Part shown: one piece after another, positions 1 to 64,000 of the stretch | How the letters are laid out: each line of letters opens with the position of its first letter | Numbering within the stretch: the first letter of the stretch is position 1 | NCBI GenBank assembly: GCA_017543905.1 | Contig: JAFYFC010000043.1 | Span: 1 to 64,000 of the forward strand | DNA: 64,000 nucleotides | Direction: 5' to 3' | From: Clostridia bacterium | GTDB taxonomy: Bacteria; Bacillota; Clostridia; Christensenellales; Aristaeellaceae | The notes under the pieces: generated by a model | What the model was told of the DNA's origin: nothing | Databases searched by the model: none | Seen by the model: the letters and a program-made list of their open reading frames with translations, nothing else | Translations under genes and position numbers: made by a program

Positions 1-1701
1 CTCGTCCTCGTCTTCGTCCTCGTCTTCTTTGTCTTCGTCTTCATCTTCATCGTCGTGGCTTTTACGGGAAAACAGACCTCTCTTTACAGGCTTCTCCTCT
101 TCCTCGTCGTCCTCGGAGGTCTCGTCCTCTTCGTCCTCGTCCTCTACCTCAGACTCTTGTTTTTTTTTACGTCCCAGCCTGCCGAACAGCCCCTTGCGCT
201 CTCCGGCGTCTTCCTCGTCCTCGTAATCCTCGTCCTCAAAATCTTCTTCCTCGGGCTCGGCGACCGCCTTGGCCTTGCGGACTTCCGCAGTCTGCTTTTC
301 AGCCTCGGCTGCGTCACGGGCGGACTGTCTGTTCACCGGCACGAAAGTTATGGTGGGCCTGGTGTCCACTTCCTCCGACTGCTCAGGCTTCTGATTTACT
401 GCATTGCTAAGCGCCGCCTGCTGCTCGGCAAGACGTCTGCGCTCCTTGCGTGATAAAACCTGTTCGCCGTTATCGCTCTGTCCAAGCAATTCCCTGGTAT
501 CTATAGACATATAATCTTCCTCCTCATAAGGGGTATCTTCGCTTTGCTTTGACTGCGCCCGCACGGCGCCGATGTCCTCGTTTTCCCAGTCGGGTTCTTC
601 CTCCGGCGTATCGGGCACGCCTATGTCGTCGGTCGAAAACGGGTCCTCGTCCAGATCCAGATCGTCCCCGCCGTCCTCGTCATCGGTATTATTCCTGCCC
701 ATTCCGAAGAGCTTTTTGAACGTGCGGCCCAGACTGAAGCTCTCTTTTTCAGTTTCTATGTCCTCGTCGAAGTCCGCGTCCTCGTCCTCTTCAAAAGCTT
801 CGTCAGCGCTTTCCTCGCTCTGAGACGCAGGCGCTTCGTCCTCCGTTTCGCTGCCGAATTCGAAATCCTCGTCGTCCTCCGGCGCATCTACCGGCAGGGG
901 CGCTGATTCGGCGTCCGGCGCAGGCTCGTCTGCGGGCTCGCCGTCCGTGTCTTCTTCGTCGGCGCTGTCACCAGACAAATCCTCTTCGCCGGAATCGTAA
1001 TCCTCGAAGCTCTCTTCGTATTCGTCCTTGCGCTTACGACTGAACAGTCCCTTGATTTTGCCGAACAGATCGACGGCTTCTTCAGAGTCTTCTTCGGCTT
1101 CTTCTTCGGCGTCCTCTTCGGAAATCCCGTCCGGAGCTTCAGCGTATTCGGCCTCCTCGCCGTCCTGTGCCGTGTCCTCCTGCTCAGGCGCCTCGGAATC
1201 GGCTTCCCCGTCGGTATCCTCCGCGTCAGAAGACGCGTCCTGCTCGGGCTCGTCCTCGCTTTCGCCGATTTTGCGGATTTTGGCAAACAGGCCCTTTACC
1301 AGCGAGTTCACCTTGCCAAACGGCACGTCCTCGTCAAGCTCTTCTTCGTCGTCAGGGTATTCCTCGGTATAATCCCCGTCGCTGTATTCCTCGCCCGCTG
1401 CGGCTTCCTCCGCCTCTGCGGCTTCCTCCGCCTCTGCGGCTTCCTGTGCCGTTTCGTCTGCGTAAACATCCTCTTCGGCGACAGGCGCGTCCGCCCGTAC
1501 GTCTTCATTTACGTAGGCCGCGCTGCGCACGCTCTTGTCTGCGCGCTCCGGCGTTTCCTCTTCGGGCTGGGTATCCTGAGGCTTTTCGGGTATATGATAG
1601 TAGGTATTATAGTCCAGCCCGCGCTTTTCTGTAAATTTGCGGCGCTGTTCCTCGTGTCGTCTGACATATTCCTCATATGAAAGACCAGTATTCTTGGGCA
1701 T
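1..1701 (-). CDS. Highly acidic low-complexity protein with basic GLF-type patches (C-terminus cut off)
   Basis: The frame stays open from an ATG at 1701 to the window edge, giving 567 residues without a stop. Upstream of the ATG a GAGAGGCGG stretch can serve as ribosome binding site. The N-terminus (MPKNTGLSYEEYVRRHEEQR) looks folded or helical; the rest is mostly Glu, Asp, Ser and Ala and is predicted to be disordered. The acidic background is interrupted about five times by short basic, amphipathic patches built around Gly-Leu-Phe and Arg/Lys, near residues 127-144, 209-225, 319-332, 500-513 and 536-548 (for example DLFGKIKGLFSRKRK and KGLFGRLGRKKK). A charged stretch (RKERRRLAEQQ) lies near residue 420. 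I do not recognise a family. No signal peptide or membrane segment is visible in the part present. Function unknown. Confidence 0.8.
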   Translation of the reverse strand, partial: MPKNTGLSYEEYVRRHEEQRRKFTEKRGLDYNTYYHIPEKPQDTQPEEETPERADKSVRSAAYVNEDVRADAPVAEEDVYADETAQEAAEAEEAAEAEEAAAGEEYSDGDYTEEYPDDEEELDEDVPFGKVNSLVKGLFAKIRKIGESEDEPEQDASSDAEDTDGEADSEAPEQEDTAQDGEEAEYAEAPDGISEEDAEEEAEEDSEEAVDLFGKIKGLFSRKRKDEYEESFEDYDSGEEDLSGDSADEEDTDGEPADEPAPDAESAPLPVDAPEDDEDFEFGSETEDEAPASQSEESADEAFEEDEDADFDEDIETEKESFSLGRTFKKLFGMGRNNTDDEDGGDDLDLDEDPFSTDDIGVPDTPEEEPDWENEDIGAVRAQSKQSEDTPYEEEDYMSIDTRELLGQSDNGEQVLSRKERRRLAEQQAALSNAVNQKPEQSEEVDTRPTITFVPVNRQSARDAAEAEKQTAEVRKAKAVAEPEEEDFEDEDYEDEEDAGERKGLFGRLGRKKKQESEVEDEDEEDETSEDDEEEEKPVKRGLFSRKSHDDEDEDEDKEDEDEDEDE

Positions 1702-1823
1702 ATGATGTTACCGCCTCTCAAAAGCGTATAATTCACAGTATCGTATTATATATTATAGCATATTTTTTGCAATTATCAAGAGTTATATAATGTAAATTCA
1801 CAAATCTTTTGTAAAAGCTGTCA

Positions 1824-1860
1824 CAAAAACGCAAAGGGCTGCGGTAACAGCCCTTTGCGC
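1824..1860 (-). terminator. Rho-independent terminator of the parvulin-like gene
   Basis: A perfect 12-bp stem, CGCAAAGGGCTG at 1830-1841 and its complement at 1848-1859, closes a 6-nt loop. On the minus strand it is followed at once by TTTTTG. It starts about 10 nt after the stop codon at 1870. Confidence 0.9.
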
Positions 1861-1869
1861 GTTATTCGT

Positions 1870-3075
1870 TCAGTCTCCGATTACGTGCGTATCGCCCAGA
1901 TACTCGGCGTAAGCGTCGTAATACACAATTTCGTACTTCGAAAGCTCGCCCTCTATAAACTCAGTACGCGCTTTGCTCGTCAAATCGCTGATGAGGTCCT
2001 GCCTGAGCTGCTCGGTTAGCTCCGCTGCGCCCGAGGCTATATCGCGCAGATAGTACAGTATGTGCACTCCGTAGCTCGTAACCACAGGCTCGCTCACGTC
2101 GCCCGGCTCGTTCATGCCTTCGGAGAACGCGCCCTTGGTAAACTCGTCCACCCATGTGACGCTGTCCTTATGCACCTCGTAGCCGTCTCTTAAATTGGTC
2201 TCGTCCTGCATGCCTGGGTCGACGTTGTACTGCGCGATCAGATCGATAAACGACGTTCCCGCCTCGTACGCAGCGTAAATCTCGTCGAGCGTGTCCCTGA
2301 TGCTCTCGATTACGGCAAGGCGCGCGCTTTCGCGCTGCTCGTCGTCCGCAGCGTCGTTGTAAGCGCTCAGAAGCTCGTCGTCCGCCGGAAGCAGTATGTG
2401 CAGAACCGCTCTGTAGCCCTCCGGAGTATACAGCGATTCGTAGCCGTAGCTCTTGTAATACTCGTAAAACTGTACGTCGTTTTCGAACACCTTGCGGTCT
2501 TCCTCGACATACTGCTCGTACAGCGCCAGTATCTCCTCGTCGGTCGGAACGCTGATGCTCGTGCTTACGAGCACGTCGAAGGCGCTGCTTGCAAGGCTGC
2601 CGTACAGGAAATACTCGCGCGATATGCCCGCCTCGTCGTACTCCGCCTGCGCCTGCGCGCGCGCCTCGTTAAGGGCTGCCTCGTCCGCGTCCGTACCCGC
2701 AAGCGAGAGCGCGTACTGCTCGATGTAATCGTCGTACTGCTTTTCAAACGTTTCCCTGAGCGTATCGTAAGAAGTGCCCAGCAGCTCCTGCGCCCTGTCG
2801 CCCGCAAGCAGTCTGGGCGCGATGTCGTAATACAGACAGTAACGCGCGGCGTTCTGATAATCGAGCTGCTGCGTATAGCCGTAATAATACATCTGATAGG
2901 CGATATTCTGCACGTCGTCGAGGTACAGATCAAGTCCGCCCACATTCATAAGCGCCACGCGCGCGGAAGCCTCGCCGTCCTCGCTCTCCTCGGCGTATAC
3001 CGGACAAGCCAGCGCCGCGCAGGCGATAAGCGCGCATAAAAACACGGAAATCACACGTTTGGTTCTTTCAGTCAT
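1870..3075 (-). CDS. Secreted parvulin-type peptidyl-prolyl isomerase (PrsA/SurA-like foldase)
   Basis: The 401-residue protein begins with a basic n-region and hydrophobic core ending near VYA-EE, a signal peptide; a Cys lies in the core (ALAC) but does not form a good lipobox. A SurA-N-like helical region is followed, around residues 215-345, by a PpiC/rotamase-like domain: it opens with a 'AVLHILLP' strand and ends with 'EPVVTSYGVHILYYL', the typical closing segment. Such proteins help exported proteins fold outside the membrane. An in-frame ATG at 3108 lies inside the -10 box, so the start at 3075, preceded by AAAGGA, is the usable one. It is a single-gene unit with its own promoter and terminator. 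Confidence 0.82.
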   Translation of the reverse strand: MTERTKRVISVFLCALIACAALACPVYAEESEDGEASARVALMNVGGLDLYLDDVQNIAYQMYYYGYTQQLDYQNAARYCLYYDIAPRLLAGDRAQELLGTSYDTLRETFEKQYDDYIEQYALSLAGTDADEAALNEARAQAQAEYDEAGISREYFLYGSLASSAFDVLVSTSISVPTDEEILALYEQYVEEDRKVFENDVQFYEYYKSYGYESLYTPEGYRAVLHILLPADDELLSAYNDAADDEQRESARLAVIESIRDTLDEIYAAYEAGTSFIDLIAQYNVDPGMQDETNLRDGYEVHKDSVTWVDEFTKGAFSEGMNEPGDVSEPVVTSYGVHILYYLRDIASGAAELTEQLRQDLISDLTSKARTEFIEGELSKYEIVYYDAYAEYLGDTHVIGD

Positions 3076-3107
3076 CGTTTTTGATCCTTTCATATCAGAT
3101 TGGGTCA

Positions 3108-3136
3108 ATTATACCGCGTTTGCAGATGAATTGCAA
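3108..3136 (-). promoter_or_regulatory. Sigma-A-type promoter of the parvulin-like gene
   Basis: On the minus strand a TTGCAA -35 element (3131-3136) and a perfect TATAAT -10 element (3108-3113) are separated by 17 nt. Transcription would begin near 3101, upstream of the ATG at 3075. Confidence 0.75.
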
Positions 3137-3304
3137 CGCGCCGAAAGCATCCGCAGCGTAAATTGTTTAAAAAAGCAGCTGCCGGCGCTAAACGCTGTAC
3201 CGTCCTACCGCGCGCCCGGGCTGCACGCTTAAATTCCTGTGAATTCAGGATTTTGGGCGTCCGCTGCGGTATAATATGCGCATAAGCTTCAAAGGCGGTG
3301 CTTT

Positions 3305-3793
3305 ATGCTTATCCATCCGTTTGAACCGGTGTACGACGCGCGCTCGCGCATACTGATACTCGGCTCGTTTCCCTCGGTAAAATCCCGCGAGGAAGCGTTT
3401 TATTACGCGCATCCGCGCAACCGCTTCTGGAAACTGCTGGCCGCGCTGTTTAACGAAACGCCGCCCGAAAGCGTACGGGAGAAAACCGATTTGCTGCTTG
3501 CGCACGGTATCGCGCTGTGGGACGTGATCCATTCCTGCGAGATACAGGGCTCCTCCGACGCTTCGGTCAGAAACGCGCGCGCAAACGACATTCCCGCGCT
3601 TATCGCGCGCACCCGCATCAGGCGCATCTATACAAACGGCTCCAAAGCGCACGAGCTTTATAAACGCCTCGTGTATCCAATAAACGCCGTAAGCGATGTG
3701 CCTCTCCCCTCCACCAGCCCCGCAAACGCCGCCTGCTCCTTCGAAGCGCTCCTTCAGGCGTGGCAATGCATCGCCGAGGCGCTTAAAACGTAG
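3305..3793 (+). CDS. Hypoxanthine/uracil-DNA glycosylase (UDG superfamily, family 6-like)
   Basis: The 162-residue protein has the pattern of the small deoxyinosine glycosylases: an N-terminal 'ILILGSFPSVKSREEAFYYAHPRNRFW' type block (the GSFPS and HPRNRFW parts are at about residues 20-41) and a C-terminal 'LPSTSPANA' block near residues 137-145 that corresponds to the second active-site motif of the uracil-DNA glycosylase fold. These enzymes remove deaminated bases, mainly hypoxanthine, from DNA as the first step of base excision repair. The length is normal for the family. A TATAAT lies at 3270-3275 and AAAGGCGG precedes the ATG. It stands alone upstream of the SCIFF locus. Confidence 0.9.
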   Translation: MLIHPFEPVYDARSRILILGSFPSVKSREEAFYYAHPRNRFWKLLAALFNETPPESVREKTDLLLAHGIALWDVIHSCEIQGSSDASVRNARANDIPALIARTRIRRIYTNGSKAHELYKRLVYPINAVSDVPLPSTSPANAACSFEALLQAWQCIAEALKT

Positions 3794-3816
3794 TATAAAT
3801 TGGCGCATACTTTAAC

Positions 3817-3845
3817 TTGACAGCGCGTGAAATACATGTTATACT
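3817..3845 (+). promoter_or_regulatory. Strong sigma-A promoter of the SCIFF gene
   Basis: A consensus TTGACA (3817-3822) and TATACT (3840-3845) are separated by exactly 17 nt. The start codon of the peptide gene follows about 45 nt downstream of the expected transcription start. Confidence 0.85.
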
Positions 3846-3896
3846 TTGCAAAAATACAGACAGAGCTTTGATGTCTGTTTGAAATGGAGCGATATT

Positions 3897-4043
3897 ATGA
3901 AGAGGATTACCACCGTCACTACCCGTGATCTTAAGAAGAGCGCCTGCACCGGCGGCTGCGGCGAATGCCAGACTTCCTGCCAGAGCGCCTGCAAGACCTC
4001 CTGCGGCGTCGCCAACCAGAAGTGCGAAAACAAGAACAAATAA
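3897..4043 (+). CDS. SCIFF (six-cysteine) ranthipeptide precursor
   Basis: This 48-residue peptide matches the clostridial SCIFF family: a basic N-terminal leader (MKRITTVTTRDLKK) is followed by a core with CGECQTSCQSACKTSC and a last Cys near the end. Cysteines are at 17, 21, 24, 28, 32, 36 and 43, one more than the canonical six. In characterised SCIFFs the radical SAM maturase joins Cys32 to Thr37, as I remember it; residue 37 here is Gly. An upstream in-frame ATG at 3846 would start right at the -10 box, so the ATG at 3897 is chosen; GGAG lies upstream of it. The maturase gene follows after a terminator. The biological role of SCIFF peptides is not settled. Confidence 0.93.
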   Translation: MKRITTVTTRDLKKSACTGGCGECQTSCQSACKTSCGVANQKCENKNK

Positions 4044-4057
4044 TCCAAGCGTTCAGA

Positions 4058-4085
4058 CATGCCGCCCGCGCGGGCGGCATTTTTG
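4058..4085 (+). terminator. Terminator between SCIFF peptide and maturase
   Basis: A 10-bp GC-rich stem (ATGCCGCCCG at 4059-4068 with its complement at 4071-4080) is followed by TTTTT. It lies between the peptide gene and its enzyme. Partial readthrough would give much more peptide mRNA than maturase mRNA; that role is inferred. Confidence 0.85.
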
Positions 4086-4110
4086 ATACAGAAGTCATAC
4101 AGGAATAGAT

Positions 4111-5490
4111 ATGGTTCATCAGTATAAGCTTAACGGATACAATATAGTGCTCGACACCGCCTCGGGCAGCGTACACGCGGTGGACGAAATCGCATACGAC
4201 GCAATACGCCTCTGCAAGCAGAAAAGCGAAGCGGAGATAGTTACGCATTTATGCGAAAAATACGCCGTTACCGCCGAAGAAGCGCGCGAATGCATATGCG
4301 ACGTGCGCGCGCTCGAAGCAGACGGCAAGCTGTTTTCCACGGACGATTACGAAGCCCTCGCATCCGGCGTCAAGTCGCGCGCGCCCGTAATAAAGGCACT
4401 GTGCCTGCACGTCGCGCACACCTGCAACCTGAACTGCTCCTACTGCTTCGCCTCGCAGGGCAGATACTCGGGCGAACGCGCGCTTATGAGCTACGAAACG
4501 GGAGTGCGGGCGCTCGATTTCCTTATAGAAAACTCCGGCACGCGGCATAACCTCGAGGTGGACTTCTTCGGCGGCGAGCCGCTTATGAACTGGGACACCG
4601 TGAAGCGCCTCGTCGCCTACGCGCGAAAGCGCGAGCAGGAAGCGGGCAAGCGCTTCCGCTTCACATTGACCACGAACGGCATGCTGATAGACGACGACGT
4701 GATCGACTTTTGCAACCGTGAAATGGACAACGTGGTTTTGAGCCTTGACGGGCGCAAGGAGGTGCACGACCGTCTGCGCGTGGATTACGCGGGGAACGGC
4801 AGCTACGAGCGCATCGTACCCAAATTTCAAAAATTCGTCGCCGCGCGCAGCGATAAGAGCTATTACATGCGCGGAACGTATACGCGGCATAATCTCGACT
4901 TCATGAACGACATCCTCCATATGCTGAAGCTCGGCTTTAAGGAGCTCAGCATGGAGCCCGTCGTATGCGCGCCGGGAGACCCGGAGGCGCTCAGGGACGA
5001 GGATCTGCCGATACTCTGCGAGCAGTACGAAAAACTCGCCGCCGAGATGATAAAGCGCCGCCGCGAGGGACGGCCCTTCACGTTCTACCACTACATGATA
5101 GACCTCGAGGGTGGACCCTGCATATACAAGCGCATCAGCGGCTGCGGCTCCGGCACGGAATACATGGCGGTCACGCCGTGGGGCGATCTGTACCCCTGCC
5201 ATCAGTTCGTGGGAAATCCCGCCTACCTTCTGGGCAATATTTACGAAGGCATAAAAAACGAAGGCGTCCGGGACGAATTCAGGCACGTGAACGCCTATTC
5301 GCGCCCCGAATGCAGAGATTGCTGGGCGCAGCTCTACTGCTCGGGAGGCTGCGCGGCGAACGCCTATCACGCAAGCGGCTCCGTGTCCGGCATATACGAA
5401 TACGGCTGCAAGCTGTTCAAAAAGCGCATGGAGTGCGCAATAATGGTAAAGGTCGCCGAAAGCCTCGACGCGGCGGAGCAGGACGCATGA
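4111..5490 (+). CDS. Radical SAM SCIFF maturase
   Basis: The 459-residue protein has the three-part layout of SCIFF maturases. Residues about 1-90 form a peptide-binding RRE-like region (starting MVHQYKLNGYNIVLD). The radical SAM core follows with the [4Fe-4S] motif C105-x3-C109-x2-C112 (CNLNCSYC). The C-terminal SPASM region carries many cysteines (SGCGSG, LYPCHQF, PECRDCW, YCSGGC, YGCKLF) for two auxiliary iron-sulfur clusters. The enzyme installs thioether bonds in the SCIFF peptide encoded just upstream. The normal family length and the adjacent precursor make the call firm. The stop codon overlaps the ATG of the next gene (ATGA). Confidence 0.95.
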   Translation: MVHQYKLNGYNIVLDTASGSVHAVDEIAYDAIRLCKQKSEAEIVTHLCEKYAVTAEEARECICDVRALEADGKLFSTDDYEALASGVKSRAPVIKALCLHVAHTCNLNCSYCFASQGRYSGERALMSYETGVRALDFLIENSGTRHNLEVDFFGGEPLMNWDTVKRLVAYARKREQEAGKRFRFTLTTNGMLIDDDVIDFCNREMDNVVLSLDGRKEVHDRLRVDYAGNGSYERIVPKFQKFVAARSDKSYYMRGTYTRHNLDFMNDILHMLKLGFKELSMEPVVCAPGDPEALRDEDLPILCEQYEKLAAEMIKRRREGRPFTFYHYMIDLEGGPCIYKRISGCGSGTEYMAVTPWGDLYPCHQFVGNPAYLLGNIYEGIKNEGVRDEFRHVNAYSRPECRDCWAQLYCSGGCAANAYHASGSVSGIYEYGCKLFKKRMECAIMVKVAESLDAAEQDA

Positions 5491-6827
5491 ATACACCGAT
5501 AGCTGATTTTGCGGCGCGATATGCTTCATCCGGCATATCGCGTCTGCATATGCCGGGACACAAGGGCTGCGCGGAGGTGCCCTTGTCTCTATACGACCTT
5601 ACTGAAATAAGCGGCGCGGACAACCTGTACATGCCGGAGGGGATAATCGCCGAAAGCGAAAAAAACGCGGCGCTGCTGTTTGGAAGCGGGCGCACGCTGT
5701 ACTCGGCGGAGGGCTCAACGCAGTGCGTGAAGGCGATGCTGTTTTTATGTCTGAAGGCCCGGAAAGCGTCGAACGCGCGCCCGTTCGCGCTCGCGGCGCG
5801 GAACGCGCACAAATCGCTTATATACGCCGCCGCGCTTATGGATTTCGACGTGGACTGGCTGTATCCCGCATGCGAAGCGGGCTCTCTGTGCGCCTGTCCC
5901 ATAAGCGCGGCAGAGCTTGAAAAACGCCTCTCCGCATACGAAAGAAAGCCCTTCTGCGTGTTCGTGACTTCCCCCGATTATCTGGGCGGAACGCAGGACA
6001 TAGGCGCGCTCAGCGCAGTCTGCCGCGCGCAGGGCGTGCCCCTGATAGTCGACAGCGCGCACGGCGCGTACCTGAAATTTACCGACGAGGACATGCACCC
6101 GATCACACTCGGCGCGGACATGTGCTGCGATTCCGCGCACAAAACGCTGCCCGTGATAACCGGCGGCGCATACCTGCACATATCGAAACGCGCGCATCCG
6201 GCGTTCGCCGAGGGGGCGAAGCAGGCGATGGCGCTGTTCGGCTCTACCAGTCCCTCTTACCTGATACTCGAATCGCTCGACAGGGCAAACGCATATCTCG
6301 CCTCTTCCCTGCCGGACAGGATAAAGCGCTGCGCGCTCAGAACGGACGCGCTGAAAAGCGAGTTAAAAGCACGCGGGTGGAGTCTGTACGGCACAGAACC
6401 GCTCAAGCTTACGCTGGAAACGGACGGATACGCGGTCGCCGCGCGTCTGCGCGAAGGCGGCGTCGAATGCGAATACGCGGACGCGGATCACGTCGTGCTG
6501 ATGTTTTCTCCGTACAATACCGACGCGGATTACGCACGCGTAAGCGCCGCGCTCGCCTCTCCCCCGCCGCATACGGTGCTTTTTCTGCCGCCTGTCCGGC
6601 TCGAACGCGCGCTGAGCATACGGGAGGCAGTCTTCGCGCAGAGCGAGACGGTCAGCGTTTTGGACGCGGCAGGCCGCGTCTGCGCTGCTCCCGCAGTATC
6701 CTGCCCGCCCGCGGTGCCGCTCGCCGTAAGCGGCGAAGTGATCACTCCTCAGGCTGCGCGCGCGCTCGAGGCGTACGGGATAACGCGCCTGGAGGTCGTC
6801 GCGAAGGCTCAGACCGCCTCGAACTGA
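5487..6827 (+). CDS. PLP-dependent Orn/Lys/Arg decarboxylase-family protein
   Basis: The 446-residue protein has the fold-type I signature of the lysine/ornithine/arginine decarboxylase family (YaaO/SpeA-like): 'HMPGHKG' near residue 21, the PLP-binding 'VDSAHGAY' (Asp189) and 'DSAHKTLPVITGG' with Lys219 as the Schiff-base lysine. It is somewhat shorter than the usual ~480 residues. The family removes CO2 from basic amino acids to give polyamines or diamines; substrate cannot be told from sequence. Its ATG overlaps the maturase stop codon by 4 nt, so translation is probably coupled to the SCIFF maturase. The 3' end overlaps the convergent ABC gene by 19 nt. Confidence 0.85.
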   Translation: MNTPIADFAARYASSGISRLHMPGHKGCAEVPLSLYDLTEISGADNLYMPEGIIAESEKNAALLFGSGRTLYSAEGSTQCVKAMLFLCLKARKASNARPFALAARNAHKSLIYAAALMDFDVDWLYPACEAGSLCACPISAAELEKRLSAYERKPFCVFVTSPDYLGGTQDIGALSAVCRAQGVPLIVDSAHGAYLKFTDEDMHPITLGADMCCDSAHKTLPVITGGAYLHISKRAHPAFAEGAKQAMALFGSTSPSYLILESLDRANAYLASSLPDRIKRCALRTDALKSELKARGWSLYGTEPLKLTLETDGYAVAARLREGGVECEYADADHVVLMFSPYNTDADYARVSAALASPPPHTVLFLPPVRLERALSIREAVFAQSETVSVLDAAGRVCAAPAVSCPPAVPLAVSGEVITPQAARALEAYGITRLEVVAKAQTASN

Positions 6828-8578
6828 CTGTTGTACAGCGCGGCATAGAAGCCGTTTTGTTTAAGCAGCTCCTCGTGTCTGCCCTGCTCGATTATGTGCC
6901 CGTCCCGCATAACGAGTATCACGTCCGCCTCGCGTATAGTGGACAGGCGGTGCGCGACGATAAAGCTGGTGCGCCCCTTCATCATGCGTGAAAACGCGGA
7001 CTGTATAAGCAGCTCCGTGCGTGTATCTATAGAGCTGGTCGCTTCATCGAGTATCAGCATGGGCGGCAGGCGCAGCATCACGCGCGCTATGCACAAAAGC
7101 TGCTTCTGCCCCTGGCTGAGGTTTCCCCCGTCCGCGCTGATAACCGTATCGTAGCCTTCCGGCAGCCGCATTATAAACGAATGCGCGTGCGCGGCCTCGG
7201 CGGCGGCGACGATTTCTTCGTCGGTCGCGTCCGGCTTTCCGTAAGCGATATTTTCTTTTATAGTGGCGTTTTTGAGCCACGTCTCCTGCAGGACCATGCC
7301 GTAGCTTGCGCGCAGCGAGCTTCTTTTTACCTGCTTTATATCCTGCTCTCCCACGCATATACTGCCTGAGTCCGTGTCGTAAAAGCGCATGAGTAGGTTT
7401 ATGAGCGTGGTTTTTCCGCAGCCGGTAGGCCCGACTATCGCGGTTCGCTGTCCGGGCGCGACACGCAGGCTGAACCCGTCTATCAGCGGTCTGTCCGGCA
7501 CATACCTGAACGAAACGTCGTTTATGCTCACGCTGCCCGCCTGCTTAAGCTCCTCGTCCGCTTCGGGCGAAAGCTCCTCCTCGTCCAGCAGCTCGAACAC
7601 GCGCGCGGCGCAGGAAACCGAGTTCTGCATTTCCGTGACGATGCCGCTTATTTCGTTGAACGGCTTGGCGTACTGTCCGGCGTAGCTCAAAAACACGCTC
7701 AGCTGCCCTATCGTGAGATGCGCGCCGCCAAATACCGCGCCTAACGCACCCGTGAGCGCGACGCCCGCGTACACGATGTTGTTTACCAGCCGCGTGGACG
7801 GATTCGTAAGGCTCGAAAAGAACACTGCCTTGAGGCTCGCGTCTCTGAGCCGCTCGTTCACTTCGTCGAACTGCGCAAGGCTCGCCTCCTCGTGCGCAAA
7901 CTCCTGTATCAGCCTGACGCCCGTTATCTGCTCGTTTATGAGCGCGGTCTGTTCGCCCCGCGCGGCGTTCTGAGCGTTAAAGTACTTGTAAGTGCGGGTC
8001 GAAATAAAGGCGGCGACAAACAGACTGAGCGGCGTCAGGGCCACCACCACCAGCGCGATCACGCCGTTCACCGCTACCATGAAGCCGAGCGTGCCCAGAA
8101 TCGTGAGTACGCCGGTAAACAGCTGCGTAAAGCTCATCAGCAGTCCGTCCGCAAACGTATCAACATCCGAGGTGATGCGGCTTACTATGTCGCCCGCGGG
8201 ATGCGCGTCGAGATATTTGAGCGGCAGACGCTGGATTTTCGCTATCGCCGCGTCTCTTAGCTCACGGGAAACGCCGTACACGGTTTTATTGTTCGACAGG
8301 CTCATCAGCCACTGCGCCGCGCAGGAAAGCACGGTAAAGCCGAGTATATATGCGGCGGCGCCGATGACCGCGTCAAACCGCACCTGTCCGGAGCCGAGCA
8401 TGGCGTCTATGGCGCGTCCAGTGAACACGGGCACCAGCAGCTGGCACGCGGTGCTTGCAAGCGCGCAGATAAGGCTTAACGCCACGTACCTTCTTCTGCC
8501 CCTTATGTATTTCAGAACGCGCCTGAGCATTATTCTCGAGCGCGCCTTCTCCTCAGGAGTACGTTTGAAGGTTTTCAT
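6809..8578 (-). CDS. ABC exporter half-transporter, catalytically competent subunit
   Basis: This 589-residue protein has six membrane helices (residues ~25-310) and a nucleotide-binding domain. Walker A is GPTGCGKT (383-390), Walker B ends in MLILDE with catalytic Glu512, and the switch His is H543 (VAHRLS). The signature is LSQGQ (487-491), not LSGGQ. Together with the neighbouring half-transporter, which has the opposite defects, it should form a heterodimeric exporter of the LmrCD/BmrCD/TM287-288 kind, exporting drugs or lipids. Its start overlaps the partner's stop by 4 nt, as expected for equal synthesis. The substrate is unknown. Confidence 0.92.
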   Translation of the reverse strand: MKTFKRTPEEKARSRIMLRRVLKYIRGRRRYVALSLICALASTACQLLVPVFTGRAIDAMLGSGQVRFDAVIGAAAYILGFTVLSCAAQWLMSLSNNKTVYGVSRELRDAAIAKIQRLPLKYLDAHPAGDIVSRITSDVDTFADGLLMSFTQLFTGVLTILGTLGFMVAVNGVIALVVVALTPLSLFVAAFISTRTYKYFNAQNAARGEQTALINEQITGVRLIQEFAHEEASLAQFDEVNERLRDASLKAVFFSSLTNPSTRLVNNIVYAGVALTGALGAVFGGAHLTIGQLSVFLSYAGQYAKPFNEISGIVTEMQNSVSCAARVFELLDEEELSPEADEELKQAGSVSINDVSFRYVPDRPLIDGFSLRVAPGQRTAIVGPTGCGKTTLINLLMRFYDTDSGSICVGEQDIKQVKRSSLRASYGMVLQETWLKNATIKENIAYGKPDATDEEIVAAAEAAHAHSFIMRLPEGYDTVISADGGNLSQGQKQLLCIARVMLRLPPMLILDEATSSIDTRTELLIQSAFSRMMKGRTSFIVAHRLSTIREADVILVMRDGHIIEQGRHEELLKQNGFYAALYNSQFEAV

Positions 8579-10302
8579 TCTGCGTCCTCCTTCCGGTACT
8601 GGCTTTCGTGTATCTCGCGGTATACCGGGCAGCGCTCAAGCAGCTCCGCGTGCGTGCCCTTCCCGATAAGCCGCCCGTCCTCGAGCACGAGTATCATGTC
8701 CGCGTGCCTGAGGCTCGAGGTGCGCTGTGACACGATAAAAGCGGTCACGCGCCCGTGCAGCGCATTAAGCGCCTTGCGCAGCGCGGCGTCCGTCGCAAAA
8801 TCCAGCGCGCTCGCGCTGTCGTCAAGTATCAGCACGCTCGCGTTTTTAGCCAGCGCGCGGGCGATCGTGAGCCTCTGTCTTTGTCCGCCCGAAAAATTGC
8901 GTCCGCCCTGACTCACCTTTTCGTCAAGCCCGAGCGGCTTTGCGCGCACGAATTCCGCCGCCTGCGCTTTTTCGAGCGCGTCCCACAATTCCACGTCTGC
9001 GGCAGTCCGGTTTCCCATAAGCAGGTTAGACCTCACCGTGCCCGAAAACAGCTGCGCCTTCTGCGGCACTACGGCGACCAATCCGCGCACGCGGCTCTTC
9101 GTCATTTCCCGCACGGGAACGCCGAACAGCCTTACCTCGCCCGCGCTTGCGTCGTACATGCGGTTTATCAGACTGACCAGCGTGGTTTTGCCGCTGCCCG
9201 TGCCGCCTATCACGCCGACGGTGCTGCCCGCCGACACTGAAAACGTGACGTCCGTCAGGGATTCCGCGCCTGCTCCGCCGTATTTGAAGCTCACGTTGTC
9301 AAACTCTACCGCCGCGTCTGTTTCGCTGCAGCTTTGTTCCATTTCCGGGAAATCCATGCCCGGCTCGGTATCGAGCACCGCCGCTACGCGCGACATGGAC
9401 GCGCCCGCGCGGCTCAGCGTCACGATGAGGTTTGCAAGCTTTATCAGCTCCACCAATATCTGGCTCATGTAGTTTACCAGCGCGACCACGTCTCCGCTTT
9501 TGAGCGCGCCCGCGTTCACGCCTCTGCCGCCCGCGTACAAAACCGCCACTATGCCTAAATTGACCGCCGCGTAAGTGAGCGGATTCATGAGCGCGGAAAG
9601 CTTGCCGGTGACGTTCTGCAGCGCCGTGAGAGATGCGTTCGACGCCGAGAAAGCGCGTTTTTCGTCCTCCTCGCGTCCAAAGGCGCGTATCACGCGCACG
9701 CCGGACAGGTTTTCGCGCGTATGCAGCGTCAGCTTGTCAAGCACCGCCTGTATGCGCCTGTACATGGGCGAGGTGCGCTTCATAAGCGTAAACACGATGA
9801 CGGACAGCAGAAGTATCGTAAACACGAATATAACCGACACGCGCGCGTTTACGGCAAAGGCCATTATCATCGCGCCGAACACTATAAAAGGAGAGCGCAG
9901 AAACAGGCGCAGAAACAGATTAAGCCCGTTCTGCACCTGGTTTATGTCGCCGGTCATGCGGGTTATCAGCGTATCCTCGCCTATCGCGTCCAGACGCGAG
10001 GCGTCCAGCGCGTATATATGCGCTATCAGGTCGCGGCGCATACGCGCGGCGCAGCCCGTGGCGGCGCGCGCGGCAAAGTACTGCGCGGCGAAGCTGCACA
10101 CAAGGCCGGTCAGCGCAAGCGCAAGCAGCAGGAAAAAGCACTGCTTTATCACCGCAGGGCTGCTTTCCCCGATGCCCACGTTTATCATGCGCGCTACTAT
10201 AAGCGGCACGAACAGGTCGAACAGCGCCTCCAGCATCTTGAACGCGGGCGCGAGTATGCTCTCGCGGCGGTAGCTTTTAAGGTATGCGCGCAGACGGTTC
10301 AT
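8575..10302 (-). CDS. ABC exporter half-transporter, degenerate-site subunit
   Basis: The 575-residue protein has an N-terminal six-helix exporter domain and a nucleotide-binding domain with Walker A GGTGSGKT (366-373) and an intact signature FSGGQ (470-474). The Walker B motif ends LILDD, so Asp495 replaces the catalytic Glu, and Gln526 replaces the switch His (VSQRTS). This subunit therefore builds the non-hydrolysing site of the heterodimer, while its good signature completes the partner's competent site. AAAAGGAGA lies ahead of the ATG at 10302. It is the first gene of the pair and sits 99 nt downstream of deoB, behind that gene's terminator. Confidence 0.92.
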   Translation of the reverse strand: MNRLRAYLKSYRRESILAPAFKMLEALFDLFVPLIVARMINVGIGESSPAVIKQCFFLLLALALTGLVCSFAAQYFAARAATGCAARMRRDLIAHIYALDASRLDAIGEDTLITRMTGDINQVQNGLNLFLRLFLRSPFIVFGAMIMAFAVNARVSVIFVFTILLLSVIVFTLMKRTSPMYRRIQAVLDKLTLHTRENLSGVRVIRAFGREEDEKRAFSASNASLTALQNVTGKLSALMNPLTYAAVNLGIVAVLYAGGRGVNAGALKSGDVVALVNYMSQILVELIKLANLIVTLSRAGASMSRVAAVLDTEPGMDFPEMEQSCSETDAAVEFDNVSFKYGGAGAESLTDVTFSVSAGSTVGVIGGTGSGKTTLVSLINRMYDASAGEVRLFGVPVREMTKSRVRGLVAVVPQKAQLFSGTVRSNLLMGNRTAADVELWDALEKAQAAEFVRAKPLGLDEKVSQGGRNFSGGQRQRLTIARALAKNASVLILDDSASALDFATDAALRKALNALHGRVTAFIVSQRTSSLRHADMILVLEDGRLIGKGTHAELLERCPVYREIHESQYRKEDAE

Positions 10303-10358
10303 ATTTGCGTCTCCTTTTAATCCTGCCTGTTATGCGGCATACGAACTCACTTATTAAA

Positions 10359-10387
10359 CGAAAAAGACCGCGGAGCCGTCCGCGGCC
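10359..10387 (-). terminator. Terminator after deoB
   Basis: GACCGCGGA (10366-10374) and TCCGCGGCC (10379-10387) form a 9-bp stem with one wobble pair and a 4-nt loop. On the minus strand the stem is followed by TTTTT (10361-10365). Confidence 0.85.
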
Positions 10388-10401
10388 TGTTAGCTATATG
10401 C

Positions 10402-11574
10402 TCAGTCCAGCCTGATTTCCGGATAGAAGCTCGTGCCGTCCAGAGTATTCTCGACGCCCAGCATGTCGCACACGGTCTTCGCGTTGTCCGCGAAGGTCGC
10501 CCTTGTGCCGAGGTTCACGCCCTCCTTGAGCCCAAGCCCCCATACCAGCAGCGGCACCTCCTCACGGGTGTGATCCGTGCCCCTGAAGGTGGGATCGCAG
10601 CCGTGATCTGCGTTTATCATAAGCACGCCGTTTTCGCCGAGCGCGCCCATTATATCGGGCAGATAGCTGTCGAACGCCTCGAGGCTTTCGGCAAAGCCGT
10701 CCACATCGCGGCGATGGCCGTAAAGCGAATCCGTATCCACGAGGTTTACGAAGCACAGCCCCTTCCAGTTGTCCTTTTTCAGCGTTTTTAGCATCGACAC
10801 GATGCACGCATCGTTGCCGGCGGCGTGATCGGACTGCGTAAGCCCGCGGTGGTTGAAAATGTCCTCGATCTTGCCTATGCCGAGCACGTCCATATGCGCG
10901 CGCTTGATCACGTCCAGCATCGTATCGCCGAAGGGATCAACCGAGAAGTCGCGCCGGTTGCCCGTGCGGGTGTAAGATCCGGTTTCGCCTATGAACGGGC
11001 GGGCGATGACCCTGCCCACGCAGTTTTCGCCCTTGAGTATCCGTCTTGCCGTGCGGCAGATATGGTACAATTCCTGCGGCGGCACCACGTCCTCGTGCGC
11101 CGCGATCTGGAACACGCTGTCCGCGGAGGTATACACGATAAGCTTGCCCGTAACGAAATGCTCGTCTCCGAGCTCCTGAATGATCTGCGTGCCGGATGCG
11201 GGACGGTTGCCTATGACCTGCATGCCGGTCTCCGCCTCGAACTCGTCGATTATCTCCTGCGGGAAGCCGTTCGGATACACCGGGAAGGGCTTTTTAAGCG
11301 TGTAGCCCGCAAGCTCCCAATGGCCGGAGGTGGTATCCTTGCCTGCGGCCTTCTCCCTCATGCGGCCGTAGCAGCCCACGGGCTCTTCGCCGTCGTCGAT
11401 GCCGAGTATGCTGCCCAGCCCCAGGGCCATAAGATTCGGTATATCCGGGTTTTTCTTCTGTATTACGTGCAGGAGGGTATTTGCGCCCTCGTCTCCGTAT
11501 TCCGCGGCGTCCGGCGAGCTGCCTACGCCGCAGGCGTCCAAAACTATATTAAGCACACGCTTTATTTTAAGCAT
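10402..11574 (-). CDS. deoB: Phosphopentomutase
   Basis: The 390-residue protein is a clear phosphopentomutase of the alkaline phosphatase superfamily. Its metal and active-site segments are recognisable: 'VLDACGVGSSPDA' at the N-terminus, 'GKDTTSGHWE' with the phosphate-accepting Thr near residues 83-92, and 'NADHGCDPTF..TDHTRE' near residues 315-333. It interconverts ribose/deoxyribose 1-phosphate and 5-phosphate, linking nucleoside phosphorolysis to the pentose phosphate pathway. Length is normal. I chose the ATG at 11574 (GGGAG 10 nt upstream) over an in-frame start further up that lies in the promoter leader. Functionally it fits with the nucleoside importer encoded at 41-46 kb. Confidence 0.95.
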   Translation of the reverse strand: MLKIKRVLNIVLDACGVGSSPDAAEYGDEGANTLLHVIQKKNPDIPNLMALGLGSILGIDDGEEPVGCYGRMREKAAGKDTTSGHWELAGYTLKKPFPVYPNGFPQEIIDEFEAETGMQVIGNRPASGTQIIQELGDEHFVTGKLIVYTSADSVFQIAAHEDVVPPQELYHICRTARRILKGENCVGRVIARPFIGETGSYTRTGNRRDFSVDPFGDTMLDVIKRAHMDVLGIGKIEDIFNHRGLTQSDHAAGNDACIVSMLKTLKKDNWKGLCFVNLVDTDSLYGHRRDVDGFAESLEAFDSYLPDIMGALGENGVLMINADHGCDPTFRGTDHTREEVPLLVWGLGLKEGVNLGTRATFADNAKTVCDMLGVENTLDGTSFYPEIRLD

Positions 11575-11608
11575 AGCAAATATCTCCCTTCGGTATATGC
11601 ACAGCATA

Positions 11609-11637
11609 ATTCTACACCCGTGTGCTTATTCCTGCAA
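11609..11637 (-). promoter_or_regulatory. Probable deoB promoter
   Basis: On the minus strand TTGCAG (11632-11637) and TAGAAT (11609-11614) are spaced by 17 nt, about 35 nt ahead of the start codon. Confidence 0.55.
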
Positions 11638-11681
11638 TGCAGAGGGTATAATTTATTTGTTGAGAGTATGTTTCTAAAACG

Positions 11682-11715
11682 AAAAAACGGGCTGCCGCAC
11701 CTGTGCAGCAGCCCG
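11682..11715 (-). terminator. Terminator of the large secreted protein gene
   Basis: CGGGCTGC (11688-11695) pairs with GCAGCCCG (11708-11715), and five inner pairs (one wobble) extend the stem. On the minus strand TTTTTT follows. Confidence 0.88.
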
Positions 11716-11730
11716 CGCGTATCGGGAGAT

Positions 11731-13722
11731 TTATTTCACCATGTCGATAATTCCGTCGATTATGCTCGTAAGCAGGGCCTCGATCTGCTCGGTGGGCAGC
11801 GGAGTGCCGCTTACGTGTGCGGGAGTGTCGGCAGGCGTTACGTCCAGCACGAGGCCTGCGATCTCGGCCTCATTGCCGTACGCAGCCTGATAAACGGACG
11901 CGATAACGCTGAGCGCATTTGCCAGAGCGTACTTGATCCTCAGGCCGTACTCCATACCCGCGGAAGCGATGTACAGTTCGTAAAGCTGATAGCCGTCCTG
12001 AGTCGCGCCCATGCGCAGACCCGCGTCGAGCTCTACGGTCTGACCCGCATTGGTGTAGGTGATGTGCATCACGACGCCGTCGGCGGTCATCTCGGTAATG
12101 CGGCTGATCTGTATCTGACCAAGTATGTCGGCGTGGAACTCGCCCATCAGTATGTTCATGATCGGGCTGTTGCCGCGCGTAAGCTGCAGTGTCGCCTTGG
12201 CGATTTCATAGCCGTTTTGTGCGACGGACAGGTTGTAGACGAGATTATTGTCGATATCGCCCTTCACGCTGTAGGTGACTCCCTGCGCCTTGAGAGTGCC
12301 CTCGAGCTCTATCGTGTTGGGATCAAGCGCGAAGTCGAGATCGAACAGCGGGCGGTACTGTGCGCCGTTGGGGACGTTGACCGCAGCCTTGATCGTGATC
12401 CTCGCGCCGATATTGATGTCGATGTCCGCAATGTCGTACGCAAATCCGGTCCCGGTGACGCTCGCTTTGCCGATAAGTCTGAAGCCGCTGGGGTTTGCGC
12501 GCACGATCAAGCTGCCGGCCAGGCTGGTCTCGCCGTCGGTGACAGTGAACTGGAGACCGTCCTTCTGCGTGTAGGACGCAGTGAAGTACATGGTATTGCC
12601 ATACTGCGCGATGCTGCCGCTCAGCGTGATGCTGCCGGTGCGGGTGTCTATCACATAGGTGTACGCGTACACCACAGCGCCGTTCTGCGTAATCGAATAG
12701 GTCGACGTGATGAGGTTGTTTTCGGTCTTCAGGCTCGCGCTGATCACCGTGCCTGCCGCCTGCATATTTAATTCAAGGCCGCTGGCGTCCGCCGTGAACA
12801 CCACGGAGAGCATCTGCTGGCCGTCCTCAGTGCCGACTGCGGTAAAGCTCATGCCGCTTGCGTCATAAGTCAGAGCACAGGTCAGGAGAACCTCGTCCAC
12901 CTGCAGCGTGCCGTTCGCTTTCAGGCCGTTTGCGTCGTAGGCCGCGCTTACGTTGGCCGTGCCGTCTTCGAAGGCGACGTCCGCGCTAAAGTCGATGTTG
13001 CCGCTACTGTATATCGCGAGGTATACGTCGAATTCGACCTCGCCGAAGTCAACGGATACGCCTGAAGCGAGCTGCTTGAGCATCTCCTGCTCGGCTGCGC
13101 CGTCCGCGGAAAGGCCCGCCATCTGCCAGAGCTGCGTCGTAGCGAGCGTCGCGCAGATCGTGCCGTCGCTTGCTATCGCGCCGATCACGGCCGTCAGGAA
13201 GGAAGCAAGCTTGTCCTGATCGAAGGCTACGATGATGTCGCCGTTCTGGGATACGGTAAGTATGCCGCTCTGCATCGCGTAAGCCATCACGGTGTTCAGC
13301 ACTGAAGAGAGCACCTGCTGGAATACGGGCATGTCTGCCTCGAGCCCGCCGTTCGCCGCATAATACACCAGCGCGGCGATAACGGTGAGCGCGGTTTTGG
13401 CTTCGTCGCTCAGGTAATTGGGAAGGACGTTGATCGCCGCCTCGGCAAGCTTGGCGTATTCGATTTCATACGCCTGTCCGCCGGAAGCGATTACCGCGGC
13501 GGATTTGCCGACCTGCACGAAAAAGTCCAGCGCCTGGCCCATCGCGGTGCCGTCCACGCTCAGCTGATAGCAGCCGTCGTTGTCCTCGAAAAAGCCTGCG
13601 GTGACGTCAGCCATATTCTGGCCGCTGTAGTTTACGCCAACGTGTACGTTGACGCCCGCAGCGCTGCCGACCGCGCTCATGAGCATTACAACGCTCAGAA
13701 TCGCTGCCAAGAGTTTTCTCAT
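11731..13722 (-). CDS. Large secreted protein of unknown function
   Basis: The 663-residue protein starts with a Sec signal peptide (MRKLLAAILSVVMLMSAVGS...). A strong AAAGGAGGAG precedes the ATG at 13722, which is preferred over upstream in-frame starts that fall on the promoter. The mature part begins with an alanine-rich helical half (about residues 80-190) and continues with long runs of alternating polar and hydrophobic residues with many Gly, Thr, Ser and Val, typical of extended beta-structure, for example repeated segments ending in 'ADVSAAYDANGLKANGTLQV' type patterns. There are very few cysteines and no membrane anchor. I recognise no domain. The gene has its own promoter and terminator. 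Confidence 0.8.
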   Translation of the reverse strand: MRKLLAAILSVVMLMSAVGSAAGVNVHVGVNYSGQNMADVTAGFFEDNDGCYQLSVDGTAMGQALDFFVQVGKSAAVIASGGQAYEIEYAKLAEAAINVLPNYLSDEAKTALTVIAALVYYAANGGLEADMPVFQQVLSSVLNTVMAYAMQSGILTVSQNGDIIVAFDQDKLASFLTAVIGAIASDGTICATLATTQLWQMAGLSADGAAEQEMLKQLASGVSVDFGEVEFDVYLAIYSSGNIDFSADVAFEDGTANVSAAYDANGLKANGTLQVDEVLLTCALTYDASGMSFTAVGTEDGQQMLSVVFTADASGLELNMQAAGTVISASLKTENNLITSTYSITQNGAVVYAYTYVIDTRTGSITLSGSIAQYGNTMYFTASYTQKDGLQFTVTDGETSLAGSLIVRANPSGFRLIGKASVTGTGFAYDIADIDINIGARITIKAAVNVPNGAQYRPLFDLDFALDPNTIELEGTLKAQGVTYSVKGDIDNNLVYNLSVAQNGYEIAKATLQLTRGNSPIMNILMGEFHADILGQIQISRITEMTADGVVMHITYTNAGQTVELDAGLRMGATQDGYQLYELYIASAGMEYGLRIKYALANALSVIASVYQAAYGNEAEIAGLVLDVTPADTPAHVSGTPLPTEQIEALLTSIIDGIIDMVK

Positions 13723-13759
13723 ATATTTCTCCTCCTTTGGAAAATAAAATTCCTTATAT

Positions 13760-13788
13760 ATTATAACGCAACGAACGTGCGTTTGCAA
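13760..13788 (-). promoter_or_regulatory. Promoter of the large secreted protein gene
   Basis: TTGCAA (13783-13788) and TATAAT (13760-13765) on the minus strand, spacer 17 nt. The -35 is the same variant hexamer as at 3131-3136. Confidence 0.75.
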
Positions 13789-13814
13789 TAGTGTCTTAAC
13801 GAAGATAAAAACTT

Positions 13815-14939
13815 TTACGCATTGATCTGCTCGTATAAAAGCTCCCTTACCCTGGGATGGATGACCGTATAGCCGTAGCCGAAGGAGCGCACGTGCAGAC
13901 CTATAAATACGCTCACTCGGTTAATCGGGTCCATAAGCGCGTACGCGCACGCCGCGCCGTCCCAGCCGAACTCTCCCACGGGGCTCGTGCCGTCCGCGTC
14001 GACCTTCGTACGCACGCCCATGGCGTAGGAATACACCCTGCCCATATGGTTGTAAAACTCCTCCCGCTGCGCAGGCGTGAGCGCGGGCGCGGTCATAAGC
14101 CGTATGCTGTCTTCTTTTAATATGCGTCTGCCGCTCGCGCCGAGACCTCCGCACGCGAGCGCGTCCGCAAGCAGTATGTAATCGTCAACGCAGCTGTACA
14201 GACCCGCGCCGCCGCTTTCGTAATTGTCCGTAAGACGGTATACGCAGCGGTTGCCGTCGGGATGGAGCACGCTTCGGCCGGTTTTTTCGTCGTATATATA
14301 CTGCGCAGCGAATTCGCTCACGTCCTCGCCTCTGAAGCCCGTGCGTTTGACGCCGAGAGGCTCGAATATGTTCACGCGCAGATAATCCGAAAAGCGCAGC
14401 CCGCTCGCGCTCTCGATGACCGCCGCCAGCACGTCGTGGCACAGGCTGTAACGGTAATGCGCGCCGGGCTCGAAATCCAGCGGCTCCTCAGCCAGCGCGT
14501 TTATCATGGTGAGCGTGTCCGCCTTTCCGCCCGAATACAGAGCCGCCTTTTTAAGCGAGGGGCATTCGAGATCGTAGTTGAAGCCGCCCGTCATCGTGAA
14601 GAGATGTCTGACGGTGAGCGGCACCGTGCACGCGCGGATGTGACCGCTTTCGTTTACCGACAGGGTACTGAACGCGGGCAGGTACATGCCCACCGGGTCC
14701 TCCGGCCGGATTATGCCGCGCTCTATAAGCTGCATGCCCGCGGTGACCGTAAACACCTTCGTGGCCGAGAATATCCAGTACAGCTCCCTGCCGTTCATGG
14801 GAACGCGGTTTTCGCGGTCGCGCCAGCCGGTCCAATGGCGAAATACAGTCTCGTGATCCTGCCGTATCTCTACGTCTATGCCGGGCACCAGCTCCTGCGG
14901 CAGGGAATCCAGATAGTCCGTAAGCTTAGTAAGGTTCAT
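13815..14939 (-). CDS. Serine hydrolase of the beta-lactamase/DD-peptidase family
   Basis: The 374-residue protein belongs to the class C beta-lactamase-like hydrolases (PF00144 type). The nucleophile motif S58-A-T-K61 lies in 'YWIFSATKVFT', and a 'HYRYSLCHDVLA' segment stands where the Tyr-based second motif is expected. No signal peptide or membrane helix is visible, so it is probably cytoplasmic, an esterase or peptidase rather than a true beta-lactamase. Start codon at 14939 is preceded by AAAGGAGA and lies 14 nt inside the end of miaA, indicating co-transcription. Substrate unknown. Confidence 0.85.
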   Translation of the reverse strand: MNLTKLTDYLDSLPQELVPGIDVEIRQDHETVFRHWTGWRDRENRVPMNGRELYWIFSATKVFTVTAGMQLIERGIIRPEDPVGMYLPAFSTLSVNESGHIRACTVPLTVRHLFTMTGGFNYDLECPSLKKAALYSGGKADTLTMINALAEEPLDFEPGAHYRYSLCHDVLAAVIESASGLRFSDYLRVNIFEPLGVKRTGFRGEDVSEFAAQYIYDEKTGRSVLHPDGNRCVYRLTDNYESGGAGLYSCVDDYILLADALACGGLGASGRRILKEDSIRLMTAPALTPAQREEFYNHMGRVYSYAMGVRTKVDADGTSPVGEFGWDGAACAYALMDPINRVSVFIGLHVRSFGYGYTVIHPRVRELLYEQINA

Positions 14940-15831
14940 GCCTGTCTCCTTTCAGAAAGCCGCTTATCAGGGCCGCGGCCTCGGAGGTGTAATCTCCGTT
15001 CATATCGAGCATTTTTATGCTTTTGTCGCGTTTGAACCACGTGACCTGCCGCTTGGCGAAGCGCTTTATCGCAAGGGAAAGCTCCCGCGTCATCGTCTGC
15101 TCGTCCGGATAAGCTCCCCTCAGATATTCCGTAATATAGCGGTATTCGAGCCCGAGTCCCAGCAGAAACGCGTCCATTTCGCCCTCCCGCCTCAGGCGCG
15201 CGACCTCGTCGACCATGCCCGCCCGCATTCGTCTTTCGAGGCGCTCGTCTATGCGGGTTTTGAGCGTTTCCCTGTCCGGTATCACGCCGAGCGTGAGCAC
15301 ATCGTAGCGCGGACACGCGGCTGGCTGCGCCGCGTCGCCGTCGTGCAGCTTTTCAAGCACGCGCATGACGCGGTTGCGGTTATATCTGTCTATTTCGATA
15401 TCCGGCAGCGCTTTTATCAGCATTTCGTACAATTCCGGCGTGGTCAGCTTTTCAAGCTCTTCGCGGTAGGCAAGATCGGGAGCTCTGTCCGAAAGCAGAT
15501 AGCCCTTCGTCACGCATTCCACATACAGCCCCGTGCCGCCCGCAAGAATAGGCAGCTTCCCGCGCGCGATTATATCGTCTATCGCCGCGTACGCGAGACG
15601 CTGAAAATCCGCCATGGAGAAAAATTCCCCCGGCTGTCTGACGTCCAGCAGATGATGCCTTACGCCCTTCGTTTCCTCCGGCGTTATCTTGCCGCTGCCC
15701 AGATCGAGTCCCGCATACACCTGGCGCGAATCCGCGGAAACCACCTCTCCGCCAAACCTTAGCGCCATTTCCACCGCGAGGGCGCTTTTGCCGGACGCGT
15801 TCGTGCCCGCGATAGCCACAAGCCTGTTCAT
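14926..15831 (-). CDS. miaA: tRNA dimethylallyltransferase
   Basis: The 301-residue protein has the P-loop GTNASGKS (residues 9-16), the 'SADSRQVYAGLD' substrate-binding segment and 'GGTGLYVE', all diagnostic of MiaA. It transfers a dimethylallyl group to A37 of tRNAs reading codons that begin with U. Length is typical. The ATG overlaps the stop codon of the upstream MFS gene by 4 nt, and its own end overlaps the hydrolase gene, so the three genes form one operon. Confidence 0.96.
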   Translation of the reverse strand: MNRLVAIAGTNASGKSALAVEMALRFGGEVVSADSRQVYAGLDLGSGKITPEETKGVRHHLLDVRQPGEFFSMADFQRLAYAAIDDIIARGKLPILAGGTGLYVECVTKGYLLSDRAPDLAYREELEKLTTPELYEMLIKALPDIEIDRYNRNRVMRVLEKLHDGDAAQPAACPRYDVLTLGVIPDRETLKTRIDERLERRMRAGMVDEVARLRREGEMDAFLLGLGLEYRYITEYLRGAYPDEQTMTRELSLAIKRFAKRQVTWFKRDKSIKMLDMNGDYTSEAAALISGFLKGDRHEPY

Positions 15832-17009
15832 TTCACACTCTCCCCGTTAAGCGGCGGACGGCTGAAATAATAGGGCGTAAATACGACGAGGCATACCACA
15901 CATATCGCCGCGCATACGCAGAACACCGCCTGCCTGCCGATCGCGTCGCTTAGGAGACCGCCTCCGAAATAACCCGCCACGCGCGCCACGCCGAAGCCGA
16001 ATACGCTGATCAGCAGCTGCCCGCTCGCGCGGCGGTTTTCGGGCACGGTCGACTGCACGTATTTCGCGCAGCAAACCGTTATGACGATAAAGCCCATCGC
16101 GTGCAGTATCTGGCTGAGCATCGCCACGACCGGGCTTTTAGTGAACGCGACCAGAAACCAGCGCGCGCTCATAAACAGCGCGCTTATGCACATAAGCCGT
16201 CCCGCGCCGTATTTTCTGAACCATTTGTCGCTGTTTAACAAAAACACGACCTCGCTGGTGGAGCTTATGAAATACGCCCAGCCCACGTACGCTCCTCCGC
16301 CCAGGTCGTCCCGGAGCAGCGGAGTGAAAAACGCGTAAAAATACCCGTAGGTTATCTGCAGGGGCACCATCAGCGCGAACAGTATAAGCAGCTCCCTGTC
16401 CCTGAACAGTCCGAACATGCCGCTGCCTGCGGACGCGCGGGCGCTTCCGCTCACGCGCGGCATATACAGCGCGGAAAACGCGATAAGCCCGCACATGAGC
16501 GAGACCCCGTACACGGAAATGCGCGAGCCCAGCGCGTTCACGGCGTAGCCGAACAGCGCCGCGACTATCGCGAACGAAAAGCCGCCCGCGAACCTCACCG
16601 GCCCGAACGGCCGCTTGCCTGCGTCGAGCGCCGTAAGCACGATGGAATCGCCCATCGGCTGGATCGAGGTATAAAACGACGCGAACACGCCCACCGCGCA
16701 CAGCACGTATGCGAACGCGTCGCTTATAAGCACGCTCAGCATGCTTATTCCCGCCATCACGCACATCAGCGCGAGCAGGCGGTTCCTTACCCGTACCCTG
16801 TCCCCCGCGCGTCCCCACAGCTGCATCGCGAACACGCTCACGCCCGCGACCAGCGCGTTTATCGCGCCGATCTGGCTGTCCGTAAGCCCGATGTCCACGT
16901 AATACAGCGGCATGAAGGACTGAAAAATGCTGTTGGTCATGTAATACGCCATCATAAAACAGGCGCACCTGACCGACACGTCCGAAAAAACCCGCTTCAG
17001 CTTCTGCAT
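15828..17009 (-). CDS. MFS transporter (MFS_1-like, sugar/nucleoside permease type)
   Basis: The 393-residue protein has about twelve hydrophobic segments and the loop 2-3 motif 'QLWGRAGDRVRVRNR', typical of the major facilitator superfamily; overall it resembles the PF12832/NupG-LacY-like group. The start at 17009 is chosen because AAAGGA then has an 8-nt spacing; the ATG two codons upstream would leave only 2 nt. The substrate cannot be predicted. First gene of the MFS-miaA-hydrolase operon. Confidence 0.85.
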   Translation of the reverse strand: MQKLKRVFSDVSVRCACFMMAYYMTNSIFQSFMPLYYVDIGLTDSQIGAINALVAGVSVFAMQLWGRAGDRVRVRNRLLALMCVMAGISMLSVLISDAFAYVLCAVGVFASFYTSIQPMGDSIVLTALDAGKRPFGPVRFAGGFSFAIVAALFGYAVNALGSRISVYGVSLMCGLIAFSALYMPRVSGSARASAGSGMFGLFRDRELLILFALMVPLQITYGYFYAFFTPLLRDDLGGGAYVGWAYFISSTSEVVFLLNSDKWFRKYGAGRLMCISALFMSARWFLVAFTKSPVVAMLSQILHAMGFIVITVCCAKYVQSTVPENRRASGQLLISVFGFGVARVAGYFGGGLLSDAIGRQAVFCVCAAICVVCLVVFTPYYFSRPPLNGESVK

Positions 17010-17038
17010 AAACATATCCTTTATTAAAAATATGCGCT

Positions 17039-17067
17039 ATTATACACCCCGTACAGACGCTTTACAA
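17039..17067 (-). promoter_or_regulatory. Promoter of the MFS-miaA operon
   Basis: TTGTAA (17062-17067) and TATAAT (17039-17044) on the minus strand with a 17-nt spacer, directly upstream of the MFS gene. Confidence 0.65.
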
Positions 17068-17148
17068 GCCCCGCAGGGTTAAGCCCTCACGCAAACTGGC
17101 AGGGTCAGGGCTTTTGTTCGTCAATGCTTTCGGGTTTGGGCGCCGCAT

Positions 17149-17177
17149 TTGACACGCGGAGCGGTTTTGAGTATAAT
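17149..17177 (+). promoter_or_regulatory. Promoter of the two-gene ABC transporter
   Basis: Consensus TTGACA (17149-17154) and TATAAT (17172-17177) with a 17-nt spacer: a full sigma-A consensus promoter. An AAGCCCT/AGGGCTT inverted repeat ending in TTTT lies just upstream (about 17085-17116) and may insulate this promoter from the divergent one. Confidence 0.85.
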
Positions 17178-17218
17178 CATACTTAATTTGCGGCATATCA
17201 GCTTGAAAGGAACGTACC

Positions 17219-17932
17219 ATGCTTAAAATACACCATCTCACCAAATCCTACGGCGCGGTCAAGGCGGTAGACGATCTGAGCCTTGAGATCGCGCCGGGTG
17301 AAATTTACGGCTTTATCGGGCATAACGGCGCGGGCAAAACCACCACGCTAAAGGCGGTCACCGGCATACTCACGTTCGATTCGGGCGAAATCGAGGTGGC
17401 GGGGCATTCAATAAAATCCGAGCCGTTCGAATGCAAAAAACGCATCGCCTACATACCCGACAATCCCGACATGTACGAGTTCATGACGGGGCACAAATAC
17501 TTGAGCTTCATAGCGGACGTATTCGGCATCGACACGGACACGCGCAAAAAGCGCATCGGCGAATACGCGGGAAAGCTCGAGCTCACGGGCGCGCTTTCAA
17601 ATCCCATCGCTTCGTATTCGCACGGAATGAAGCAAAAGCTCGCGATAATATCGGCGTTTCTGCACGAGCCGTCCCTTATAGTGATGGACGAGCCGTTCGT
17701 GGGGCTCGACCCTATCGCCTCGCACACGCTAAAGCAGATGATGCGCGAAAAGTGCGAGCAGGGCGGCGCGATATTTTTCTCCACGCACGTATTGGAGGTG
17801 GCGGAAAAGCTGTGCGACCGCATCGCGATAATCCGCAAGGGCAAGCTTATAAAAAGCGGCACTATGGACGAGGTCAGGGGCGACGACACGCTTGAAGAAG
17901 TATTTCTGGAGTTAGAGGAAAAAGATGCTTAA
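17219..17932 (+). CDS. ABC transporter ATP-binding protein
   Basis: The 237-residue protein is a stand-alone nucleotide-binding subunit: Walker A GHNGAGKTT near residues 38-46, a signature-like YSHGMKQKL near 137-145 and Walker B 'LIVMDEPFVGLDP' near 156-168. The short YSHGM form of the signature is common in ABC-2 type exporters such as those related to EcsA and bacitracin-type pumps. AAAGGA precedes the ATG. The stop overlaps the permease gene by 8 nt, so the two form one transporter. Substrate unknown. Confidence 0.92.
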   Translation: MLKIHHLTKSYGAVKAVDDLSLEIAPGEIYGFIGHNGAGKTTTLKAVTGILTFDSGEIEVAGHSIKSEPFECKKRIAYIPDNPDMYEFMTGHKYLSFIADVFGIDTDTRKKRIGEYAGKLELTGALSNPIASYSHGMKQKLAIISAFLHEPSLIVMDEPFVGLDPIASHTLKQMMREKCEQGGAIFFSTHVLEVAEKLCDRIAIIRKGKLIKSGTMDEVRGDDTLEEVFLELEEKDA

Positions 17933-19562
17933 GCTGCTGTTCAAAAAACAACTGGCCGAGCTGTTTCGCGGCTACTATTACGACACGCGCAAAAACGCGC
18001 CGCGCTCTAAAGCGAAAACAGTTCTGCTGTTCGCGCTGTATTTTCTTCTGATATTCGGCGTGCTGGGCAGCTACATCGGCTACATGGCCTACACGCTGGC
18101 GGAGCCGTTTGCCGAAAACAACGTGGGATGGCTGTATTTCTGCCTGTTCGGGCTGATCGCGATAGTGCTCGGCACGTTCGGGAGCGCGTTTTCTACCTAT
18201 TCGAGCCTGTATCTGGCCAAGGACAACGAGCTTTTGCTGTCGCTTCCGATAAAGCCCGGCTGCATAATCGCCTCGCGGCTTCTGGGCGTGTACGTGATAG
18301 GCACGCTGTACGCGTCGGCGGCGCTGCTGCCCGCGGCGATCATATATATCGTAAAAACCCCGTTCAGGCTGCAGGTGCTTTTGGGTTCGCTGATATTCGT
18401 CGTTATGATCACGCTCGTCGTATTCATGCTGAGCGTGCTGCTGGGCTGGGCGGTCGCCCGCATCAGCCGGAAAATAAGAAATAAGGCGTTCGTGACCGTT
18501 ATCGCCTCGCTCGCCTTCGTAGCAGTGTACTATATACTGTATTTCAAGGCGCAGAACGCGCTGGTCGGGCTGCTCAGCAATCAGGAATTGGGCACTCAGG
18601 CCGCCGAATTCGGGCAGAAGCTCAAGGGCACGGCCTATGCAGTGTACCTGTTCGGCTGCGTGGGCGTGGGCGACATAAAGGCCGTGGCTGTCTTTGCAGC
18701 GGCGGTGTGCGTATTGCTGTACCTTATCTGGCGTCTGCTCTCGCGCACCTTCCTGTCCATGGCGGCCTCCGCGTCGGGCGTATCAGGCGCCAGACGCGCG
18801 CGCGGCGTTTCCGCGCAGGGCAGCGTACGCAGAGCGCTGCTCAAAAAGGAATTCGCGCGATTTGCGTCAAGCGCCAACTATATGCTCAACAGCGGCATGG
18901 GCACGCTCATGCTCACGGCGGGCGGCGTCGCGCTGCTTATCAAGGGCAAAAGCGTCGCCGCCGCGATCGCGGACGTGTTTTCGTTCGCGCCGGGCGCCGA
19001 CGCGGTATTGCTGTGCGCGGCGAGCGTGCTGCTTACGTCCATGAACATGTCCTGCGCGCCCTCGGTGTCTCTGGAGGGCAAGAGCATATGGATACCACGT
19101 TCGCTGCCGCTGACCGGCAGACAGGTGCTGACGGCGAAGCTGCAGATGCAGCTTATCCTCACGCTGCCTCCGGCGGTGTTCGCAGCGGCGTGTGCGCTGA
19201 TCGCGCTCAGCCCCCTCGGAATATTCGAGGCAGCCGCGTATTTCGGCGCGTGTGTGTCCGCGGTGTTCCTGTTCGCGCTCATGGGTCTCGTATTCGGAAT
19301 AAAGCGCGTGAACCTGTCCTGGACAAACGAAGTCGCCGTAATAAAGCAAGGCCCTGCGGTAACGTTTACAACGCTTCTGAGTATGCTCGAGGGGCTCGTG
19401 ATCGCCGGTCTTTACATCGTTTCGCTGCTTACCGGCGTGCCCGAACAGCCTGTGAACGCGGGCGTTTACCTGTCGGGCGTGTGCATAATAAACCTTGCGC
19501 TGTCCTTCGCGCTGTATGCGTGGATAAATAAAAAGGGCGCGGCGATGTTCGACGAGCTCTGA
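17925..19562 (+). CDS. ABC transporter permease, ABC-2-like
   Basis: The 545-residue protein has about twelve hydrophobic segments in two groups of six, separated by a basic cytosolic loop near residues 275-305 (rich in Arg and Ala). The first residues carry the positively charged amphipathic start common in ABC-2 exporters. It overlaps the ATP-binding gene by 8 nt and must be its membrane partner. No closer family assignment is possible by eye. Confidence 0.85.
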   Translation: MLKLLFKKQLAELFRGYYYDTRKNAPRSKAKTVLLFALYFLLIFGVLGSYIGYMAYTLAEPFAENNVGWLYFCLFGLIAIVLGTFGSAFSTYSSLYLAKDNELLLSLPIKPGCIIASRLLGVYVIGTLYASAALLPAAIIYIVKTPFRLQVLLGSLIFVVMITLVVFMLSVLLGWAVARISRKIRNKAFVTVIASLAFVAVYYILYFKAQNALVGLLSNQELGTQAAEFGQKLKGTAYAVYLFGCVGVGDIKAVAVFAAAVCVLLYLIWRLLSRTFLSMAASASGVSGARRARGVSAQGSVRRALLKKEFARFASSANYMLNSGMGTLMLTAGGVALLIKGKSVAAAIADVFSFAPGADAVLLCAASVLLTSMNMSCAPSVSLEGKSIWIPRSLPLTGRQVLTAKLQMQLILTLPPAVFAAACALIALSPLGIFEAAAYFGACVSAVFLFALMGLVFGIKRVNLSWTNEVAVIKQGPAVTFTTLLSMLEGLVIAGLYIVSLLTGVPEQPVNAGVYLSGVCIINLALSFALYAWINKKGAAMFDEL

Positions 19563-19605
19563 TTCGATAAACACACAGTAAACTGTTTTTCAGGAGGCAA
19601 AAGCA

Positions 19606-21078
19606 ATGATACGCAGAATGAGTTTGATCCTTACCGTGCTCGTGCTCGTGTGCGCGTGCATGTCAGTACAGGCGCATGCGGACACTGACCTCGGCGGCGC
19701 GCCGTTCAACCCCGTCACACCGCCCGGCACGTCGTGGGTGGCGCTGCCGGGCAAGGCGGCAAACGCCTCGGGGCTTACGATAACGCAACTCACGCCCGAT
19801 ATAACGATAGGCAGCGAAGCCGTATTCAGCGCGTCCGCGACGCCCTCAGGCGACACACCGCTCGAATACGAGTTGCGCGTCTGCAAGGATACAGGGGTAT
19901 CACCCGTGCCTACGACCTATCTGCAGAACTGGAGCACGTCCGATACGATAAGCTTCACGCTGTACGAGCCGGGAGACTACATACTGTTTGCACGCGTAAG
20001 AGAACAGGGCAACAAAAACTATATTAGCTCCTACCGTTACTTCAGTGCCGCAGACGCCGAGGGCGTAGTAACCGTGAGCGACAGGGTGAACGAAATAGTG
20101 GCCGAATGCCAGCAGGCAGTGAGCGGCGAATACGAAACCGCGCTCTGGCTGCACGACTGGATCACCCATCACGCCTACTACGATTACACCTATTCCAATT
20201 ACGACGCGGAGGGCATACTGTTTTACGGCAAGGGCGTGTGCGACAGCTACAGCAAGCTCTACGACCGGCTGCTCAAGCGCGCGGGCTTCGAATGCTTCCG
20301 CGTGACCGGCGGCAATCACGCCTGGAACGCCGTAAAGATAAACGGCATCTGGTGCCAGATAGACGCGACCTGGGACGACGGCGGAGACGAAGAGGTGCCC
20401 GTATCAGGCAGAGAGAATTACTATTACTTCGGCCACAACGACGCTATGATGAAGATCGACCACACATACGAGTGCTCGACCGCCTTCACCTCAATCGAGA
20501 ATTACTATTACCTGCGCACAGGCGAGTATACGATATGGCTCTCGCACGTCTGGAACGAAATAATCGAAAGTCTTCAGGACGGCATGAGCGGCTTTTTCGT
20601 CGATACCCAGCACAAAAGCATGGCCACGGCGACCAGTTTTTATTCCGGCTCTTACGCGGATAAAAGAAATACCCTGACGGCGATAATACTTAGCGAGCTT
20701 ACGTGGGATTTTAAGCATAACCTAAGCGTCGGCGCCGCGTTCACCTACGATGACGAGAGCGGTTACCTGTACTGCGCGGCGGAGCTTGCGCCTTACACGC
20801 TTGCGCTCCCCTCCGGACTTAAGGATATAAACGCCTCGGCGTTTGAGGGGACCGGCCCGGTCCTGTGCGTGACGCTGCCCACCGGCGCGCTGAGCATAGG
20901 CTCCCGGGCGTTTGCGAGTTGCCAGTCGCTTATCAGCATACGTATTCCGGACAGCGTGACCACGATCGCGGCGGACGCGTTCGCGGGCGCGCCTTCGGAC
21001 CTCGTGATCATATGCTCAGACGGCAGCGCCGCAGCAAGCTACGCCCTTGCGAACGGCTACGAAACGCAGTTGCCCTGA
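19606..21078 (+). CDS. Secreted transglutaminase-like protein with C-terminal LRR_5 repeats
   Basis: The 490-residue protein has a signal peptide ending near AHA-DT (residue 25). Residues ~50-150 look like an Ig/FN3-type beta-domain. Residues ~160-275 form a transglutaminase/protease-like core with the catalytic triad Cys212 (GKGVCDSY), His238 (GNHAWNAV) and Asp253 (DATWDD). The C-terminus from about residue 395 has BspA-type LRR_5 repeats ('IRIPDSVTTIAADAFAG'). Such proteins are exported to the surface, where the core may act as a peptidase or cross-linking enzyme. AGGAGG precedes the ATG. It follows the ABC permease by 43 nt and ends at a terminator. Confidence 0.9.
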   Translation: MIRRMSLILTVLVLVCACMSVQAHADTDLGGAPFNPVTPPGTSWVALPGKAANASGLTITQLTPDITIGSEAVFSASATPSGDTPLEYELRVCKDTGVSPVPTTYLQNWSTSDTISFTLYEPGDYILFARVREQGNKNYISSYRYFSAADAEGVVTVSDRVNEIVAECQQAVSGEYETALWLHDWITHHAYYDYTYSNYDAEGILFYGKGVCDSYSKLYDRLLKRAGFECFRVTGGNHAWNAVKINGIWCQIDATWDDGGDEEVPVSGRENYYYFGHNDAMMKIDHTYECSTAFTSIENYYYLRTGEYTIWLSHVWNEIIESLQDGMSGFFVDTQHKSMATATSFYSGSYADKRNTLTAIILSELTWDFKHNLSVGAAFTYDDESGYLYCAAELAPYTLALPSGLKDINASAFEGTGPVLCVTLPTGALSIGSRAFASCQSLISIRIPDSVTTIAADAFAGAPSDLVIICSDGSAAASYALANGYETQLP

Positions 21079-21135
21079 CAAAGCAGAAGCCATACGGCTC
21101 AGCTTCAGCAAGCCGCACGCATAACCCCGCTGCAC

Positions 21136-21160
21136 AGCCGCCCGCGCCGGGCGGCTTTTT
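21136..21160 (+). terminator. Terminator after the transglutaminase-like gene
   Basis: AGCCGCCCG (21136-21144) and CGGGCGGCT (21148-21156) form a perfect 9-bp stem with a 3-nt loop followed by TTTTT. Confidence 0.9.
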
Positions 21161-21206
21161 GCTGCCTTTACGGCGCGCTTTGCAGTGTTAAAAATCGTGA
21201 ATATTG

Positions 21207-21243
21207 TTGACAGCATAATACTATGCGGTGTATAGTATTATGC
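21207..21243 (+). promoter_or_regulatory. Promoter and inverted-repeat operator of the PadR operon
   Basis: TTGACA (21207-21212) and TATAGT (21231-21236) are 18 nt apart. A perfect inverted repeat, GCATAATACTAT (21213-21224) and ATAGTATTATGC (21232-21243), with a 7-nt centre, fills the spacer and covers the -10 box. This is the geometry expected for autorepression by the PadR protein encoded 16 nt downstream. Confidence 0.85.
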
Positions 21244-21258
21244 GAAGGGAGGCAAGCC

Positions 21259-21576
21259 ATGGACATACAGCTTAAACGCGGACTGCTGGACGTGTGCGTG
21301 CTGGCGGCGATAGGCGACTCAGACGCCTACGGCTACCAGATAATCAAGGACATTTCCCCGCACGTGGAGATCACGCAGTCGACGCTATATCCGATACTGC
21401 GCCGCCTTGAGGAGGCAGACTGCCTGAGCGTCAGAAGCGAGGAATACAACGGCCGGCTGCGCAAATACTACCGCGTCACGCCGGCGGGCAAAAGCCGCAT
21501 AAAAGAGTTCAAGCAGGACTGGGCGGAAATACAGGAGATCTACAGCTTTATTGCAGAAAGGACTCAGGCAACATGA
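21259..21576 (+). CDS. PadR family transcriptional regulator
   Basis: The 105-residue protein is a short PadR protein: the winged-helix region begins 'LKRGLLDVCVLAAI', continues with 'DAYGYQIIKDI' and has the recognition part 'ESTLYPILRRLE'-like block (here QSTLYPILRRLEE, about residues 45-57) and the wing 'GRLRKYYRVTPAG'. It should bind the inverted repeat overlapping its promoter. GGGAGG lies 8 nt ahead of the ATG at 21259. It shares an operon with a DUF1700 and a DUF4097 gene, a common trio in Firmicutes; ATGA overlap with the next gene. Confidence 0.95.
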   Translation: MDIQLKRGLLDVCVLAAIGDSDAYGYQIIKDISPHVEITQSTLYPILRRLEEADCLSVRSEEYNGRLRKYYRVTPAGKSRIKEFKQDWAEIQEIYSFIAERTQAT

Positions 21577-22163
21577 AAAAAGCAGCATTTCTCAGGTCCC
21601 TCGCGCGGCAGCTTAAGGGCATACCGCCGTCCGACATACGCCAGACACTCGCGTATTATTCCGAAGCCGTGTCGGACGCGATGGACGACGGACTGGACGA
21701 GGAAGCGGCGGTGCGCTCGCTGGGCACGGCGGAGGAAATCGCGCTCTCCGTAAAGGAAGAGCTTGCAGGAGGCGGCAAACTTCCGCAAACGCGCAAGCGC
21801 AGCGGCTTCACTGTGCTTCTGCTGATACTCGGCTTCCCCGTTTGGTTTTCGCTGCTCGCAGCCGGCGCGGGCATACTGACAGCCGTATTCGTCTGCATAG
21901 TTGCTCTTGCCGTCGCCGCATGGGCGCTCCCGCTCGCATTTGCGGCAGGTACGCTGTACGCAGCGGTCTGCGCGCTGCTTGCGCTCGTGCACGGAAACCT
22001 GACGGTGTGCGCGTGCTTCGCGGGCGCAGCGCTCGTCTGCGCGGGGCTGTGCGTGCTTACGTATCAGCTGTGCAAATCGCTGCCGCGCCGCTGCGCCGCT
22101 CTGATAAGGACGATATGGACAAAGCTCAAAGCGCTGTGCTTCAGAAGGAGGAACGCAAAATGA
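21573..22163 (+). CDS. DUF1700 (HAAS-domain) membrane protein
   Basis: The 196-residue protein begins with the DUF1700 signature: an N-terminal helical cytosolic domain ('FLRSLARQLKGIPPSDIRQTLAYYSEAV...DGLDEEAAVRSLGTAEEIA') of about 75 residues, followed by several hydrophobic helices (residues ~80-175) and a basic tail. Proteins of this kind are regularly encoded between PadR and DUF4097 genes and are thought to act in membrane or envelope sensing, though the mechanism is not known. Overlaps both neighbours by an ATGA. Confidence 0.92.
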   Translation: MKKAAFLRSLARQLKGIPPSDIRQTLAYYSEAVSDAMDDGLDEEAAVRSLGTAEEIALSVKEELAGGGKLPQTRKRSGFTVLLLILGFPVWFSLLAAGAGILTAVFVCIVALAVAAWALPLAFAAGTLYAAVCALLALVHGNLTVCACFAGAALVCAGLCVLTYQLCKSLPRRCAALIRTIWTKLKALCFRRRNAK

Positions 22164-23125
22164 AAACCAGCAAACGCCCGCTCAGAACGGCCTTTATACT
22201 GATACTCGCCGGTCTCGTCATATGCTTTGCGGGGCTCGCCGCCGCGGACTTCGATTTCACGCGTCTGGACAGCACGGCATACGTCGACAGCAAGCACGCT
22301 CCGGAGGGCGAGTTCACGCGGATAAGCGTAGACACCGACCGAGCGGACGTATACATATGTATATCCGAAAGCGGGAAATGCGAGATAGAATGCCACGAAC
22401 CTGAAAAGCGCCTGCACAGCGTGAGCGTTCGGGACGGAGTGCTGAGTATATCTCAGGAAAAGGCGAAATGGTACGAGGAATTCTTTTTCATGAATCTGAA
22501 AAGGCCGCGCGTGACGCTGCGTCTGCCCAAAGCCCAATACGAAAGCCTGCGCCTTGCAGGCTCGACCGGCAGCGTATACATACGCGACGCCTTTACTTTC
22601 GCTGACGCGTATTTTACGTTAAGCACGGGCGACGCGGAGATAAGCGGTTCGGCGTTCGGCGCTCTTGAGATCAGGCTCTCGACCGGAGACATAACTCTTG
22701 CGGACATAAGCGCAAGCTCGCTTGACACGCGCGTTTCGACGGGAGACACAGTTTTTAAAAACGTAAACGTGAAAGGCGCGCTCAGCTTTAGCGCCTCCAC
22801 CGGAAAAACGCGCTTCGAGCACGTCGTCTGCGCCGATCTGCGCGGAACATCCACGACCGGCTCGGTATATCTTAGCGACGTGCGTGCGTCCGCAAGCATG
22901 CAGATAAAGTGCTCTACCGGCGGCATCCGCCTGACGGACTGCGACGCAGAAACGCTCGAGCTGAGCGCGAGCACCGGCGACATAGAGGGTAATCTTATAA
23001 GCGCCAAAACCTTCGACGCGCACGCGTCCACCGGCAAGGTAAGCTGCGTATCATCCGCGGCGGGAGGCTTGTGCACAGTGCGCACGAGCACAGGCGATAT
23101 ACGGCTTAAAGCGGGAAACAATTAG
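22160..23125 (+). CDS. DUF4097 beta-helix-like membrane-anchored protein
   Basis: The 321-residue protein has one N-terminal membrane segment (residues ~9-30) and then an outer part made of short repeats of the form 'STGDIxLxDxxA..L..xxSTGD' typical of DUF4097 (putative adhesin). At least eight such STG turns occur between residues ~130 and 318, consistent with a right-handed parallel beta-helix. AGAAGGAGG precedes the ATG at 22160, which overlaps the DUF1700 stop codon. It completes the PadR operon. Function: unknown; an envelope-stress or surface role is commonly suggested from context. Confidence 0.92.
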   Translation: MKTSKRPLRTAFILILAGLVICFAGLAAADFDFTRLDSTAYVDSKHAPEGEFTRISVDTDRADVYICISESGKCEIECHEPEKRLHSVSVRDGVLSISQEKAKWYEEFFFMNLKRPRVTLRLPKAQYESLRLAGSTGSVYIRDAFTFADAYFTLSTGDAEISGSAFGALEIRLSTGDITLADISASSLDTRVSTGDTVFKNVNVKGALSFSASTGKTRFEHVVCADLRGTSTTGSVYLSDVRASASMQIKCSTGGIRLTDCDAETLELSASTGDIEGNLISAKTFDAHASTGKVSCVSSAAGGLCTVRTSTGDIRLKAGNN

Positions 23126-23440
23126 TCGATTGAAATGGAGCTGCGCTCCATTTCAATCGGGTGGGGGGCTGCTTGCGCAGCCCCTCGTTCAAAATGAATC
23201 AAAGATTCATTTTGAACGGCTTGGTTTTTGTAGCTGAATAAGGTTCATGGTTAAAACGTCAGGCGTTCAGCAGATTACGTAACAGGTTTTGCAATTTTTG
23301 CTGAAAATCCTGCTGGATTTTCCGGGCGCAAAAAATGTAAGGTAGCGATTATTTGCTCCGGTCGTCTTCGCTGCGCTCCGCTCGACTTCGCAAAAATCGC
23401 GTCCTCGCGCCGTACAAGCCGCATTTGCGGCAGTGACAAA
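23126..23440. repeat. Structured dispersed repeat, copy 1 (hairpin cassettes plus conserved core)
   Basis: This gene-free stretch holds perfect short-loop hairpins: a 15-bp stem CGATTGAAATGGAGC (23127-23141/23145-23159, loop TGC), an 8-bp stem GGGGCTGC (23165-23184), a 15-bp stem CGTTCAAAATGAATC (23186-23218, loop AAA), an 8-bp stem GAAAATCC (23303-23322, loop TGCT) and a 6-bp GCCGCA stem (23418-23431). Between them, core A (about 23221-23302) and core B (about 23323-23412) are nearly identical to 51628-51712 and 51733-51741 plus 51828-51905. Core B can fold into an imperfect hairpin (GCGATT...AATCGC, 23345-23400). It follows directly on the DUF4097 stop codon; the first hairpin may also end that transcript. 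The rest, 23441-23548, holds nothing I recognise. Confidence 0.85.
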
Positions 23441-23548
23441 CTAACTTTTATTTAGCGGTTATTAAGTCTTCAGTTTTCAATAATCATTATTTTAGCCCCT
23501 CCAAATTTCCCTTTGGCCTTTCGCACTTCTTGAGCAGCCGCTTTTTTA

Positions 23549-23578
23549 TTTGACAGGTCTGCAGTTTTGTGGTATCAT
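23549..23578 (+). promoter_or_regulatory. Promoter of the LRR_5/DUF6273 gene
   Basis: TTGACA (23549-23554) and TATCAT (23573-23578), spacer 18 nt, about 35 nt ahead of the start codon. Confidence 0.65.
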
Positions 23579-23611
23579 ATGTTATGGGAAGATGTATGCG
23601 GAGGCTTTAGC

Positions 23612-24949
23612 ATGAAAAAGTATTTATGCGTGCTCGCGCTGCTGATATGTGCGATCGCAGGCGCTTTTGCGCTGTCAGAAGGCTTTGTTCTGTCCGGCAT
23701 AAGCACTATAGAGGACGAAGCGTTCATGAACGATACTTCGCTCGAGACGGTTTTCATACCGGCGGAAACGCGCTTTATAGGCGCATACGCGTTCAAAAAC
23801 TGTGCGGCGCTTAATACCGTTACATGTCTGAGCATGGATGCGTTTATCGGAGAAGGCGCGTTCGACGGCGTGGACGCGGTGTTTTACTGCTATACCGGCT
23901 CCACGATGGAGGAATACGCGCTCGCGCACGGTCTGAATATCTCTTACCTGAGCGCGTTTGAAATAGAGTGCGACACGGTAAACAACGGCTGCGTGAAGCT
24001 GCCGGTCACCTGGTCGGTAGTAAACGCAAAGTCCGCGCGCGGCGCCGTAAACGAGTTCACGTACAGGATATACAAAGAAGGAACGACCACCCCCGTTTAC
24101 ACAGAAGGTCCCACGACCGCCGCCCGGGTCTCCTACACTCCCACTAAAGAAGGCACGTATTACGCCGAAATCACCATGCACGGCGGAGACGAGGACGTAA
24201 CCTTGACCTCCGAAAGGCTTGCCGTGGCCGCAAAGCTGTACATAGGCATTTACGAGCAGAACGGCTCCACTGCAAGTCAGGACCCTCTCGAATGGACGGT
24301 TATCGGCGTAGAGGACGGCAAGGCGCTGCTGATAACAGCGCGCATCATCAAAAACGAGTCTTATTTCAATCCGGACTGGATAAAGTATAAATATACCTAC
24401 TGGGCGTATTCCTACATAGGCACCGCCTCCGACATAAACTACCGCGGCAGCGGACCCGAGAGCACCGCTACCCGCATAGAGGGAATATCCCCCACGCACA
24501 TTCCGATGAGGGACGGCTCCTGGGGCGTGGAGGCGGATCTGTATCACCTGCACGCGCGCTACTGGTGCAACAACACCTTCTACAATTCCACCTTCAGCGA
24601 GGAGGAAAAAGCGCGCATACTGCTTTCGCACAATACCAACGAGCCCAATCCCACCTACGGCACGCTCTGCGGCCCGGACACGGACGACTACGTGTTTTTC
24701 CTGAGCTATAACGAGCTTATGAAGTATATGCCCACTCAGTCCTCGCGCATCGCTTCGCAGACCACCGTCGCCAAGCGCGAAAGCAGCGGCAACGACGAGA
24801 GCTACTGGTGGCTGAGAACGCAGGGCAGCAAGCGCACGAACGCGGTATTCGTATACGGCAACAGCGGTTACCTTTCCGTATACGGCAGCGATGTCGGGCA
24901 CGACATCCTCGGCTACAGGCCGTGCATGTGGATCAGGATCGGAGGATAG
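23612..24949 (+). CDS. Secreted LRR_5 (BspA-like) protein with DUF6273 domain
   Basis: The 445-residue protein has a signal peptide (MKKYLCVLALLICAIAGAFA), then about two LRR_5 repeats (residues ~25-95, 'IEDEAFMNDTSLETVFIPAE', 'IGAYAFKNCAAL'). A beta-rich linker domain follows (~110-205). The C-terminal half (~210-445) is a DUF6273 domain, recognised by 'PLEWTVIGVEDGKALLIT', 'WCNNTFYNSTFSEEEKA', 'YWWLRTQG' and the closing 'GYRPCMWI'. It is likely a cell-surface or secreted protein; function unknown. CGGAGG lies 8 nt before the ATG at 23612. In-frame starts further upstream fall on the promoter. Confidence 0.88.
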   Translation: MKKYLCVLALLICAIAGAFALSEGFVLSGISTIEDEAFMNDTSLETVFIPAETRFIGAYAFKNCAALNTVTCLSMDAFIGEGAFDGVDAVFYCYTGSTMEEYALAHGLNISYLSAFEIECDTVNNGCVKLPVTWSVVNAKSARGAVNEFTYRIYKEGTTTPVYTEGPTTAARVSYTPTKEGTYYAEITMHGGDEDVTLTSERLAVAAKLYIGIYEQNGSTASQDPLEWTVIGVEDGKALLITARIIKNESYFNPDWIKYKYTYWAYSYIGTASDINYRGSGPESTATRIEGISPTHIPMRDGSWGVEADLYHLHARYWCNNTFYNSTFSEEEKARILLSHNTNEPNPTYGTLCGPDTDDYVFFLSYNELMKYMPTQSSRIASQTTVAKRESSGNDESYWWLRTQGSKRTNAVFVYGNSGYLSVYGSDVGHDILGYRPCMWIRIGG

Positions 24950-25227
24950 ATGGGCTGTTTCACAGCCCGATGAATTGCGCCCTGCGGCGCGTGATTCGCA
25001 CTGCGTGCATGAAGGCGCAATTCAAATCACGGAGCGCGGCGGGAATTCACGGCGCAGCCAATCCATGACGGCAAAGCCGCCAATTCACAATAAGCTTGGC
25101 CGGTTTATCGTAAGTGCTGTTACCGCTATTCAGAAAAAGTTTCACTCGATAATGTCCGTTTTCAGGGCCTGAGGGCTGTATTTGTCTTAAATATCTCGGA
25201 ATAATTGCATTTTTTCGTTTTAATATG
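24950..25227. repeat. Gene-free stretch with short-loop hairpins
   Basis: After the stop codon come GGGCTGT-TTC-ACAGCCC (24952-24968), which probably serves as transcript end, and GCGCC-CTGC-GGCGC (24977-24990). GAATTGCGCC (24972-24981) can also pair with GGCGCAATTC (25014-25023). The style, short stems with 3-4-nt loops often reading TGC, resembles the cassettes of the repeat at 23126-23440, but the cores are absent. Nothing else is evident before the promoter at 25228. Confidence 0.5.
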
Positions 25228-25256
25228 TTGCATTTTTGCGCGTTATGTATTATAAT
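25228..25256 (+). promoter_or_regulatory. Promoter of the pseudo-deacetylase gene
   Basis: TTGCAT (25228-25233) and a perfect TATAAT (25251-25256) with a 17-nt spacer. Confidence 0.7.
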
Positions 25257-25300
25257 AATGCTATGCAGATATGACGATTTCTTACGGGAGGACAAAAAAC

Positions 25301-26593
25301 ATGTCTGAAAGCAATAAAGCAAACAATGCAAACCGAAAAGATCCCTCTAAGGTCATAAAGCAGGTAGAGGCGCGCAAGGCGAAGCGCCAGAAAAAGCAGA
25401 AGCAGACCACGCAGCTAATAATCGCGGCTGCGGCGGTGGTCGTGCTGGCGGTCATAATAATCGTTATCGTCACGAGCTGCGGCAAAAAGAACGAAGACAA
25501 TCTCCTGAACTCTCTTGATCCGAAAGAGCCGATAGCCGCCGATCAGCTTACCGAAGGTCAGGCGACCGGCGCTCCGGATACGGAAGCGACCATAGCTCCC
25601 ACTCCGGCGCCCACGCCCAAGCCCGTACAGTACCTCGAGGTGTACAAGAAGGGTCCCGAGGATCAGAAAAAAATCGCCATAACCATAAACATCCCCAAAA
25701 ACGCGGACAATCTGGTACAGATAATGACCATCGCCGCCTCTAACGGCGCGAAGCTCACTTTGTTCCCGCTGGGCAGCGTGCTGGACACCGACACCGATAT
25801 GCAGGCCGCCGTGCGCACTGCGGTGTGGACGTACGATTTCGAGGTCGAAAACTGCACGTACTCGCTGAAGGAGCTTTACAAGGCCACCGACCGTGAAATG
25901 GCGGAGGAAATCTGGAAGCAGAAGAAGGCCGTGGACAACGCGATAGGTCTGGATTACGAGCAGCACTTCCTGCGCACGGAGAATTCCAGCACCGCGCACG
26001 ATCCGCGCACGCACCAGTATCTGATACAGCTGGGCACGTTCAAGGGTCTGCTGTACAGCACCTACGACGCCTCCGGCCGCTCGCTGGACAACGCGAAGGC
26101 GAACCTCGATAAAAACGGCAACGGCAAGATTTTTACCTTCACCACCTCAGACGACGACGTCAAGCTGCTTACCGAGTTCATCCCCTATGCGGTACAGCAG
26201 GGCTTTGCGATGGTGACGGCAAACGAGCTGCTGGGCTTTGAGGAGAACGCCCGCAACACGAACAGCGAGGACAGCACCATGCCGATCCCCATGCCCTTCG
26301 TGTACGACACCTACGTCGTGCTGGGCGGCGACACCGGCAGCAAGGTATACCCGGTGCAGCTTCTCCAGCAGCGCCTGATCGAGCTGGGCTACCTGCCCGC
26401 AGGCTCCTCAGTAGACGGCAACTACGGCAAGAACACCAAATCCGCCGTCGAAGCGTTCCAGCAGGTGGCGGGGCTCAAGGTGGACGGCATAGCGGGCGTG
26501 CAGACGCAGACGCTGCTGTTCTCAGACGAGGCTCCGTTCAATCCCGGCTCCGACGCCGCGCTGTTCAGCCAGAGCGAAAGCAGCGGCAACTAA
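25301..26593 (+). CDS. Membrane-anchored protein: degenerate polysaccharide-deacetylase-like domain plus peptidoglycan-binding domain
   Basis: The 430-residue protein has a very basic cytosolic start (residues 1-38), one membrane helix (~39-61, ending near VTSCGKK) and an extracellular part. A Thr/Pro linker (~95-112) leads to a domain (~115-320) whose strand pattern 'KKIAITINIPKNADNLVQIMTIAASNGAKLTLFPLG' resembles the NodB deacetylase fold, but the catalytic TFDDG motif is replaced by TINIP and no metal His pair is seen, so it is probably not a deacetylase. The C-terminus (~335-412, 'LLQQRLIELGYLPAG..DGNYGKNTKSAVEAFQ') is a PG_binding_1 domain. Likely wall-associated scaffold or regulator. 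GGGAGG precedes the ATG at 25301; in-frame upstream start rejected because it lacks a binding site. Confidence 0.82.
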   Translation: MSESNKANNANRKDPSKVIKQVEARKAKRQKKQKQTTQLIIAAAAVVVLAVIIIVIVTSCGKKNEDNLLNSLDPKEPIAADQLTEGQATGAPDTEATIAPTPAPTPKPVQYLEVYKKGPEDQKKIAITINIPKNADNLVQIMTIAASNGAKLTLFPLGSVLDTDTDMQAAVRTAVWTYDFEVENCTYSLKELYKATDREMAEEIWKQKKAVDNAIGLDYEQHFLRTENSSTAHDPRTHQYLIQLGTFKGLLYSTYDASGRSLDNAKANLDKNGNGKIFTFTTSDDDVKLLTEFIPYAVQQGFAMVTANELLGFEENARNTNSEDSTMPIPMPFVYDTYVVLGGDTGSKVYPVQLLQQRLIELGYLPAGSSVDGNYGKNTKSAVEAFQQVAGLKVDGIAGVQTQTLLFSDEAPFNPGSDAALFSQSESSGN

Positions 26594-26624
26594 AAACGAA
26601 AACAACTGAGCTTTCAGTAAACTT

Positions 26625-26663
26625 AATACAAATCGGAGGGGATTAGCCCCTCCGATTTGTATT
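26625..26663. terminator. Bidirectional hairpin between convergent genes
   Basis: A perfect 17-bp inverted repeat (AATACAAATCGGAGGGG at 26625-26641 and its complement at 26647-26663, loop ATTAG) lies between the ends of two convergent genes. A T-rich tract (CTTTTT) follows on the plus side after a short gap. Confidence 0.75.
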
Positions 26664-26693
26664 GGTATACTCTTTTTAGCCTAATGCGTCTCT

Positions 26694-27566
26694 TCAGCGC
26701 GTTATCTCCTCCGCTATGGAGATCAGCTTGAGCTTCGCGCGGTATATTTCGTTGCGGCGCACGCCCTCTTCCTTAAGTTTCGCGCAGGCCTCGTCCAGCG
26801 TCATGCCGCCGCACAGCAGCATCGCAAGGCGCTGCTCCGGCGTCACGTCCGTTTCTTCGGACGGCTTTTCCTCGGCAGGCAGTTGCGACAGATCCATCAC
26901 TATGCAGTATTCGCCTTTTTCGGCATTCGGATTTTCGTTCAGGCGCGCAAGCACGCTTGCGACTGGTCCGCGGTCTATGCGTTCGAATTTCTTGGTCAGG
27001 TCGCAGCACACGCACACCTGCGCCTCCGGCAGCACGCTGTCTATATGCCTGAGCAGCTCGCGTGCGCGGTGCGGGGATTCGTACAAAACCACGACGCTTA
27101 TGCCGCGCGCGCGTATCTGACGCAGCTTTTCGTCCATATCGCGGCCTTCCCGCGGCAAAAACCCGTAAAACGCAAACTCCCGCGTATCAAAGCCGCTCAC
27201 CGAGAGCGCGGTTACGACCGCGCTGGGTCCGCTTACCGGTACGACGCTTATGCCCGCCTCCCACGCTGCTGCGACCAGCCCTTCGCCGGGATCGGATATG
27301 CCGGGCGTGCCCGCGTCGCAGGTGAGCGCTACGCTCAGGTTTTCCGCGAGCATCCGCTCGACTATTTCGTTTTTGCGCCCGTCCTCGTTATGGCGGTGGC
27401 AGGAGATCATAGGCTTGTGTATGCCCAGCACCTGCGTAAGCTTCATCGTGACGCGCGTATCCTCCGCAGCGATCAGATCACAGCTTTCCAGCGTCTGCCT
27501 GACGCGCGGGCTCATATCGTTCAGGTTGCCGATAGGCGTGGCGACCACATACAGTACAGGCATCAT
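26694..27566 (-). CDS. rsmI: 16S rRNA (cytidine-1402 2'-O) methyltransferase
   Basis: The 290-residue protein shows the tetrapyrrole-methylase fold of RsmI: 'LYVVATPIGNLNDMSPR' at the N-terminus, 'AAEDTRVT', 'DAGTPGISDPG' near residue 85 and 'VPVSGPSAV'. It methylates the ribose of C1402 in the ribosomal P site. The C-terminal ~40 residues form the usual small helical tail. Two adjacent ATG codons are possible starts. It is the last gene of the long minus-strand operon, 42 nt after the Rmt-like methyltransferase gene. Confidence 0.96.
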   Translation of the reverse strand: MMPVLYVVATPIGNLNDMSPRVRQTLESCDLIAAEDTRVTMKLTQVLGIHKPMISCHRHNEDGRKNEIVERMLAENLSVALTCDAGTPGISDPGEGLVAAAWEAGISVVPVSGPSAVVTALSVSGFDTREFAFYGFLPREGRDMDEKLRQIRARGISVVVLYESPHRARELLRHIDSVLPEAQVCVCCDLTKKFERIDRGPVASVLARLNENPNAEKGEYCIVMDLSQLPAEEKPSEETDVTPEQRLAMLLCGGMTLDEACAKLKEEGVRRNEIYRAKLKLISIAEEITR

Positions 27567-27608
27567 TTACCTCTGTGCGTATTTAGAAATATAGTATCGC
27601 GCGCCGCG

Positions 27609-28382
27609 TCAGAGGCGCGAAACGACGTACACCAGCTCGCTGCCCGCCGTAAAGCGGTCGAGTATACGGAATTTTCCGTCCGTTTCACGCTCGAAAAACT
27701 CCGAATAATGCTTTTCCATGCCCGCGCCGCGCCCGGAAAGCGTGCGGGTCGGAAACGAGACGGCTATGTATTCGGCGTTCAGGCGCTCCATAAGCCGCAG
27801 CGCGCTGCCTTTTTCGTTGGTTTCGAGTACCGGCAGCAGCTTGAAGGCGAGCGCGAGCTTCCAGCGTTCCTCTGGCAAGCTTACATTAACGTCCGCGCAG
27901 TCGGCGCGCACGTCCCAGCCGGCCGCCTCCGCCCAGTCGTTCACGAGGCTGACCGCGCCGTTGTTTATATCCGCGCCGCGTACGCGCGGAAAGCCCGCAG
28001 CGCCCAGATACAGCGGATTTATGCCGCACGCCGCGTCGTAAACGCTGTCGGGCGTTCCCGTGAGGGACGTTATCCGCTCATACAGCGCCTGCGCGTACTC
28101 CATGCGTTCGCACGTAGACGAATGCAAACGCAGCGCGTCGCTTAACGCGCTTTCGTCGCCGTCTGCATAGCGCGCAAGACACGCCCGCGCGGATTTGAAC
28201 TCTTTGGATGTCATAAACGCGCCGGTCAGCGCGTGCAGGCGCACGCGCGCCGCCTTCTCCGCTTCGGCGGGCGTTTTGTATGCCTTGAGCTGACGCTCGA
28301 ACACCCTTTTTACCGTATCCGGACAGATATCGCGCAGGTTTTTCGCGCCGAGCAGCCTGTCAAGCGCCTCTGTTTCGGTCAT
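27609..28382 (-). CDS. RmtB/ArmA-like 16S rRNA (guanine-N7) methyltransferase
   Basis: The 257-residue protein aligns by eye along its whole length with RmtB and ArmA (FmrO family), which methylate G1405 of 16S rRNA and confer high aminoglycoside resistance. Shared blocks are 'CPDTVKRV' near residue 20, HSSTCERM (87-94), the SAM motif DAACGINPL (116-124), FKLLPVLE (180-187) and 'VSFPTRTLSGRGAGME' (208-223). Length equals that of RmtB/ArmA. Its ATG overlaps the tgt stop codon (ATGA) and it sits between tgt and rsmI, so it is built into a housekeeping RNA-modification operon rather than a transposon. Whether it acts on G1405, and whether the host is resistant, is inference. Confidence 0.85.
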   Translation of the reverse strand: MTETEALDRLLGAKNLRDICPDTVKRVFERQLKAYKTPAEAEKAARVRLHALTGAFMTSKEFKSARACLARYADGDESALSDALRLHSSTCERMEYAQALYERITSLTGTPDSVYDAACGINPLYLGAAGFPRVRGADINNGAVSLVNDWAEAAGWDVRADCADVNVSLPEERWKLALAFKLLPVLETNEKGSALRLMERLNAEYIAVSFPTRTLSGRGAGMEKHYSEFFERETDGKFRILDRFTAGSELVYVVSRL

Positions 28383-29470
28383 AACGCCTTGCCCGCCAGC
28401 TCCATCAGCCGCCCGTAAAAGCGCAGGTTGTGCGCCGTGGCGAGCCGCTGTGCGGAGGGGTCGCCCACCTTGAACAGATGCTGCAGATACGCCTTCGAGT
28501 AGCGTCTGCACAGCGCGCAGTCGCAGGTGGCGTCCGGCGGCGCCGCGTCGCGCGCGCAGGCGTCGTCCATTATATACACAAAATGATAAAACTTCCCGTC
28601 GTCACGCATCACGCCTTCGGGCATATCCTGCCCCGCGTCAAAGGCGTACAGGCGCTGATGCCGCGCCTCGCGCGTGGGTATCACGCAGTCGAACAGCTCG
28701 TAGCCCATTTTGATCAGGCGTATTATCTCCTCCGGCCGCCCCACGCCCATCGCGTATTTCACCTTGTCGTCGGGCATCGCGTCCGCGGCCATTTTAAGCA
28801 CGTCGTCCCACAGCTTTCCGTTTTCGTCGGTAGGCCAGCCGCCGAAGCCGTAGCCGTCGAAGCCTATCTCGGCAAGGCGTCTGCCGCATTCGAGCCTCAA
28901 AGCCCTGTCCGCGCCGCCCTGCACTATTCCAAACAGCAGCGGGCGCGCGCCTTTTACGTCCCTGACCAGCCTGTCGTACTCCTCGCGGCAGCGTCTGCCC
29001 CATTTTACGGTAAGCTCCACGCTGCGCCTTTGCTCCTCGTAGGAGTCGTTCGGGTGCGTGCACAGATCCAGCGCCATCATTATGTCGCTGCGGTACATGA
29101 ACTGCGCCTGTATGCACTTTTCCGGCGTATAGTGCAGCTTTTCCGCGCTCATGTCCGGCCGGAACAGGATTTCCTTTTCGCGTATCTCGCCGTATGCGGC
29201 GTTTTCCCGTATCATCGAATACAGCTGAAATCCGCCTGAATCCGTAAGTATCGCGCCTGACCAGCCCGAAAACTTATGCAGTCCGCCCAAAGCCTTTATA
29301 AGCTTCGCGCCGGGCTTGGTGTACATGTGCCACGTATTCATTTCAAGGCCGGAAAGCCCCGCGTCCGCGACGTCCTCTACGTCCGCGGCGCGGACGGCGG
29401 CATACGTCGCATCCGGAAAAAACGCGGGCAGCTTTACTTCTCCGCTGGGGAGGCTCAGAGCTTTTACCAC
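28379..29470 (-). CDS. tgt: tRNA-guanine (queuine) transglycosylase
   Basis: The 363-residue protein is a somewhat divergent TGT: 'GAILTDSGGFQ' carries the catalytic Asp region, 'YAMGVGRPEEI' follows, 'FDCVIPTREARHQRLY' contains the nucleophilic Asp, and 'CDCALCRRYSKAYLQHLF' with a later His forms the zinc site. It inserts preQ1/queuine into the wobble position of tRNAs for Asn, Asp, His and Tyr. The start is a GTG at 29470, one nucleotide after the rsmH stop codon (TAA-A-GTG), with GAGGGC upstream; the N-terminus is about 20 residues shorter than usual. Confidence 0.9.
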   Translation of the reverse strand: MVKALSLPSGEVKLPAFFPDATYAAVRAADVEDVADAGLSGLEMNTWHMYTKPGAKLIKALGGLHKFSGWSGAILTDSGGFQLYSMIRENAAYGEIREKEILFRPDMSAEKLHYTPEKCIQAQFMYRSDIMMALDLCTHPNDSYEEQRRSVELTVKWGRRCREEYDRLVRDVKGARPLLFGIVQGGADRALRLECGRRLAEIGFDGYGFGGWPTDENGKLWDDVLKMAADAMPDDKVKYAMGVGRPEEIIRLIKMGYELFDCVIPTREARHQRLYAFDAGQDMPEGVMRDDGKFYHFVYIMDDACARDAAPPDATCDCALCRRYSKAYLQHLFKVGDPSAQRLATAHNLRFYGRLMELAGKAL

Positions 29471-29471
29471 T

Positions 29472-30416
29472 TTATATGCCCTCGCAGATCCTTAAAAGCG
29501 CGCTGCGCGCTCTGGGGTTCTCGTTCAGCTCGGTCTCGCCCGCCGTGATCGGCTTGTTCGTTATCAATCTGACCGCAGGCTTTTTGCCGCACACGCATAC
29601 GGGAAAGCTCTTCGGGCAGGTACACGGATACGCGAGCGCCTTGAACGTGTTTTTTACTATTCTGTCCTCCAGCGAGTGAAACGCGATCACGCAGAAGCGG
29701 CCGCCGGGCTTGAGCAGGGACGCTATGTCCCTAAGCGCCCTTTCCAGCGGCTCGAGCTCGTCGTTCACCGCGATCCTGAGCGCCTGAAACGTGCGTCTTG
29801 CGGGATGCGAGCCGTCCTTCGCGCGCAGCTTTTTGGGTATCGCGGCGTCTATCACGTCTACAAGCTGCGCCGTGGTGAGGATGGGCTGCGCTTTCCTTCT
29901 GTCGCAGATCACGCGCGCAATCTGCGCCGCCCAGTTCTCCTCGCCGTAAAGCGTTATGATGCGCGCAAGCTCGCTCTGGGAATACGTGTTCACGATATCC
30001 GCTGCGGTAAGATGCGCGCTTTTGTCCATGCGCATGTCGAGCGGGAAATCCCCGTGATAAGAAAAACCCCGTCCGCCCTCGTCAAGCTGATGGGATGACA
30101 CGCCGAGATCCAGCAGCGCGCCGTCCAGACGCGCCGCGCCGAGTTCGGTAAGCAGCGCCTTCGCGTCGTGAAAATTCCCGCGCACGGCAGTGAACCTGTC
30201 TGAAAGGCCGCTTTCCTCTATACGCCGCGAGGCGGCTTCGATCGCTTCGCCGTCTCTGTCTATGCCGTACAGATGCCCGCGCGTCAAATGCGCAAGCACC
30301 GCGCACGCGTGCCCTCCGCCGCCCAGCGTGCCGTCCAGATACGTGCCGTCCGGTTTTATCGCAAGCCCGTTTATGCACTCGTCCAGCAGCACCGGACGGT
30401 GGTAGAATTCGCTCAT
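29472..30416 (-). CDS. rsmH: 16S rRNA (cytosine-1402 N4) methyltransferase
   Basis: The 314-residue protein is a typical RsmH/MraW: 'EFYHRPVLLDECINGL', the SAM site 'DGTLGGGGH', 'LLDLGVSSHQLDEGGRGFSY', 'LDMRMD' and 'FQALRIAVNDELEPLE'. It adds the N4-methyl group to C1402, the same nucleotide that RsmI modifies, and both genes lie in this operon. The ATG at 30416 overlaps the aminotransferase stop codon by 4 nt; the reading frame continues further upstream but that part has no family similarity. Unusually it is not next to division genes (mraZ, ftsL). Confidence 0.96.
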   Translation of the reverse strand: MSEFYHRPVLLDECINGLAIKPDGTYLDGTLGGGGHACAVLAHLTRGHLYGIDRDGEAIEAASRRIEESGLSDRFTAVRGNFHDAKALLTELGAARLDGALLDLGVSSHQLDEGGRGFSYHGDFPLDMRMDKSAHLTAADIVNTYSQSELARIITLYGEENWAAQIARVICDRRKAQPILTTAQLVDVIDAAIPKKLRAKDGSHPARRTFQALRIAVNDELEPLERALRDIASLLKPGGRFCVIAFHSLEDRIVKNTFKALAYPCTCPKSFPVCVCGKKPAVRLITNKPITAGETELNENPRARSALLRICEGI

Positions 30417-31252
30417 ATGTCGGTCGCTTTTACGAAGCGGCCCCACACGCCGTCGCGCAGCGCCTCGAAGCGCGCGCTGTCGCGTCCGCCCGCGGCTATG
30501 CCGTCCACGCTCGTCACGCGGTGAATAAACGACGTTGAAGAGGTGGTGAATATCTCGTCCGCCTCCATAAGCTCGCGTACGTCGTAGGCGCGTTCGACGA
30601 CCTGAATACCGAGATGTCCGCACACCTCGAACAGATGCGAGCGCGCGATGCCCGCGAGTATCAGATTGTCCGCGGGCGCCGAGATCAGGCATCCGTCCTT
30701 CAGTATGTGCACGTTGCTCTTCGAGCACTCGGTCACGCGCCCGTTCCTGTGCAGTATCGCCTCGTAGCAGCCGCGCTCCCTGGCGGCCTGCATGGCCATT
30801 ACCGAAGGGATGAGGTTGAGCGTTTTTATGTTGCAGTGCAGAAAGCGCGTATCCTCCCGCGTTATGCACCTGACCTGCTCGCTGAGATCGGGGAACGTAT
30901 AGGGCGTGATCATCATCATAAGATTGGCGTGCCCCTCCGGAAAGGGATGCGCGCGCCGCGCGGTGCCGCGGGAAACCTGCCAGTACAGCACGTTGTCGCC
31001 CGTGTCCATCAGGGCCACCATGCGCTTAAGCTCGCATTCCAACGTCTGCTTGTCCATGGGAACGGTTATGCTCAGATAAGCCGCGCTCCTGTACAGCCGG
31101 TCGATGTGCGCATCCAGCGCGTAGATTATACCGTTGCGCGTGGGAGTCGCCTCGTATACGCCGTCGCCGTAGTACACCGCGCGATCCAGCATCGGTATCT
31201 TCATTTCCTCGAGGGGACCGTATTCACCGTTATAATATCCTATCGCCTGCAT
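30413..31252 (-). CDS. Class IV aminotransferase, D-amino acid aminotransferase-like
   Basis: The 279-residue PLP enzyme has the class IV pattern: 'DRAVYYGDGVYEATPTRNG' near residue 22, 'LHCNIKTLNLIPSVMAMQAA' with the Schiff-base lysine near residue 141, and 'GRVTECSKSNVHIL' near residue 165. It is closest to D-alanine aminotransferases, which provide D-Glu and D-Ala for the cell wall, but a branched-chain enzyme cannot be excluded. AGAGGC precedes the ATG. It lies 17 nt after nfnB and overlaps rsmH by 4 nt. Confidence 0.88.
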   Translation of the reverse strand: MQAIGYYNGEYGPLEEMKIPMLDRAVYYGDGVYEATPTRNGIIYALDAHIDRLYRSAAYLSITVPMDKQTLECELKRMVALMDTGDNVLYWQVSRGTARRAHPFPEGHANLMMMITPYTFPDLSEQVRCITREDTRFLHCNIKTLNLIPSVMAMQAARERGCYEAILHRNGRVTECSKSNVHILKDGCLISAPADNLILAGIARSHLFEVCGHLGIQVVERAYDVRELMEADEIFTTSSTSFIHRVTSVDGIAAGGRDSARFEALRDGVWGRFVKATDI

Positions 31253-31269
31253 ATTCAGCCTCTTTCAGT

Positions 31270-32679
31270 CTATTGACCCAGCAGCGCCTTTTCGATGGAA
31301 GCGGCAGCCTTTTTGCCCGCCCCCATCGCGCTTATCACCGTGGCCGCGCCGGTCACCGCGTCGCCGCCCGCGTAAACCTTTTCGCGCGTGGTCATCGCGT
31401 TTTCGTCTATGATGATGCCGCCGTGATCGTTTACCGAAAGCCCGCGCGTGGTATTCTTGATGAGCGGATTGGGCGACGTGCCTATCGCGATAACCACGGT
31501 GTCCACGTCCAGCGTGAACTCGCTGCCCGGCACGGGTACGGGACGGCGGCGTCCCTTCGCGTCAGGCTCGCCCAGCTCCATCCTTATGCAGCGCATGCCC
31601 GTAACGCAGCCGTTTCGGGGATCGCGCGGATTTTCCGGGTTGGTGTATCCGAGTATCTCGACGGGGTTATTAAGGAGCCTGAAGTCTATGCCCTCCTCCT
31701 CAGCGTGCTCTACCTCCTCGCGGCGGGCAGGCAGCTCCTGCATCGAACGGCGGTAAACGATATAAACCTTCTCCGCGCCCAGCCGCAGCGCCGTGCGCGC
31801 GGCGTCCATCGCCACGTTTCCGCCGCCCACGACCGCCACGCGGCCGCCCTTCATAATGGGTGTTACGGGCTCGTCGCGGTATGCCTTCATAAGGTTCGAG
31901 CGCGTCAAAAACTCGTTTGCGGAATACACGCCCTTTAACGCCTCGCCGGGTATGTTCATGAAGTTGGGAAGCCCCGCGCCGCTGCCTATGTACACGGCCT
32001 CGTAGCCCTCCTCGAACAATTCGTCCACCGTAAGCGTTTTGCCTATTATCACGTTGGTCTGTATGTCCACGCCCAGCGCCTTCAGCCCCTCCACTTCAGA
32101 AGCGACTATGCGCTTGGGCAGACGGAATTCCGGTATACCGTACACCAGCACGCCGCCTGCGGTATGCAGCGCTTCGAACACCGTTACCGCGAAGCCGCGC
32201 TTTGCGAGGTCTCCTGCGCAGGTGAGCGACGAGGGGCCCGAGCCCACCACCGCCACGCGGTGTCCGTTCGGGACAGGCTTCTTAGTCTCGCCCTTGGGAT
32301 TTGCGTTGTGCGTATCCGCCGCGAAGCGTTCAAGCCTGCCTATGCCCACGGGCTCGAATTTTATGCCCATCGTGCACTTGCTTTCGCACTGCGTCTCCTG
32401 CGGGCATACGCGGCCGCACACGGCGGGCAGCGAGGAGGATGCGCTTATGACCTTGTAAGCGCCCTCGACGTCGCGCTGCTTAAGCTTGCTTATAAAGCCC
32501 GGGATATCGATATTTACGGGACAGCCCTGTACGCACGGCGCGTTTTTGCAGTTTAAGCAGCGCGCCGCCTCCTCAAAGGCGATTTCCGGCGTATAGCCCA
32601 GCGCGACCTCGTTGAAATTGTGCGCGCGCAGCGCGGGATCCTGCACCGGCATGGGATGTTTATGTGGATTAAGCGCCAT
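31270..32679 (-). CDS. nfnB: NfnB, large subunit of NADH-dependent ferredoxin:NADP+ oxidoreductase (GltA/GltB-small-subunit type)
   Basis: The 469-residue flavoprotein has an N-terminal iron-sulfur domain ('CLNCKNAPCVQGCPVNIDIP' region, residues ~38-58, and 'CGRVCPQETQCESKC' near 88-102), an FAD-binding site ('VVGSGPSSLTCAGDLAKRG', ~145) and an NADP-binding site ('VVGGGNVAMDAARTALRLGA', ~285). This architecture is shared by homotetrameric glutamate synthase small-type proteins, but the adjacent NfnA partner identifies the pair as the electron-bifurcating Nfn complex, which couples ferredoxin, NADH and NADPH pools. AGGAGG precedes the ATG; 12-nt gap from nfnA. Confidence 0.92.
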   Translation of the reverse strand: MALNPHKHPMPVQDPALRAHNFNEVALGYTPEIAFEEAARCLNCKNAPCVQGCPVNIDIPGFISKLKQRDVEGAYKVISASSSLPAVCGRVCPQETQCESKCTMGIKFEPVGIGRLERFAADTHNANPKGETKKPVPNGHRVAVVGSGPSSLTCAGDLAKRGFAVTVFEALHTAGGVLVYGIPEFRLPKRIVASEVEGLKALGVDIQTNVIIGKTLTVDELFEEGYEAVYIGSGAGLPNFMNIPGEALKGVYSANEFLTRSNLMKAYRDEPVTPIMKGGRVAVVGGGNVAMDAARTALRLGAEKVYIVYRRSMQELPARREEVEHAEEEGIDFRLLNNPVEILGYTNPENPRDPRNGCVTGMRCIRMELGEPDAKGRRRPVPVPGSEFTLDVDTVVIAIGTSPNPLIKNTTRGLSVNDHGGIIIDENAMTTREKVYAGGDAVTGAATVISAMGAGKKAAASIEKALLGQ

Positions 32680-32691
32680 TATAAGTGCCTC

Positions 32692-33540
32692 CTATGCGTT
32701 TGTGAACAGCCTGCACGCGCTTTCGTATGCGTGCTTTTCGAACTCCGCGTACATGCGGCCGCGGCTCATCGCCTCGTCGAAGTCCACCTCGTAGCCGTTG
32801 AAGTCCGGCCCGTCCACGCACGCGAACTTCGTTACGCGTTTGCCGTCTACGTTCAGCGTGAGCCGGCAGCCGCCGCACATGCCCGTGCCGTCTATCATTA
32901 TCGGATTCATGCTCACCGTGACCGGAACGCCGAAGGGCTTTGCGGTCAGAGTTACGAATTTCATCATTATAACGGGGCCGATCGTGATTATTTCGTCGAA
33001 CGTCTCGCCGTTTTCAAGCATTTCCTTAAGCGGAACGGTGACGTTGCCCTGACGGCCGTAGCTTCCGTCGTCAGTCATCATTATCAGGCGGTCGGAGCAG
33101 GCTTTGAACTCGTCCTCGAGTATTACGATGTCTTTAGAGCGGAAGCCGGTGATCGAGACCACCTCGCAGCCCTTTTCCTTCAGCGCCTTCGCGATCGGCC
33201 ACGCGATCGCGCAGCCCACGCCGCCGCCCACTATGCACACCTTTTTAAGGCCGTCAAGCTTTGTGGGCTCTCCGAGCGGGCCTGCGAAATCCTGTATGTA
33301 TTCGCCCTCGTTTTTGAGCGAAAGCAGGTACGTGGTCGCCCCTACCGTCTGAAAGATTATCGTGACCGCGCCCGTTTCCGCGTTCGTGCCCGCGACGGTC
33401 AGCGGTATACGCTCGCCCTCTTCGTCCACGCGCAGTATAATGAACTGTCCGGGCAGCGCCTTGCGCGCCACCTGCGGCGCTTCTACGTCCATAAGCGTAA
33501 CTGTGGGATTGAGTATGCGTTTTTTAAGTATCCTGTACAT
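32692..33540 (-). CDS. nfnA: NfnA, FAD/NAD-binding small subunit (SudB-like)
   Basis: The 282-residue protein is a ferredoxin-NADP reductase-type subunit like sulfide dehydrogenase subunit B and dihydroorotate dehydrogenase electron-transfer subunit. An FAD domain ('KALPGQFIILRVDEEGERIPLTV') is followed by an NAD domain ('CIVGGGVGCAIAWPIAKAL', ~107) and a [2Fe-2S] binding C-terminus ('MCGGCRLTL...FACVDGPDFNGYEVDFD', ~220-260). It forms the Nfn complex with the next gene product and oxidises NADH. GGGGAGG precedes the ATG. Confidence 0.92.
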   Translation of the reverse strand: MYRILKKRILNPTVTLMDVEAPQVARKALPGQFIILRVDEEGERIPLTVAGTNAETGAVTIIFQTVGATTYLLSLKNEGEYIQDFAGPLGEPTKLDGLKKVCIVGGGVGCAIAWPIAKALKEKGCEVVSITGFRSKDIVILEDEFKACSDRLIMMTDDGSYGRQGNVTVPLKEMLENGETFDEIITIGPVIMMKFVTLTAKPFGVPVTVSMNPIMIDGTGMCGGCRLTLNVDGKRVTKFACVDGPDFNGYEVDFDEAMSRGRMYAEFEKHAYESACRLFTNA

Positions 33541-33587
33541 ATTGCCGGCCTCCCCGGTTTATTGTATTTATACGGCGCAGTGCGGCT

Positions 33588-34043
33588 TCAGGCGTGCGCC
33601 TGCGTTTTTGCGCGCTTGCGCTTTTTCTCCCTGAGCAGGCGCTTGCGCAGCAGCTTTCTTTCGCGCGAAAGCATAAACACCGCGACCGCCGAGGCGAGCG
33701 CCGCCATGACGAGCATCACCGCTTTTGTAAGATCGCGGTCTATTATCTGCGACATCGCGTTATCGTCCGCCTTCACGATTATGAACAGCACCGCGTACAC
33801 CAGCGCGAAAATCATCGCGGCGTAGGAGCAGCCCTTTTTGAATACGGGCAGCTTTTTGGCGCCGTTTAACACAAACAGCGCGTTTACTATACTGAGAAAT
33901 GCCAGCACGAGCAGCATGGTAAGCGTTATGTTGTGCGCGATAAACGCCATCGCGTTGTTTATTCTGTCTATCACGTACAGCACCAGATAGAACAGAGACA
34001 GTATTATCGCGCCGTGTCCGGTCGCGGTTTTTATGTATTTCAC
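33588..34043 (-). CDS. Small four-helix membrane protein with very basic tail
   Basis: The protein of about 151 residues has four hydrophobic helices (roughly residues 10-28, 36-58, 68-88 and 100-122) and ends in a strongly basic tail (RERKLLRKRLLREKKRKRAKTQ). I recognise no family. Two GTG codons compete as start: 34052, directly after the upstream stop codon, and 34043; the latter is placed 6 nt after GAGGTG and is preferred. It lies 1-10 nt after the phosphodiester glycosidase gene and 47 nt before nfnA, within the operon. Function unknown. Confidence 0.7.
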   Translation of the reverse strand: MKYIKTATGHGAIILSLFYLVLYVIDRINNAMAFIAHNITLTMLLVLAFLSIVNALFVLNGAKKLPVFKKGCSYAAMIFALVYAVLFIIVKADDNAMSQIIDRDLTKAVMLVMAALASAVAVFMLSRERKLLRKRLLREKKRKRAKTQAHA

Positions 34044-34053
34044 CTGCTTCACC

Positions 34054-35385
34054 TCATTCGATATCCATTATTATCACCGCGTCGGAGATCGCGCGGCCGT
34101 CCTTGTAGGGCTTGTTTATCACCTTTTCAAACCACGTGAGCATGGTGCTTTCGCCGCCGTCGAGGTTGTAGGCGCGCGTGCAGCCGAGGCTCTCCATAAG
34201 CTCCGCCAGATTGCCCAGCGGCAGCCCGCGCGAGGCCAGAGAGCGGCCGTCCGCGGTGACCAGACAGTAATGTCCCGGCTCGAAATAGCCTATCACTGTG
34301 CGGGGATTTCGGCCGTGTATGCCGTCGAAGGCGTTAAACACCGTATACGCCTTGCCGTTCTCGTCCAGAAGCTGCGGACCGAAGCACCACGCCTGATACG
34401 CGCCGTTCGCGGTGAGCGTTTCGACGTCCCACGTGTTCGCGGGGTATGTCACCATCGTGCCGTCCCAGTTTATAACGCACGCGTCGAAGCGCGAAAGGTT
34501 GCTGCGGTAAAGCTCGCCGTTTCTGATCATGATGCCGGAGTGGGTGCTGTAGAAGTCCCCGTTCACGGCTACGACGCAGCCCGTGCGCTTTGCGATACTG
34601 TACAGCCACTCGCCTATGCCCGTGCCGTAGGTGTCGCGCGCGAGGCGCGTCTGGAAGCACGCGATGTCCGCCACGTAAATATCCGTAAGATAGTATATGC
34701 AGTCGTAGGTGTCGCCCACGAACTCGTAGGTGTACGTGTTCGTCGTGACCGTTACGTTAAGGTTTTTGCTCTGGTAGAAGTACCTTCCGTTTTCACCGTC
34801 CTCGCGGATCACCTCGCCGTCAGTGAACTTGCCTGCAAACTTGCTGCGGAACACGCCCACCGGATCAGGCGTGGGTACGGGCGTGGGTGAAGGCGTGGGC
34901 GTAGGCACAGGCGTAGGTGTGGGTGTGGGTGTCGGAGTAGGTGTCGGGGTCGGCGTCGGTGTAGGCGTCGGCGTCGGCTCGGTTGATACCTCCGCGCCGT
35001 CTGCGTTTAAAGCCGTTCCCGTCTGCGCGTCCGTGCCGTCGTCCGGCGCGGGAGTATGAGACAACGGTTCGTAAGAGGGAGACGGCTCAGCCGTCTCCTC
35101 CGGCGTCGGTTCAGGTGTCGGCACTGGCGTCGACGTCGGCACAGGCGTTGGAGTCAGCGTCGGCGTAGGCACAGGCGTCGGGTCGGGCGTGAGCTCCGGT
35201 TCAGTTGTATGCTGTGCCGTCTGAACCCCATACGCCGCGCCCGGCCGCGTGATTATCACGTTTTCGGACTTCAGGCGCGTGGGCTTCACGTGGTGAAAAT
35301 ACGCGAACACCACCAGCACTATGCCGGTAAGCAGTATATCCAGTATTATGACGAGCCACAGGGGCTTCGGGCGTTTTTTGAGCAT
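34054..35385 (-). CDS. Membrane-anchored phosphodiester glycosidase (NAGPA-type), paralogue 2
   Basis: The 443-residue protein has a short basic cytosolic start, one membrane helix (~8-28), then a long Pro/Thr linker (about residues 60-185, mostly Thr-Pro dipeptides) and a C-terminal phosphodiester glycosidase domain (~190-443; PF09992). Family marks are '[22 protein letters not shown]', '[19 protein letters not shown]' and '[14 protein letters not shown]' near the end. Related domains cleave GlcNAc-1-phosphodiester sugars, so action on wall or capsule polymers is plausible. The catalytic domain is closely similar to the gene just upstream; the pair is a tandem duplication. Confidence 0.88.
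34866..34983. repeat. Degenerate hexanucleotide repeat encoding a Thr-Pro linker
   Basis: On the plus strand units of the type GGTGTG/GGCGTC/GGTGTA are repeated about twenty times; on the coding (minus) strand they read as alternating Thr and Pro codons of the linker. The third codon positions vary, so it is not a perfect microsatellite, but length change by recombination is likely. A weaker Thr-Pro tract lies at 35110-35200. Confidence 0.75.
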
Positions 35386-35404
35386 TCCGGTCTCCGTTTC
35401 CCGC

Positions 35405-36523
35405 TCAGGCGTCCACGTCCACTATCATGACGGCGTCCGAAATCTTGCGCCCGTCCTTGGAGGGCTCGTTTATCACCCTGTCCCCCCAGGTGAGCATAGT
35501 GGATTCGCCTCCGTCGAGATTGTACGCCTGCACGCAGCCTATATCGCTCATAAGCTGCGCCAGCGCCTCGAACGTGATGCCCCGCGAGGTCTCCGAGCGT
35601 CCGTCCACAGTTACGAAGCAGTAATGTCCCGGCTCGAAATAGCCTATCGCGGTACGCGGGTTTTTCTTTTTGACTGCGTTGGTGGCGTTGAAGCTTTTGC
35701 AGGGACGGCCGTTTTCGTCAAGCAGCTCGGGTCCGAAGGACCACGCCTGATACGCGCCGTTTTTAACCAGCGTCGCGCTGTCCCATTCCTTGCTCTGGTA
35801 AGTGAGCATCGTGCCGTCCCAGTTGATAACGCACGCGTCGAAGGTGGAGTGCTTGCTGCGGTACATGACGCCGTTTCTGATGACGACGCCGTTTTGACGG
35901 TTGCCGTAATAGTCGCCGTTTATCGCGACCACCGCGTTCGTGCGCGCGGCCATGCTCTGTGTCCACTCGTAAAAGCCGCTGCCGTACTGATCCTGCGCAA
36001 AGCAGGTCTGGAAGCAGTTTATGTTGCTTATATATATGTCCGTTATGTAATACGTGCATTCGTAGACCGACGCGCCGTTTCCGAACGTGAGCGTGTCTTT
36101 GGTTACGGCTATGTTTAGATTCTTGCTCTGATAGCGGTACGTGCCGTCCTCGCCGTCTGCGCGTATCACCTCGCCCTGCGTGAACTTGTCTGCAAATTTG
36201 TTTGCGAACACTCCGGGCGGGTCAGGCTCGGGCTCGGGCGTCTGAGTCGGTTCGGGGGTGCGCTCGGGGCTCGGCGTCTCCTGCAGCGTAGGCGTTTCCT
36301 CCGGCTGGGCCGTGGAAGCGGGCGTCAGAGTTGCCTCAGGCGCGGGCGTTTCCTGCGCGGAGACGGTCGCGGGCGCGGTCGGCCGCGCGATAATTATGTT
36401 TTCAGATTCCATGCGGCTGGGTCTTACGTGGTGAAAATATGCAAACACCACCAGCACTATGCCGGTAAGCAGTATATCCAGTATTATAACGAGCCACAGA
36501 GGCTTCGGGCGTTGTTTGAGCAT
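35405..36523 (-). CDS. Membrane-anchored phosphodiester glycosidase (NAGPA-type), paralogue 1
   Basis: The 372-residue protein repeats the layout of its neighbour: nearly identical N-terminal membrane anchor ('[20 protein letters not shown]'), a shorter Thr/Pro/Glu linker (~45-105) and the phosphodiester glycosidase domain (~110-372) with '[20 protein letters not shown]', '[19 protein letters not shown]' and '[16 protein letters not shown]'. GGGAGGAAC precedes the ATG. It is the first gene of a minus-strand run of ten closely spaced genes ending with rsmI. Likely acts outside the cell on a sugar phosphodiester; substrate unknown. Confidence 0.88.
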
Positions 36524-36552
36524 TTGTTCCTCCCGCAGGGTTAATCATCGTT

Positions 36553-36582
36553 ATTTTACTCCATCACGCCCGTGTATTGCAA
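36553..36582 (-). promoter_or_regulatory. Probable promoter of the ten-gene minus-strand operon
   Basis: TTGCAA (36577-36582) and TAAAAT (36553-36558) on the minus strand with an 18-nt spacer, about 30 nt upstream of the first gene. Confidence 0.5.
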
Positions 36583-36712
36583 GCGTTTTTATGATAATAT
36601 AACGAATATACAGTATTGAAAGCTTTACCCAATATTAAGCGGGTCATGATGCGGCGGCGGCGGCTTTGCGGTATAATATACTGAATAATTATTGAAAACC
36701 GGAGAACACAGA

Positions 36713-38341
36713 TTGGAAAACTTTGAATTTCAGATTTCAGACGAAACCCGGCGCGCGATCGCCGATATGGGCTACGAAAAGCCCACGCCCATACAGGAGA
36801 TGACCATCACCCCCCTGCTGAACGGCAGAGACCTGATCGGGCAGGCGCAGACCGGCACCGGCAAGACCGCCGCCTTCGGCATACCGATGATCGAAAAGGT
36901 CGACGGCAGCGATAAAAGCGTGCAGGCGCTGGTTTTAAGCCCCACGCGCGAGCTCGCGGTGCAGACCGCGGGTGAAATAGCCAAGCTGGCAAAGTACCGT
37001 CCCGGACTGCGGGTGCTGGCCGTATACGGCGGACAGCCCATCGAAAGGCAGCTGCGCGAGCTCAGATACGGCGTGCAGATAATAGTCGGAACGCCCGGCC
37101 GCGTGATGGATCATCTGGACCGCGGCACGCTGGACATATCGCGCATAAGCATGTGCGTGCTGGACGAGGCGGACGAGATGCTCGACATGGGCTTCCGCGA
37201 GGATATAGAAAACATACTTTCGCGTACGAACGAAAGCCGGCAGACCGCGCTGTTTTCCGCGACGATGCCGCTGCCTATAATGAGTCTTGCGCAGAAGTAC
37301 CTAAGGGAGCCGGAGTTTCTGAAGGTGCAGAATACCACGCTGACCGTGGACGCGGTAAAGCAGACGTATATACAGGTGCGCTCGTTCCACAAAACGGAAT
37401 TGCTCGCGCGGCTGCTGGTGCGCGACAATATAGGCAAGGCGCTCGTGTTCATGAACACGAAGCTGGGCGTAGAGGACGTGGTGACGGGGCTACAGAGCCG
37501 CGGCTTCGCAGCGGCGGGGCTGCACGGCGACATGCGCCAGATAGAAAGAGACGCTATAATGGAGCGTTTCCGCGCGGGCACGGTCGACATACTGATCGCG
37601 ACCGACGTCGCCGCGCGCGGACTGGATATAGAAAACGTAGAGGCGGTATTCAATTACGATATCCCGCTGGACGTGGAATACTACGTGCACCGCATAGGCC
37701 GCACCGGCCGCGCGGGCAGGGAGGGGCGCGCCTATACGTTCGTGGTGGGCCGCGAGACCGCGCGCATGTGGGACTACCGCAAAATCACGAAGGCGCCGAT
37801 ACTCATAGAGCAACCGCCTTCCGGTGAGGACATACGCCGCGCAGAGGAGGAGCGCTTCATACAAAAAGCGCTCGAAATCGCGGGGAGCGAAGGCCTCGCC
37901 GTGTCCGAGAGCGCGAAAAAGCTGCTTGAAAACGCGAGCGCGGAGAACGTGGTCACCGCGCTGCTTACGCTGCTGGACGGTATGGGCGGACGGAAGATAC
38001 ATCCGGAGCTCGATATCAGAGTGCCCGAGCCTCCGCGCCCGGCCCCGCGTCCTGCGCCTGCGCGCTTTACTGGCGCGCCCGCAGGCAGATACGGCCGCCC
38101 CGCTCCGGGCAGGCCGGAACGCGGCAAAAGCGAGCCAGACAGATATAAGCGCGGCGGCGACTTCCGCAAGGGCGCTAAGCCCTACCGGGACGAAAGGCCG
38201 CACGAGCACGGCAAGCGGAATTATTACGACCCGCGCACGCAGCAGAAGCCTGCCGTAAAGCGGCCGCCCCTGATACACGGCGGCAGCGGCAAGCGCGTAC
38301 CGCACGAAAAAAGCACGCACGCGAAAAGCGGAGAGGAATAA
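36713..38341 (+). CDS. DEAD-box RNA helicase (CshA/DeaD-like)
   Basis: The 542-residue protein has all helicase motifs in order: the Q motif ('GYEKPTPIQ'), Walker A AQTGTGKT (~45), 'PTRELA', 'GTPGRVMDH', DEAD (as 'VLDEADEML'), SAT ('LFSATMP'), 'ATDVAARGLD' and 'HRIGRTGRAG'. The C-terminal ~110 residues are rich in Arg, Pro, Gly and Lys, an RNA-binding tail. It unwinds RNA in ribosome assembly or mRNA decay. The start is a TTG at 36713, 8 nt after GGAG; another in-frame TTG at 36692 sits only ~15 nt after a TATAAT (36672-36677) and is less likely. Confidence 0.93.
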   Translation: MENFEFQISDETRRAIADMGYEKPTPIQEMTITPLLNGRDLIGQAQTGTGKTAAFGIPMIEKVDGSDKSVQALVLSPTRELAVQTAGEIAKLAKYRPGLRVLAVYGGQPIERQLRELRYGVQIIVGTPGRVMDHLDRGTLDISRISMCVLDEADEMLDMGFREDIENILSRTNESRQTALFSATMPLPIMSLAQKYLREPEFLKVQNTTLTVDAVKQTYIQVRSFHKTELLARLLVRDNIGKALVFMNTKLGVEDVVTGLQSRGFAAAGLHGDMRQIERDAIMERFRAGTVDILIATDVAARGLDIENVEAVFNYDIPLDVEYYVHRIGRTGRAGREGRAYTFVVGRETARMWDYRKITKAPILIEQPPSGEDIRRAEEERFIQKALEIAGSEGLAVSESAKKLLENASAENVVTALLTLLDGMGGRKIHPELDIRVPEPPRPAPRPAPARFTGAPAGRYGRPAPGRPERGKSEPDRYKRGGDFRKGAKPYRDERPHEHGKRNYYDPRTQQKPAVKRPPLIHGGSGKRVPHEKSTHAKSGEE

Positions 38342-38350
38342 GCTTAGTTA

Positions 38351-38923
38351 TTAATCCCGAGCACCGTCCCACGGCAGCAGCTTTTCGCCCTTTACGAGAT
38401 ACGCGCTGCGCGCCAACGCCGCCATCGGATCGTCGGAGTGGGAGTCGGAGTAAAACGCGTCCACGCACGCGTCCGGATACTCCGCGCGGAATATTCGCAC
38501 CTTCTCCTGTCCGTGGCAGTTTTTGCCGTGATACAGCCCCGTGTGTATGTCTACGGGCGACGCGAGCACGCGCATCGCGCCCAGACGCGCCATAGCCGGC
38601 GCGATCAGAAATTCCGGCGAAGCGGAAATAATTACGTCCGTATCGCGCTTTTGCGCAAGGTAAAACGGCTTCACGCGGCGAATATTCTTATCCCAGAAGC
38701 GCGCGACCGCCGCCTGCGGGTCGTCGATATCCCGCAAGAACGCGAACATGTCCTGCTTGAAGCGCTGCTTGTCGCGCCTGAGCACGAACAGCGCGCCGTA
38801 TAAAAGCCGCGGCAGGCGCAAAAGCATGCGCGGCGTGCGCAGCAGGCAGTAAGTATAAAAGCGCACGCTCGAATCCCCGCGCAGTATGGTGTTGTCGAAA
38901 TCGTAAACGTTCACGCGCTTCAC
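38351..38923 (-). CDS. HAD-IB family phosphatase (SerB/PgpC-like)
   Basis: The 190-residue protein has HAD motif I 'VYDFDNTIL' (Asp9 and Asp11 nearby) at the N-terminus, motif II 'VIISASPEF' (~98) and motif III/IV 'FYSDSHSDDPMAAL' (~160). A helical cap lies between residues ~20 and 90. This places it in the HAD subfamily IB, which includes phosphoserine and phosphatidylglycerophosphate phosphatases; the substrate cannot be fixed. The start is GTG at 38923; a second GTG three codons on is also possible. It is convergent with the helicase gene, 9 nt apart. Confidence 0.88.
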   Translation of the reverse strand: MKRVNVYDFDNTILRGDSSVRFYTYCLLRTPRMLLRLPRLLYGALFVLRRDKQRFKQDMFAFLRDIDDPQAAVARFWDKNIRRVKPFYLAQKRDTDVIISASPEFLIAPAMARLGAMRVLASPVDIHTGLYHGKNCHGQEKVRIFRAEYPDACVDAFYSDSHSDDPMAALARSAYLVKGEKLLPWDGARD

Positions 38924-38985
38924 CCCGCAGATATATTCGCCGCGGCGCGTGAAAATCCTGTTTGCCGCAAAGAAAGGACTGTAAA

Positions 38986-39969
38986 ATGATACAATCGTTA
39001 CTAAGCGATCCTATAGAAGCGCTCAAAAGCATTCTGTTAATGCTGCCCGCGGTGCTGTTCTCGCTTTCCGTGCACGAGAGCGCGCACGGCTGGGTGGCGG
39101 AAAGGTGCGGCGACCCCACCGCGAGATACGCCGGCCGCATTACGCTGAATCCTCTAAAGCACATCGACCCCTTCGGCTTTCTGTGCATGTTTCTGATAGG
39201 CTTCGGCTGGGCAAAGCCCGTGCCGGTAAACCCGCTTTTGTACAAAAACTATCGCAGGGACGATCTTAAGGTGTCGCTTGCGGGCATCACCGCGAATTTG
39301 TGCCTGTTTCTGATCTGCGTACTGCTGCTTTCCATAATATTTACGGGCGCGCTCGCAAGTCTGCCCGAATACGACAGCGCCGCCGCCGCGCTTGAGGACA
39401 GCGCTGCGCCTGACGTATTCGTGTGGACCGACTCATACGGCGAAAAGCTCTGCTGCTACAACGGCTCTGAGGTCCGCGAAGCGTACGAGCAGTACGCGCT
39501 CTTCCGGACGATGTACGCCGAAGCCCTGCTGGGCTTCGCTTCTGCGGACGCGGAGGAATTGTACAAAACCGCGAGCGGCCTGGTTTACTATGCCGACTTA
39601 GACGGGCAGAAGACCTTCGACTGCTATACAATCATAGACGCCGCCTTCGGCAGAGTCATATCCGTATTGTATCAGATGCTCGTGTACTGCATGTTCATAA
39701 ACCTGGCGCTGGCAGTATTCAACCTGATCCCGATACCGCCGCTTGACGGCTATCACGTGCTGAACGACCTGGTGCTCAAGCAGGACCTGTTCGCGCAGAT
39801 ACGCACTACCCGCATAGCTCAGGGCGTGCTGATAGCGCTGATACTGATAGGCAACTACTTTCCGCAGTACGACGTGATATCCATAGCGATAAACGGCGTG
39901 CGCAACGCGGTTATCCCCTCCATGTTCACGCTTGCGCGCCTTGCCGCGCAGGGGCTGGGTGTCGTGTAA
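38986..39969 (+). CDS. Site-2 protease family (M50) membrane metalloprotease
   Basis: The 327-residue protein has the metalloprotease motif H30-E-S-A-H34 inside the first membrane region, and the second zinc motif region 'NLIPIPPLDGYHV' near residue 250 (LDG). About five hydrophobic segments are present, with a soluble insertion at residues ~125-220. This is the short M50B type (without PDZ domain). It cuts substrates within the membrane; targets unknown. AAAGGA precedes the ATG. The stop codon shares one base with the scpA start codon (TAATG), so the genes are co-translated. Confidence 0.9.
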   Translation: MIQSLLSDPIEALKSILLMLPAVLFSLSVHESAHGWVAERCGDPTARYAGRITLNPLKHIDPFGFLCMFLIGFGWAKPVPVNPLLYKNYRRDDLKVSLAGITANLCLFLICVLLLSIIFTGALASLPEYDSAAAALEDSAAPDVFVWTDSYGEKLCCYNGSEVREAYEQYALFRTMYAEALLGFASADAEELYKTASGLVYYADLDGQKTFDCYTIIDAAFGRVISVLYQMLVYCMFINLALAVFNLIPIPPLDGYHVLNDLVLKQDLFAQIRTTRIAQGVLIALILIGNYFPQYDVISIAINGVRNAVIPSMFTLARLAAQGLGVV

Positions 39970-40727
39970 TGGCGTACGTCGTAGACCTCAAAAAATACAG
40001 GTATTCCGGCCCGCTCGACCTGCTGCTTGATTTGATACGCGAAGCGAAAATCGACATAAAGGACATTTTCATCAGCGAGATAACCGAGCAGTATCTCGAA
40101 AGCATGAAGCAGATCGACGCTCTGGACATGGACAGCGCGAGCGAGTTTTTGCAGATGGCGGCGCTGCTGTTGGAGATCAAATCCCGCCGCCTGCTGCCCA
40201 AGCCGCCCGCACCCGAGGACGAAGACGGGGAATCGGCGGAGGACGCGCTTATACGGCAGCTCGAGGAATACAAAAAATTCAAGGAGCTTTCGGGCGAAAT
40301 GCGTTCGCTCGAGGAGGCCGCGCAGGAATTGTATACGAAGCTGCCCGAGGAGTACCCTCTCCCGCCTCCCACGATAGAGCTGACCGGGCTTACGCTCACC
40401 GCGCTCACGAAGGCGTTTAACCGGGTGCTCAGGCGGCTTGAGGAATTGGCGGAGAACGAACAGTTCGAGGCGTTTTCCCGCCGCGAGGTAAGACGTGAGA
40501 CCTACACGGTCGCGCAGTGCATGGCGCTCATAATGAAGCGGATAAAGGACGGCAGCGTGTCGTTTTTCTCCCTGTTCGAGGAGACGCACTCGCGCGAAGA
40601 AGTGATAAGCGTGTTTCTCGCCTTGCTTGAGCTTATCAAAAACGGGCGCGTGCTCGTAAAGCAGCGCGAGGAATACGAGGACATAACAATCAGCAAAAGG
40701 AGCACGAATGACACTTCGGCCGATTGA
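39969..40727 (+). CDS. scpA: Segregation and condensation protein A
   Basis: The 252-residue protein is a standard ScpA kleisin: 'YSGPLDLLLDLIREAKIDIKDIFISEITEQYLE' at the N-terminus and a C-terminal winged helix ('SFFSLFEETHSREEVISVFLALLELIKNG'). It joins the SMC ATPase heads in chromosome condensation. The usual partner gene scpB is not adjacent: the next gene is an acetyltransferase overlapping scpA by 20 nt. Confidence 0.95.
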   Translation: MAYVVDLKKYRYSGPLDLLLDLIREAKIDIKDIFISEITEQYLESMKQIDALDMDSASEFLQMAALLLEIKSRRLLPKPPAPEDEDGESAEDALIRQLEEYKKFKELSGEMRSLEEAAQELYTKLPEEYPLPPPTIELTGLTLTALTKAFNRVLRRLEELAENEQFEAFSRREVRRETYTVAQCMALIMKRIKDGSVSFFSLFEETHSREEVISVFLALLELIKNGRVLVKQREEYEDITISKRSTNDTSAD

Positions 40728-41211
40728 GGAGCGCGACCGCGCGCTGATCGAAAACCTGTTCAATCTCTACAGAAACGACTTAAGCGCGTACTGCGACGAT
40801 TTCACGAGCCTTGACGCAAGCGGGTATTTCGACTACGGCATCGCCTCCGAGCTTCTGCCCTTCGGAGGCGGCGTCGAGAGCTTTATTATAGAAGAAAACT
40901 CCCGTCCCGCCGGCATCGCAGTCGTGACCGACGCGCGCTACGCGCTTGACGGCTGCCAGTGGCGCTTTCAGGAATTGTATCTTATACGCCCCGCGCGCGG
41001 ACGCGCTCTGGCGCGAAACGCCGCGCGCGCGCTGCTTGCAGCGCATCCGGGCCGCTGGTGCCTGAGCGTGTACCGCAAAAACCTGCCCGCACGCCGCTTC
41101 TGGGACGCGCTCGTACGCAGCTGCGGCACGCCCGTCTATACCGCGCCCGGCGAGGACGGCATGGTGGATACGGTATTCGACACCCGTGCGGATATAGCGG
41201 AGATACCGTGA
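40708..41211 (+). CDS. GNAT family acetyltransferase
   Basis: The 167-residue protein has the GNAT arrangement: 'LRPIEERDRALIENLFNLY' start, a central strand 'QELYLIRPARGRALARNAARALLAAH' with the acetyl-CoA-binding region, and 'LSVYRKNLPARRFWDALV' near residue 120. Substrate unknown. It starts inside the end of scpA (20-nt overlap), so it is the last gene of the M50-scpA unit. Confidence 0.85.
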   Translation: MTLRPIEERDRALIENLFNLYRNDLSAYCDDFTSLDASGYFDYGIASELLPFGGGVESFIIEENSRPAGIAVVTDARYALDGCQWRFQELYLIRPARGRALARNAARALLAAHPGRWCLSVYRKNLPARRFWDALVRSCGTPVYTAPGEDGMVDTVFDTRADIAEIP

Positions 41212-41263
41212 TCGGGCGACGGCCTTATCATGCAAAGTCATATCTGGCTGCCGTTATACAGCT

Positions 41264-41305
41264 AACGGGCTGCTGCAGAAGGCTGAGTATCTGCGGCAGC
41301 CCGTT
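41264..41305. terminator. Hairpin between convergent genes
   Basis: AACGGGCTGC (41264-41273) pairs with GCAGCCCGTT (41296-41305), extended inward by TGCAG/CTGCG. It lies between the acetyltransferase end and the end of the ABC importer operon, but no clear T-run follows on either side. Confidence 0.5.
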
Positions 41306-41335
41306 TCTATATTCTCGCGTTTCAGAGTATTCCGC

Positions 41336-42322
41336 TTATCTTTCTTCCCTGAAATACGACAGTCCCAGCGAGGAGGGGGGCTGGTTTTCGCGCTTGTTGC
41401 GGATAGAGGAGAGGATAAGCACGATTATCGTGAACACGTACGGCAGCATGCGCATAAGGGGCTTGGCGGACATGCTCGGAGTGACGCCCGGGATAGTTGC
41501 GATAAACGAGGAGCAGGACAGCAGTACGCTGAACAAGAACGAGCCGATTATCGTAAGGTGCGGCCGCCACAGCACGAATATGACCAGCGCTATGCTGAGC
41601 CAGCCGTACGCCTCTATGGACAGATACGCCTCATTGGAGGCCATATAGTCCACGATATAGTACAGCCCGCCCAGTCCGGATATGCCGCTGCCTATGCAGG
41701 TGGCGAGGTATTTATAGCGGGACACGTTTATGCCCGCGCTGTCCGCGGTAGCCGGGTTCTCGCCCACCGCGCGCAGATTGAGCCCCGTCTTGGTGCGGTA
41801 CAGAAAGTACGAAGCCGCGATCGTTATTATGACCGCAAGGAAGAACATCACGCCCAAGCGCTGCAGCGAATCCTGCCGGGACGCAAAGGGAAAGCGGAAA
41901 TACTCCTTCGGGATTATAAGATAATTCTGCGCCACCATAAGCTTTTTGTTGCTCATTATGACCTTCATGAGTCCCACGCCGAAGGTGGTCAGCGCAAGGC
42001 CGGTAACGTTCTGGTTCGCGCGCAGGGTAACGGTCAAGAAGCTGTATATAAGCCCCATCAGCACGCCCATCGCGAACGCGCCGAGTATGCCGAGGATTAC
42101 GATCAGAAACGGCGGGAGCCCCGACGCGCCGATAAAGCTCAGCACGAGGCAGCCGCCCGCGCCGCCCATGCACATTATGCCGGGTATGCCCAGATTCAGA
42201 TGTCCGGCTTTTTCGGTAAGCGTTTCGCCGGTCGAGCCGTACATGAAGGTCGCGCCGAAGGCGAGCGAGTCGACGAAGTAATCGAGCAGGTATGTTTTGA
42301 AAAACGCAAAAAACGCCGTCAT
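41336..42322 (-). CDS. Nucleoside ABC importer permease (NupQ/YufQ-like)
   Basis: The 328-residue protein is a permease of the BPD_transp_2 type with about nine hydrophobic segments and the family segments 'YGSTGETLTEKAGHLNLGIPGIMCMGG' near residue 30 and 'NLRAVGENPATADSAGINV' near 180, which recall B. subtilis NupQ. It forms the membrane channel with the next permease. Start overlaps the upstream permease by 4 nt. Confidence 0.92.
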   Translation of the reverse strand: MTAFFAFFKTYLLDYFVDSLAFGATFMYGSTGETLTEKAGHLNLGIPGIMCMGGAGGCLVLSFIGASGLPPFLIVILGILGAFAMGVLMGLIYSFLTVTLRANQNVTGLALTTFGVGLMKVIMSNKKLMVAQNYLIIPKEYFRFPFASRQDSLQRLGVMFFLAVIITIAASYFLYRTKTGLNLRAVGENPATADSAGINVSRYKYLATCIGSGISGLGGLYYIVDYMASNEAYLSIEAYGWLSIALVIFVLWRPHLTIIGSFLFSVLLSCSSFIATIPGVTPSMSAKPLMRMLPYVFTIIVLILSSIRNKRENQPPSSLGLSYFREER

Positions 42323-43479
42323 GCCCGCACCTCCCTCGCGTGTTTGCGGAAGTTCAGCTTGTAATTTATAAAGAATTCACTGCCGATCACGAAAAACAGC
42401 ACCACGCCTATCATTACGTTGGGCAGCGCTCCGGATATGTCGAAGGCAGTGGATATCTGCGACGCGCCGTGATTTAAGAAGGTGATGATCGCGGAGGTAA
42501 GTATCATGATAAGCGGATTAAAGGACGCCAGCCATGCGACCATTATTCCCGTAAAGCCCTGCCCGCCGACGGATTCCGTGTTGACCGTACAGTCGAGCAC
42601 GCCTCCTATCAGGAAGCCCGCAAGCCCGCACAGCATGCCGCTTAAAAGCATCGTGCGGATTATGACCTTTTTTACCTTTATGCCCACATACTGCGCCGTG
42701 CGCAGGGATTCGCCCACCACGTTCAGCTCATACCCGTGCTTGGTGTATTTTATGTATATGTATATAAGCACCGTTACCGCGAGCACGGTCAGGATTATAG
42801 TCAGGTAGTTGCTGTATTTGTGGTTTTTCTTCGCGACAGCCGCAAGGCCGTTGAACAGCGTGGGCATGTCGTCGTTTATGCTTATGGTATTGGAGCCGTT
42901 GGGCACCCACTCCGCAAGGCAGAACGACACGAGATGTATCGCGACGTAGTTCATCATAAGCGTGAACAGCGTTTCGTTCGTGTTCCACTTGGCCTTGAAC
43001 AGCGCGGGTATCAGCGCCCACAGCGCGCCCGCGAGCAGTGCGGCAACCAGCATCGGCGCAAGCAGCCGCGCATCGGCCACGTGCGAGCGCGCGTAGGGCT
43101 CGCCCAGATAGAAGTTCACTCCCACCGCCGCCAGCACGCCCACAAGCGTCTGACCTTCAGCGCCCGTATTCCAAAAGCGCATCCTGAACGCCGGCGTCAG
43201 CGCGACTGATATGCACAAAAGTATCGCGACGTCCTTGGCGAAGGTCCACTTCATGTCGTCGTTTTTGACCACGCCGTCGATAAAGCACTTATAAAACTCG
43301 GTTATGCGCGAAGGCTCGTCTCTGAGCTGCTCGATCAGCGCGAAGGCGATCAGCCCGCACGCGAGCATGCCGCACACAAACGCGAGCACGCGGATAAGCC
43401 AGATAAACACCGGGTTCATGCCGTCGCGCTTGGTTATCCACATGAGCGGTTCCTTGACCCTGTCTTTAGTTGCTTCCAT
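42319..43479 (-). CDS. Nucleoside ABC importer permease (NupP/YufP-like)
   Basis: The 386-residue protein is the second BPD_transp_2 permease, with a longer N-terminus and family segments 'FRMRFWNTGAEGQTLVGVLAA' (~100) and 'GYELNVVGESLRTAQYVGIKV' (~230). Around ten hydrophobic segments are present. It overlaps the ATPase gene by 14 nt and the partner permease gene by 4 nt. Confidence 0.92.
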   Translation of the reverse strand: MEATKDRVKEPLMWITKRDGMNPVFIWLIRVLAFVCGMLACGLIAFALIEQLRDEPSRITEFYKCFIDGVVKNDDMKWTFAKDVAILLCISVALTPAFRMRFWNTGAEGQTLVGVLAAVGVNFYLGEPYARSHVADARLLAPMLVAALLAGALWALIPALFKAKWNTNETLFTLMMNYVAIHLVSFCLAEWVPNGSNTISINDDMPTLFNGLAAVAKKNHKYSNYLTIILTVLAVTVLIYIYIKYTKHGYELNVVGESLRTAQYVGIKVKKVIIRTMLLSGMLCGLAGFLIGGVLDCTVNTESVGGQGFTGIMVAWLASFNPLIMILTSAIITFLNHGASQISTAFDISGALPNVMIGVVLFFVIGSEFFINYKLNFRKHAREVRA

Positions 43480-45172
43480 CCGCTTTGTCTCCTTGCGTCT
43501 TTGTCATAAGATAGCCCAGCGTCTCCTTGTCCGCGGTGCGCGCGTCCACCGTGCCGGTAATGCGTCCGGAATTGATCACCATTATACGGTCGCAGAGCCC
43601 CATCAGCACGTCCAGATCCTCGCCCACGAATATCACCGCCGTGCCGGTACATTTCTGCTCGTCCAGCAGGTTGTATATAAGATACGAGGAGTTTATGTCC
43701 AGTCCGCGCACGGGATACGCCGCCATGAGCACCTTAGGGGAGGAAGAAATCTCACGTCCCACCAGCACCTTCTGCACGTTTCCGCCGGACAGGCGCCGCA
43801 CGGGCGTGCGTATCGACGGGGTGATTATGCCCAGCTTTTTAATAAGCGTCTGCCCGAGCTTTTTGGGCTTTGAGCGGTTTACGAACACGCCTCTGCCCTT
43901 GCGGTAGCTTCTGAGCATCATATTGTCCGCTATGCCGATGCTGCCCACCAGCCCCATGCCCAGCCTGTCCTCCGGCACGAAGGAGAGCTTCACGCCCAGC
44001 TCGCGTATTTCGAGCGGCGTTTTGTCCCGCAGCGGCATTATCTCGTTTTCGTCGAAGAGTATCTGTTCGTCCCTGACGAGCTTTCGGACGCTTTTGCGGC
44101 TCATGCCCTTAAGACTTACGCGCGTGCCGTCCGGGTAATGGAATTTGCCCTGCGCGGCGAGCCTTCTGACCTGCGAGATTTTTTTATGGAAAAACGTGAC
44201 CGGTTTGTTTTCCTTGGGGTTTATAAAGGTGATGGTGCCCGTCTGAGGCCGTATGAGCCCCGCGATGCATTCGAGCATTTCTCTCTGTCCGCTGCCCGCG
44301 ATGCCCGCGATACCCAGCATTTCGCCGCCGCGCGCGGTGAACGACACGTCCTTAAGTATCTTTACGCCCTCCGGGTTCGTGTAGTCGAGATGCTCCACTA
44401 TTATGCGCGGCTTCGGATCGACCGGTTCGGAGCGCTTGATGTTGAGCGATATCTGTCTGCCCACCATCATGTTGGTCAGCTCCGCCTCGCTGGTCTCGGC
44501 GGTGTTCACCACGCCCACGTTTTCGCCCTTGCGCATGACCGTCACGCGGTCGGATACCTCCATTACCTCGTTCAGCTTATGCGTTATTATTATTATGGAT
44601 TTGCCGTCCGCGGCCATGCGCCTGAGTATCTCGAACAGACGCTTTATCTCCTGCAGGGTCAGAACCGCGGTGGGCTCGTCGAGTATAAGTATATCCGCGC
44701 CGCGGTACAGCACCTTGATTATCTCGACGGTCTGTTTCTCGCTCACGGACATATCGTATATTTTCTTTTTCGGATCTATGGAAAAACCGTATTTTGCGGC
44801 GATTTCGCTTACACGGCTGTTTACGTCTTTAAGATTGTCTTTTTTGCCGGCGTGAACGCCCAGCACTACGTTTTCTGCGGCGGTGAATATGTCGACCAGC
44901 TTGAAGTGCTGGTGTATCATGCCTATGCCGTGCTCGAAGGCGTCCCTCGGGGAACGTATGACCGCCTCGTGCCCGTTTATGAATATCCTGCCGTCGTCCG
45001 GGTAATATATGCCCGCGACCATATTCATCAGCGTGGTCTTGCCGCAGCCGTTCTCGCCCAGTATCGCGAGTACCTCGCCGTGATTGAGCGTGAGCGATAC
45101 GTTTTTGTTCGCCACGACCTTGTGACCGAAGCGCTTGGTTATGTTTTTAAGCTCGAGAGCGGGCGTCGGCAT
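43466..45172 (-). CDS. Nucleoside ABC importer ATP-binding protein with two NBDs (NupO/YufO-like)
   Basis: The 568-residue protein has two nucleotide-binding domains. NBD1 is standard: Walker A GENGCGKTT (~37), signature-like 'MSVSEKQTVEI' and Walker B 'ILILDEPTAVLT'. NBD2 is of the modified type: 'GIAGSGQREMLE' in place of Walker A (~280), signature LSGGNVQKV (~465) and 'VLMAAYPVRGLD' at Walker B, as in nucleoside importers. A large insertion in NBD2 (~305-390) is rich in Lys and Arg. It energises the uptake complex. GGGAGG precedes the ATG. Confidence 0.93.
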   Translation of the reverse strand: MPTPALELKNITKRFGHKVVANKNVSLTLNHGEVLAILGENGCGKTTLMNMVAGIYYPDDGRIFINGHEAVIRSPRDAFEHGIGMIHQHFKLVDIFTAAENVVLGVHAGKKDNLKDVNSRVSEIAAKYGFSIDPKKKIYDMSVSEKQTVEIIKVLYRGADILILDEPTAVLTLQEIKRLFEILRRMAADGKSIIIITHKLNEVMEVSDRVTVMRKGENVGVVNTAETSEAELTNMMVGRQISLNIKRSEPVDPKPRIIVEHLDYTNPEGVKILKDVSFTARGGEMLGIAGIAGSGQREMLECIAGLIRPQTGTITFINPKENKPVTFFHKKISQVRRLAAQGKFHYPDGTRVSLKGMSRKSVRKLVRDEQILFDENEIMPLRDKTPLEIRELGVKLSFVPEDRLGMGLVGSIGIADNMMLRSYRKGRGVFVNRSKPKKLGQTLIKKLGIITPSIRTPVRRLSGGNVQKVLVGREISSSPKVLMAAYPVRGLDINSSYLIYNLLDEQKCTGTAVIFVGEDLDVLMGLCDRIMVINSGRITGTVDARTADKETLGYLMTKTQGDKADGSN

Positions 45173-45216
45173 ATGTGTGTTACCTCCCGTAAACGGAATG
45201 GCTTATAAATAATATG

Positions 45217-45245
45217 CGAGGAGCGGGCAGAAGCCGCGCTCCTCG
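45217..45245 (-). promoter_or_regulatory. Intercistronic hairpin between binding-protein and ATPase genes
   Basis: CGAGGAGCG (45217-45225) pairs with CGCTCCTCG (45237-45245). No T-run follows on the minus strand, so it more likely stabilises or partly terminates the binding-protein mRNA, giving more binding protein than transporter. Confidence 0.6.
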
Positions 45246-45264
45246 GAACGGTTATATTTAAAAA

Positions 45265-46458
45265 TCAGAACTTTGCGTTCAGCAGCTGGATGCCGTCGAT
45301 CTGAATGTCGAAGTACGGCGCGGAGCGGTACTCGCTCTCATGGAAGTAACCCTCGGAAATAGCCTCGGTGTCCTTCGCATATTCGGGATCGTCGTCGACG
45401 TTGGCCATATAGCTGTCAAGCTGCATGCCGCCCACGGTGATGAAGCCTTCCCTGGCGGTATCGAACACGTGCAGCTCACCATTTTCGAACTGGGCCTTGA
45501 TTTCGGCGACCTTTTCGACGGTGCCTTTCGCAGCGGCGGTTTCGTTGATTTCGCTGAGCATGACGGAGCCGTCCGCGATGGTGCCGGTCCAGTCAGTGTC
45601 GATGGGCTCGCCGTTTGCTACGCAGTTAACGATGTACTCGAAGTAAGGCTCCCAGTTGATGCGGGAGGATACGATAAAGGTGTTGGGGCAGCTCTCGACG
45701 GTGGAGCCGTTGTAGGATACGTTCGGGATGCCCGCGTTCTCACATGCGGTGGGAGCGCCCATGGAGTCGGCATGCTGGGAAATGAGGTCGCAGCCCGCAG
45801 CGATCAGCGCTTCGGCGGCAGCCTTTTCTTCCTTCTCGTCGTACCAGGAGCCGGTGAACTGCACCTTCATGATGACGTCTTCGCAAACGCTCTTGGCGCC
45901 CAGATAGAAGGAGGTGTAGCCGGAAACGACCTCGGCGTAAGTGAACGCGCCGACGTAGCCCATCAGCGGCACTTCGCCCTTGAGCTTGCCCTCGGCCTTG
46001 AGCTCTTCGAGCTTGAGTCCGGCGGCGACGCCCGCGAGATAACGGCCCTCGTAGATGGCCGCGAAGGCGTTATGGAAGTTAGGCAGGTCCTCGGTATGCG
46101 CCATGACGCCGGTGGCGTGGCAGAATTCCACGTTCGGATACTCCTCGGCGGCCTCGAGCATGTATTTCTCGTGACCGAAGGAATCCGCGAATATGATGTT
46201 GCAGCCGTCCTCGGCCAGCTCGCAGGCGGCCTCGTAGCAGGCGTTGCTTTCGTTGATGTTCTTCTTTACCACTACCTCGATGCCCAGCGCGTCGCGCGCC
46301 TCGTTTACGGCGTTAAGGAAGTTCAGGTCGTAGGTGGAGTCTTCGTCGTGCAGCAGGATGACGCCGAGCTTTACAGCCTTTTTGTCTTCCGCAGTCGTGA
46401 AGCCGATGCAGGCCAGCGCGAGCATGAGCGCAAGTGCCAGAGCAATAATCTTCTTCAT
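45265..46458 (-). CDS. BMP-family substrate-binding protein of the nucleoside importer
   Basis: The 397-residue protein has a signal peptide (MKKIIALALALMLALACIGFTTA) and a periplasmic-binding fold of the Bmp/Med type: 'VKLGVILLHDEDSTYDLNFLNAVNEA' start, 'NIIFADSFGHEKYMLEAAEEYPNV', 'NAFAAIYEGRYLAGVAAG' and 'GYVGAFTYAEVVSGYTSFYLGAKS'. The Cys in LALAC does not sit in a canonical lipobox, so lipid anchoring is uncertain. It captures the substrate, by family probably purine nucleosides, for the permease and ATPase encoded downstream. AGGAGG precedes the ATG. Confidence 0.93.
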   Translation of the reverse strand: MKKIIALALALMLALACIGFTTAEDKKAVKLGVILLHDEDSTYDLNFLNAVNEARDALGIEVVVKKNINESNACYEAACELAEDGCNIIFADSFGHEKYMLEAAEEYPNVEFCHATGVMAHTEDLPNFHNAFAAIYEGRYLAGVAAGLKLEELKAEGKLKGEVPLMGYVGAFTYAEVVSGYTSFYLGAKSVCEDVIMKVQFTGSWYDEKEEKAAAEALIAAGCDLISQHADSMGAPTACENAGIPNVSYNGSTVESCPNTFIVSSRINWEPYFEYIVNCVANGEPIDTDWTGTIADGSVMLSEINETAAAKGTVEKVAEIKAQFENGELHVFDTAREGFITVGGMQLDSYMANVDDDPEYAKDTEAISEGYFHESEYRSAPYFDIQIDGIQLLNAKF

Positions 46459-46497
46459 GTAGCAATCCTCCTAATATTTTCCCTCGGGAATGGCTGT

Positions 46498-46503
46498 ATT
46501 ATA
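46498..46503 (-). promoter_or_regulatory. -10 element of the nucleoside importer operon
   Basis: A perfect TATAAT on the minus strand, 40 nt upstream of the start codon. The best -35 at 17-nt spacing is the poor TTTATT, which would suit an activated or regulated promoter. Confidence 0.6.
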
Positions 46504-46551
46504 GCCCATTTCTTTAATACAATAAATGTTAATACGGGAAAGATGCGGTTA

Positions 46552-46607
46552 AATTCCGAACATTGACGCGTACGTGCGCTATCGCCGCACGTAAAAACCC
46601 GAACATT
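46552..46607. promoter_or_regulatory. Two PurBox-like sites flanking a hairpin, between importer operon and lysC
   Basis: AATTCCGAACATT (46552-46564) fits the Bacillus PurR box consensus AWWWCCGAACWWT at every position; AAACCCGAACATT (46595-46607) fits at 12 of 13. They are direct repeats 43 nt apart. Between them lies the stem TACGTGCG/CGCACGTA (46571-46593). The sites are upstream of the importer promoter. Regulation by a PurR is inferred. Confidence 0.45.
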
Positions 46608-46726
46608 ACGCGCCCGAAGTATAAAATGAACGCGAATAATCATTTTAATCTACCAAACTTAACTCTGGTGTGCTATTATGCGCATATTATCGTCAAAATG
46701 TAATTCTGTGTCTTTCGGAGGATTAA

Positions 46727-48039
46727 ATGGGCATAAAGGTTGCAAAATTCGGAGGCTCGTCACTTGCGGACGCCGCGCAGTTCAAAAAAGTAAAGGATAT
46801 ACTGCTTTCCGACCCCTCGCGCCGCTTCGCGGTTCCCAGTGCGCCGGGCAAGCGCTTTTCAAACGACGTCAAGGTGACAGACCTTCTGTATCAGTGCTAC
46901 AGGCAGGTCGAAAAGGGCGAGGACATGCAGGGCGTGTTTTCGCTGATAGAGCAGAGATACCGCGAGATCGCCTTCGAGCTCGCGCTGGATATCGACATAG
47001 ACGGTCTGCTCGACCAGACCTGCGCGGACATCCGCCGCGTCGCCACGCCGGACTTTGCCGCCAGCCGCGGCGAATACTTAAACGGCGTATTGCTGTCCGC
47101 GTATATGGGCTGGGATTTCATAGACCCGCGCGCATACATAAAGTTCGACAGGCAGGGCGTGTTCGCCGAGGACTGGACGAACGAGCTTTTGTCGAAGGAG
47201 CTTAAAAACCACGAATACGCGGTCATTCCCGGCTTCTACGGCTCCGTACCCAACGGCGAGGTGCGCACGTTCTCGCGCGGCGGCTCGGACATAACCGGCG
47301 CGGTGGTCGCGCGCGCGGCAGGCGCGGATATGTACGAGAACTGGACGGACGTGAGCGGCTTTCTGATGGCGGATCCCCGAATAGTCGAAATCCCCGCGAG
47401 ATACGCGAGCTCACGTACGCGGAGCTCAGAGAGCTTTCCTACATGGGCGCGACCGTACTGCACGAGGAGAGCATATTCCCCGTGCATAAGGCGGGCATAC
47501 CCACCAACATCAGAAACACCAACGATCCCGCGCATCCCGGCACTATGATACTCGACCGTACGCGCAGCGATATAAGCGGCGTGATCACCGGCATCGCGGG
47601 ACATAAGAATTTCGCGCTCATCTCTATCGAGAAGGCTATGCTGAACAGCGAAATAGGCTTCTGCCGCAAGGTGCTGCAGGTGCTGGAGGATTTCGACATC
47701 TCAATAGAGCACATGCCTACCGGAATAGACACCGTTTCCGTGGTAGTCGCGGAAAGCGAGATCAAGGACAGGCAGAGCGAGATCGTGCGCCGCATAAAAG
47801 AAGTCTGCCAGCCCGACCACATCGAGATAAGCGGCGGCATCGCCCTTATCGCCACCGTCGGCATCGGCATGGTCAGAAACCCCGGCACCGCCGCGCGGCT
47901 GTTTGACGGCTTGCACAAAGCGGGCGTGAACGTGCGCATGATAGACCAGGGCTCCAGCGAATTGAACATAATCGTCGGCGTGGACACGCCCGACTTCGAC
48001 AAGGCCGTGCGCGGCATATACGACGCGTTTAACGAATGA
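46727..48039 (+). pseudogene. lysC: Aspartate kinase, apparently frameshifted by loss of one A
   Basis: The N-terminal part has the aspartokinase site 'VAKFGGSSLADAAQFKKV' and 'RTFSRGGSDITGAVVARAAGADMYENWTDVSG'; the C-terminal part has the two ACT domains (from 'GVITGIAGHKNFALISIEKA' to the end). The two halves are in different frames. Joining works if GAAATCCCC at 47386-47394 had one more A (run 47388-47390), restoring 'DPRIVENPREIRELTYAELRELSYMGA' across the junction and a normal 437-residue enzyme. No degradation is seen elsewhere, so a recent mutation or a sequencing error is likely. Aspartokinase phosphorylates aspartate in the Lys/Thr/Met pathway. GGAGG precedes the ATG; the end overlaps the next gene by ATGA. 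Confidence 0.85.
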
Positions 48040-49388
48040 CACCTACAGCGCGCAGAGACCTGCTGAACCGGATACTCGTCTGTGTCTGTCTGGCGCTGCT
48101 TGCGTTTTTGTGCCTTTACAAATACCTGTACGACTTCACGACCGCGCTCACAGTGAGCGCGGACGTATGTCTGTTCGCGCTGGCGGGCGCGCGCTTTATA
48201 CCCGTATGGACGCGCGCGTGGAGCACGCGTCCGCAAAAGGAGCGCGCAAAACGGGCATGCCCCGCACGCTGCTGTGCCGCCGCGTTTTTGTGCGTGCTCG
48301 CGTTTCACGCGTGCCTGTGCGCGGCGAATTATATTTATCAGCTGAACATAAACGGCTTTGACGGCACATTCCTGGAAAGCCTTTGCAAGCTCGCCGACGC
48401 GTCAGACTCCAAGCACTATCTCGACATCGCCGAAAACTTCTACGTAAACGAGGGCAGCACCGACCGCATAGTTAGGCTCGTGTTTCTGCCGTTTTATCCG
48501 CTGCTTATAAAATGCGTAAGCTATATCACGCGCGATTACACGCTGGCGGCGGTCGTCGTTTCCGTTCTATGCTCCTGCACGGCCGGCACGTGCGTTTTCC
48601 GTCTCGCCGCGCGCGAATACGGGCAGAAGGCGGGCTTCCGCGCGCTCAGGTATTTCTGTCTGCTGCCGGGTGCGTTTTTCTATTTCACCGCGCTGACAGA
48701 GAGCGTGTTCGTGCTGGAAAGCCTGCTGCTTGCGTGCTTTCTGCAGGACAGGAAGTACCTGCCCGCGTGCGTGTGCGGCTGTCTTGCCGCGTTTACGCGG
48801 ACGGTCGGCATAATACTTATCGTGCCGGTTATGTTTCAGATGATTTCGGATATAATAAACAGCGATCGCAAAGCGCGGCGCGCGCTCGTCTGCGCGTGCG
48901 AGCTGCTCGTGATACCGCTGGGCTTTTTCGCGTATCTGTGCGTAAACAAATACGTCTCGGGCAGCTGGTTCAAATTTCTCGAATACGAAAGCGAGCACTG
49001 GCATCAGCACGTGGGCTGGTTTTTCGACACCGTAAGATATCAGACCCAGTACGCCGCAAGCTACCTGCAAAGCGGCAGCGTGCACGAGGCGTTCGGGCTG
49101 TGGATCGCCAATATCGCCGCGCAATTAGGCGCGCTTGCGGTTATGGCCGCCGGCATAAAGCGCGTGCGGCCCGCCTTCGGCGCGTATTTTATAGCGTATT
49201 TCGCGGTAGCTATGGGCGTAAGCTGGCTGCTCTCCGCCCCCAGATACCTGCTGACCTGCTTTCCCGTGCTGCTGGCTCTCACCCGCATGACGAGGCGCAA
49301 ATCCGTCGACGTCTCATTAAGCTTGCTGCTCGCCGCCGCGTCATGTGCGTATTTCTACGCCTACCTGAACGGGTGGATGGTGTACTGA
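48036..49388 (+). CDS. Multi-span membrane mannosyltransferase-like protein (PIG-V/Gpi18-like GT-C)
   Basis: The 450-residue protein has about ten hydrophobic segments. After the second comes a loop with 'LADASDSKHYLDIAENFYVNEG' (~125-145), the Asp/His-containing first-loop motif of GT-C glycosyltransferases; 'RLVFLPFYPLLIKCVSYI' and 'CLLPGAFFYFTALTESVFVL' are typical of the PIG-V/Gpi18-like bacterial family. It probably transfers a sugar from a polyprenyl phosphate donor on the outer face of the membrane. The ATG overlaps the aspartokinase stop codon. Confidence 0.8.
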   Translation: MTPTARRDLLNRILVCVCLALLAFLCLYKYLYDFTTALTVSADVCLFALAGARFIPVWTRAWSTRPQKERAKRACPARCCAAAFLCVLAFHACLCAANYIYQLNINGFDGTFLESLCKLADASDSKHYLDIAENFYVNEGSTDRIVRLVFLPFYPLLIKCVSYITRDYTLAAVVVSVLCSCTAGTCVFRLAAREYGQKAGFRALRYFCLLPGAFFYFTALTESVFVLESLLLACFLQDRKYLPACVCGCLAAFTRTVGIILIVPVMFQMISDIINSDRKARRALVCACELLVIPLGFFAYLCVNKYVSGSWFKFLEYESEHWHQHVGWFFDTVRYQTQYAASYLQSGSVHEAFGLWIANIAAQLGALAVMAAGIKRVRPAFGAYFIAYFAVAMGVSWLLSAPRYLLTCFPVLLALTRMTRRKSVDVSLSLLLAAASCAYFYAYLNGWMVY

Positions 49389-49528
49389 GGCGCAGGCCGC
49401 AGCGGGTCGGCTCGATCATCCGCTGCGGACGCCGGAAACGCGTAAAGAAGCGCGCGCCTGCGAAGAAGGCTACGATTTTATAAAGACAGGATAAGCAGCA
49501 AACCGTTCCATCTCTTTACGCTAAAGCG

Positions 49529-49553
49529 CGAGGGGCTGTCCGCCAGCCCCTCG
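49529..49553. terminator. Hairpin between convergent genes
   Basis: CGAGGGGCTG (49529-49538) and CAGCCCCTCG (49544-49553) form a perfect 10-bp stem with a 5-nt loop, between the mannosyltransferase gene and the end of the SH3 gene. T-runs are weak on both sides. Confidence 0.6.
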
Positions 49554-49600
49554 TCGATTTGTACTTTATGATTCTGCTTTGTTTCTTCTGCCCGTTTGGG

Positions 49601-50071
49601 TTACTTGTGTATCCATCCGGCTGCGCCGCGCAGGCTTACGACTATCCAGTCGCCTTCGATCTTCAGTATCGGCAGGATGACGTTTTTGTCAAGCAGGCCT
49701 ACCTTGGGCGCCGCGGTGCTGTTCCAGGCGTATACGGAGGTCTTCGCGTCCGTGCGGTACCATGCGGGATCGATCGTGATGTAGTCCGTGTTTACCCAGC
49801 CGGCCGGCGAGTTTTCGGAATCGCCGAGCACGCAGTATGCCCATCCGGTAGTCTGCTTCGTCACTATAATGTGGGTTCCGTATTTCAGGGTTTTGAGCGC
49901 CTTGGAGGAAGAGCTTGCGCTTTCACGCAGCGTGAGTTCCTCGCACAGAACCACAGCCTGAAGACCTATCTGACCCTGACCGTAAGCGGAGATCACTTCC
50001 GCCTGAACAAATCCGATGCTGCCGAATACTACCGTCATAATGAGAAGAACCGCCAGAATTTGCTTTTTCAT
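49601..50071 (-). CDS. Secreted SH3-domain protein
   Basis: The 156-residue protein has a signal peptide (MKKQILAVLLIMTVVFGSIGFVQA) and one clear bacterial SH3 (SH3_3) domain, residues ~40-95: 'LTLRESASSSSKALKTLKYGTHIIVTKQTTGWAYCVLG...AGWVNTDYI'. A second, weaker SH3-like half follows (~100-156, 'ILPILKIEGDWIVVSLRGAAGWIHK'). Such domains bind cell-wall peptides. AAAGGAGC precedes the ATG at 50071. Role unknown. Confidence 0.88.
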   Translation of the reverse strand: MKKQILAVLLIMTVVFGSIGFVQAEVISAYGQGQIGLQAVVLCEELTLRESASSSSKALKTLKYGTHIIVTKQTTGWAYCVLGDSENSPAGWVNTDYITIDPAWYRTDAKTSVYAWNSTAAPKVGLLDKNVILPILKIEGDWIVVSLRGAAGWIHK

Positions 50072-50315
50072 AATACTATATGCTCCTTTTAATAACTGTT
50101 GTTTTTTATCGTGCAGGTCGTTTGGCCTGACACCTCTTTATACGCCGGAATACAGAAGGTGGCAGCTTGCGGGCAAAGGATTTTGAACTTTTTTGAATTT
50201 TTCTTTGCCAAGGCAAACGCAGTGCCAAGACTGCGTCTGTTCCGGCAAACGAACGCAGTTGCCGCTAATCCGGCAAATGTATCCGGCGCACCGCTTCGAA
50301 ACCTGCCGTCCGTGC
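50072..50315. other. Gene-free leader region between divergent genes
   Basis: About 240 nt without a credible gene. A small CGCAGT/ACTGCG stem lies near 50218-50235 and related pieces such as GCAAACG recur nearby. A clear promoter for the minus-strand SH3 gene was not found. Confidence 0.4.
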
Positions 50316-50344
50316 TTGAAAGCTGCTTCGGTTTTTGGTATACT
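50316..50344 (+). promoter_or_regulatory. Promoter of the URO-D family gene
   Basis: TTGAAA (50316-50321) and TATACT (50339-50344), spacer 17 nt, about 100 nt before the start codon. Confidence 0.6.
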
Positions 50345-50441
50345 GCAAGCAGGCACATTGGCTTATACAATTCCAGAGCGCACAGCGACACGTTTCCGGT
50401 CGCACACTCAAAACGGCCGGACAGCACAGGCAGGTGGGAAA

Positions 50442-51584
50442 ATGACTTCGAGAGAACGGCTTTTGACGGTTATGCGCGGAGAGATGCCGGACTGCGTGCC
50501 GGCCAGCCCCGATACCTCAAATATGATCCCCGCGCGTATGACAGGTCTTCCCTTCTGGGATATTTATCTGTACCAGAAAATCCCGCAGTGGAAGGCGTAT
50601 ATCGACTGCGTAAAATACTTCGGTTACGACGCGTTCATGGACGGCTTCGTGCCCGTGCTGTTCGAGGAGCTGGGCGAAATAGACCGCGACGTGAAGGAAG
50701 CGATAGTCCTGCGGGACGAGGACAGAATCGTAAGCCGCAGATACAGAAAGGCAAACGGCAAGCTGTTCTGGGACGAAAAGGCGAACGTGTATTTCCGCTC
50801 GAATCCGCCCGTACGTGACGTAGACCCCGTCAAGGCGGGAGCGGATTTCATACCGAACCACTACGAGACCGTCGAGAAAACCGGGCCCTACGCCGGCATC
50901 GAGGGAGAAGAGCTTCTGCGCATCGCGAAAGACGAGCTCGGCGAGCACGGCGTGCTTGGCGTATGGTGCGGACGCACCACGTTCGTCACAAACGAGGAGC
51001 AGGTCTACGCGTACTACGACGATCCCGACGCCTTCGAAGAAGCGAGCCGCGAATACCTTAAGCGCATGGAAAAACGCTTTACGCGCCTTATGCAGATGAA
51101 AACGCGGCCGGATTTCATCTGCACCGGCGGCTCCGGCACGCTCGTGTTTCAGACCGTGGAGATGTTCCGCCGTCTGGGGCTGCCCGTGATGAAGCGGATA
51201 GCCGAACTGTGCCATGAGCACGGCATCCCCTCCCACGTGCATTCCTGCGGCCCTGAAAAGGAGCTCGTCAAAATCTGTCATGACGAAACGTGCCTTACGG
51301 TCATCGATCCGCTCGAGATCCCGCCTATGGGCAACTGCGATCTGAAGCAGATAAAGCAGCTCTACGGCGACAAGCTGGTGCTGAAGGGCAATCTGCACAC
51401 GACGAACGTGATGCTTCGGGGCAGCCCGGAGGACGTCGCGCGCGCCAGCCGTCAGGCGATCGACGACGCGGCCGCGGGCGGGCGTTTCATACTTTCCACC
51501 GGCGACCAGTGCGGCAGGGACACTCCCGACGCAAACATATTCGCCATGGTCGAAACCGCGCGCACGTACGGCAGATACCTATAA
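50442..51584 (+). CDS. Uroporphyrinogen decarboxylase-family protein (MtaA/CmuA-like methyltransferase group)
   Basis: The 380-residue protein has the URO-D barrel: it starts with 'MTSRERLLTVMRGEMPDCVP', the usual opening of this family, and has 'HVHSCGPEKELV' (~267), a H-x-C motif that in MtaA-type methyltransferases binds zinc, plus the closing 'FILSTGDQCGRDTPDANIFAMVETAR'. Heme-synthesis HemE lacks this H-x-C, so a corrinoid methyltransferase-like role is more likely; no corrinoid protein gene is adjacent. The ATG at 50442 follows AGGTGGG. The reading frame extends upstream but across the promoter. Confidence 0.82.
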   Translation: MTSRERLLTVMRGEMPDCVPASPDTSNMIPARMTGLPFWDIYLYQKIPQWKAYIDCVKYFGYDAFMDGFVPVLFEELGEIDRDVKEAIVLRDEDRIVSRRYRKANGKLFWDEKANVYFRSNPPVRDVDPVKAGADFIPNHYETVEKTGPYAGIEGEELLRIAKDELGEHGVLGVWCGRTTFVTNEEQVYAYYDDPDAFEEASREYLKRMEKRFTRLMQMKTRPDFICTGGSGTLVFQTVEMFRRLGLPVMKRIAELCHEHGIPSHVHSCGPEKELVKICHDETCLTVIDPLEIPPMGNCDLKQIKQLYGDKLVLKGNLHTTNVMLRGSPEDVARASRQAIDDAAAGGRFILSTGDQCGRDTPDANIFAMVETARTYGRYL

Positions 51585-51585
51585 A

Positions 51586-52027
51586 GCAAAGCTTCGATCG
51601 AAATGAAGCGTTGCTTCATTTCGATCGGGTTGGTTTTCTGCAGCTGAATAAGGTTCTTGGTTAAAACGTCAGGCGTTCAGCAGATTACGTAACTGGTTTT
51701 GCAGTTTTTGCTGAAATCTCTGCGGAGATTTCCGGGCGCAAGGCGCACCGCCTCAAATCGCAGATTTGAGCCGATGCGTCCCGCCGAAGGCGGGATTGAT
51801 TTGCCAATGGCAAATCGACCTCAAATTGTAAGGAAGCGATTATTTGCTCCGGTCGTCTTCGCTGCGCTTCGCTCGACTTCGCAAAAATCGCTCCTCGCGG
51901 CGTACGAGGTCAACTTGCCTGCTGGCAAGTTGATCCCGCTATGCGGGACGCTTTGGCTCAAATAGAATTTGAGACAAAGCGCCTTGCCGCCGCTGCGGAA
52001 TGAAATTGGAGGGGCAAGCCCCTCCAA
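51586..52027. repeat. Structured dispersed repeat, copy 2 (hairpin cassettes plus conserved core)
   Basis: This copy starts 2 nt after a stop codon, as copy 1 does. The first stem is CGATCGAAATGAAGC (51595-51609/51613-51627, loop GTT), core A is 51628-51712, and the next stem is GAAATCTC/GAGATTTC (51713-51732). Then come extra small stems absent from copy 1: CTCAAATC/GATTTGAG, TCCCGCC/GGCGGGA and GATTTGCC/GGCAAATC (about 51751-51816). Core B (51828-51905) follows, then CAACTTGCC/GGCAAGTTG, TCCCGC/GCGGGA, CTCAAAT/ATTTGAG, and a terminator-like TTGGAGGGGC/GCCCCTCCAA (52006-52027). Stems shared with copy 1 differ at paired positions, so pairing is preserved. The remaining 52028-52116 holds nothing I recognise. 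Confidence 0.85.
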
Positions 52028-52116
52028 ACAACCCCTTGGGCTTGTGCGCTTCGCTTAAGCCCGCGGGTTCAGTACTTCCGCAAGCAGCCCCTTTTGTTGT
52101 TTTACCGATAACTGTT

Positions 52117-54936
52117 TTAATCGTTCTCAGCCGTATCTTCGCTATCCGTGACCGGCACTTGCTGACCCATGAGCCATGAAAAGAAGGGAGTCATCGCCTC
52201 CTCGGGCGCGGGTTCGCCGTAATACTCGTCCTCGCCGTATCCGTAATAGTCATAATCGGTCTTCGGCACGTAATCCGGGCTGTAGTACGTGCTGCCGCTG
52301 AAGCGCACCCGGCAGCGCTGGGTCTCGATGCTGTTGAAGCCGCAGTCCCGGATGGTCACGTTGTTGAACTCGGTGCCCTCGCAGTCGCTTATGACGGCGG
52401 CGTATCCGCTGCATTCGTATATCTCGCTGTCGTTCACATGGATATCCACGCTGCCGAAGGCGTTTACGCCGTTCACGCCGCAGCCGTACAGCCCGCAGTT
52501 ATTCAGCGTGCACCTGTCGCAGCCCATAAAGGAGATCACGTCGCCCATGCAGTTGCCGAGGCCTCCCACGTGACCCAGCACGAGCCCGTCAAGCGTCACG
52601 CCGCTGCAATACTTGAAAGCCATTACGTTCGCGGAGCGAGGCACGATTTCCACGTTGGCCTTGCCGTTTGATGCGACTATCTTCATGTTGTCGATGCCGA
52701 TAAGCACCAGCTCGTAGCCGTCAAAGCACTGCATCCAGTAATAGCTCGAGCTGCCGTCTCCGCCGTAAGCATAGGCGGAAGAAAGCTCGTAATCGTCGCC
52801 CTCGAGGTATATCACCCTGTCGCTTCCGAGGCAGGCGAGCAGCTCGTCCGACGTATTCACGTGATACTCGGTCGTGCCGTCGTCAAGCAGCTTTCCTTCA
52901 GGCTTTTCGGTTTCCGGCAGCGCCCACTCGGTTTCGGTGAATTCCGCCCACTGCATGCTTTCGAGCGCTGCCGCGTCCAGCGGCTCGCCGTCCAGATCGA
53001 ACACGTTTTCGCAATCGCGGTCGAACCATGCACGCGCTTTAAGGCCGTTGTTTCTGAACTCGCAGTACTCCACCGAGACATTGTCGCCGCTGACCGCGAA
53101 GCCGGTTTCGAAGCGGTTGTCGTAAACGCGGCAGCCCGCAAGCTCAAGAACGTGCGTGTTCGAGGATTCGACGAAGCAATCCACGTGGTTATTGTAAATC
53201 AGCGTGTTGTATATGCCAAATAACGTATTGTTGTAGCTCTCGACGAGATACGGTCCCGCATAGCCGTCGTGGGCCTCGCAGTCGTGGAATTCACATTTGT
53301 CGAAAACGACGTCGTAGCTGTTTGCGATATCCAGCGCGCCGGTAGAGCATTCCTTGATCACGGTGTTCTCGCAGCGCAGCTTCCAGCACTCGTTGGCCAG
53401 AACGCCTATCGTGCCGCAGCCGTACAGCACGCTGTCCTGAATGCTCACGCCGCAGCAGCCGTACAGATTTATTACAGCGCCCTGACAGGCGTCCGGCAGC
53501 TGCGTATGGCCGCAGGTGACGCCCTTGATCGTCACGTTGTTCGCGCCTAAGAGCTTTAAAACGTCCGCGCTGCGGGGCTCAGTGATTATGCTCACCTGCT
53601 CCGCTCCGCCTTCGCCCGCGATGGTCAGGTTTCTGACCACGTCCAGAACCAGTGTATAGCCGTCGTCGATTTGTTCCCAGTAGTACTCCTCGCCCTGCGT
53701 GCGGCCGTAAGCCGCGGCTGCGGACAGGTCGTATGTGCCGGGGGCGAGCAGTATAGTGCGGTTGCTGCCTATGGCTTTTATGAATTCGTCTGCGCTGCTT
53801 ACGCGCACGGTTTCGTATTCGGTCTGGGCGGTGTCGGTATTGCCCGTGTCTGCGCCCGAGCTGGCCCTTGCGGGGCCCAGCACGAACGCGCAGCCCGCGA
53901 TCATCATAAGCACGGCGAGGCTCAGCGCCAGCGCCTGTTTTCCAAGTTTTTTAAAGGTCATTATTTGTACCAGCCTTTCTTTTAAATCGCGCTTCTGTGT
54001 GGTAAAGCTCACCGCGATCACGCGGCGCGGAAGCGCTCTGTCCGCGGCGAGATTCAATAGCAGCTCGCCATAGGACCGTTTATCGTTCCTGTCCATGCGC
54101 CTGAGCAGATTCTGATCGCAGCTCAGCTCGCAGTACAGGGTAGTCTGCGTGCGGAACAGGTAAACCAGAGGATTGAACCAGTGGATGGAGTAAGCCAGGG
54201 TCTGCAGCCATTTGAGCGCCAGATCGCCCCGGCGGTAGTGCGTAAGCTCGTGGCGCAGTATGCGGTCGAGGTCTTCGGAGGTATACTCGCGGTCCGGCAG
54301 TACGATCACCGGCCTTATCAGCCCCAGCAGCAGCGTGGTGCTGATCCTGTCGCTGCGGTACAGCGCGGGATACGGCGAGGCATTGAGCGCCGCCAGCACG
54401 GAGCTGTCCAGCGGCCGGGCAGGCTTAAGCGTTCTGAACAGCAGATGTCTGAAATGCCCGAAGCTGATCAGCGTTCCGATAAAGCTGACGAGCGCGCCGC
54501 TCAGCCACATATAAAACCAGAGCGCGGGATTTCGGTACAGCGGAACGGAAGACGCATTTCCAGCAGCGTCCGCCGCGCGGCCTGTTTCCGCCGCGGGCAC
54601 GTTCGCTTCGCTGATTATCTCAGATGCGGCGGTATTTTTGCGGGCGTCTTCACGGGTGAGCATGCCTTCTGTGCGCACGAGCGGGGACACGTACAGTCCC
54701 CCGTTCCCGTCGCCGCGCACAGTGTAGAGTATGCTTTCGGGCGCGGTCTTTGTGAAGCTTATACCAACCAGCCCGCTCACCGGCAGCACGAAGCGCAGTA
54801 TGACCAGCGCCCAGCACAGGTATATAAAGGCGCTGGACACGCGCTTTTTGCCGACCTTCGACAAAAGCAGTACGAGCAGTCCCAGCGCGCTGCCGCACAC
54901 GGAGAGCGAAAGCAGGATCAGCAGAAAATTCTCCAT
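52117..54936 (-). CDS. M56 (BlaR1-like) membrane metalloprotease fused to two parallel beta-helix domains
   Basis: The 939-residue protein has an N-terminal M56 peptidase-membrane module with helices near residues 3-25, 35-58, 138-160 and 335-353 and the zinc motif H229-E-L-T-H233 followed by 'CELSCDQ' (Glu270). Instead of the beta-lactam sensor domain of BlaR1, residues ~375-630 and ~680-900 form two similar domains with runs such as 'GVSIQDSVLYGCGTIGVLANECWKL' that look like right-handed parallel beta-helices, each opening with a 'LxxLGSxRxIxLxxxxYxLS' strand pair. The tail is acidic and Tyr-rich. By analogy an outer signal activates the protease, which cleaves the BlaI repressor encoded 1 nt upstream. 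Confidence 0.9.
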   Translation of the reverse strand: MENFLLILLSLSVCGSALGLLVLLLSKVGKKRVSSAFIYLCWALVILRFVLPVSGLVGISFTKTAPESILYTVRGDGNGGLYVSPLVRTEGMLTREDARKNTAASEIISEANVPAAETGRAADAAGNASSVPLYRNPALWFYMWLSGALVSFIGTLISFGHFRHLLFRTLKPARPLDSSVLAALNASPYPALYRSDRISTTLLLGLIRPVIVLPDREYTSEDLDRILRHELTHYRRGDLALKWLQTLAYSIHWFNPLVYLFRTQTTLYCELSCDQNLLRRMDRNDKRSYGELLLNLAADRALPRRVIAVSFTTQKRDLKERLVQIMTFKKLGKQALALSLAVLMMIAGCAFVLGPARASSGADTGNTDTAQTEYETVRVSSADEFIKAIGSNRTILLAPGTYDLSAAAAYGRTQGEEYYWEQIDDGYTLVLDVVRNLTIAGEGGAEQVSIITEPRSADVLKLLGANNVTIKGVTCGHTQLPDACQGAVINLYGCCGVSIQDSVLYGCGTIGVLANECWKLRCENTVIKECSTGALDIANSYDVVFDKCEFHDCEAHDGYAGPYLVESYNNTLFGIYNTLIYNNHVDCFVESSNTHVLELAGCRVYDNRFETGFAVSGDNVSVEYCEFRNNGLKARAWFDRDCENVFDLDGEPLDAAALESMQWAEFTETEWALPETEKPEGKLLDDGTTEYHVNTSDELLACLGSDRVIYLEGDDYELSSAYAYGGDGSSSYYWMQCFDGYELVLIGIDNMKIVASNGKANVEIVPRSANVMAFKYCSGVTLDGLVLGHVGGLGNCMGDVISFMGCDRCTLNNCGLYGCGVNGVNAFGSVDIHVNDSEIYECSGYAAVISDCEGTEFNNVTIRDCGFNSIETQRCRVRFSGSTYYSPDYVPKTDYDYYGYGEDEYYGEPAPEEAMTPFFSWLMGQQVPVTDSEDTAEND

Positions 54937-54937
54937 A

Positions 54938-55315
54938 TCATTCGTCCTCCATTTTGAACATAGCCCTGAGCTCGTCTATGTCCGCGCGGCTCAGGCCCCT
55001 GCCCTTGACCAGCGCCGCCACGAGCTCCTGCGCGCTGCCCTTGAACAGGCGGTTGACCATGTCGCCCGCCGCCCAGGCGTTGTATTCGTCCCGGCTGAGA
55101 CAGGGCTCGTAATAAAACACGTCCCGCTTTTCCTGCGAAAGCACTCCCTTTTCGCAAAGCCGCCGTATAAGCGTTTTGACGGTGGGGTCGCTCCAGTCGA
55201 AGCGAGCCTGCAGGCTTTTGCGTATCTCCGCAAGCGGCAGGGCGTCCCCCGCCTCCCACAAAACCTGCATTACCTCGAGCTCCGATGCGGAGATCTTCTC
55301 GGCGAGATTTTTCAT
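54938..55315 (-). CDS. BlaI/MecI/CopY-family transcriptional repressor
   Basis: The 125-residue protein has the BlaI/MecI winged helix: 'ISASELEVMQVLWEAGDALPLAEI' then 'SDPTVKTLIRRLCEKGVLSQEKRD' and 'FYYEPCLSRDEY', followed by a helical dimer domain. It binds palindromic operators and is released when a BlaR1-like protease cuts it. The ATG at 55315 follows AGGAGG; an in-frame upstream start lies in the promoter. Its stop codon is one nucleotide from the start of the M56 gene, so both are one operon. Confidence 0.94.
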   Translation of the reverse strand: MKNLAEKISASELEVMQVLWEAGDALPLAEIRKSLQARFDWSDPTVKTLIRRLCEKGVLSQEKRDVFYYEPCLSRDEYNAWAAGDMVNRLFKGSAQELVAALVKGRGLSRADIDELRAMFKMEDE

Positions 55316-55326
55316 GCTGTACCTCC

Positions 55327-55384
55327 TATACAGATGACGCGCGTCATCTGTATACACTATACCGCACCGGATGACAGTTGTCAA
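55327..55384 (-). promoter_or_regulatory. Promoter and 28-bp palindromic operator of the BlaI-M56 operon
   Basis: On the minus strand TTGACA (55379-55384) and TATAGT (55356-55361) have a 17-nt spacer. Just downstream, TATACAGATGACGC is followed directly by its complement (55327-55354), a perfect 28-bp palindrome over the transcription start and just before the ribosome binding site. A smaller TGACA/TGTCA repeat overlaps the -35 box (55373-55383). Confidence 0.88.
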
Positions 55385-55790
55385 CTGCCCTATGCGCGAT
55401 ATTACGCAAACATAACAAAAATAAGGGGCATATGAGGAGATTTTGTCAAAACGGCAAAACTATGATCCGAATTAAAAAGTGTTATGTGTGCATTCTGTCC
55501 ATTAGAGCCATTTGCTCGCAACAAAAGAAGCAACGGAAGCAACGTTACTGGAAAAACCAAATCCTACGTTTTTAGGAATATGCTATAAAGCAGACAGATT
55601 TACTGCCGCATATTCAAAGAAATCGTATCTACGTCTGATAGAAAGTCATAATTCGCATATCGCTTAAATGATTAGATGCCCTTCTTCAACTTGGAAATCG
55701 AACAAGCTCCCTTCCAACGCCGTTTTCTTTCAAAACAAATGGCGGCTTGACTACCGTAGGAAAAGCATTATGCGGAAATCATAAAAATCC
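55385..55790. other. AT-rich gene-free stretch, possible gene remnant
   Basis: About 400 nt without a credible gene, visibly richer in A and T than the regions to the left. A short open stretch on the plus strand (55509-55667, starting HLLATKEATEATLLEKPNPT) looks protein-like but lacks a start codon and ribosome binding site and is not recognised; it may be a remnant. The left limit of an acquired island probably lies here. Confidence 0.35.
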
Positions 55791-57734
55791 TCAGTATGGT
55801 TCGTAAACCAACTCTTCACCGCGATAAACAGTCAGATTTGAACCTGTGAATGGATTGCCTTCAAATCTAATGTCTTCGGGCAGGATCAGTGTCCCGGTCA
55901 GACCTGTGCATCCACCAAAGGAATCGGCGAACAGTCTTTGCATCGTGGATGGTATGACCGGCAAACCTGTAAGGTTTATACAACCAGAAAACGCGCCGCT
56001 ATTCAGCATATAATAGCCTTCAGGTATAATAAGAGTTCCTTTCAGATTCGTACAGTCATACAATGCATAGAAGCCAACACCGACAACAGGTTCTCCTTGA
56101 TAAGTTGTTGGCAATTTGACATTATCTGTTTCAACACCGTTGCATCCCATGATAAAATAGCCGGTTTCAATACTTTGGCTGTTATAGTTATAGAACGTTT
56201 CTTTCTCAAATAGCCAATCGATTTCTGGAGTTCTGCCATCAGCGTAAACAATTATAGCTTCACTAAATAATCCAGTAAACGCATCTTTGCCAACATAGGT
56301 TACTGATGATGGAATAATAACAGCTTGTCCATCGGGAATTACTGATGTATAGGCAAAGGCATAATCACCTATGGTTTCCAATTTTTCGGGCAAATCACTT
56401 AGTGCTGTAAACTGCGTCAGCGCAAAAGCATTACGCCCAATCCTTTCCAAGTTGGGTGGAAGGATGATTTGTCCTTGTAGAGAGGTTCGATAAAAAGCAT
56501 AACTACCAATTTCTATCAGGCTTTCGGGTAACGTCAGTGTCCCGTTCAAGCTAAAGCATTCATTAAATGCTTCGGTTCCTATAATCATCAATCCTTCAGG
56601 AAAAACCAAATCCCCCTCGAGATAGTAGCACCTCCTAAATGCAGCTTTTGAAATGATCTCTATCCCTTCCGGAAAATTTATGTGGTTAATTCTGCACTGA
56701 TAAAACGCAGTCTCTTTTAAGGTCATCAATCCATCTGGCAAAACAACAGTTCCAGATAGCAAGCCATAAGTGCCATCCATAAACTCTCCGTCAGCATATG
56801 CAAAAGCGTCCTCGCCAACCACTTTAAGAGTTGATGGCATAATCAACGTTCCTTCTATTGATGCCCAATTTTGGGGATTAAAGTCTTGTAAGACCCTTTG
56901 GTTTCCATCTCCAATTTGTACAACATCATAACCGTCCAGTGTGTCAGGTAAACGAACAGTCCCTTTTACGCGACCGTGGAATGATGTGATAACAGCCTTA
57001 TTATCAACGATACGCCAAGATATCGCCCAATGATTCCATTTTTCCTGAATATCCGTTCTCCCAAAAACATCATGTCCCCAATAAGTAACGGTTTCTGGTA
57101 TATTGACCTCCCCAGATAAGCCGACACATCCTGAAAATGCTACTTCTCCCATATACTGTAATGTGTTGGGCAGGGGTGAAATACTCGAGAATCCACATTC
57201 ATAAAAAGCACCACACCCTATTTTGCGAACGGTATTTGGAATGTACAGATTCCCAGTTAAACTGTTTTCATTTGATAAGGCATACTCACCTATTTCAGTA
57301 ACAGCCATGCCATTTATGCTTTGCGGAATTGTGAAATCGTGGAATGTATGGCCATTTGTGTAAAAACTCGTTATTGTAATCCCATCATTATTAAGTTCAT
57401 ACTCGTATAGTTCCAAATATTCGTTCCATGTTAAAACATAGAGACCTGTATTATCAAATGCACCTTCGCCTATTGTTTCCACTGTTTCAGGCAGAATAAC
57501 CGTACCAGTCAAACCAGTGCAACCATCAAATGCATGAGCTCCGATACGAGTGACACTATTGGGTATAGACAGTGAACCAGTAAAACCGCTACATCCTGCA
57601 AATGCATAATCCTTAATTTCTGTGATGTCCGCTGGGAGCGTTAATGTATTTTCTTGGCCATAGGCTGTCAGCCCCAAGCCAATGAACAAAACAAACATCA
57701 AAACGAATGACGAAATTAAAATAGTCTTTTTCAT
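55791..57734 (-). CDS. Secreted BspA-like LRR_5 surface protein
   Basis: The 647-residue protein has a signal peptide (MKKTILISSFVLMFVLFIGLGLTAYG) and then almost only LRR_5 repeats of about 23 residues with the pattern 'IGxxAFxxCxxLxGxLxIPxxVxxIG', about eighteen in all, two of them preceded by spacer segments of the 'YNNDGITITSFYTNGH' type. Such BspA-like proteins are surface adhesins or binding proteins. No anchor motif is seen at the C-terminus (ends VYRGEELVYEPY). Codon use is AT-rich, unlike the GC-rich neighbours, which suggests acquisition. GAGGTG precedes the ATG at 57734. Confidence 0.9.
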   Translation of the reverse strand: MKKTILISSFVLMFVLFIGLGLTAYGQENTLTLPADITEIKDYAFAGCSGFTGSLSIPNSVTRIGAHAFDGCTGLTGTVILPETVETIGEGAFDNTGLYVLTWNEYLELYEYELNNDGITITSFYTNGHTFHDFTIPQSINGMAVTEIGEYALSNENSLTGNLYIPNTVRKIGCGAFYECGFSSISPLPNTLQYMGEVAFSGCVGLSGEVNIPETVTYWGHDVFGRTDIQEKWNHWAISWRIVDNKAVITSFHGRVKGTVRLPDTLDGYDVVQIGDGNQRVLQDFNPQNWASIEGTLIMPSTLKVVGEDAFAYADGEFMDGTYGLLSGTVVLPDGLMTLKETAFYQCRINHINFPEGIEIISKAAFRRCYYLEGDLVFPEGLMIIGTEAFNECFSLNGTLTLPESLIEIGSYAFYRTSLQGQIILPPNLERIGRNAFALTQFTALSDLPEKLETIGDYAFAYTSVIPDGQAVIIPSSVTYVGKDAFTGLFSEAIIVYADGRTPEIDWLFEKETFYNYNSQSIETGYFIMGCNGVETDNVKLPTTYQGEPVVGVGFYALYDCTNLKGTLIIPEGYYMLNSGAFSGCINLTGLPVIPSTMQRLFADSFGGCTGLTGTLILPEDIRFEGNPFTGSNLTVYRGEELVYEPY

Positions 57735-57854
57735 GTCGCACCTCATATGCTTGATTCGTCTCCGATAGGGAAAGATGGTTTCATTTGGTGGGTTCTGCAC
57801 GCTTTTTTGCGTTTGGGTGTGTTTGCGCCAGAAGCATAGTCCGCCCCGTGCACG

Positions 57855-58072
57855 TTATTCGTTATCGTCTTCCAACGTTGGAATACCATCAGCTACCAGC
57901 GCTTTTTTATTGCGTCCAGGATATACGCTCGACGGCTTTTAGCTTTGCCTTGTGCTATTGTTAACTGTATGCGTTCGCTGACGTGTTCACTCTTGCGTAG
58001 CTTTATCAAAATCCTTTCCACGTTTTCAGCTTGCCAAGCGTCTATTGCCTTTGTGTTCTGATTGCTTGCCAT
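57855..58072 (-). pseudogene. Small Arc/ribbon-helix-helix-like DNA-binding protein, apparently frameshifted
   Basis: From the ATG at 58072 a 59-codon frame reads MASNQNTKAIDAWQAENVER and continues to a TAG at 57893. It resembles the small ribbon-helix-helix proteins of mobile elements ('VERILIKLRK' strand, 'KSRRAYILDAIKK' helix). If the run of six A (coding strand; plus 57903-57908) had seven, the frame would continue as 'DAIKKALVADGIPTLEDDNE' to a TAA at 57855, giving 72 residues, a far better ending for this family. So one A is probably missing, by mutation or sequencing error. It lies in the AT-rich island. Confidence 0.55.
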
Positions 58073-58301
58073 AATATTATCCTATATCATTATAAAACGC
58101 GGGCTTCAATCGTCAATATAACAACGCAAATCTTAACATTCAAAGTTAGGTTATATTATTTATAAATAGGCCATCCTATAGCATAATTATTACTGTAAGA
58201 CAGTGTCAGCAAATTTGCAAGGCTGTGTGATCTTTCGAGGCCGACCGTATATAAGTACCTGAAGTTGGCAGAACAGCGGTAAACCGAGGAAAGCCATAAA
58301 T
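58073..58301. other. AT-rich gene-free stretch
   Basis: No gene, promoter or repeat that I can support. AT-rich like the BspA-like gene; probably the right border zone of the acquired island. Confidence 0.35.
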
Positions 58302-58354
58302 AAACAAAACGGGGCAGCTTTGTAGTATTATTAAGGCAGCCCCGCGCGTTTTTT
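58302..58354. terminator. Terminator-like hairpin downstream of the rhamnosidase gene
   Basis: CGGGGC (58310-58315) and GCCCCG (58339-58344) form the base of an imperfect stem. On the minus strand TTTTGTTT follows; on the plus strand TTTTTT (58349-58354) follows, so it could act both ways. It lies about 130 nt beyond the rhamnosidase stop codon; 58355-58477 is otherwise empty. Confidence 0.65.
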
Positions 58355-58477
58355 AGTCATACTGATAGCTTCCCGCCTTTTTATTTCTGCGCGCTTGTGA
58401 GGCGCTCTCCGGGCAAATCGGTTTGGGAAGCAGACTCGGCTTTCGGGTGTCCTGGCGGCTTATATGCACGTCTCCTG

Positions 58478-61027
58478 TTACCCGATCGGATGACTGTAGT
58501 GATGGAAGCCGCAGGTTTCGGTATGCGTTTCGCCCCAGGGCAGGAAGACGTCCGCCGCCGCGCCGAAGGGCACGGTCAGGTATACGTGTATTTCTCCGTA
58601 ACGCTTTACCCAGCGCAGCGTCACGTCGCCCAGCGGCGTTTCGACATTTGCCGAGGCGCTCAAAAGCTTTTGGGGCAGCACCGGTCTGACCGAAAACCGT
58701 CTCCAGCCGCCGTCTGTGGGCGCAAGCCCGCACAAGACCGCGTACAGCCATCGGTACGAGGACGCGTGCATGGGATGGTTATGCGAATTCATGCCGCAGT
58801 TTTTCTTAAGCTCGAAGCGCTCCCATACCGTCGTGGCCTCGTTCTGCAGCATATATCCGAAGGACGGATAATCCTGCCTGCAGATTATTCTCCACGCGTC
58901 CTCCACGTAACCGTAGCGCGCAAGCTGCTCCAGCAGGTAACGGGTGCACAGGTTGCCTGTAGTGAATTTATAATTACTGCTGACGATATCCTCGTGCAGC
59001 ACGTCGGCAGCCTTCTGCCTGCCGCTTTCCGGCAGTATATCCAGACAGAGCGCGAACGCCTGACACGCCTGCGAAGATGTGCCCACGGTACCGCTCTGCG
59101 GGTCGTACCATTTGGCGAGAAACGCCTTGCGGATGCGCTCCGCGTCGGCGGCCTGACGCCTGCGCTCCCCGTCATCGCCGAGCACCTCGGCCATCCTGCC
59201 GAGCAGCACAGCGTTGTAATAGTGATACCCGGTGGACATAAGTATGCCGGGCGTGACGCGGGAGCGCGCGCCCTCCTCGCTTTCACAGGCATACGCCGGG
59301 CCTGCCCAGTCCCCGTAATAGCTGTAATTCACTATGCCGTCGTCGCTGCGGCTTTCAAGCAGCTCGTTCCACGCCCTGAACGCCGGATACGCCTCGCGCA
59401 GCAGCTCCTTATTGCCGGTATGCAGCCACGCCTGCCAGCCCGCTACCAAAAACGACGAGCATACGGGATCGGCGGGTCTCCCTCCGAAGGCGAACGGCGC
59501 CGTGCAGGTGATGCTGCCGTCGTCGCCCTGCACGTCCGTTATATCGCGCACGACCTTCGGAAACAGCCTTCCGACGTCGAACAGATACGGCGTCGCCTCA
59601 AAGCGCACGGTCGCGTCGTTCATCCAGCCCATTCTTTCGTCCCTTTGCGGACAGTCCGTGAGGATGGAATGGATGTTCGCCTTTTCCGTCTGGCGCGCCA
59701 TATGCTCGAAGCTGTTTGCGATCGGCTCGCCCGAGGTAAAGCTCGTCGCCTTTTCAATATCCGTATACATGCTCACCGCGGAAATGTCCTGCCTGAGCAG
59801 CGCCTCGGGATAGCCGCTCACCTCGGCGTAGCGGAAGCCGTGGTACGTGAATTCGGGTTGCCAGTATTCCGGATCGCGGCCGTTTCCGGCGGCGATATAG
59901 GTGTCGAGCGCTGCGGCGTGTCTGAGCTGCGGCAGATACAGCCGTCCGTCCTCGTCAAGAAATTCGATCTGCCTGATCGTGATCTTCGTGCCCGGAGCAA
60001 TGCTTTTCGGTATCCTCAGGCGGCATACGCCCGCGATATTCTGGCCGAAATCCGCCGCCCACGCGTCCTGTGACACTCTGAACACGCTGCGGGGCGCGTA
60101 GACCTCCTGCGGCTTTATGTATTCGAGCGTCTGCGGGGAAAGCTTTTTAGTAGGACACGGCACTGTTTCGGGACGTATCGCGTCCGCGATGCGGGTATCC
60201 GGCTTAGACCAGTCTGCGATATACCTGCGCGCGTCCGTCGTTTCTCCCATGAAAATATCCGAATACGTCACCGCGTCATAGAAAAGCGACCAGCTGCCGT
60301 CGCTGCACAGCCATTTTACGCTGCCGTCCGCAAAAACCAGCCTGAGCGCCGCGCTCATTACGGTTCTGCCCGCATACTCCGGAGCGCGCTTCATATTTCT
60401 GTAGCACACGATATTCGGGTTTCTCCAGCCCGCCGCGACCCTTACGCCGAGTCTGTTCACGCCGTTCACGAGGAAGCCGCCGACGTCCGGCAGCACGTTG
60501 TAATACGCGCGCTGTTCGTACTCGCTGAACGCGGGATTCATCGGATATCCGAATACCTCTGTGCCGTTTATATACGTTTTCTGGTAACCAAGTCCGCACA
60601 CGAACAAACACGCCGAAACGCAGCTGCTTGTCAGCTCGAAGTCCTTGAAGAAAGAGAGTACGGCACCGCCCTTGTCGTTCGGGTCGCCGAGCCATTCGCC
60701 CGGCCACGGCGCGAGACTGCCCGCGCAGAACAGACGGCTGTCTGAGCAAGTACGTCCGTTCGAATCGCTAAGCTCTACGGCGACTTTATAGATTTCGCCC
60801 GCCTCCAATGCTTTGCCGCCATAGCGCGCCTCCTGCGGCACGTCGCCGTACAGGCGCGTTTCCCACAGGATTTCTGTTCCGTGCGCAACGGTCACGCGCG
60901 CGCAGACCAGCGTCTCGTCAGCGTCGGGCGCGACCGCCCACGCAAACGCCGGCGCAGGCGTTTCCACTATCTGAACGGCGGCGGGGTCGGTTTTTCCGTA
61001 TTCGATCCTTATGGCGTATGGTTTCAT
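58478..61027 (-). CDS. Alpha-L-rhamnosidase (GH78)
   Basis: The 849-residue protein has the GH78 layout: N-terminal beta domains (~1-330, including the Bac_rhamnosid_N segment 'ACLFVCGLGYQKTYINGTEVFGYPMNPAFSEYEQRAYY' region), a linker domain, the six-hairpin catalytic barrel (~420-760) with 'TDCPQRDERMGWMNDATVRFEA', in which acidic residues act in catalysis, and a C-terminal beta domain. There is no signal peptide, so it acts in the cytosol on imported oligosaccharides. It removes terminal alpha-L-rhamnose from plant glycosides or polysaccharides. The start at 61027 is chosen because the typical N-terminal strand begins there. Neighbouring BNR-type enzymes suggest a glycan-use locus. Confidence 0.93.
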   Translation of the reverse strand: MKPYAIRIEYGKTDPAAVQIVETPAPAFAWAVAPDADETLVCARVTVAHGTEILWETRLYGDVPQEARYGGKALEAGEIYKVAVELSDSNGRTCSDSRLFCAGSLAPWPGEWLGDPNDKGGAVLSFFKDFELTSSCVSACLFVCGLGYQKTYINGTEVFGYPMNPAFSEYEQRAYYNVLPDVGGFLVNGVNRLGVRVAAGWRNPNIVCYRNMKRAPEYAGRTVMSAALRLVFADGSVKWLCSDGSWSLFYDAVTYSDIFMGETTDARRYIADWSKPDTRIADAIRPETVPCPTKKLSPQTLEYIKPQEVYAPRSVFRVSQDAWAADFGQNIAGVCRLRIPKSIAPGTKITIRQIEFLDEDGRLYLPQLRHAAALDTYIAAGNGRDPEYWQPEFTYHGFRYAEVSGYPEALLRQDISAVSMYTDIEKATSFTSGEPIANSFEHMARQTEKANIHSILTDCPQRDERMGWMNDATVRFEATPYLFDVGRLFPKVVRDITDVQGDDGSITCTAPFAFGGRPADPVCSSFLVAGWQAWLHTGNKELLREAYPAFRAWNELLESRSDDGIVNYSYYGDWAGPAYACESEEGARSRVTPGILMSTGYHYYNAVLLGRMAEVLGDDGERRRQAADAERIRKAFLAKWYDPQSGTVGTSSQACQAFALCLDILPESGRQKAADVLHEDIVSSNYKFTTGNLCTRYLLEQLARYGYVEDAWRIICRQDYPSFGYMLQNEATTVWERFELKKNCGMNSHNHPMHASSYRWLYAVLCGLAPTDGGWRRFSVRPVLPQKLLSASANVETPLGDVTLRWVKRYGEIHVYLTVPFGAAADVFLPWGETHTETCGFHHYSHPIG

Positions 61028-61113
61028 AATGCTTCCGCCCTTTCCCTGCGCGTGCCGCGCAGCCGTTTGCGCATTCATCCAGGCAAGCTGCCTATCAGGC
61101 TTACATCCCCTTT

Positions 61114-61142
61114 ATATTACCATTATTTCTTCTGCTAAACAA
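61114..61142 (-). promoter_or_regulatory. Probable promoter of the rhamnosidase gene
   Basis: TTGTTT (61137-61142) and TAATAT (61114-61119) on the minus strand, spacer 17 nt. Confidence 0.5.
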
Positions 61143-61235
61143 GTCTTTTCCGGCATAAAAATCGCGCGCAAGACAGATAAGCACTCCGGCGTTCGCGCAG
61201 AAGCGCTGCCCTGCGGGGAAATATGGCTGCTTCTC

Positions 61236-61264
61236 TTGATTTGTCTTTCAGCGGGATGTATAAT
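61236..61264 (+). promoter_or_regulatory. Promoter of the BNR_4-family gene
   Basis: TTGATT (61236-61241) and a perfect TATAAT (61259-61264), spacer 17 nt. It leaves a leader of about 115 nt before the ATG at 61388. The two promoters are divergent in the 360-nt gap between the glycan genes. Confidence 0.65.
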
Positions 61265-61387
61265 TCTTTTGAGAAAGCTTTATTTGCTTCGGCTCATGCG
61301 ACCGTTATGCTTTGGAACGCCTGTCGGTTCACGTTCAGCGTCAGGCGCGCAGGGACGAACAGACTTAGAGAAAGGAAACGTCAGCAA

Positions 61388-62701
61388 ATGATCGTCAGCC
61401 GGCGCGCGGTGGAACGCCGCATCAAACGCGCAAACACGGATTGGTGGATAAACGAAAAAGCCGTCGTAGGCGTCAACGGAAAGACCTACATCGCCTATTT
61501 CAACGACATCGGCGAAATTCACGTAAAGGAAACGGACGCCAAATGCAGCCGCGCGCTGAGCAGTGACGTGTGCCTGTGCCGTCTGAACGGCTCCTACGCG
61601 GACGAGCACAATTCCCCCTCCATCTGCATTTTGGAAAACGGACGCATCATGGTGGTCTATACTGCGCACGGCACGACCGATACGCTTAAATACCGCATCA
61701 CCGAACGCGCCTTCGACCTTTTCAGCTTCGGACCGGAAAAAACGCTGTCCTACGCCGACAGGGTCACTTACGCTCAGGTGTTTGAAAATACTGAGCGGCA
61801 CGAAATCTGGCTGTTTACGCGGGTGCGCGGCGTTACATGGGAATTTCGCGTTTCCGCCGACGAAGGCGAGACCTGGAGCGAGCCCAATACCTTTCTTAAA
61901 TCCGACGCGGGCGGACTGTTCTATTTGAGCGTGCGCAAGCAGCTCGTTCCGGACGAAACAGGCTGCGCGCGGGAGCAGTGGTTTTTCGCGCTCTACGGAC
62001 ATCCGCTTTTGTCAGGCGATCACACGATACGGGCAGGCGTGTTCGACCAAAACGGCGATCTCCTGCGTTTAAACGGCGCGAAGGCCGATATGAATCTGTT
62101 CGGCAGCGGCGCGCCTTCGGAATTGGTTCTGGACGGGCTGGATATAGTATACTCCTCTCCTGAGGGAACCACCGTACGACTGCTCGAGGTCTCTCAGACG
62201 CCGCCTTACCGCGTCGGGCTGGCCTCGTTCGTGCCTGGTCGCCCCGAAACCATCACCTACTATGTCTCGTCCTGGACAGGCGATGGCTTCTGCCTGTCGC
62301 GCCCGATCTGCAAGGGCGGCGAATTTCTGGCTCCGGTCACGCAGCAGGACGGCTCGCAGACGTACGTGGGCGGTATGGCCTGTTATTACGGCGTCGGCGC
62401 AGCGGGCCTCCGCAAGCCCGGCTGCGGCGAAACCATAGATACGGACCGCGTTTTCATCGCCCGCTTCGACGGCGCGGACAGGCTATTGGAAAGCTACGTG
62501 TCCCGTGACGGCGGCACACGCTATGAGCTCGAGCAGGTCATACACCGTCTGCGCACGCCGGATCAGCAGAAGATATGGCGGCCGACGGTGCCGGTTTTCG
62601 CGCAGGACAACATGCCCGTATACTGGCACGAGGGCGTGTACACGGCGCATACCGGCGGCTGGCACAGCGACGCGGTGATGTTGGTGGAATTCGACGACTG
62701 A
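61388..62701 (+). CDS. BNR_4-type beta-propeller protein, putative glycan-active enzyme
   Basis: The 437-residue protein looks like the BNR_4 family (seven-bladed propeller): 'WWINEKAVVGVNGKTYIAYFNDIGEIHVKE' at the start, 'DEHNSPSICILENGRIMVVYTAHG' (~75-98), an Asp-box-like 'VSADEGETWSEP' (~160) and 'WRPTVPVFAQDNMPVYWHEGVY' near the end. Relatives include lyases acting on rhamnose-glucuronate polymers such as ulvan, which would fit the neighbouring rhamnosidase, but the activity is not shown by sequence. No signal peptide. AAAGGAAAC precedes the ATG; an upstream in-frame extension crosses the promoter and is rejected. Confidence 0.78.
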   Translation: MIVSRRAVERRIKRANTDWWINEKAVVGVNGKTYIAYFNDIGEIHVKETDAKCSRALSSDVCLCRLNGSYADEHNSPSICILENGRIMVVYTAHGTTDTLKYRITERAFDLFSFGPEKTLSYADRVTYAQVFENTERHEIWLFTRVRGVTWEFRVSADEGETWSEPNTFLKSDAGGLFYLSVRKQLVPDETGCAREQWFFALYGHPLLSGDHTIRAGVFDQNGDLLRLNGAKADMNLFGSGAPSELVLDGLDIVYSSPEGTTVRLLEVSQTPPYRVGLASFVPGRPETITYYVSSWTGDGFCLSRPICKGGEFLAPVTQQDGSQTYVGGMACYYGVGAAGLRKPGCGETIDTDRVFIARFDGADRLLESYVSRDGGTRYELEQVIHRLRTPDQQKIWRPTVPVFAQDNMPVYWHEGVYTAHTGGWHSDAVMLVEFDD

Positions 62702-62778
62702 ACATATCCGCCGCACTGTTATCCTGCCGCGGAAGCCCCCGTTCACCTGTGTACGGGCTGTTTTCACGCAGACATATC

Positions 62779-62813
62779 ACAGGCGCCCTGCCCGTTTGGG
62801 ACAGAGCGCCTGT
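62779..62813. terminator. Hairpin between convergent genes
   Basis: ACAGGCGC (62779-62786) and GCGCCTGT (62806-62813) form an 8-bp stem with a 19-nt loop between the BNR_4 gene and the phosphodiesterase gene. No T-run follows. Confidence 0.45.
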
Positions 62814-62828
62814 ATATTCACCTGCGCC

Positions 62829-63608
62829 TTATCGGTGCAGCTTTTTATCGCGCAGTATGGCGAGGATCTCGTCCGGATTGTTGCAGGTTATCAATTCCGC
62901 GCCCATTCTGACCGCCAGATCTGCAGTAGGCTCGTCCTTTACGTACGCTCCCGCCCAGATGCGCACGCCGGTCTTCCGGTTGAGGCTGCGCACTTCCTCT
63001 ATAGTGACGCTCCCCTCCTGCACGCCGAATACGCAGGTGCAGTACGCGTACGAATACGGATCAAGCGCGCAGTCTCCCAGATGCCTCTGCGGATAATATA
63101 CGTGCTGCTTATACTTCTGCCCGTACGTACTGCGGATATACTCGTGCAGCCTGCCGCTGAAGGTATTTATGACGCAGCGATCGTCCAATCCTGCCTCCGA
63201 GATCAACCGAAGCACGCGGTCGCAGGTATCGTATGCGAGCGCTTCCCTGCCCTCGGTCGGATACTCCTTAAGCTCCATATCCAGCGTCAAACGCGGATAA
63301 GCCCGGAACAGCTCCAGAAACTCGCAAAGCGTCGGAATGCGGCCCGCGCCCTTGACGCTGAGCTTTTTAAGCTCCTTAAGCGTATGGTCTGCCACCCTGC
63401 CGCTGCCGTCGGTAACGCGCTCCAGTGTCTCGTCATGGAAGAGCACCAGCTCCCCGTCCTTCGTGAGGCGCACGTCCGTCTCTATCTGGTCGACGCCCAG
63501 CTCGGCTGCTGCGCGAAAGGCCTCCATAGTATTCTCGGCAAAGCGCGCGCTCCATCCCCTGTGCGCGGCCACGAAAATATTGCTATTGCTCTGCGTCCAG
63601 TAATTCAT
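62829..63608 (-). CDS. Glycerophosphodiester phosphodiesterase family protein
   Basis: The 259-residue protein has the GDPD barrel: 'VAAHRGWSARFAENTMEAFRAAAELGVDQIETDVRLTKDGELVLFHDETLERVTDGSG' carries the catalytic His pair (HRG and HDE) and metal-binding Glu/Asp residues, within residues ~13-70. The second half ends with 'LITCNNPDEILAIL', typical of the family. No signal peptide, so cytosolic. It hydrolyses glycerophosphodiesters to glycerol 3-phosphate and an alcohol; here it may act on the products of glycan or lipid breakdown. AGGAGG precedes the ATG; 53 nt from the upstream BNR gene, likely co-transcribed. Confidence 0.93.
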   Translation of the reverse strand: MNYWTQSNSNIFVAAHRGWSARFAENTMEAFRAAAELGVDQIETDVRLTKDGELVLFHDETLERVTDGSGRVADHTLKELKKLSVKGAGRIPTLCEFLELFRAYPRLTLDMELKEYPTEGREALAYDTCDRVLRLISEAGLDDRCVINTFSGRLHEYIRSTYGQKYKQHVYYPQRHLGDCALDPYSYAYCTCVFGVQEGSVTIEEVRSLNRKTGVRIWAGAYVKDEPTADLAVRMGAELITCNNPDEILAILRDKKLHR

Positions 63609-63661
63609 GAATATGCGCCTCCTGTTTTAAGAGTCAGGAGCACTTCCGTCTGCGCGGCTTA

Positions 63662-64000
63662 TCACTTATCCAGCCTGAAGGAAGCGAAGCGGATGCGTTC
63701 CCGGTTCCACGTATACACCATCAGCAGCGTATCGTCCTTATCGGCGATTATGGAAGGGTAAGCAAAACTCCCTGCCCCCTCTTCGATATCCGCTGCGCGC
63801 ACGAAGGTATCGCCTCCGTCTTCAGACACGGCTATGCTGAGGGGCGTCCTCGCGCCTTTATAATACCCGGGATAATTCTCCCGCGGGTTATATGCCAAAA
63901 CCAGTCTGCCGTCTGAAAGCCGCGCCAGATCCAGCCCCGAATTATTGTTGGGAAGACCTGTATCGTATGCGAGACACCAGCTTCTGCCTCCGTCGGCGGA
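63662..64000 (-). CDS. Sialidase-like BNR protein (partial, N-terminus cut off)
   Basis: The frame is open from the window edge to the stop codon at 63662, giving the last 112 residues. They match the C-terminal part of BNR_2-type sialidase-like propellers: 'LPNNNSGLDLARLSDGRLVLAYNP', the Asp-box-like 'VSEDGGDTF', 'FAYPSIIADKDDTLLMVYTWNRERIRFASF'. It probably acts on a glycan, but relatives include proteins without sialidase activity, and the catalytic N-terminal part is outside the window. It precedes the phosphodiesterase gene by 53 nt in the same direction. Confidence 0.82.
   Translation of the reverse strand, partial: SADGGRSWCLAYDTGLPNNNSGLDLARLSDGRLVLAYNPRENYPGYYKGARTPLSIAVSEDGGDTFVRAADIEEGAGSFAYPSIIADKDDTLLMVYTWNRERIRFASFRLDK

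Follow-up and report, generated by a model that had tools for sequence, protein, structure and literature searches.

A chromosomal rmt gene paired with a divergent tRNA-guanine transglycosylase in rumen and gut Clostridia, a probable source of the plasmid genes rmtG and rmtD

The stretch of Clostridia DNA analysed here (64,000 nucleotides, referred to below as the window) carries a chromosomal member of the Rmt family of 16S rRNA methyltransferases, which forms a two-gene unit with a divergent second paralogue of tRNA-guanine transglycosylase (Tgt2). Our overall reading, to which we give a probability of about 80%, is that this tgt2-rmt unit serves in the modification of the ribosomal decoding site, and that operons of its kind are the source of the plasmid-borne resistance genes rmtG and rmtD. 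The Rmt enzyme family is already known, and the origin of its acquired members has usually been sought in aminoglycoside-producing actinomycetes (PMC12406665, PMC9311965). A literature search, with most subscription papers beyond its reach, returned no match for a chromosomal reservoir with an identifiable operon, for captured-operon evidence or for the coupling with Tgt2, and an earlier description is possible.

The methyltransferase and its operon

The rmt gene (Table 1) had been singled out from the DNA letters by an original prediction, as an open reading frame with four sequence blocks of the acquired G1405 methyltransferases and an ATGA overlap with tgt. Translation confirms both, with HSSTCERM at residues 87-94, DAACGINPL at 116-124, FKLLPVLE at 180-187, SFPTRTLSGRG at 209-219, and the rmt ATG overlapping the tgt stop at 28382-28379. 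The assignment to the Rmt (G1405) family is upheld by profile, fold and tree: the protein scores 260.3 bits against NF000466, the general Rmt equivalog of NCBIfam (cut-off 250), its best named subfamily is RmtF (NF000113, 263 bits) and it matches Pfam FmrO, which is named after an actinomycete member, at 2.4e-40. Among sequences with solved structures the scores decrease in the order RmtF, RmtB, RmtC, Sgm and ArmA (RmtF 6pi9, 2e-75; RmtB 3frh, 1e-54), with about 51% identity to RmtF over a full-length alignment and with a like fold and SAM motif, and 41% identity to RmtB.

Table 1. Features of the rmt locus and its surroundings in the window
Feature	Position	Strand	Evidence
rmt, Rmt-family 16S rRNA (guanine-1405-N7)-methyltransferase, 257 aa	27609..28382	-	profile, PDB and fold matches
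tgt2, divergent second tRNA-guanine transglycosylase paralogue	28379..29470	-	TIGR00430 305.6 bits; separate clade 100/100
Tgt2 signature GYGFGGWP, base-pocket loop; W212 and P213 correspond to Z. mobilis Tgt 231/232	28833..28855	-	pattern and alignment
rsmH, 16S rRNA m4C1402 methyltransferase, ancestral left neighbour	29472..30419	-	Pfam Methyltransf_5/MraW 2e-94; single copy
rsmI, 16S rRNA Cm1402 methyltransferase, ancestral right neighbour	26694..27566	-	TIGR00096 225 bits, cut-off 167.9; single copy
aminotransferase-like gene (named by eye), upstream of rsmH	30413..31252	-	ORF
perfect 17-nt inverted repeat, likely transcription terminator at operon end	26625..26663	.	repeat scan

An AlphaFold model of the protein, built with 25 related sequences, has a pLDDT of 93.9, and Foldseek matches it to RmtF 6pi9 (TM 0.89, 50% identity) and RmtB 3frh (TM 0.88-0.94) with rmsd values of 1.7-2.4 A (1.7 A for RmtB), so that the N-terminal helical rRNA-binding domain and the Rossmann SAM domain of these enzymes are both present along the full-length alignment. 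The actinomycete enzymes of the Sgm/Grm type (PDB 3lcu/3lcv) have the fold in common with the window protein (TM 0.85) but only ~27% identity (93 bits, against 257 for RmtF). In an alignment of 36 sequences (including ArmA, RmtB, RmtC, RmtE and RmtF), all the invariant residues of the family (H87, S89, R93, D116, C119, P123, D138, P211, G217 and E249) are found in the window protein, as are the near-invariant D164 and K181. The gene is present as a single copy in the host genome. There is no step in the GC content profile across the locus, no striking flanking repeat and no visible mobile element, as the original prediction had it; instead of being carried on a plasmid, transposon or integron, like the acquired 16S-RMTases, the gene lies in a chromosomal operon that is kept across genera.

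The gene order throughout the host family is rsmH-tgt-rmt-rsmI. For 81 non-redundant chromosomal Rmt loci the upstream sequence is available; a tgt gene directly precedes rmt in 76 of these, in Chloroflexota and Armatimonadota too, while rsmI is found just downstream of rmt in 55 of 78 chromosomal loci and just upstream of tgt in several others. In Rmt-free genomes (G001, G002, G163, G013, G032 and G025) rsmH and rsmI are directly adjacent, and at such empty sites in congeners (L246, L247) relatives of the aminotransferase-like gene (68-71% identity) adjoin rsmH upstream, as in the window. Since rsmH and rsmI are single-copy genes, and adjacent in the relatives that have no Rmt, tgt2-rmt is a unit placed exactly between two host genes; that the rsmH and rsmI of the window could be extra copies was rejected on the same single-copy count. 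The synteny in related Clostridia, a proposed check, holds within the family, but not in two members of the host's own genus (G001 and G002), where rmt is absent and its would-be neighbours adjoin. Similarly, the earlier description of the locus as a housekeeping operon is right for rsmH and rsmI and wrong for the adjoining tgt, which is the Tgt2 paralogue (the canonical, housekeeping tgt is on another contig), and rmt itself is missing from most genomes of the family. Genus g29 (L056, L057 and L058) shows a second location of the unit within the family, with a divergent tgt2-rmt pair apart from rsmH and rsmI, which adjoin elsewhere in G072 (L249). Elsewhere in the window, at 34054-36523, a pair of paralogous proteins (443 and 372 aa) is encoded side by side; their N-termini are near-identical, their linkers are long and of the TPTPTP/PEPTPE type, and they look like a tandem duplication.

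Rmt was found in 69 of the 308 genomes of the host family, spread over 19 of its 50 genera, and is absent from 239. It is rare outside the family, with 8 of 297 genomes in the order, 3 of 291 in the class and 7 of 299 in the phylum, counts in which the host genome figures and, for the order, another three genomes of the family. The compared genomes are largely metagenome-assembled, and chimeric binning, which is possible for a single MAG, is unlikely across dozens of independent ones. An alignment-based scan of named genomes returned 63 Rmt loci (a single-sequence query matched nothing), mostly from rumen and gut Clostridia MAGs whose titles give buffalo, sheep, goat, roe deer and chicken as sources, several of them Candidatus genera named after Christensenella; the other matches are in Anaerolineaceae, Ktedonobacterales, one Chthonomonas MAG and one archaeal MAG. 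A Parvarchaeota MAG has a distantly Rmt-like gene (L136 1433-1975), on a contig without Tgt2, which may represent a separate branch or result from a binning error. No Rmt was found in viral contigs, and a phage-borne origin was rejected, the only phage-labelled matches being two short contig records of an ArmA-like gene (Acinetobacter phage).

A divergent transglycosylase beside rmt

Two tgt genes are found in the host genome, namely the one of the window and a canonical copy on contig 19 that is 38% identical to it, and the 24 Rmt-free genomes examined all carry the canonical kind only. On the profile of the canonical enzyme of the queuosine pathway (TIGR00430, cut-off 306.75) the window Tgt2 falls narrowly short, while canonical proteins reach 493-533 bits (533 for the host's own copy); the Tgt2 of the rmtB2 plasmid block narrowly passes, with 317.7 bits, so the score alone does not part the two kinds, which the tree does, with a split at 100/100.

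The two enzymes have a common fold (TM 0.85), and Tgt2 retains the catalytic Asp102 and Asp280, the zinc ligands, the RNA-binding Arg286 and Arg289, as well as Asp156 and Gln203 (numbering of Z. mobilis Tgt, assigned by motif and alignment). The difference lies in the base pocket. In canonical Tgt the peptide between residues 231 and 232 (Leu-Ala or Leu-Ser) flips, the NH of 232 reading the guanine N7 via a water molecule and the carbonyl of 231 reading preQ1, with Glu235 as the partner of this switch (PMC3660597). Trp-Pro occupies these positions in all 78 Tgt2 sequences compared, which come from plasmids as well as from three phyla, against Leu-Ser in 19 of 19 canonical ones, and Glu235 is kept in only six of the 78, among them the window protein. 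A proline at 232 has no NH, and therefore the canonical switch between preQ1 and guanine cannot operate in the same way in Tgt2, whose pocket residues suggest that it may read a different base.

Captured blocks on clinical plasmids

When plasmids were searched with Tgt2, it turned up next to acquired rmt genes. Plasmid pKP13f (L138 8063-11129) carries rsmH, tgt2, rmtG and the 5' part of rsmI (its first 79 codons), in which RsmH, Tgt2 and the 79-aa start of RsmI are up to 78%, 83% and 85% identical, respectively, to genes of the host family. The Kp13 paper mentions a 'putative tRNA ribosyltransferase' upstream of rmtG, in passages that name no source (PMC3904158). The rmtD1 plasmid 6411TF carries the 3' end of rsmH, of whose product 31 aa remain, followed by a complete tgt2 and rmtD1. 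Both blocks have the gene order of the window and a Tgt2 67-71% identical to that of the window; they differ from it in lying on conjugative plasmids near IS91/IS26, and their Rmt proteins, only 38-39% identical to that of the window, are closer to those of other genera of the family. Among the genomes compared, none comes closer to the plasmid blocks than ~85%, a value reached by the short RsmI piece.

The other acquired genes keep less of this arrangement. In the rmtB2 block of Providencia (L140 5787-10748) the order is corA, tgt2, metallophosphoesterase gene, rmtB2; tgt2 (62% identical) is again upstream, but the metallophosphoesterase gene separates it from rmtB2, unlike in the window, and, with a gene order different from that of the family studied here, this block may have come from another lineage. 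The rmtE2 gene lies downstream of a truncated tgt2, next to an IS91 transposase, and another rmtE plasmid has a tgt2 piece of at least 24 aa in the short stretch read. IS91-type transposases are near the rmtG, rmtB2 and rmtE2 blocks. Beside the plasmid-borne rmtF no tgt2 was found, in contrast to the chromosomal gene of the window with tgt2 upstream; its neighbours are aac(6')-Ib and flanking rmt fragments. These fragments (L069, 2799-2957 and 3768-3836) are an rmt-like N-terminal piece upstream and a C-terminal one downstream, which suggests a duplicated or chimeric capture.

The phylogeny that had been proposed as a check places the window Rmt inside the clade that holds the plasmid RmtB, RmtD, RmtF and RmtG, the host family and these enzymes grouping at 93/99 and 100/98. 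Whether the tree is built from Rmt or, separately, from Tgt2, the RmtD1 and RmtG blocks fall inside the host family, near genera g17, g18 and g32, whereas RmtB and its Tgt2 are at the family edge in both trees. RmtF is inside the family with weak support, the position of RmtB within or beside it being weakly supported too, RmtE2 groups with Clostridia outside the core clade of the family (L044, L061 and L063), and ArmA and RmtC are long branches, too distant for placement. The AU test rejects a single clade of all plasmid genes (4e-6), as well as a family core Rmt clade that excludes them (8e-5), p-values which are indicative since the groups were chosen after seeing the tree. These trees are without RmtA and RmtH, whose records were not recovered from the plasmid searches. 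With the RmtD and RmtG blocks nested in the family, and pieces of its operon on the plasmids, the idea of a reservoir form raised in the original prediction is well supported, and by these sequence relationships at least RmtD and RmtG seem to have come from the host lineage.

Proposed mechanism and alternative explanations

In the mechanism that we propose, Rmt would transfer a methyl group from SAM to N7 of G1405, which lies in helix 44 of the 16S rRNA, an activity that the protein sequence and the modelled fold make very probable. In a family of uncultured rumen and gut Clostridia, tgt2-rmt sits between the genes of two C1402 methyltransferases, and the host would probably have a natively modified decoding site and, with it, an innate defence against 4,6-disubstituted deoxystreptamine aminoglycosides; if G1405 is indeed methylated, such protection against the 4,6-linked drugs is to be expected with good, slightly lower confidence. 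Tgt2 most likely contributes a further modification to this decoding pathway, on a wobble base or on rRNA. Chromosomal blocks of this kind would then have been captured, apparently next to IS91/ISCR-type elements, giving the plasmid genes rmtG and rmtD, and related capture events probably gave rmtB, rmtE and rmtF. Both the job of Tgt2 and the mobilising element are what we infer here. No 16S gene was found in any Rmt-positive MAG searched, and G1405 is ordinary in the 16S of the Rmt-free relatives, the sole relatives with a 16S sequence seen. According to work on E. coli cited in PMC12406665, ArmA keeps RsmI from acting at C1402, and RsmF is blocked at C1407 by Sgm and RmtC. The placement of rmt with C1402 methyltransferases fits this reported cross-talk, but, because G1405 enzymes interfere with RsmF or RsmI, the co-location could also reflect regulation rather than a joint pathway.

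A gene that is accessory in its family, and whose enzyme family includes both acquired and actinomycete members, might be suspected of having been recently taken up by the host, from an aminoglycoside producer or from a clinical plasmid. We consider this extremely improbable, given that the gene order is common to dozens of species at 40-60% protein identity, that the locus shows neither a GC step nor a mobile element, that the Sgm-type enzymes are far more distant, and that it is the plasmid blocks that carry pieces of the operon, not the reverse. Additionally, the distances between Rmt proteins are closely correlated with those of rsmI, a host gene (Mantel rho 0.86), which favours a long residence of rmt, with mostly vertical descent and losses, repeated gain at the same site being a possible alternative. 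More credible, though still the less probable reading, is a housekeeping methyltransferase with no role in resistance, which would tune decoding together with RsmH, RsmI and Tgt2. The operon with the C1402 enzymes, the pairing with tgt2 across phyla, the tie to a tRNA-type enzyme and purifying selection (omega, dN/dS, of 0.10-0.37 in close pairs) are all in its favour; nevertheless, the gene is dispensable, since 239 of the 308 family genomes, and congeners of the host, do without it, and RmtD, RmtG and RmtF, to which its product is closely related, are known to confer high-level resistance (PMC9311965). Since the modification of G1405 would itself block drug binding, the two roles are in fact compatible. 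A different target (another guanine of h44, or a tRNA position handled with Tgt2) is suggested by the tRNA-modifying fold of the partner enzyme, specificity not being readable from sequence, but we regard it as quite unlikely for a protein that matches the N-terminal RNA-binding and SAM domains of Rmt over its full length and is nested among enzymes annotated as G1405-specific.

The same weighing applies to the partnership itself, where Tgt2 could be a mere hitchhiking neighbour with no functional tie to Rmt, as might be thought from the plasmid genes rmtF, rmtB1 and rmtE2 (the last with its truncated tgt2), which persist with no intact Tgt2 nearby. The chromosomal genomes make this improbable. 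The Tgt2-signature DNA pattern occurs in 67 of the 308 family genomes, every one of them Rmt-positive, and 239 genomes have neither (Fisher 4e-66, a value inflated by shared ancestry, which the test ignores); the two genomes with Rmt and without the pattern are incomplete MAGs (75% and 73% completeness). In three genomes (G045, G054 and G081) tgt2 and rmt are on different contigs and both are retained, Tgt2 is more constrained than Rmt (omega 0.05-0.17), and the same pair occurs in three phyla. This co-occurrence across 19 genera, together with the pairing in three phyla, argues for a functional coupling, and some link between Tgt2 and Rmt in the decoding pathway is probable. A more specific version is that the two form an undescribed two-enzyme system, in which Tgt2, with its pocket for position 7 of guanine rebuilt, would act at the decoding site, or on a decoding tRNA, specifically because G1405 is N7-methylated (it might, for instance, insert a new 7-deazaguanine or handle N7-methylguanine); this we put forward tentatively, as rather unlikely in that exact form.

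The preferred reading, of a chromosomal decoding-site modification unit from which plasmid genes were captured, points to uncultured rumen and gut bacteria as the source of plasmid enzymes that give immunity to gentamicin-type drugs. Because the plasmid blocks keep the neighbours of an operon of rumen and gut Clostridia, the question of where RmtG and RmtD, at least, came from can be tied to a genomic location and put to the test. The calls of rmtG, rmtD and rmtF in Hadza gut metagenomes, which their authors found hard to explain (PMC11959905), may be reads from ordinary chromosomal rmt genes of commensals. Finally, a plasmid gene that is half of a conserved pair opens a route to the purpose of the modification and, should the two-enzyme system exist, the acquired resistance genes would represent half of an ancient system for modifying decoding.

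Follow-up and report, generated by a model that had tools for sequence, protein, structure and literature searches.

BlaR1 has been studied almost solely as an antibiotic sensor. The window analyzed here (64,000 nucleotides from the start of contig JAFYFC010000043.1 of a Clostridia bacterium, assembly GCA_017543905.1) carries the same protease, in Clostridia of the rumen/gut type, with a different and clearly defined receptor domain, which raises the question of what such a relay senses and what it controls. We consider it likely that the locus encodes a self-regulated proteolytic relay of the BlaI/BlaR1 type in which a tandem of a Clostridia-specific right-handed beta-helix domain, facing outside the cell, takes the place of the beta-lactam sensor. 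The M56/BlaI relay is already known. In the open-access literature we found nothing relevant on beta-helix sensors in M56 or BlaR1 proteins, nor did we find there the receptor domain, its conserved site or the sharing of the domain by two types of relay, a search result that is no proof of absence.

The repressor-protease pair and its putative operators

The layout of the locus, originally predicted to be that of BlaI/BlaR1, is borne out by profile matches to both genes. The BlaI-family repressor (125 aa; 54938–55315, minus strand, stop codon included) scores 101.8 bits against Pfam Penicillinase_R (PF03965; curated cut-off 22.6), and its residues 2–120 align end to end with MecI (1okr), making it a full-length winged-helix repressor of the BlaI/MecI family. 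Its likely start is the ATG at 55315, preceded by AGGAGGT; the gene had been drawn up to 55384, 69 bases too far upstream, where the −35 TTGACA of the promoter begins. One base past the repressor stop codon begins the gene for a BlaR1-type M56 metallopeptidase with a tandem beta-helix ectodomain (939 aa; 52117–54936, minus strand, stop codon included), supported by Pfam matches and genus orthologues. The genome (2.75 Mb, 55 contigs) holds a single BlaI gene and a single M56 gene over the family cut-off, plus a weak second M56 match below it. Both genes and their architecture are confirmed as real; conservation of the arrangement across the genus excludes a spurious reading frame or a chimeric assembly.

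Peptidase_M56 (PF05569) matches residues 7–324 of the protease (53965–54918, minus strand) with 163.8 bits (cut-off 31). Aligned to the solved structure of BlaR1 (8exp), His229, Glu230 and His233 of the HELTH motif (229–233) and Glu270 correspond to BlaR1 His201, Glu202, His205 and Glu242; the profile score and this HExxH...E zinc site together place the protein in the M56 family. Asp238, Asp274, Tyr289 and Arg321 align with Asp210, Asp246, Tyr261 and Arg294, and Ser310-Phe311 (54004–54009, minus strand) corresponds to Ser283-Phe284, the bond at which BlaR1 cleaves itself. Functional roles of the residues and of the bond are taken from work on BlaR1 (PMC9834060).

Hydropathy analysis gives four hydrophobic membrane helices with positively charged inner sides. 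The fourth (TM4, about residues 336–355; 53872–53931, minus strand) is followed directly by Ala-Arg-Ala (356–358; 53863–53871, minus strand), a signal-peptidase-I-like site present as A-[RK]-A in the six type A orthologues. BlaR1 is cut by the signal peptidase SpsB at the same place, after TM4 (PMC9834060). We infer from the sequence an N-out/C-out membrane protein; the C-terminal part, as the earlier placement has it, is probably outside the cell, a location suggested by the positive-inside pattern, by the AxA site after TM4 and by homologous free domains that stand behind a signal peptide.

The pair resembles BlaR1/BlaI and MecR1/MecI of S. aureus (PF05569; PF03965) in gene pairing, protease family, catalytic residues, the Ser-Phe autocleavage bond, four membrane helices, a long extracellular loop 1, a C-terminal domain that is predicted here to be extracellular, and operators at its own promoter. 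It differs in the sensor, a tandem beta-helix here and a penicillin-binding domain there, and at the BlaI cut site. Leu102 of the repressor aligns with Phe102 at P1', a Phe that is nearly invariant in BlaI but no condition of PF03965 membership. Leu also occupies P1' in the BlaI of the genus orthologues, and in L074 and L160. This substitution appears to be a point against simple equivalence to BlaR1/BlaI.

Two dyads flank the promoter boxes (TTGACA–17 bp–TATAGT; 55356–55384, minus strand). Operator O1, the dyad TGACAACTGTCA, lies over the −35 box (55372–55383), and operator O2, a 28-bp perfect palindrome (TATACAGATGACGCGCGTCATCTGTATA; 55327–55354), follows the −10 box, ahead of the start codon, and is the longest perfect zero-loop palindrome within the 64-kb window. 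M56/beta-helix pairs in two other families show a matching two-dyad layout with a TACAnnTGTA-like core, which is the more usual one, so that the layout recurs in three families. Scanning the genome with the palindrome, the course proposed for finding regulon members, returned the full operator only ahead of its own operon. With up to three mismatches (≤3), the palindrome occurs once per genome, ahead of this operon, in five of the seven genus members; one of the remaining assemblies is cut before the promoter and the other has a diverged version, TTGACACGTGTCATCT. By these sites the operon looks autoregulated, and its regulon, as defined by the full operator, seems confined to the operon itself. 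The BlaI_1845 and BlaI_0696 operons of C. thermocellum are comparable (PMC8457756). BlaI in that organism needs two pairs of inverted repeats at each target, the regulons are small, and one of the two repressors controls just its own operon, as proposed here; unlike the present pair, their partners are annotated as BlaR1 and the operons include additional genes (PMC8457756).

The genome has three further TTGACAnnTGTCA sites elsewhere, and a wider BlaI regulon through this motif was considered and rejected. The twin sites at C5 are flanked by a TetR-type regulator gene and lon, and in two other genus members sites of this kind likewise occur with TetR homologues; the twin sites are therefore most likely TetR operators, and the TTGACAnnTGTCAA pairs elsewhere in the genome most likely belong to the TetR-type regulator beside lon. 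The third site is ahead of an ABC-transporter binding-protein gene.

The beta-helix units and their conserved site

Beta_helix (PF13229) matches the 939-aa protein in two stretches with 60.4 bits, over the cut-off; a weaker second Pfam match is to NosD. The two units are D1 (residues 376–570; 53227–53811, minus strand), delimited by predicted structure and conserved columns, and D2 (residues 691–885; 52282–52866, minus strand), delimited by homology to D1 and predicted structure. They are 36% identical over 186 columns (E 4e-31), and after D1 come about 120 more residues that include some additional coils. The duplication and the fold had been foreseen correctly, but the size had not: the unit comprises about 195 residues rather than about 250.

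An AlphaFold2 model of the ectodomain (two alignment rows) has a mean pLDDT of 68, with D1 mostly at 80–90 and a disordered tail. The full-length model is poor (pLDDT 42.5) because its alignment held two rows only. Comparison of the ectodomain model with solved structures by Foldseek and VIA-align returned right-handed beta-helices, with a best Z of about 25 over about 260 residues (rmsd 2.8). The structural neighbours include AlgE epimerases, polysaccharide lyases, GH110 and tailspikes. The profile match and the model agree on right-handed parallel beta-helices for the C-terminal units, and a beta-helix fold of the ectodomain, anticipated in the original prediction, is supported at the level of the model. 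D1 resembles enzymes and tailspikes of the right-handed beta-helix type (AlgE epimerases, PL6 lyases, GH110, RbmB) with Z about 25 and rmsd 2.6–3, whereas identity is about 10–17%. Among solved structures in the PDB the ectodomain has no significant sequence relative, and there is no significant family-level sequence match to a polysaccharide lyase or alginate epimerase.

The units share a set of nearly fixed residues. Across 26 unit copies from several families, Tyr410, Trp420, Leu429, Arg455, Val459, Gly476, His477, Cys484, Gly486, Val488, Gly506-Cys507-Gly508 and Cys530 are invariant (26/26). In 29 more distant copies, Gly506 is found in all 29, Cys484 and Cys530 in 28 each, and His477 and Cys507 in 25 each; position 529 is Asp or Glu in 27, and Arg455 is retained in just 12. 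In D1 the conserved site comprises Arg455, His477, Cys484, Gly506-Cys507-Gly508 and Glu529-Cys530 (53347–53574, minus strand). Arg455, His477, Cys507 and Cys530 fall at or just past the same strand on four successive coils, a geometry taken from strand positions in the model, not from coordinates. The D2 site, with Arg767, His789, Cys819 and Cys842 (52411–52638, minus strand), has the same strand register in the model. In the type B paralogue, the second unit does not have the conserved site residues. The Arg-His-Cys-GCG-Cys pattern looks like a ligand, metal or catalytic site.

Extracellular loop 1 contains a second conserved element, residues 81–97 (LYVSPLVRTEGMLTRED; 54646–54696, minus strand). 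In type A proteins 59% of its columns are invariant, compared with 5% and 3% in the flanks, for a segment that was picked after viewing the alignment. In BlaR1 the end of loop 1 occupies the binding groove of the sensor and is displaced by the drug; the blocking segment is residues 87–94 (PMC9834060). By analogy, we infer that the conserved segment may plug the beta-helix groove, as a candidate tethered sensor plug.

Distribution of the gene pair and of the domain

Six of the seven genus genomes, counting the present one, encode a full or near-full orthologue of the protease (61–75% identity), and the seventh has a contig-end fragment; one of the orthologues comes from a goat abomasum MAG. A second, diverged M56/beta-helix gene is present in two genus members, in one of them with its BlaI on the contig, and one member encodes an exported, free-standing tandem beta-helix whose signal peptide takes the place of TM4. 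The genes neighbouring the pair are not conserved, and the gene context therefore gives no hint of the ligand.

Within the order, the beta-helix domain is seen chiefly in a single further family. Its carriers there are an M56 protein accompanied by BlaI, free exported proteins, and membrane proteins whose genes come immediately after ECF sigma genes. Three such ECF genes were identified as sigma factors by Pfam and their adjacency by gene order; on this layout we read the membrane proteins as putative anti-sigma factors. Class-wide, the domain is present in 41 of 391 sampled Clostridia genomes, on carriers that include another BlaI-M56-beta-helix pair, lipoproteins and proteins with SLH or Cu_amine_oxidN1 domains; a phylum-wide sample gave almost no matches outside the class Clostridia. 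By these sequence comparisons, the beta-helix is a distinct domain family and a recurrent module on three kinds of protein (M56 proteins, putative anti-sigma factors and free surface proteins). It is probably a reusable sensor for an outside signal. It is also commoner on free or anchored surface proteins than as a sensor, and for this reason surface binding or an enzymatic function could be its main job.

A model for the relay and its alternatives

At rest, a BlaI dimer would sit on the two dyads, one covering the −35 box and the other lying past the −10 box, and keep expression of its own operon low. The two beta-helices would bind an outside ligand through the conserved edge groove, in which Arg, His, Cys, GCG and Cys lie on successive coils. 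Binding would shift the sensor and extracellular loop 1 and activate the cytosolic zinc protease, which would then cut BlaI near residue 101/102 and derepress the operon. The extracellular location, ligand binding, loop displacement and BlaI cleavage are all predicted steps.

The original prediction named a polysaccharide or other surface ligand as the signal. Such sensing remains plausible, the nearest folds being carbohydrate enzymes and tailspikes, but a shared fold is insufficient to give the identity of the ligand. A polysaccharide or cell-wall glycan is our first guess, one that we think somewhat more apt to be wrong than right; the conserved His/Cys site would be compatible with metal binding, redox sensing or catalysis as well.

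The main rival to the relay is that the beta-helix is the output. BlaI and the M56 protease would then set the dose of a surface beta-helix that is shed by signal peptidase I at the Ala-x-Ala after TM4 and goes on to bind or modify a surface glycan. For a sensor, an operon controlling nothing but itself is an odd output, and the restriction of the full operator to this operon fits a shed product, as do the A-[RK]-A behind TM4 in type A orthologues, the free exported homologue within the genus whose signal peptide stands where TM4 would be, and the many homologues that are lipoproteins or carry SLH or Cu_amine_oxidN1 domains. Shedding is nevertheless compatible with sensing, since BlaR1 is likewise shed and yet is a sensor; two copies of the domain on a signalling protease with intact catalytic residues would be costly for mere delivery, and the domain is also joined to putative anti-sigma factors. 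We regard a shed product as unlikely and favour a sensor role because members of this beta-helix family are also carried by putative anti-sigma factors encoded immediately after ECF sigma genes.

Two further readings keep the sensor and change what it detects. The ectodomain might respond to a metal or to redox state, rather than to a glycan, through its near-invariant His and Cys: His477, Cys484, Cys507 and Cys530 are conserved in 25–28 of the 29 distant copies, the NosD match is to a periplasmic copper-binding family, and several homologues carry Cu_amine_oxidN1. Stacked Cys residues are, however, common within beta-helices and may have a structural role, the GCG turn is conserved equally, as is Arg455 among the closer copies, and no metal genes were seen adjoining the pair. 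We consider a metal or redox sensor quite improbable. An ordinary beta-lactam sensor of the BlaR1 family would have the same repressor/protease pair, and NCBIfam blaR1_generic does give a partial match of 92.6 bits, but that match spans residues 142–349 only and is far under the 400-bit equivalog cut-off. The absence of a penicillin-binding sensor, claimed from the outset, is upheld: Pfam returns no penicillin-binding (SxxK) or transpeptidase match at E up to 1, and the C-terminal part is instead a predicted beta-helix. Beta-lactam sensing is very unlikely, and the protein is nearly refuted as a direct sensor of these drugs.

Within the favoured reading, a self-regulated relay with a beta-helix receptor, we tentatively propose a wider scheme, which we think possible but on balance doubtful. 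A Clostridia receptor domain with the Arg-His-Cys-GCG-Cys site would be used by two or more membrane relays that are unrelated to each other (M56/BlaI and ECF sigma/anti-sigma) and would also be made as a free surface protein, so that one ligand class is read by different machines; in the M56 protein, the loop-1 segment YxSPxxRTEGxLTRE would be a tethered groove plug displaced by the ligand. The RsgI anti-sigma factors of C. thermocellum are comparable membrane transducers, said to sense different extracellular polysaccharide substrates (PMC12203970, PMC4711584). The output of RsgI is a sigma factor freed by regulated proteolysis, unlike here, and no beta-helix ectodomain of the present family was seen in the descriptions consulted. 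If the favoured reading of the locus is true, the M56/BlaI relay would be a general chassis for sensing the outside, linked through a shared domain to the putative anti-sigma factors. It would also offer a concrete site and loop for mutation, and would let the BlaR1 loop-displacement model be tested with a non-covalent ligand.

Nine further M56 proteins from the family have different C-terminal parts, none of which matches a penicillin-binding domain. In a tree of M56 domains, the beta-helix-bearing proteins fall to one side of a modestly supported branch (84/87), and a single ancient M56/beta-helix fusion is possible.

Beta-helix ectodomains outside M56 proteins

In genome G244 an ECF sigma gene is followed directly by the gene for a one-membrane-helix protein whose ectodomain belongs to the same beta-helix family as that of the M56 protein (locus L073, 3786-6830), and this arrangement recurs at loci L162, L163 and L164. 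These genes look like sigma/anti-sigma pairs that use the beta-helix as a sensor. At L164 (G547), serpin-like genes (NLSPISVYLALAMV...; likeness judged by eye) lie on both sides of the pair, at 241-1683 and 3829-5172. A free, exported tandem beta-helix, kin to the type B receptor (the second, diverged M56/beta-helix protein of two genus members), is encoded in G073 (L037, 1372-3069); its signal peptide aligns with TM4, the fourth membrane helix of the M56 proteins.

Surroundings of the BlaI/M56 pair and repeats in the window

The next genes upstream of the BlaI/M56 pair are those for a BspA-type leucine-rich-repeat surface protein (window 55791-57800) and an alpha-L-rhamnosidase (58478-61078), neither of which was seen adjoining the pair in relatives. 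Immediately downstream of the M56 gene lies one of two copies of an intergenic element containing many short hairpins (23218-23400 and 51628-51891; pieces 87-96% identical). Elsewhere, two adjacent genes (34054-36523, minus strand) have repeats in common that are 75-87% identical, the first encoding an NAGPA phosphodiester glycosidase domain together with a linker of low-complexity repeats.

A TetR/lon locus with palindromes

On contig C5 of the source genome, a lon protease gene and a TetR-type regulator gene are divergent (L051, 2600-5615), and the gap between them holds two TTGACAnnTGTCAA palindromes at a spacing of 40 bp. In two further members of the genus, similar sites are likewise associated with TetR homologues.
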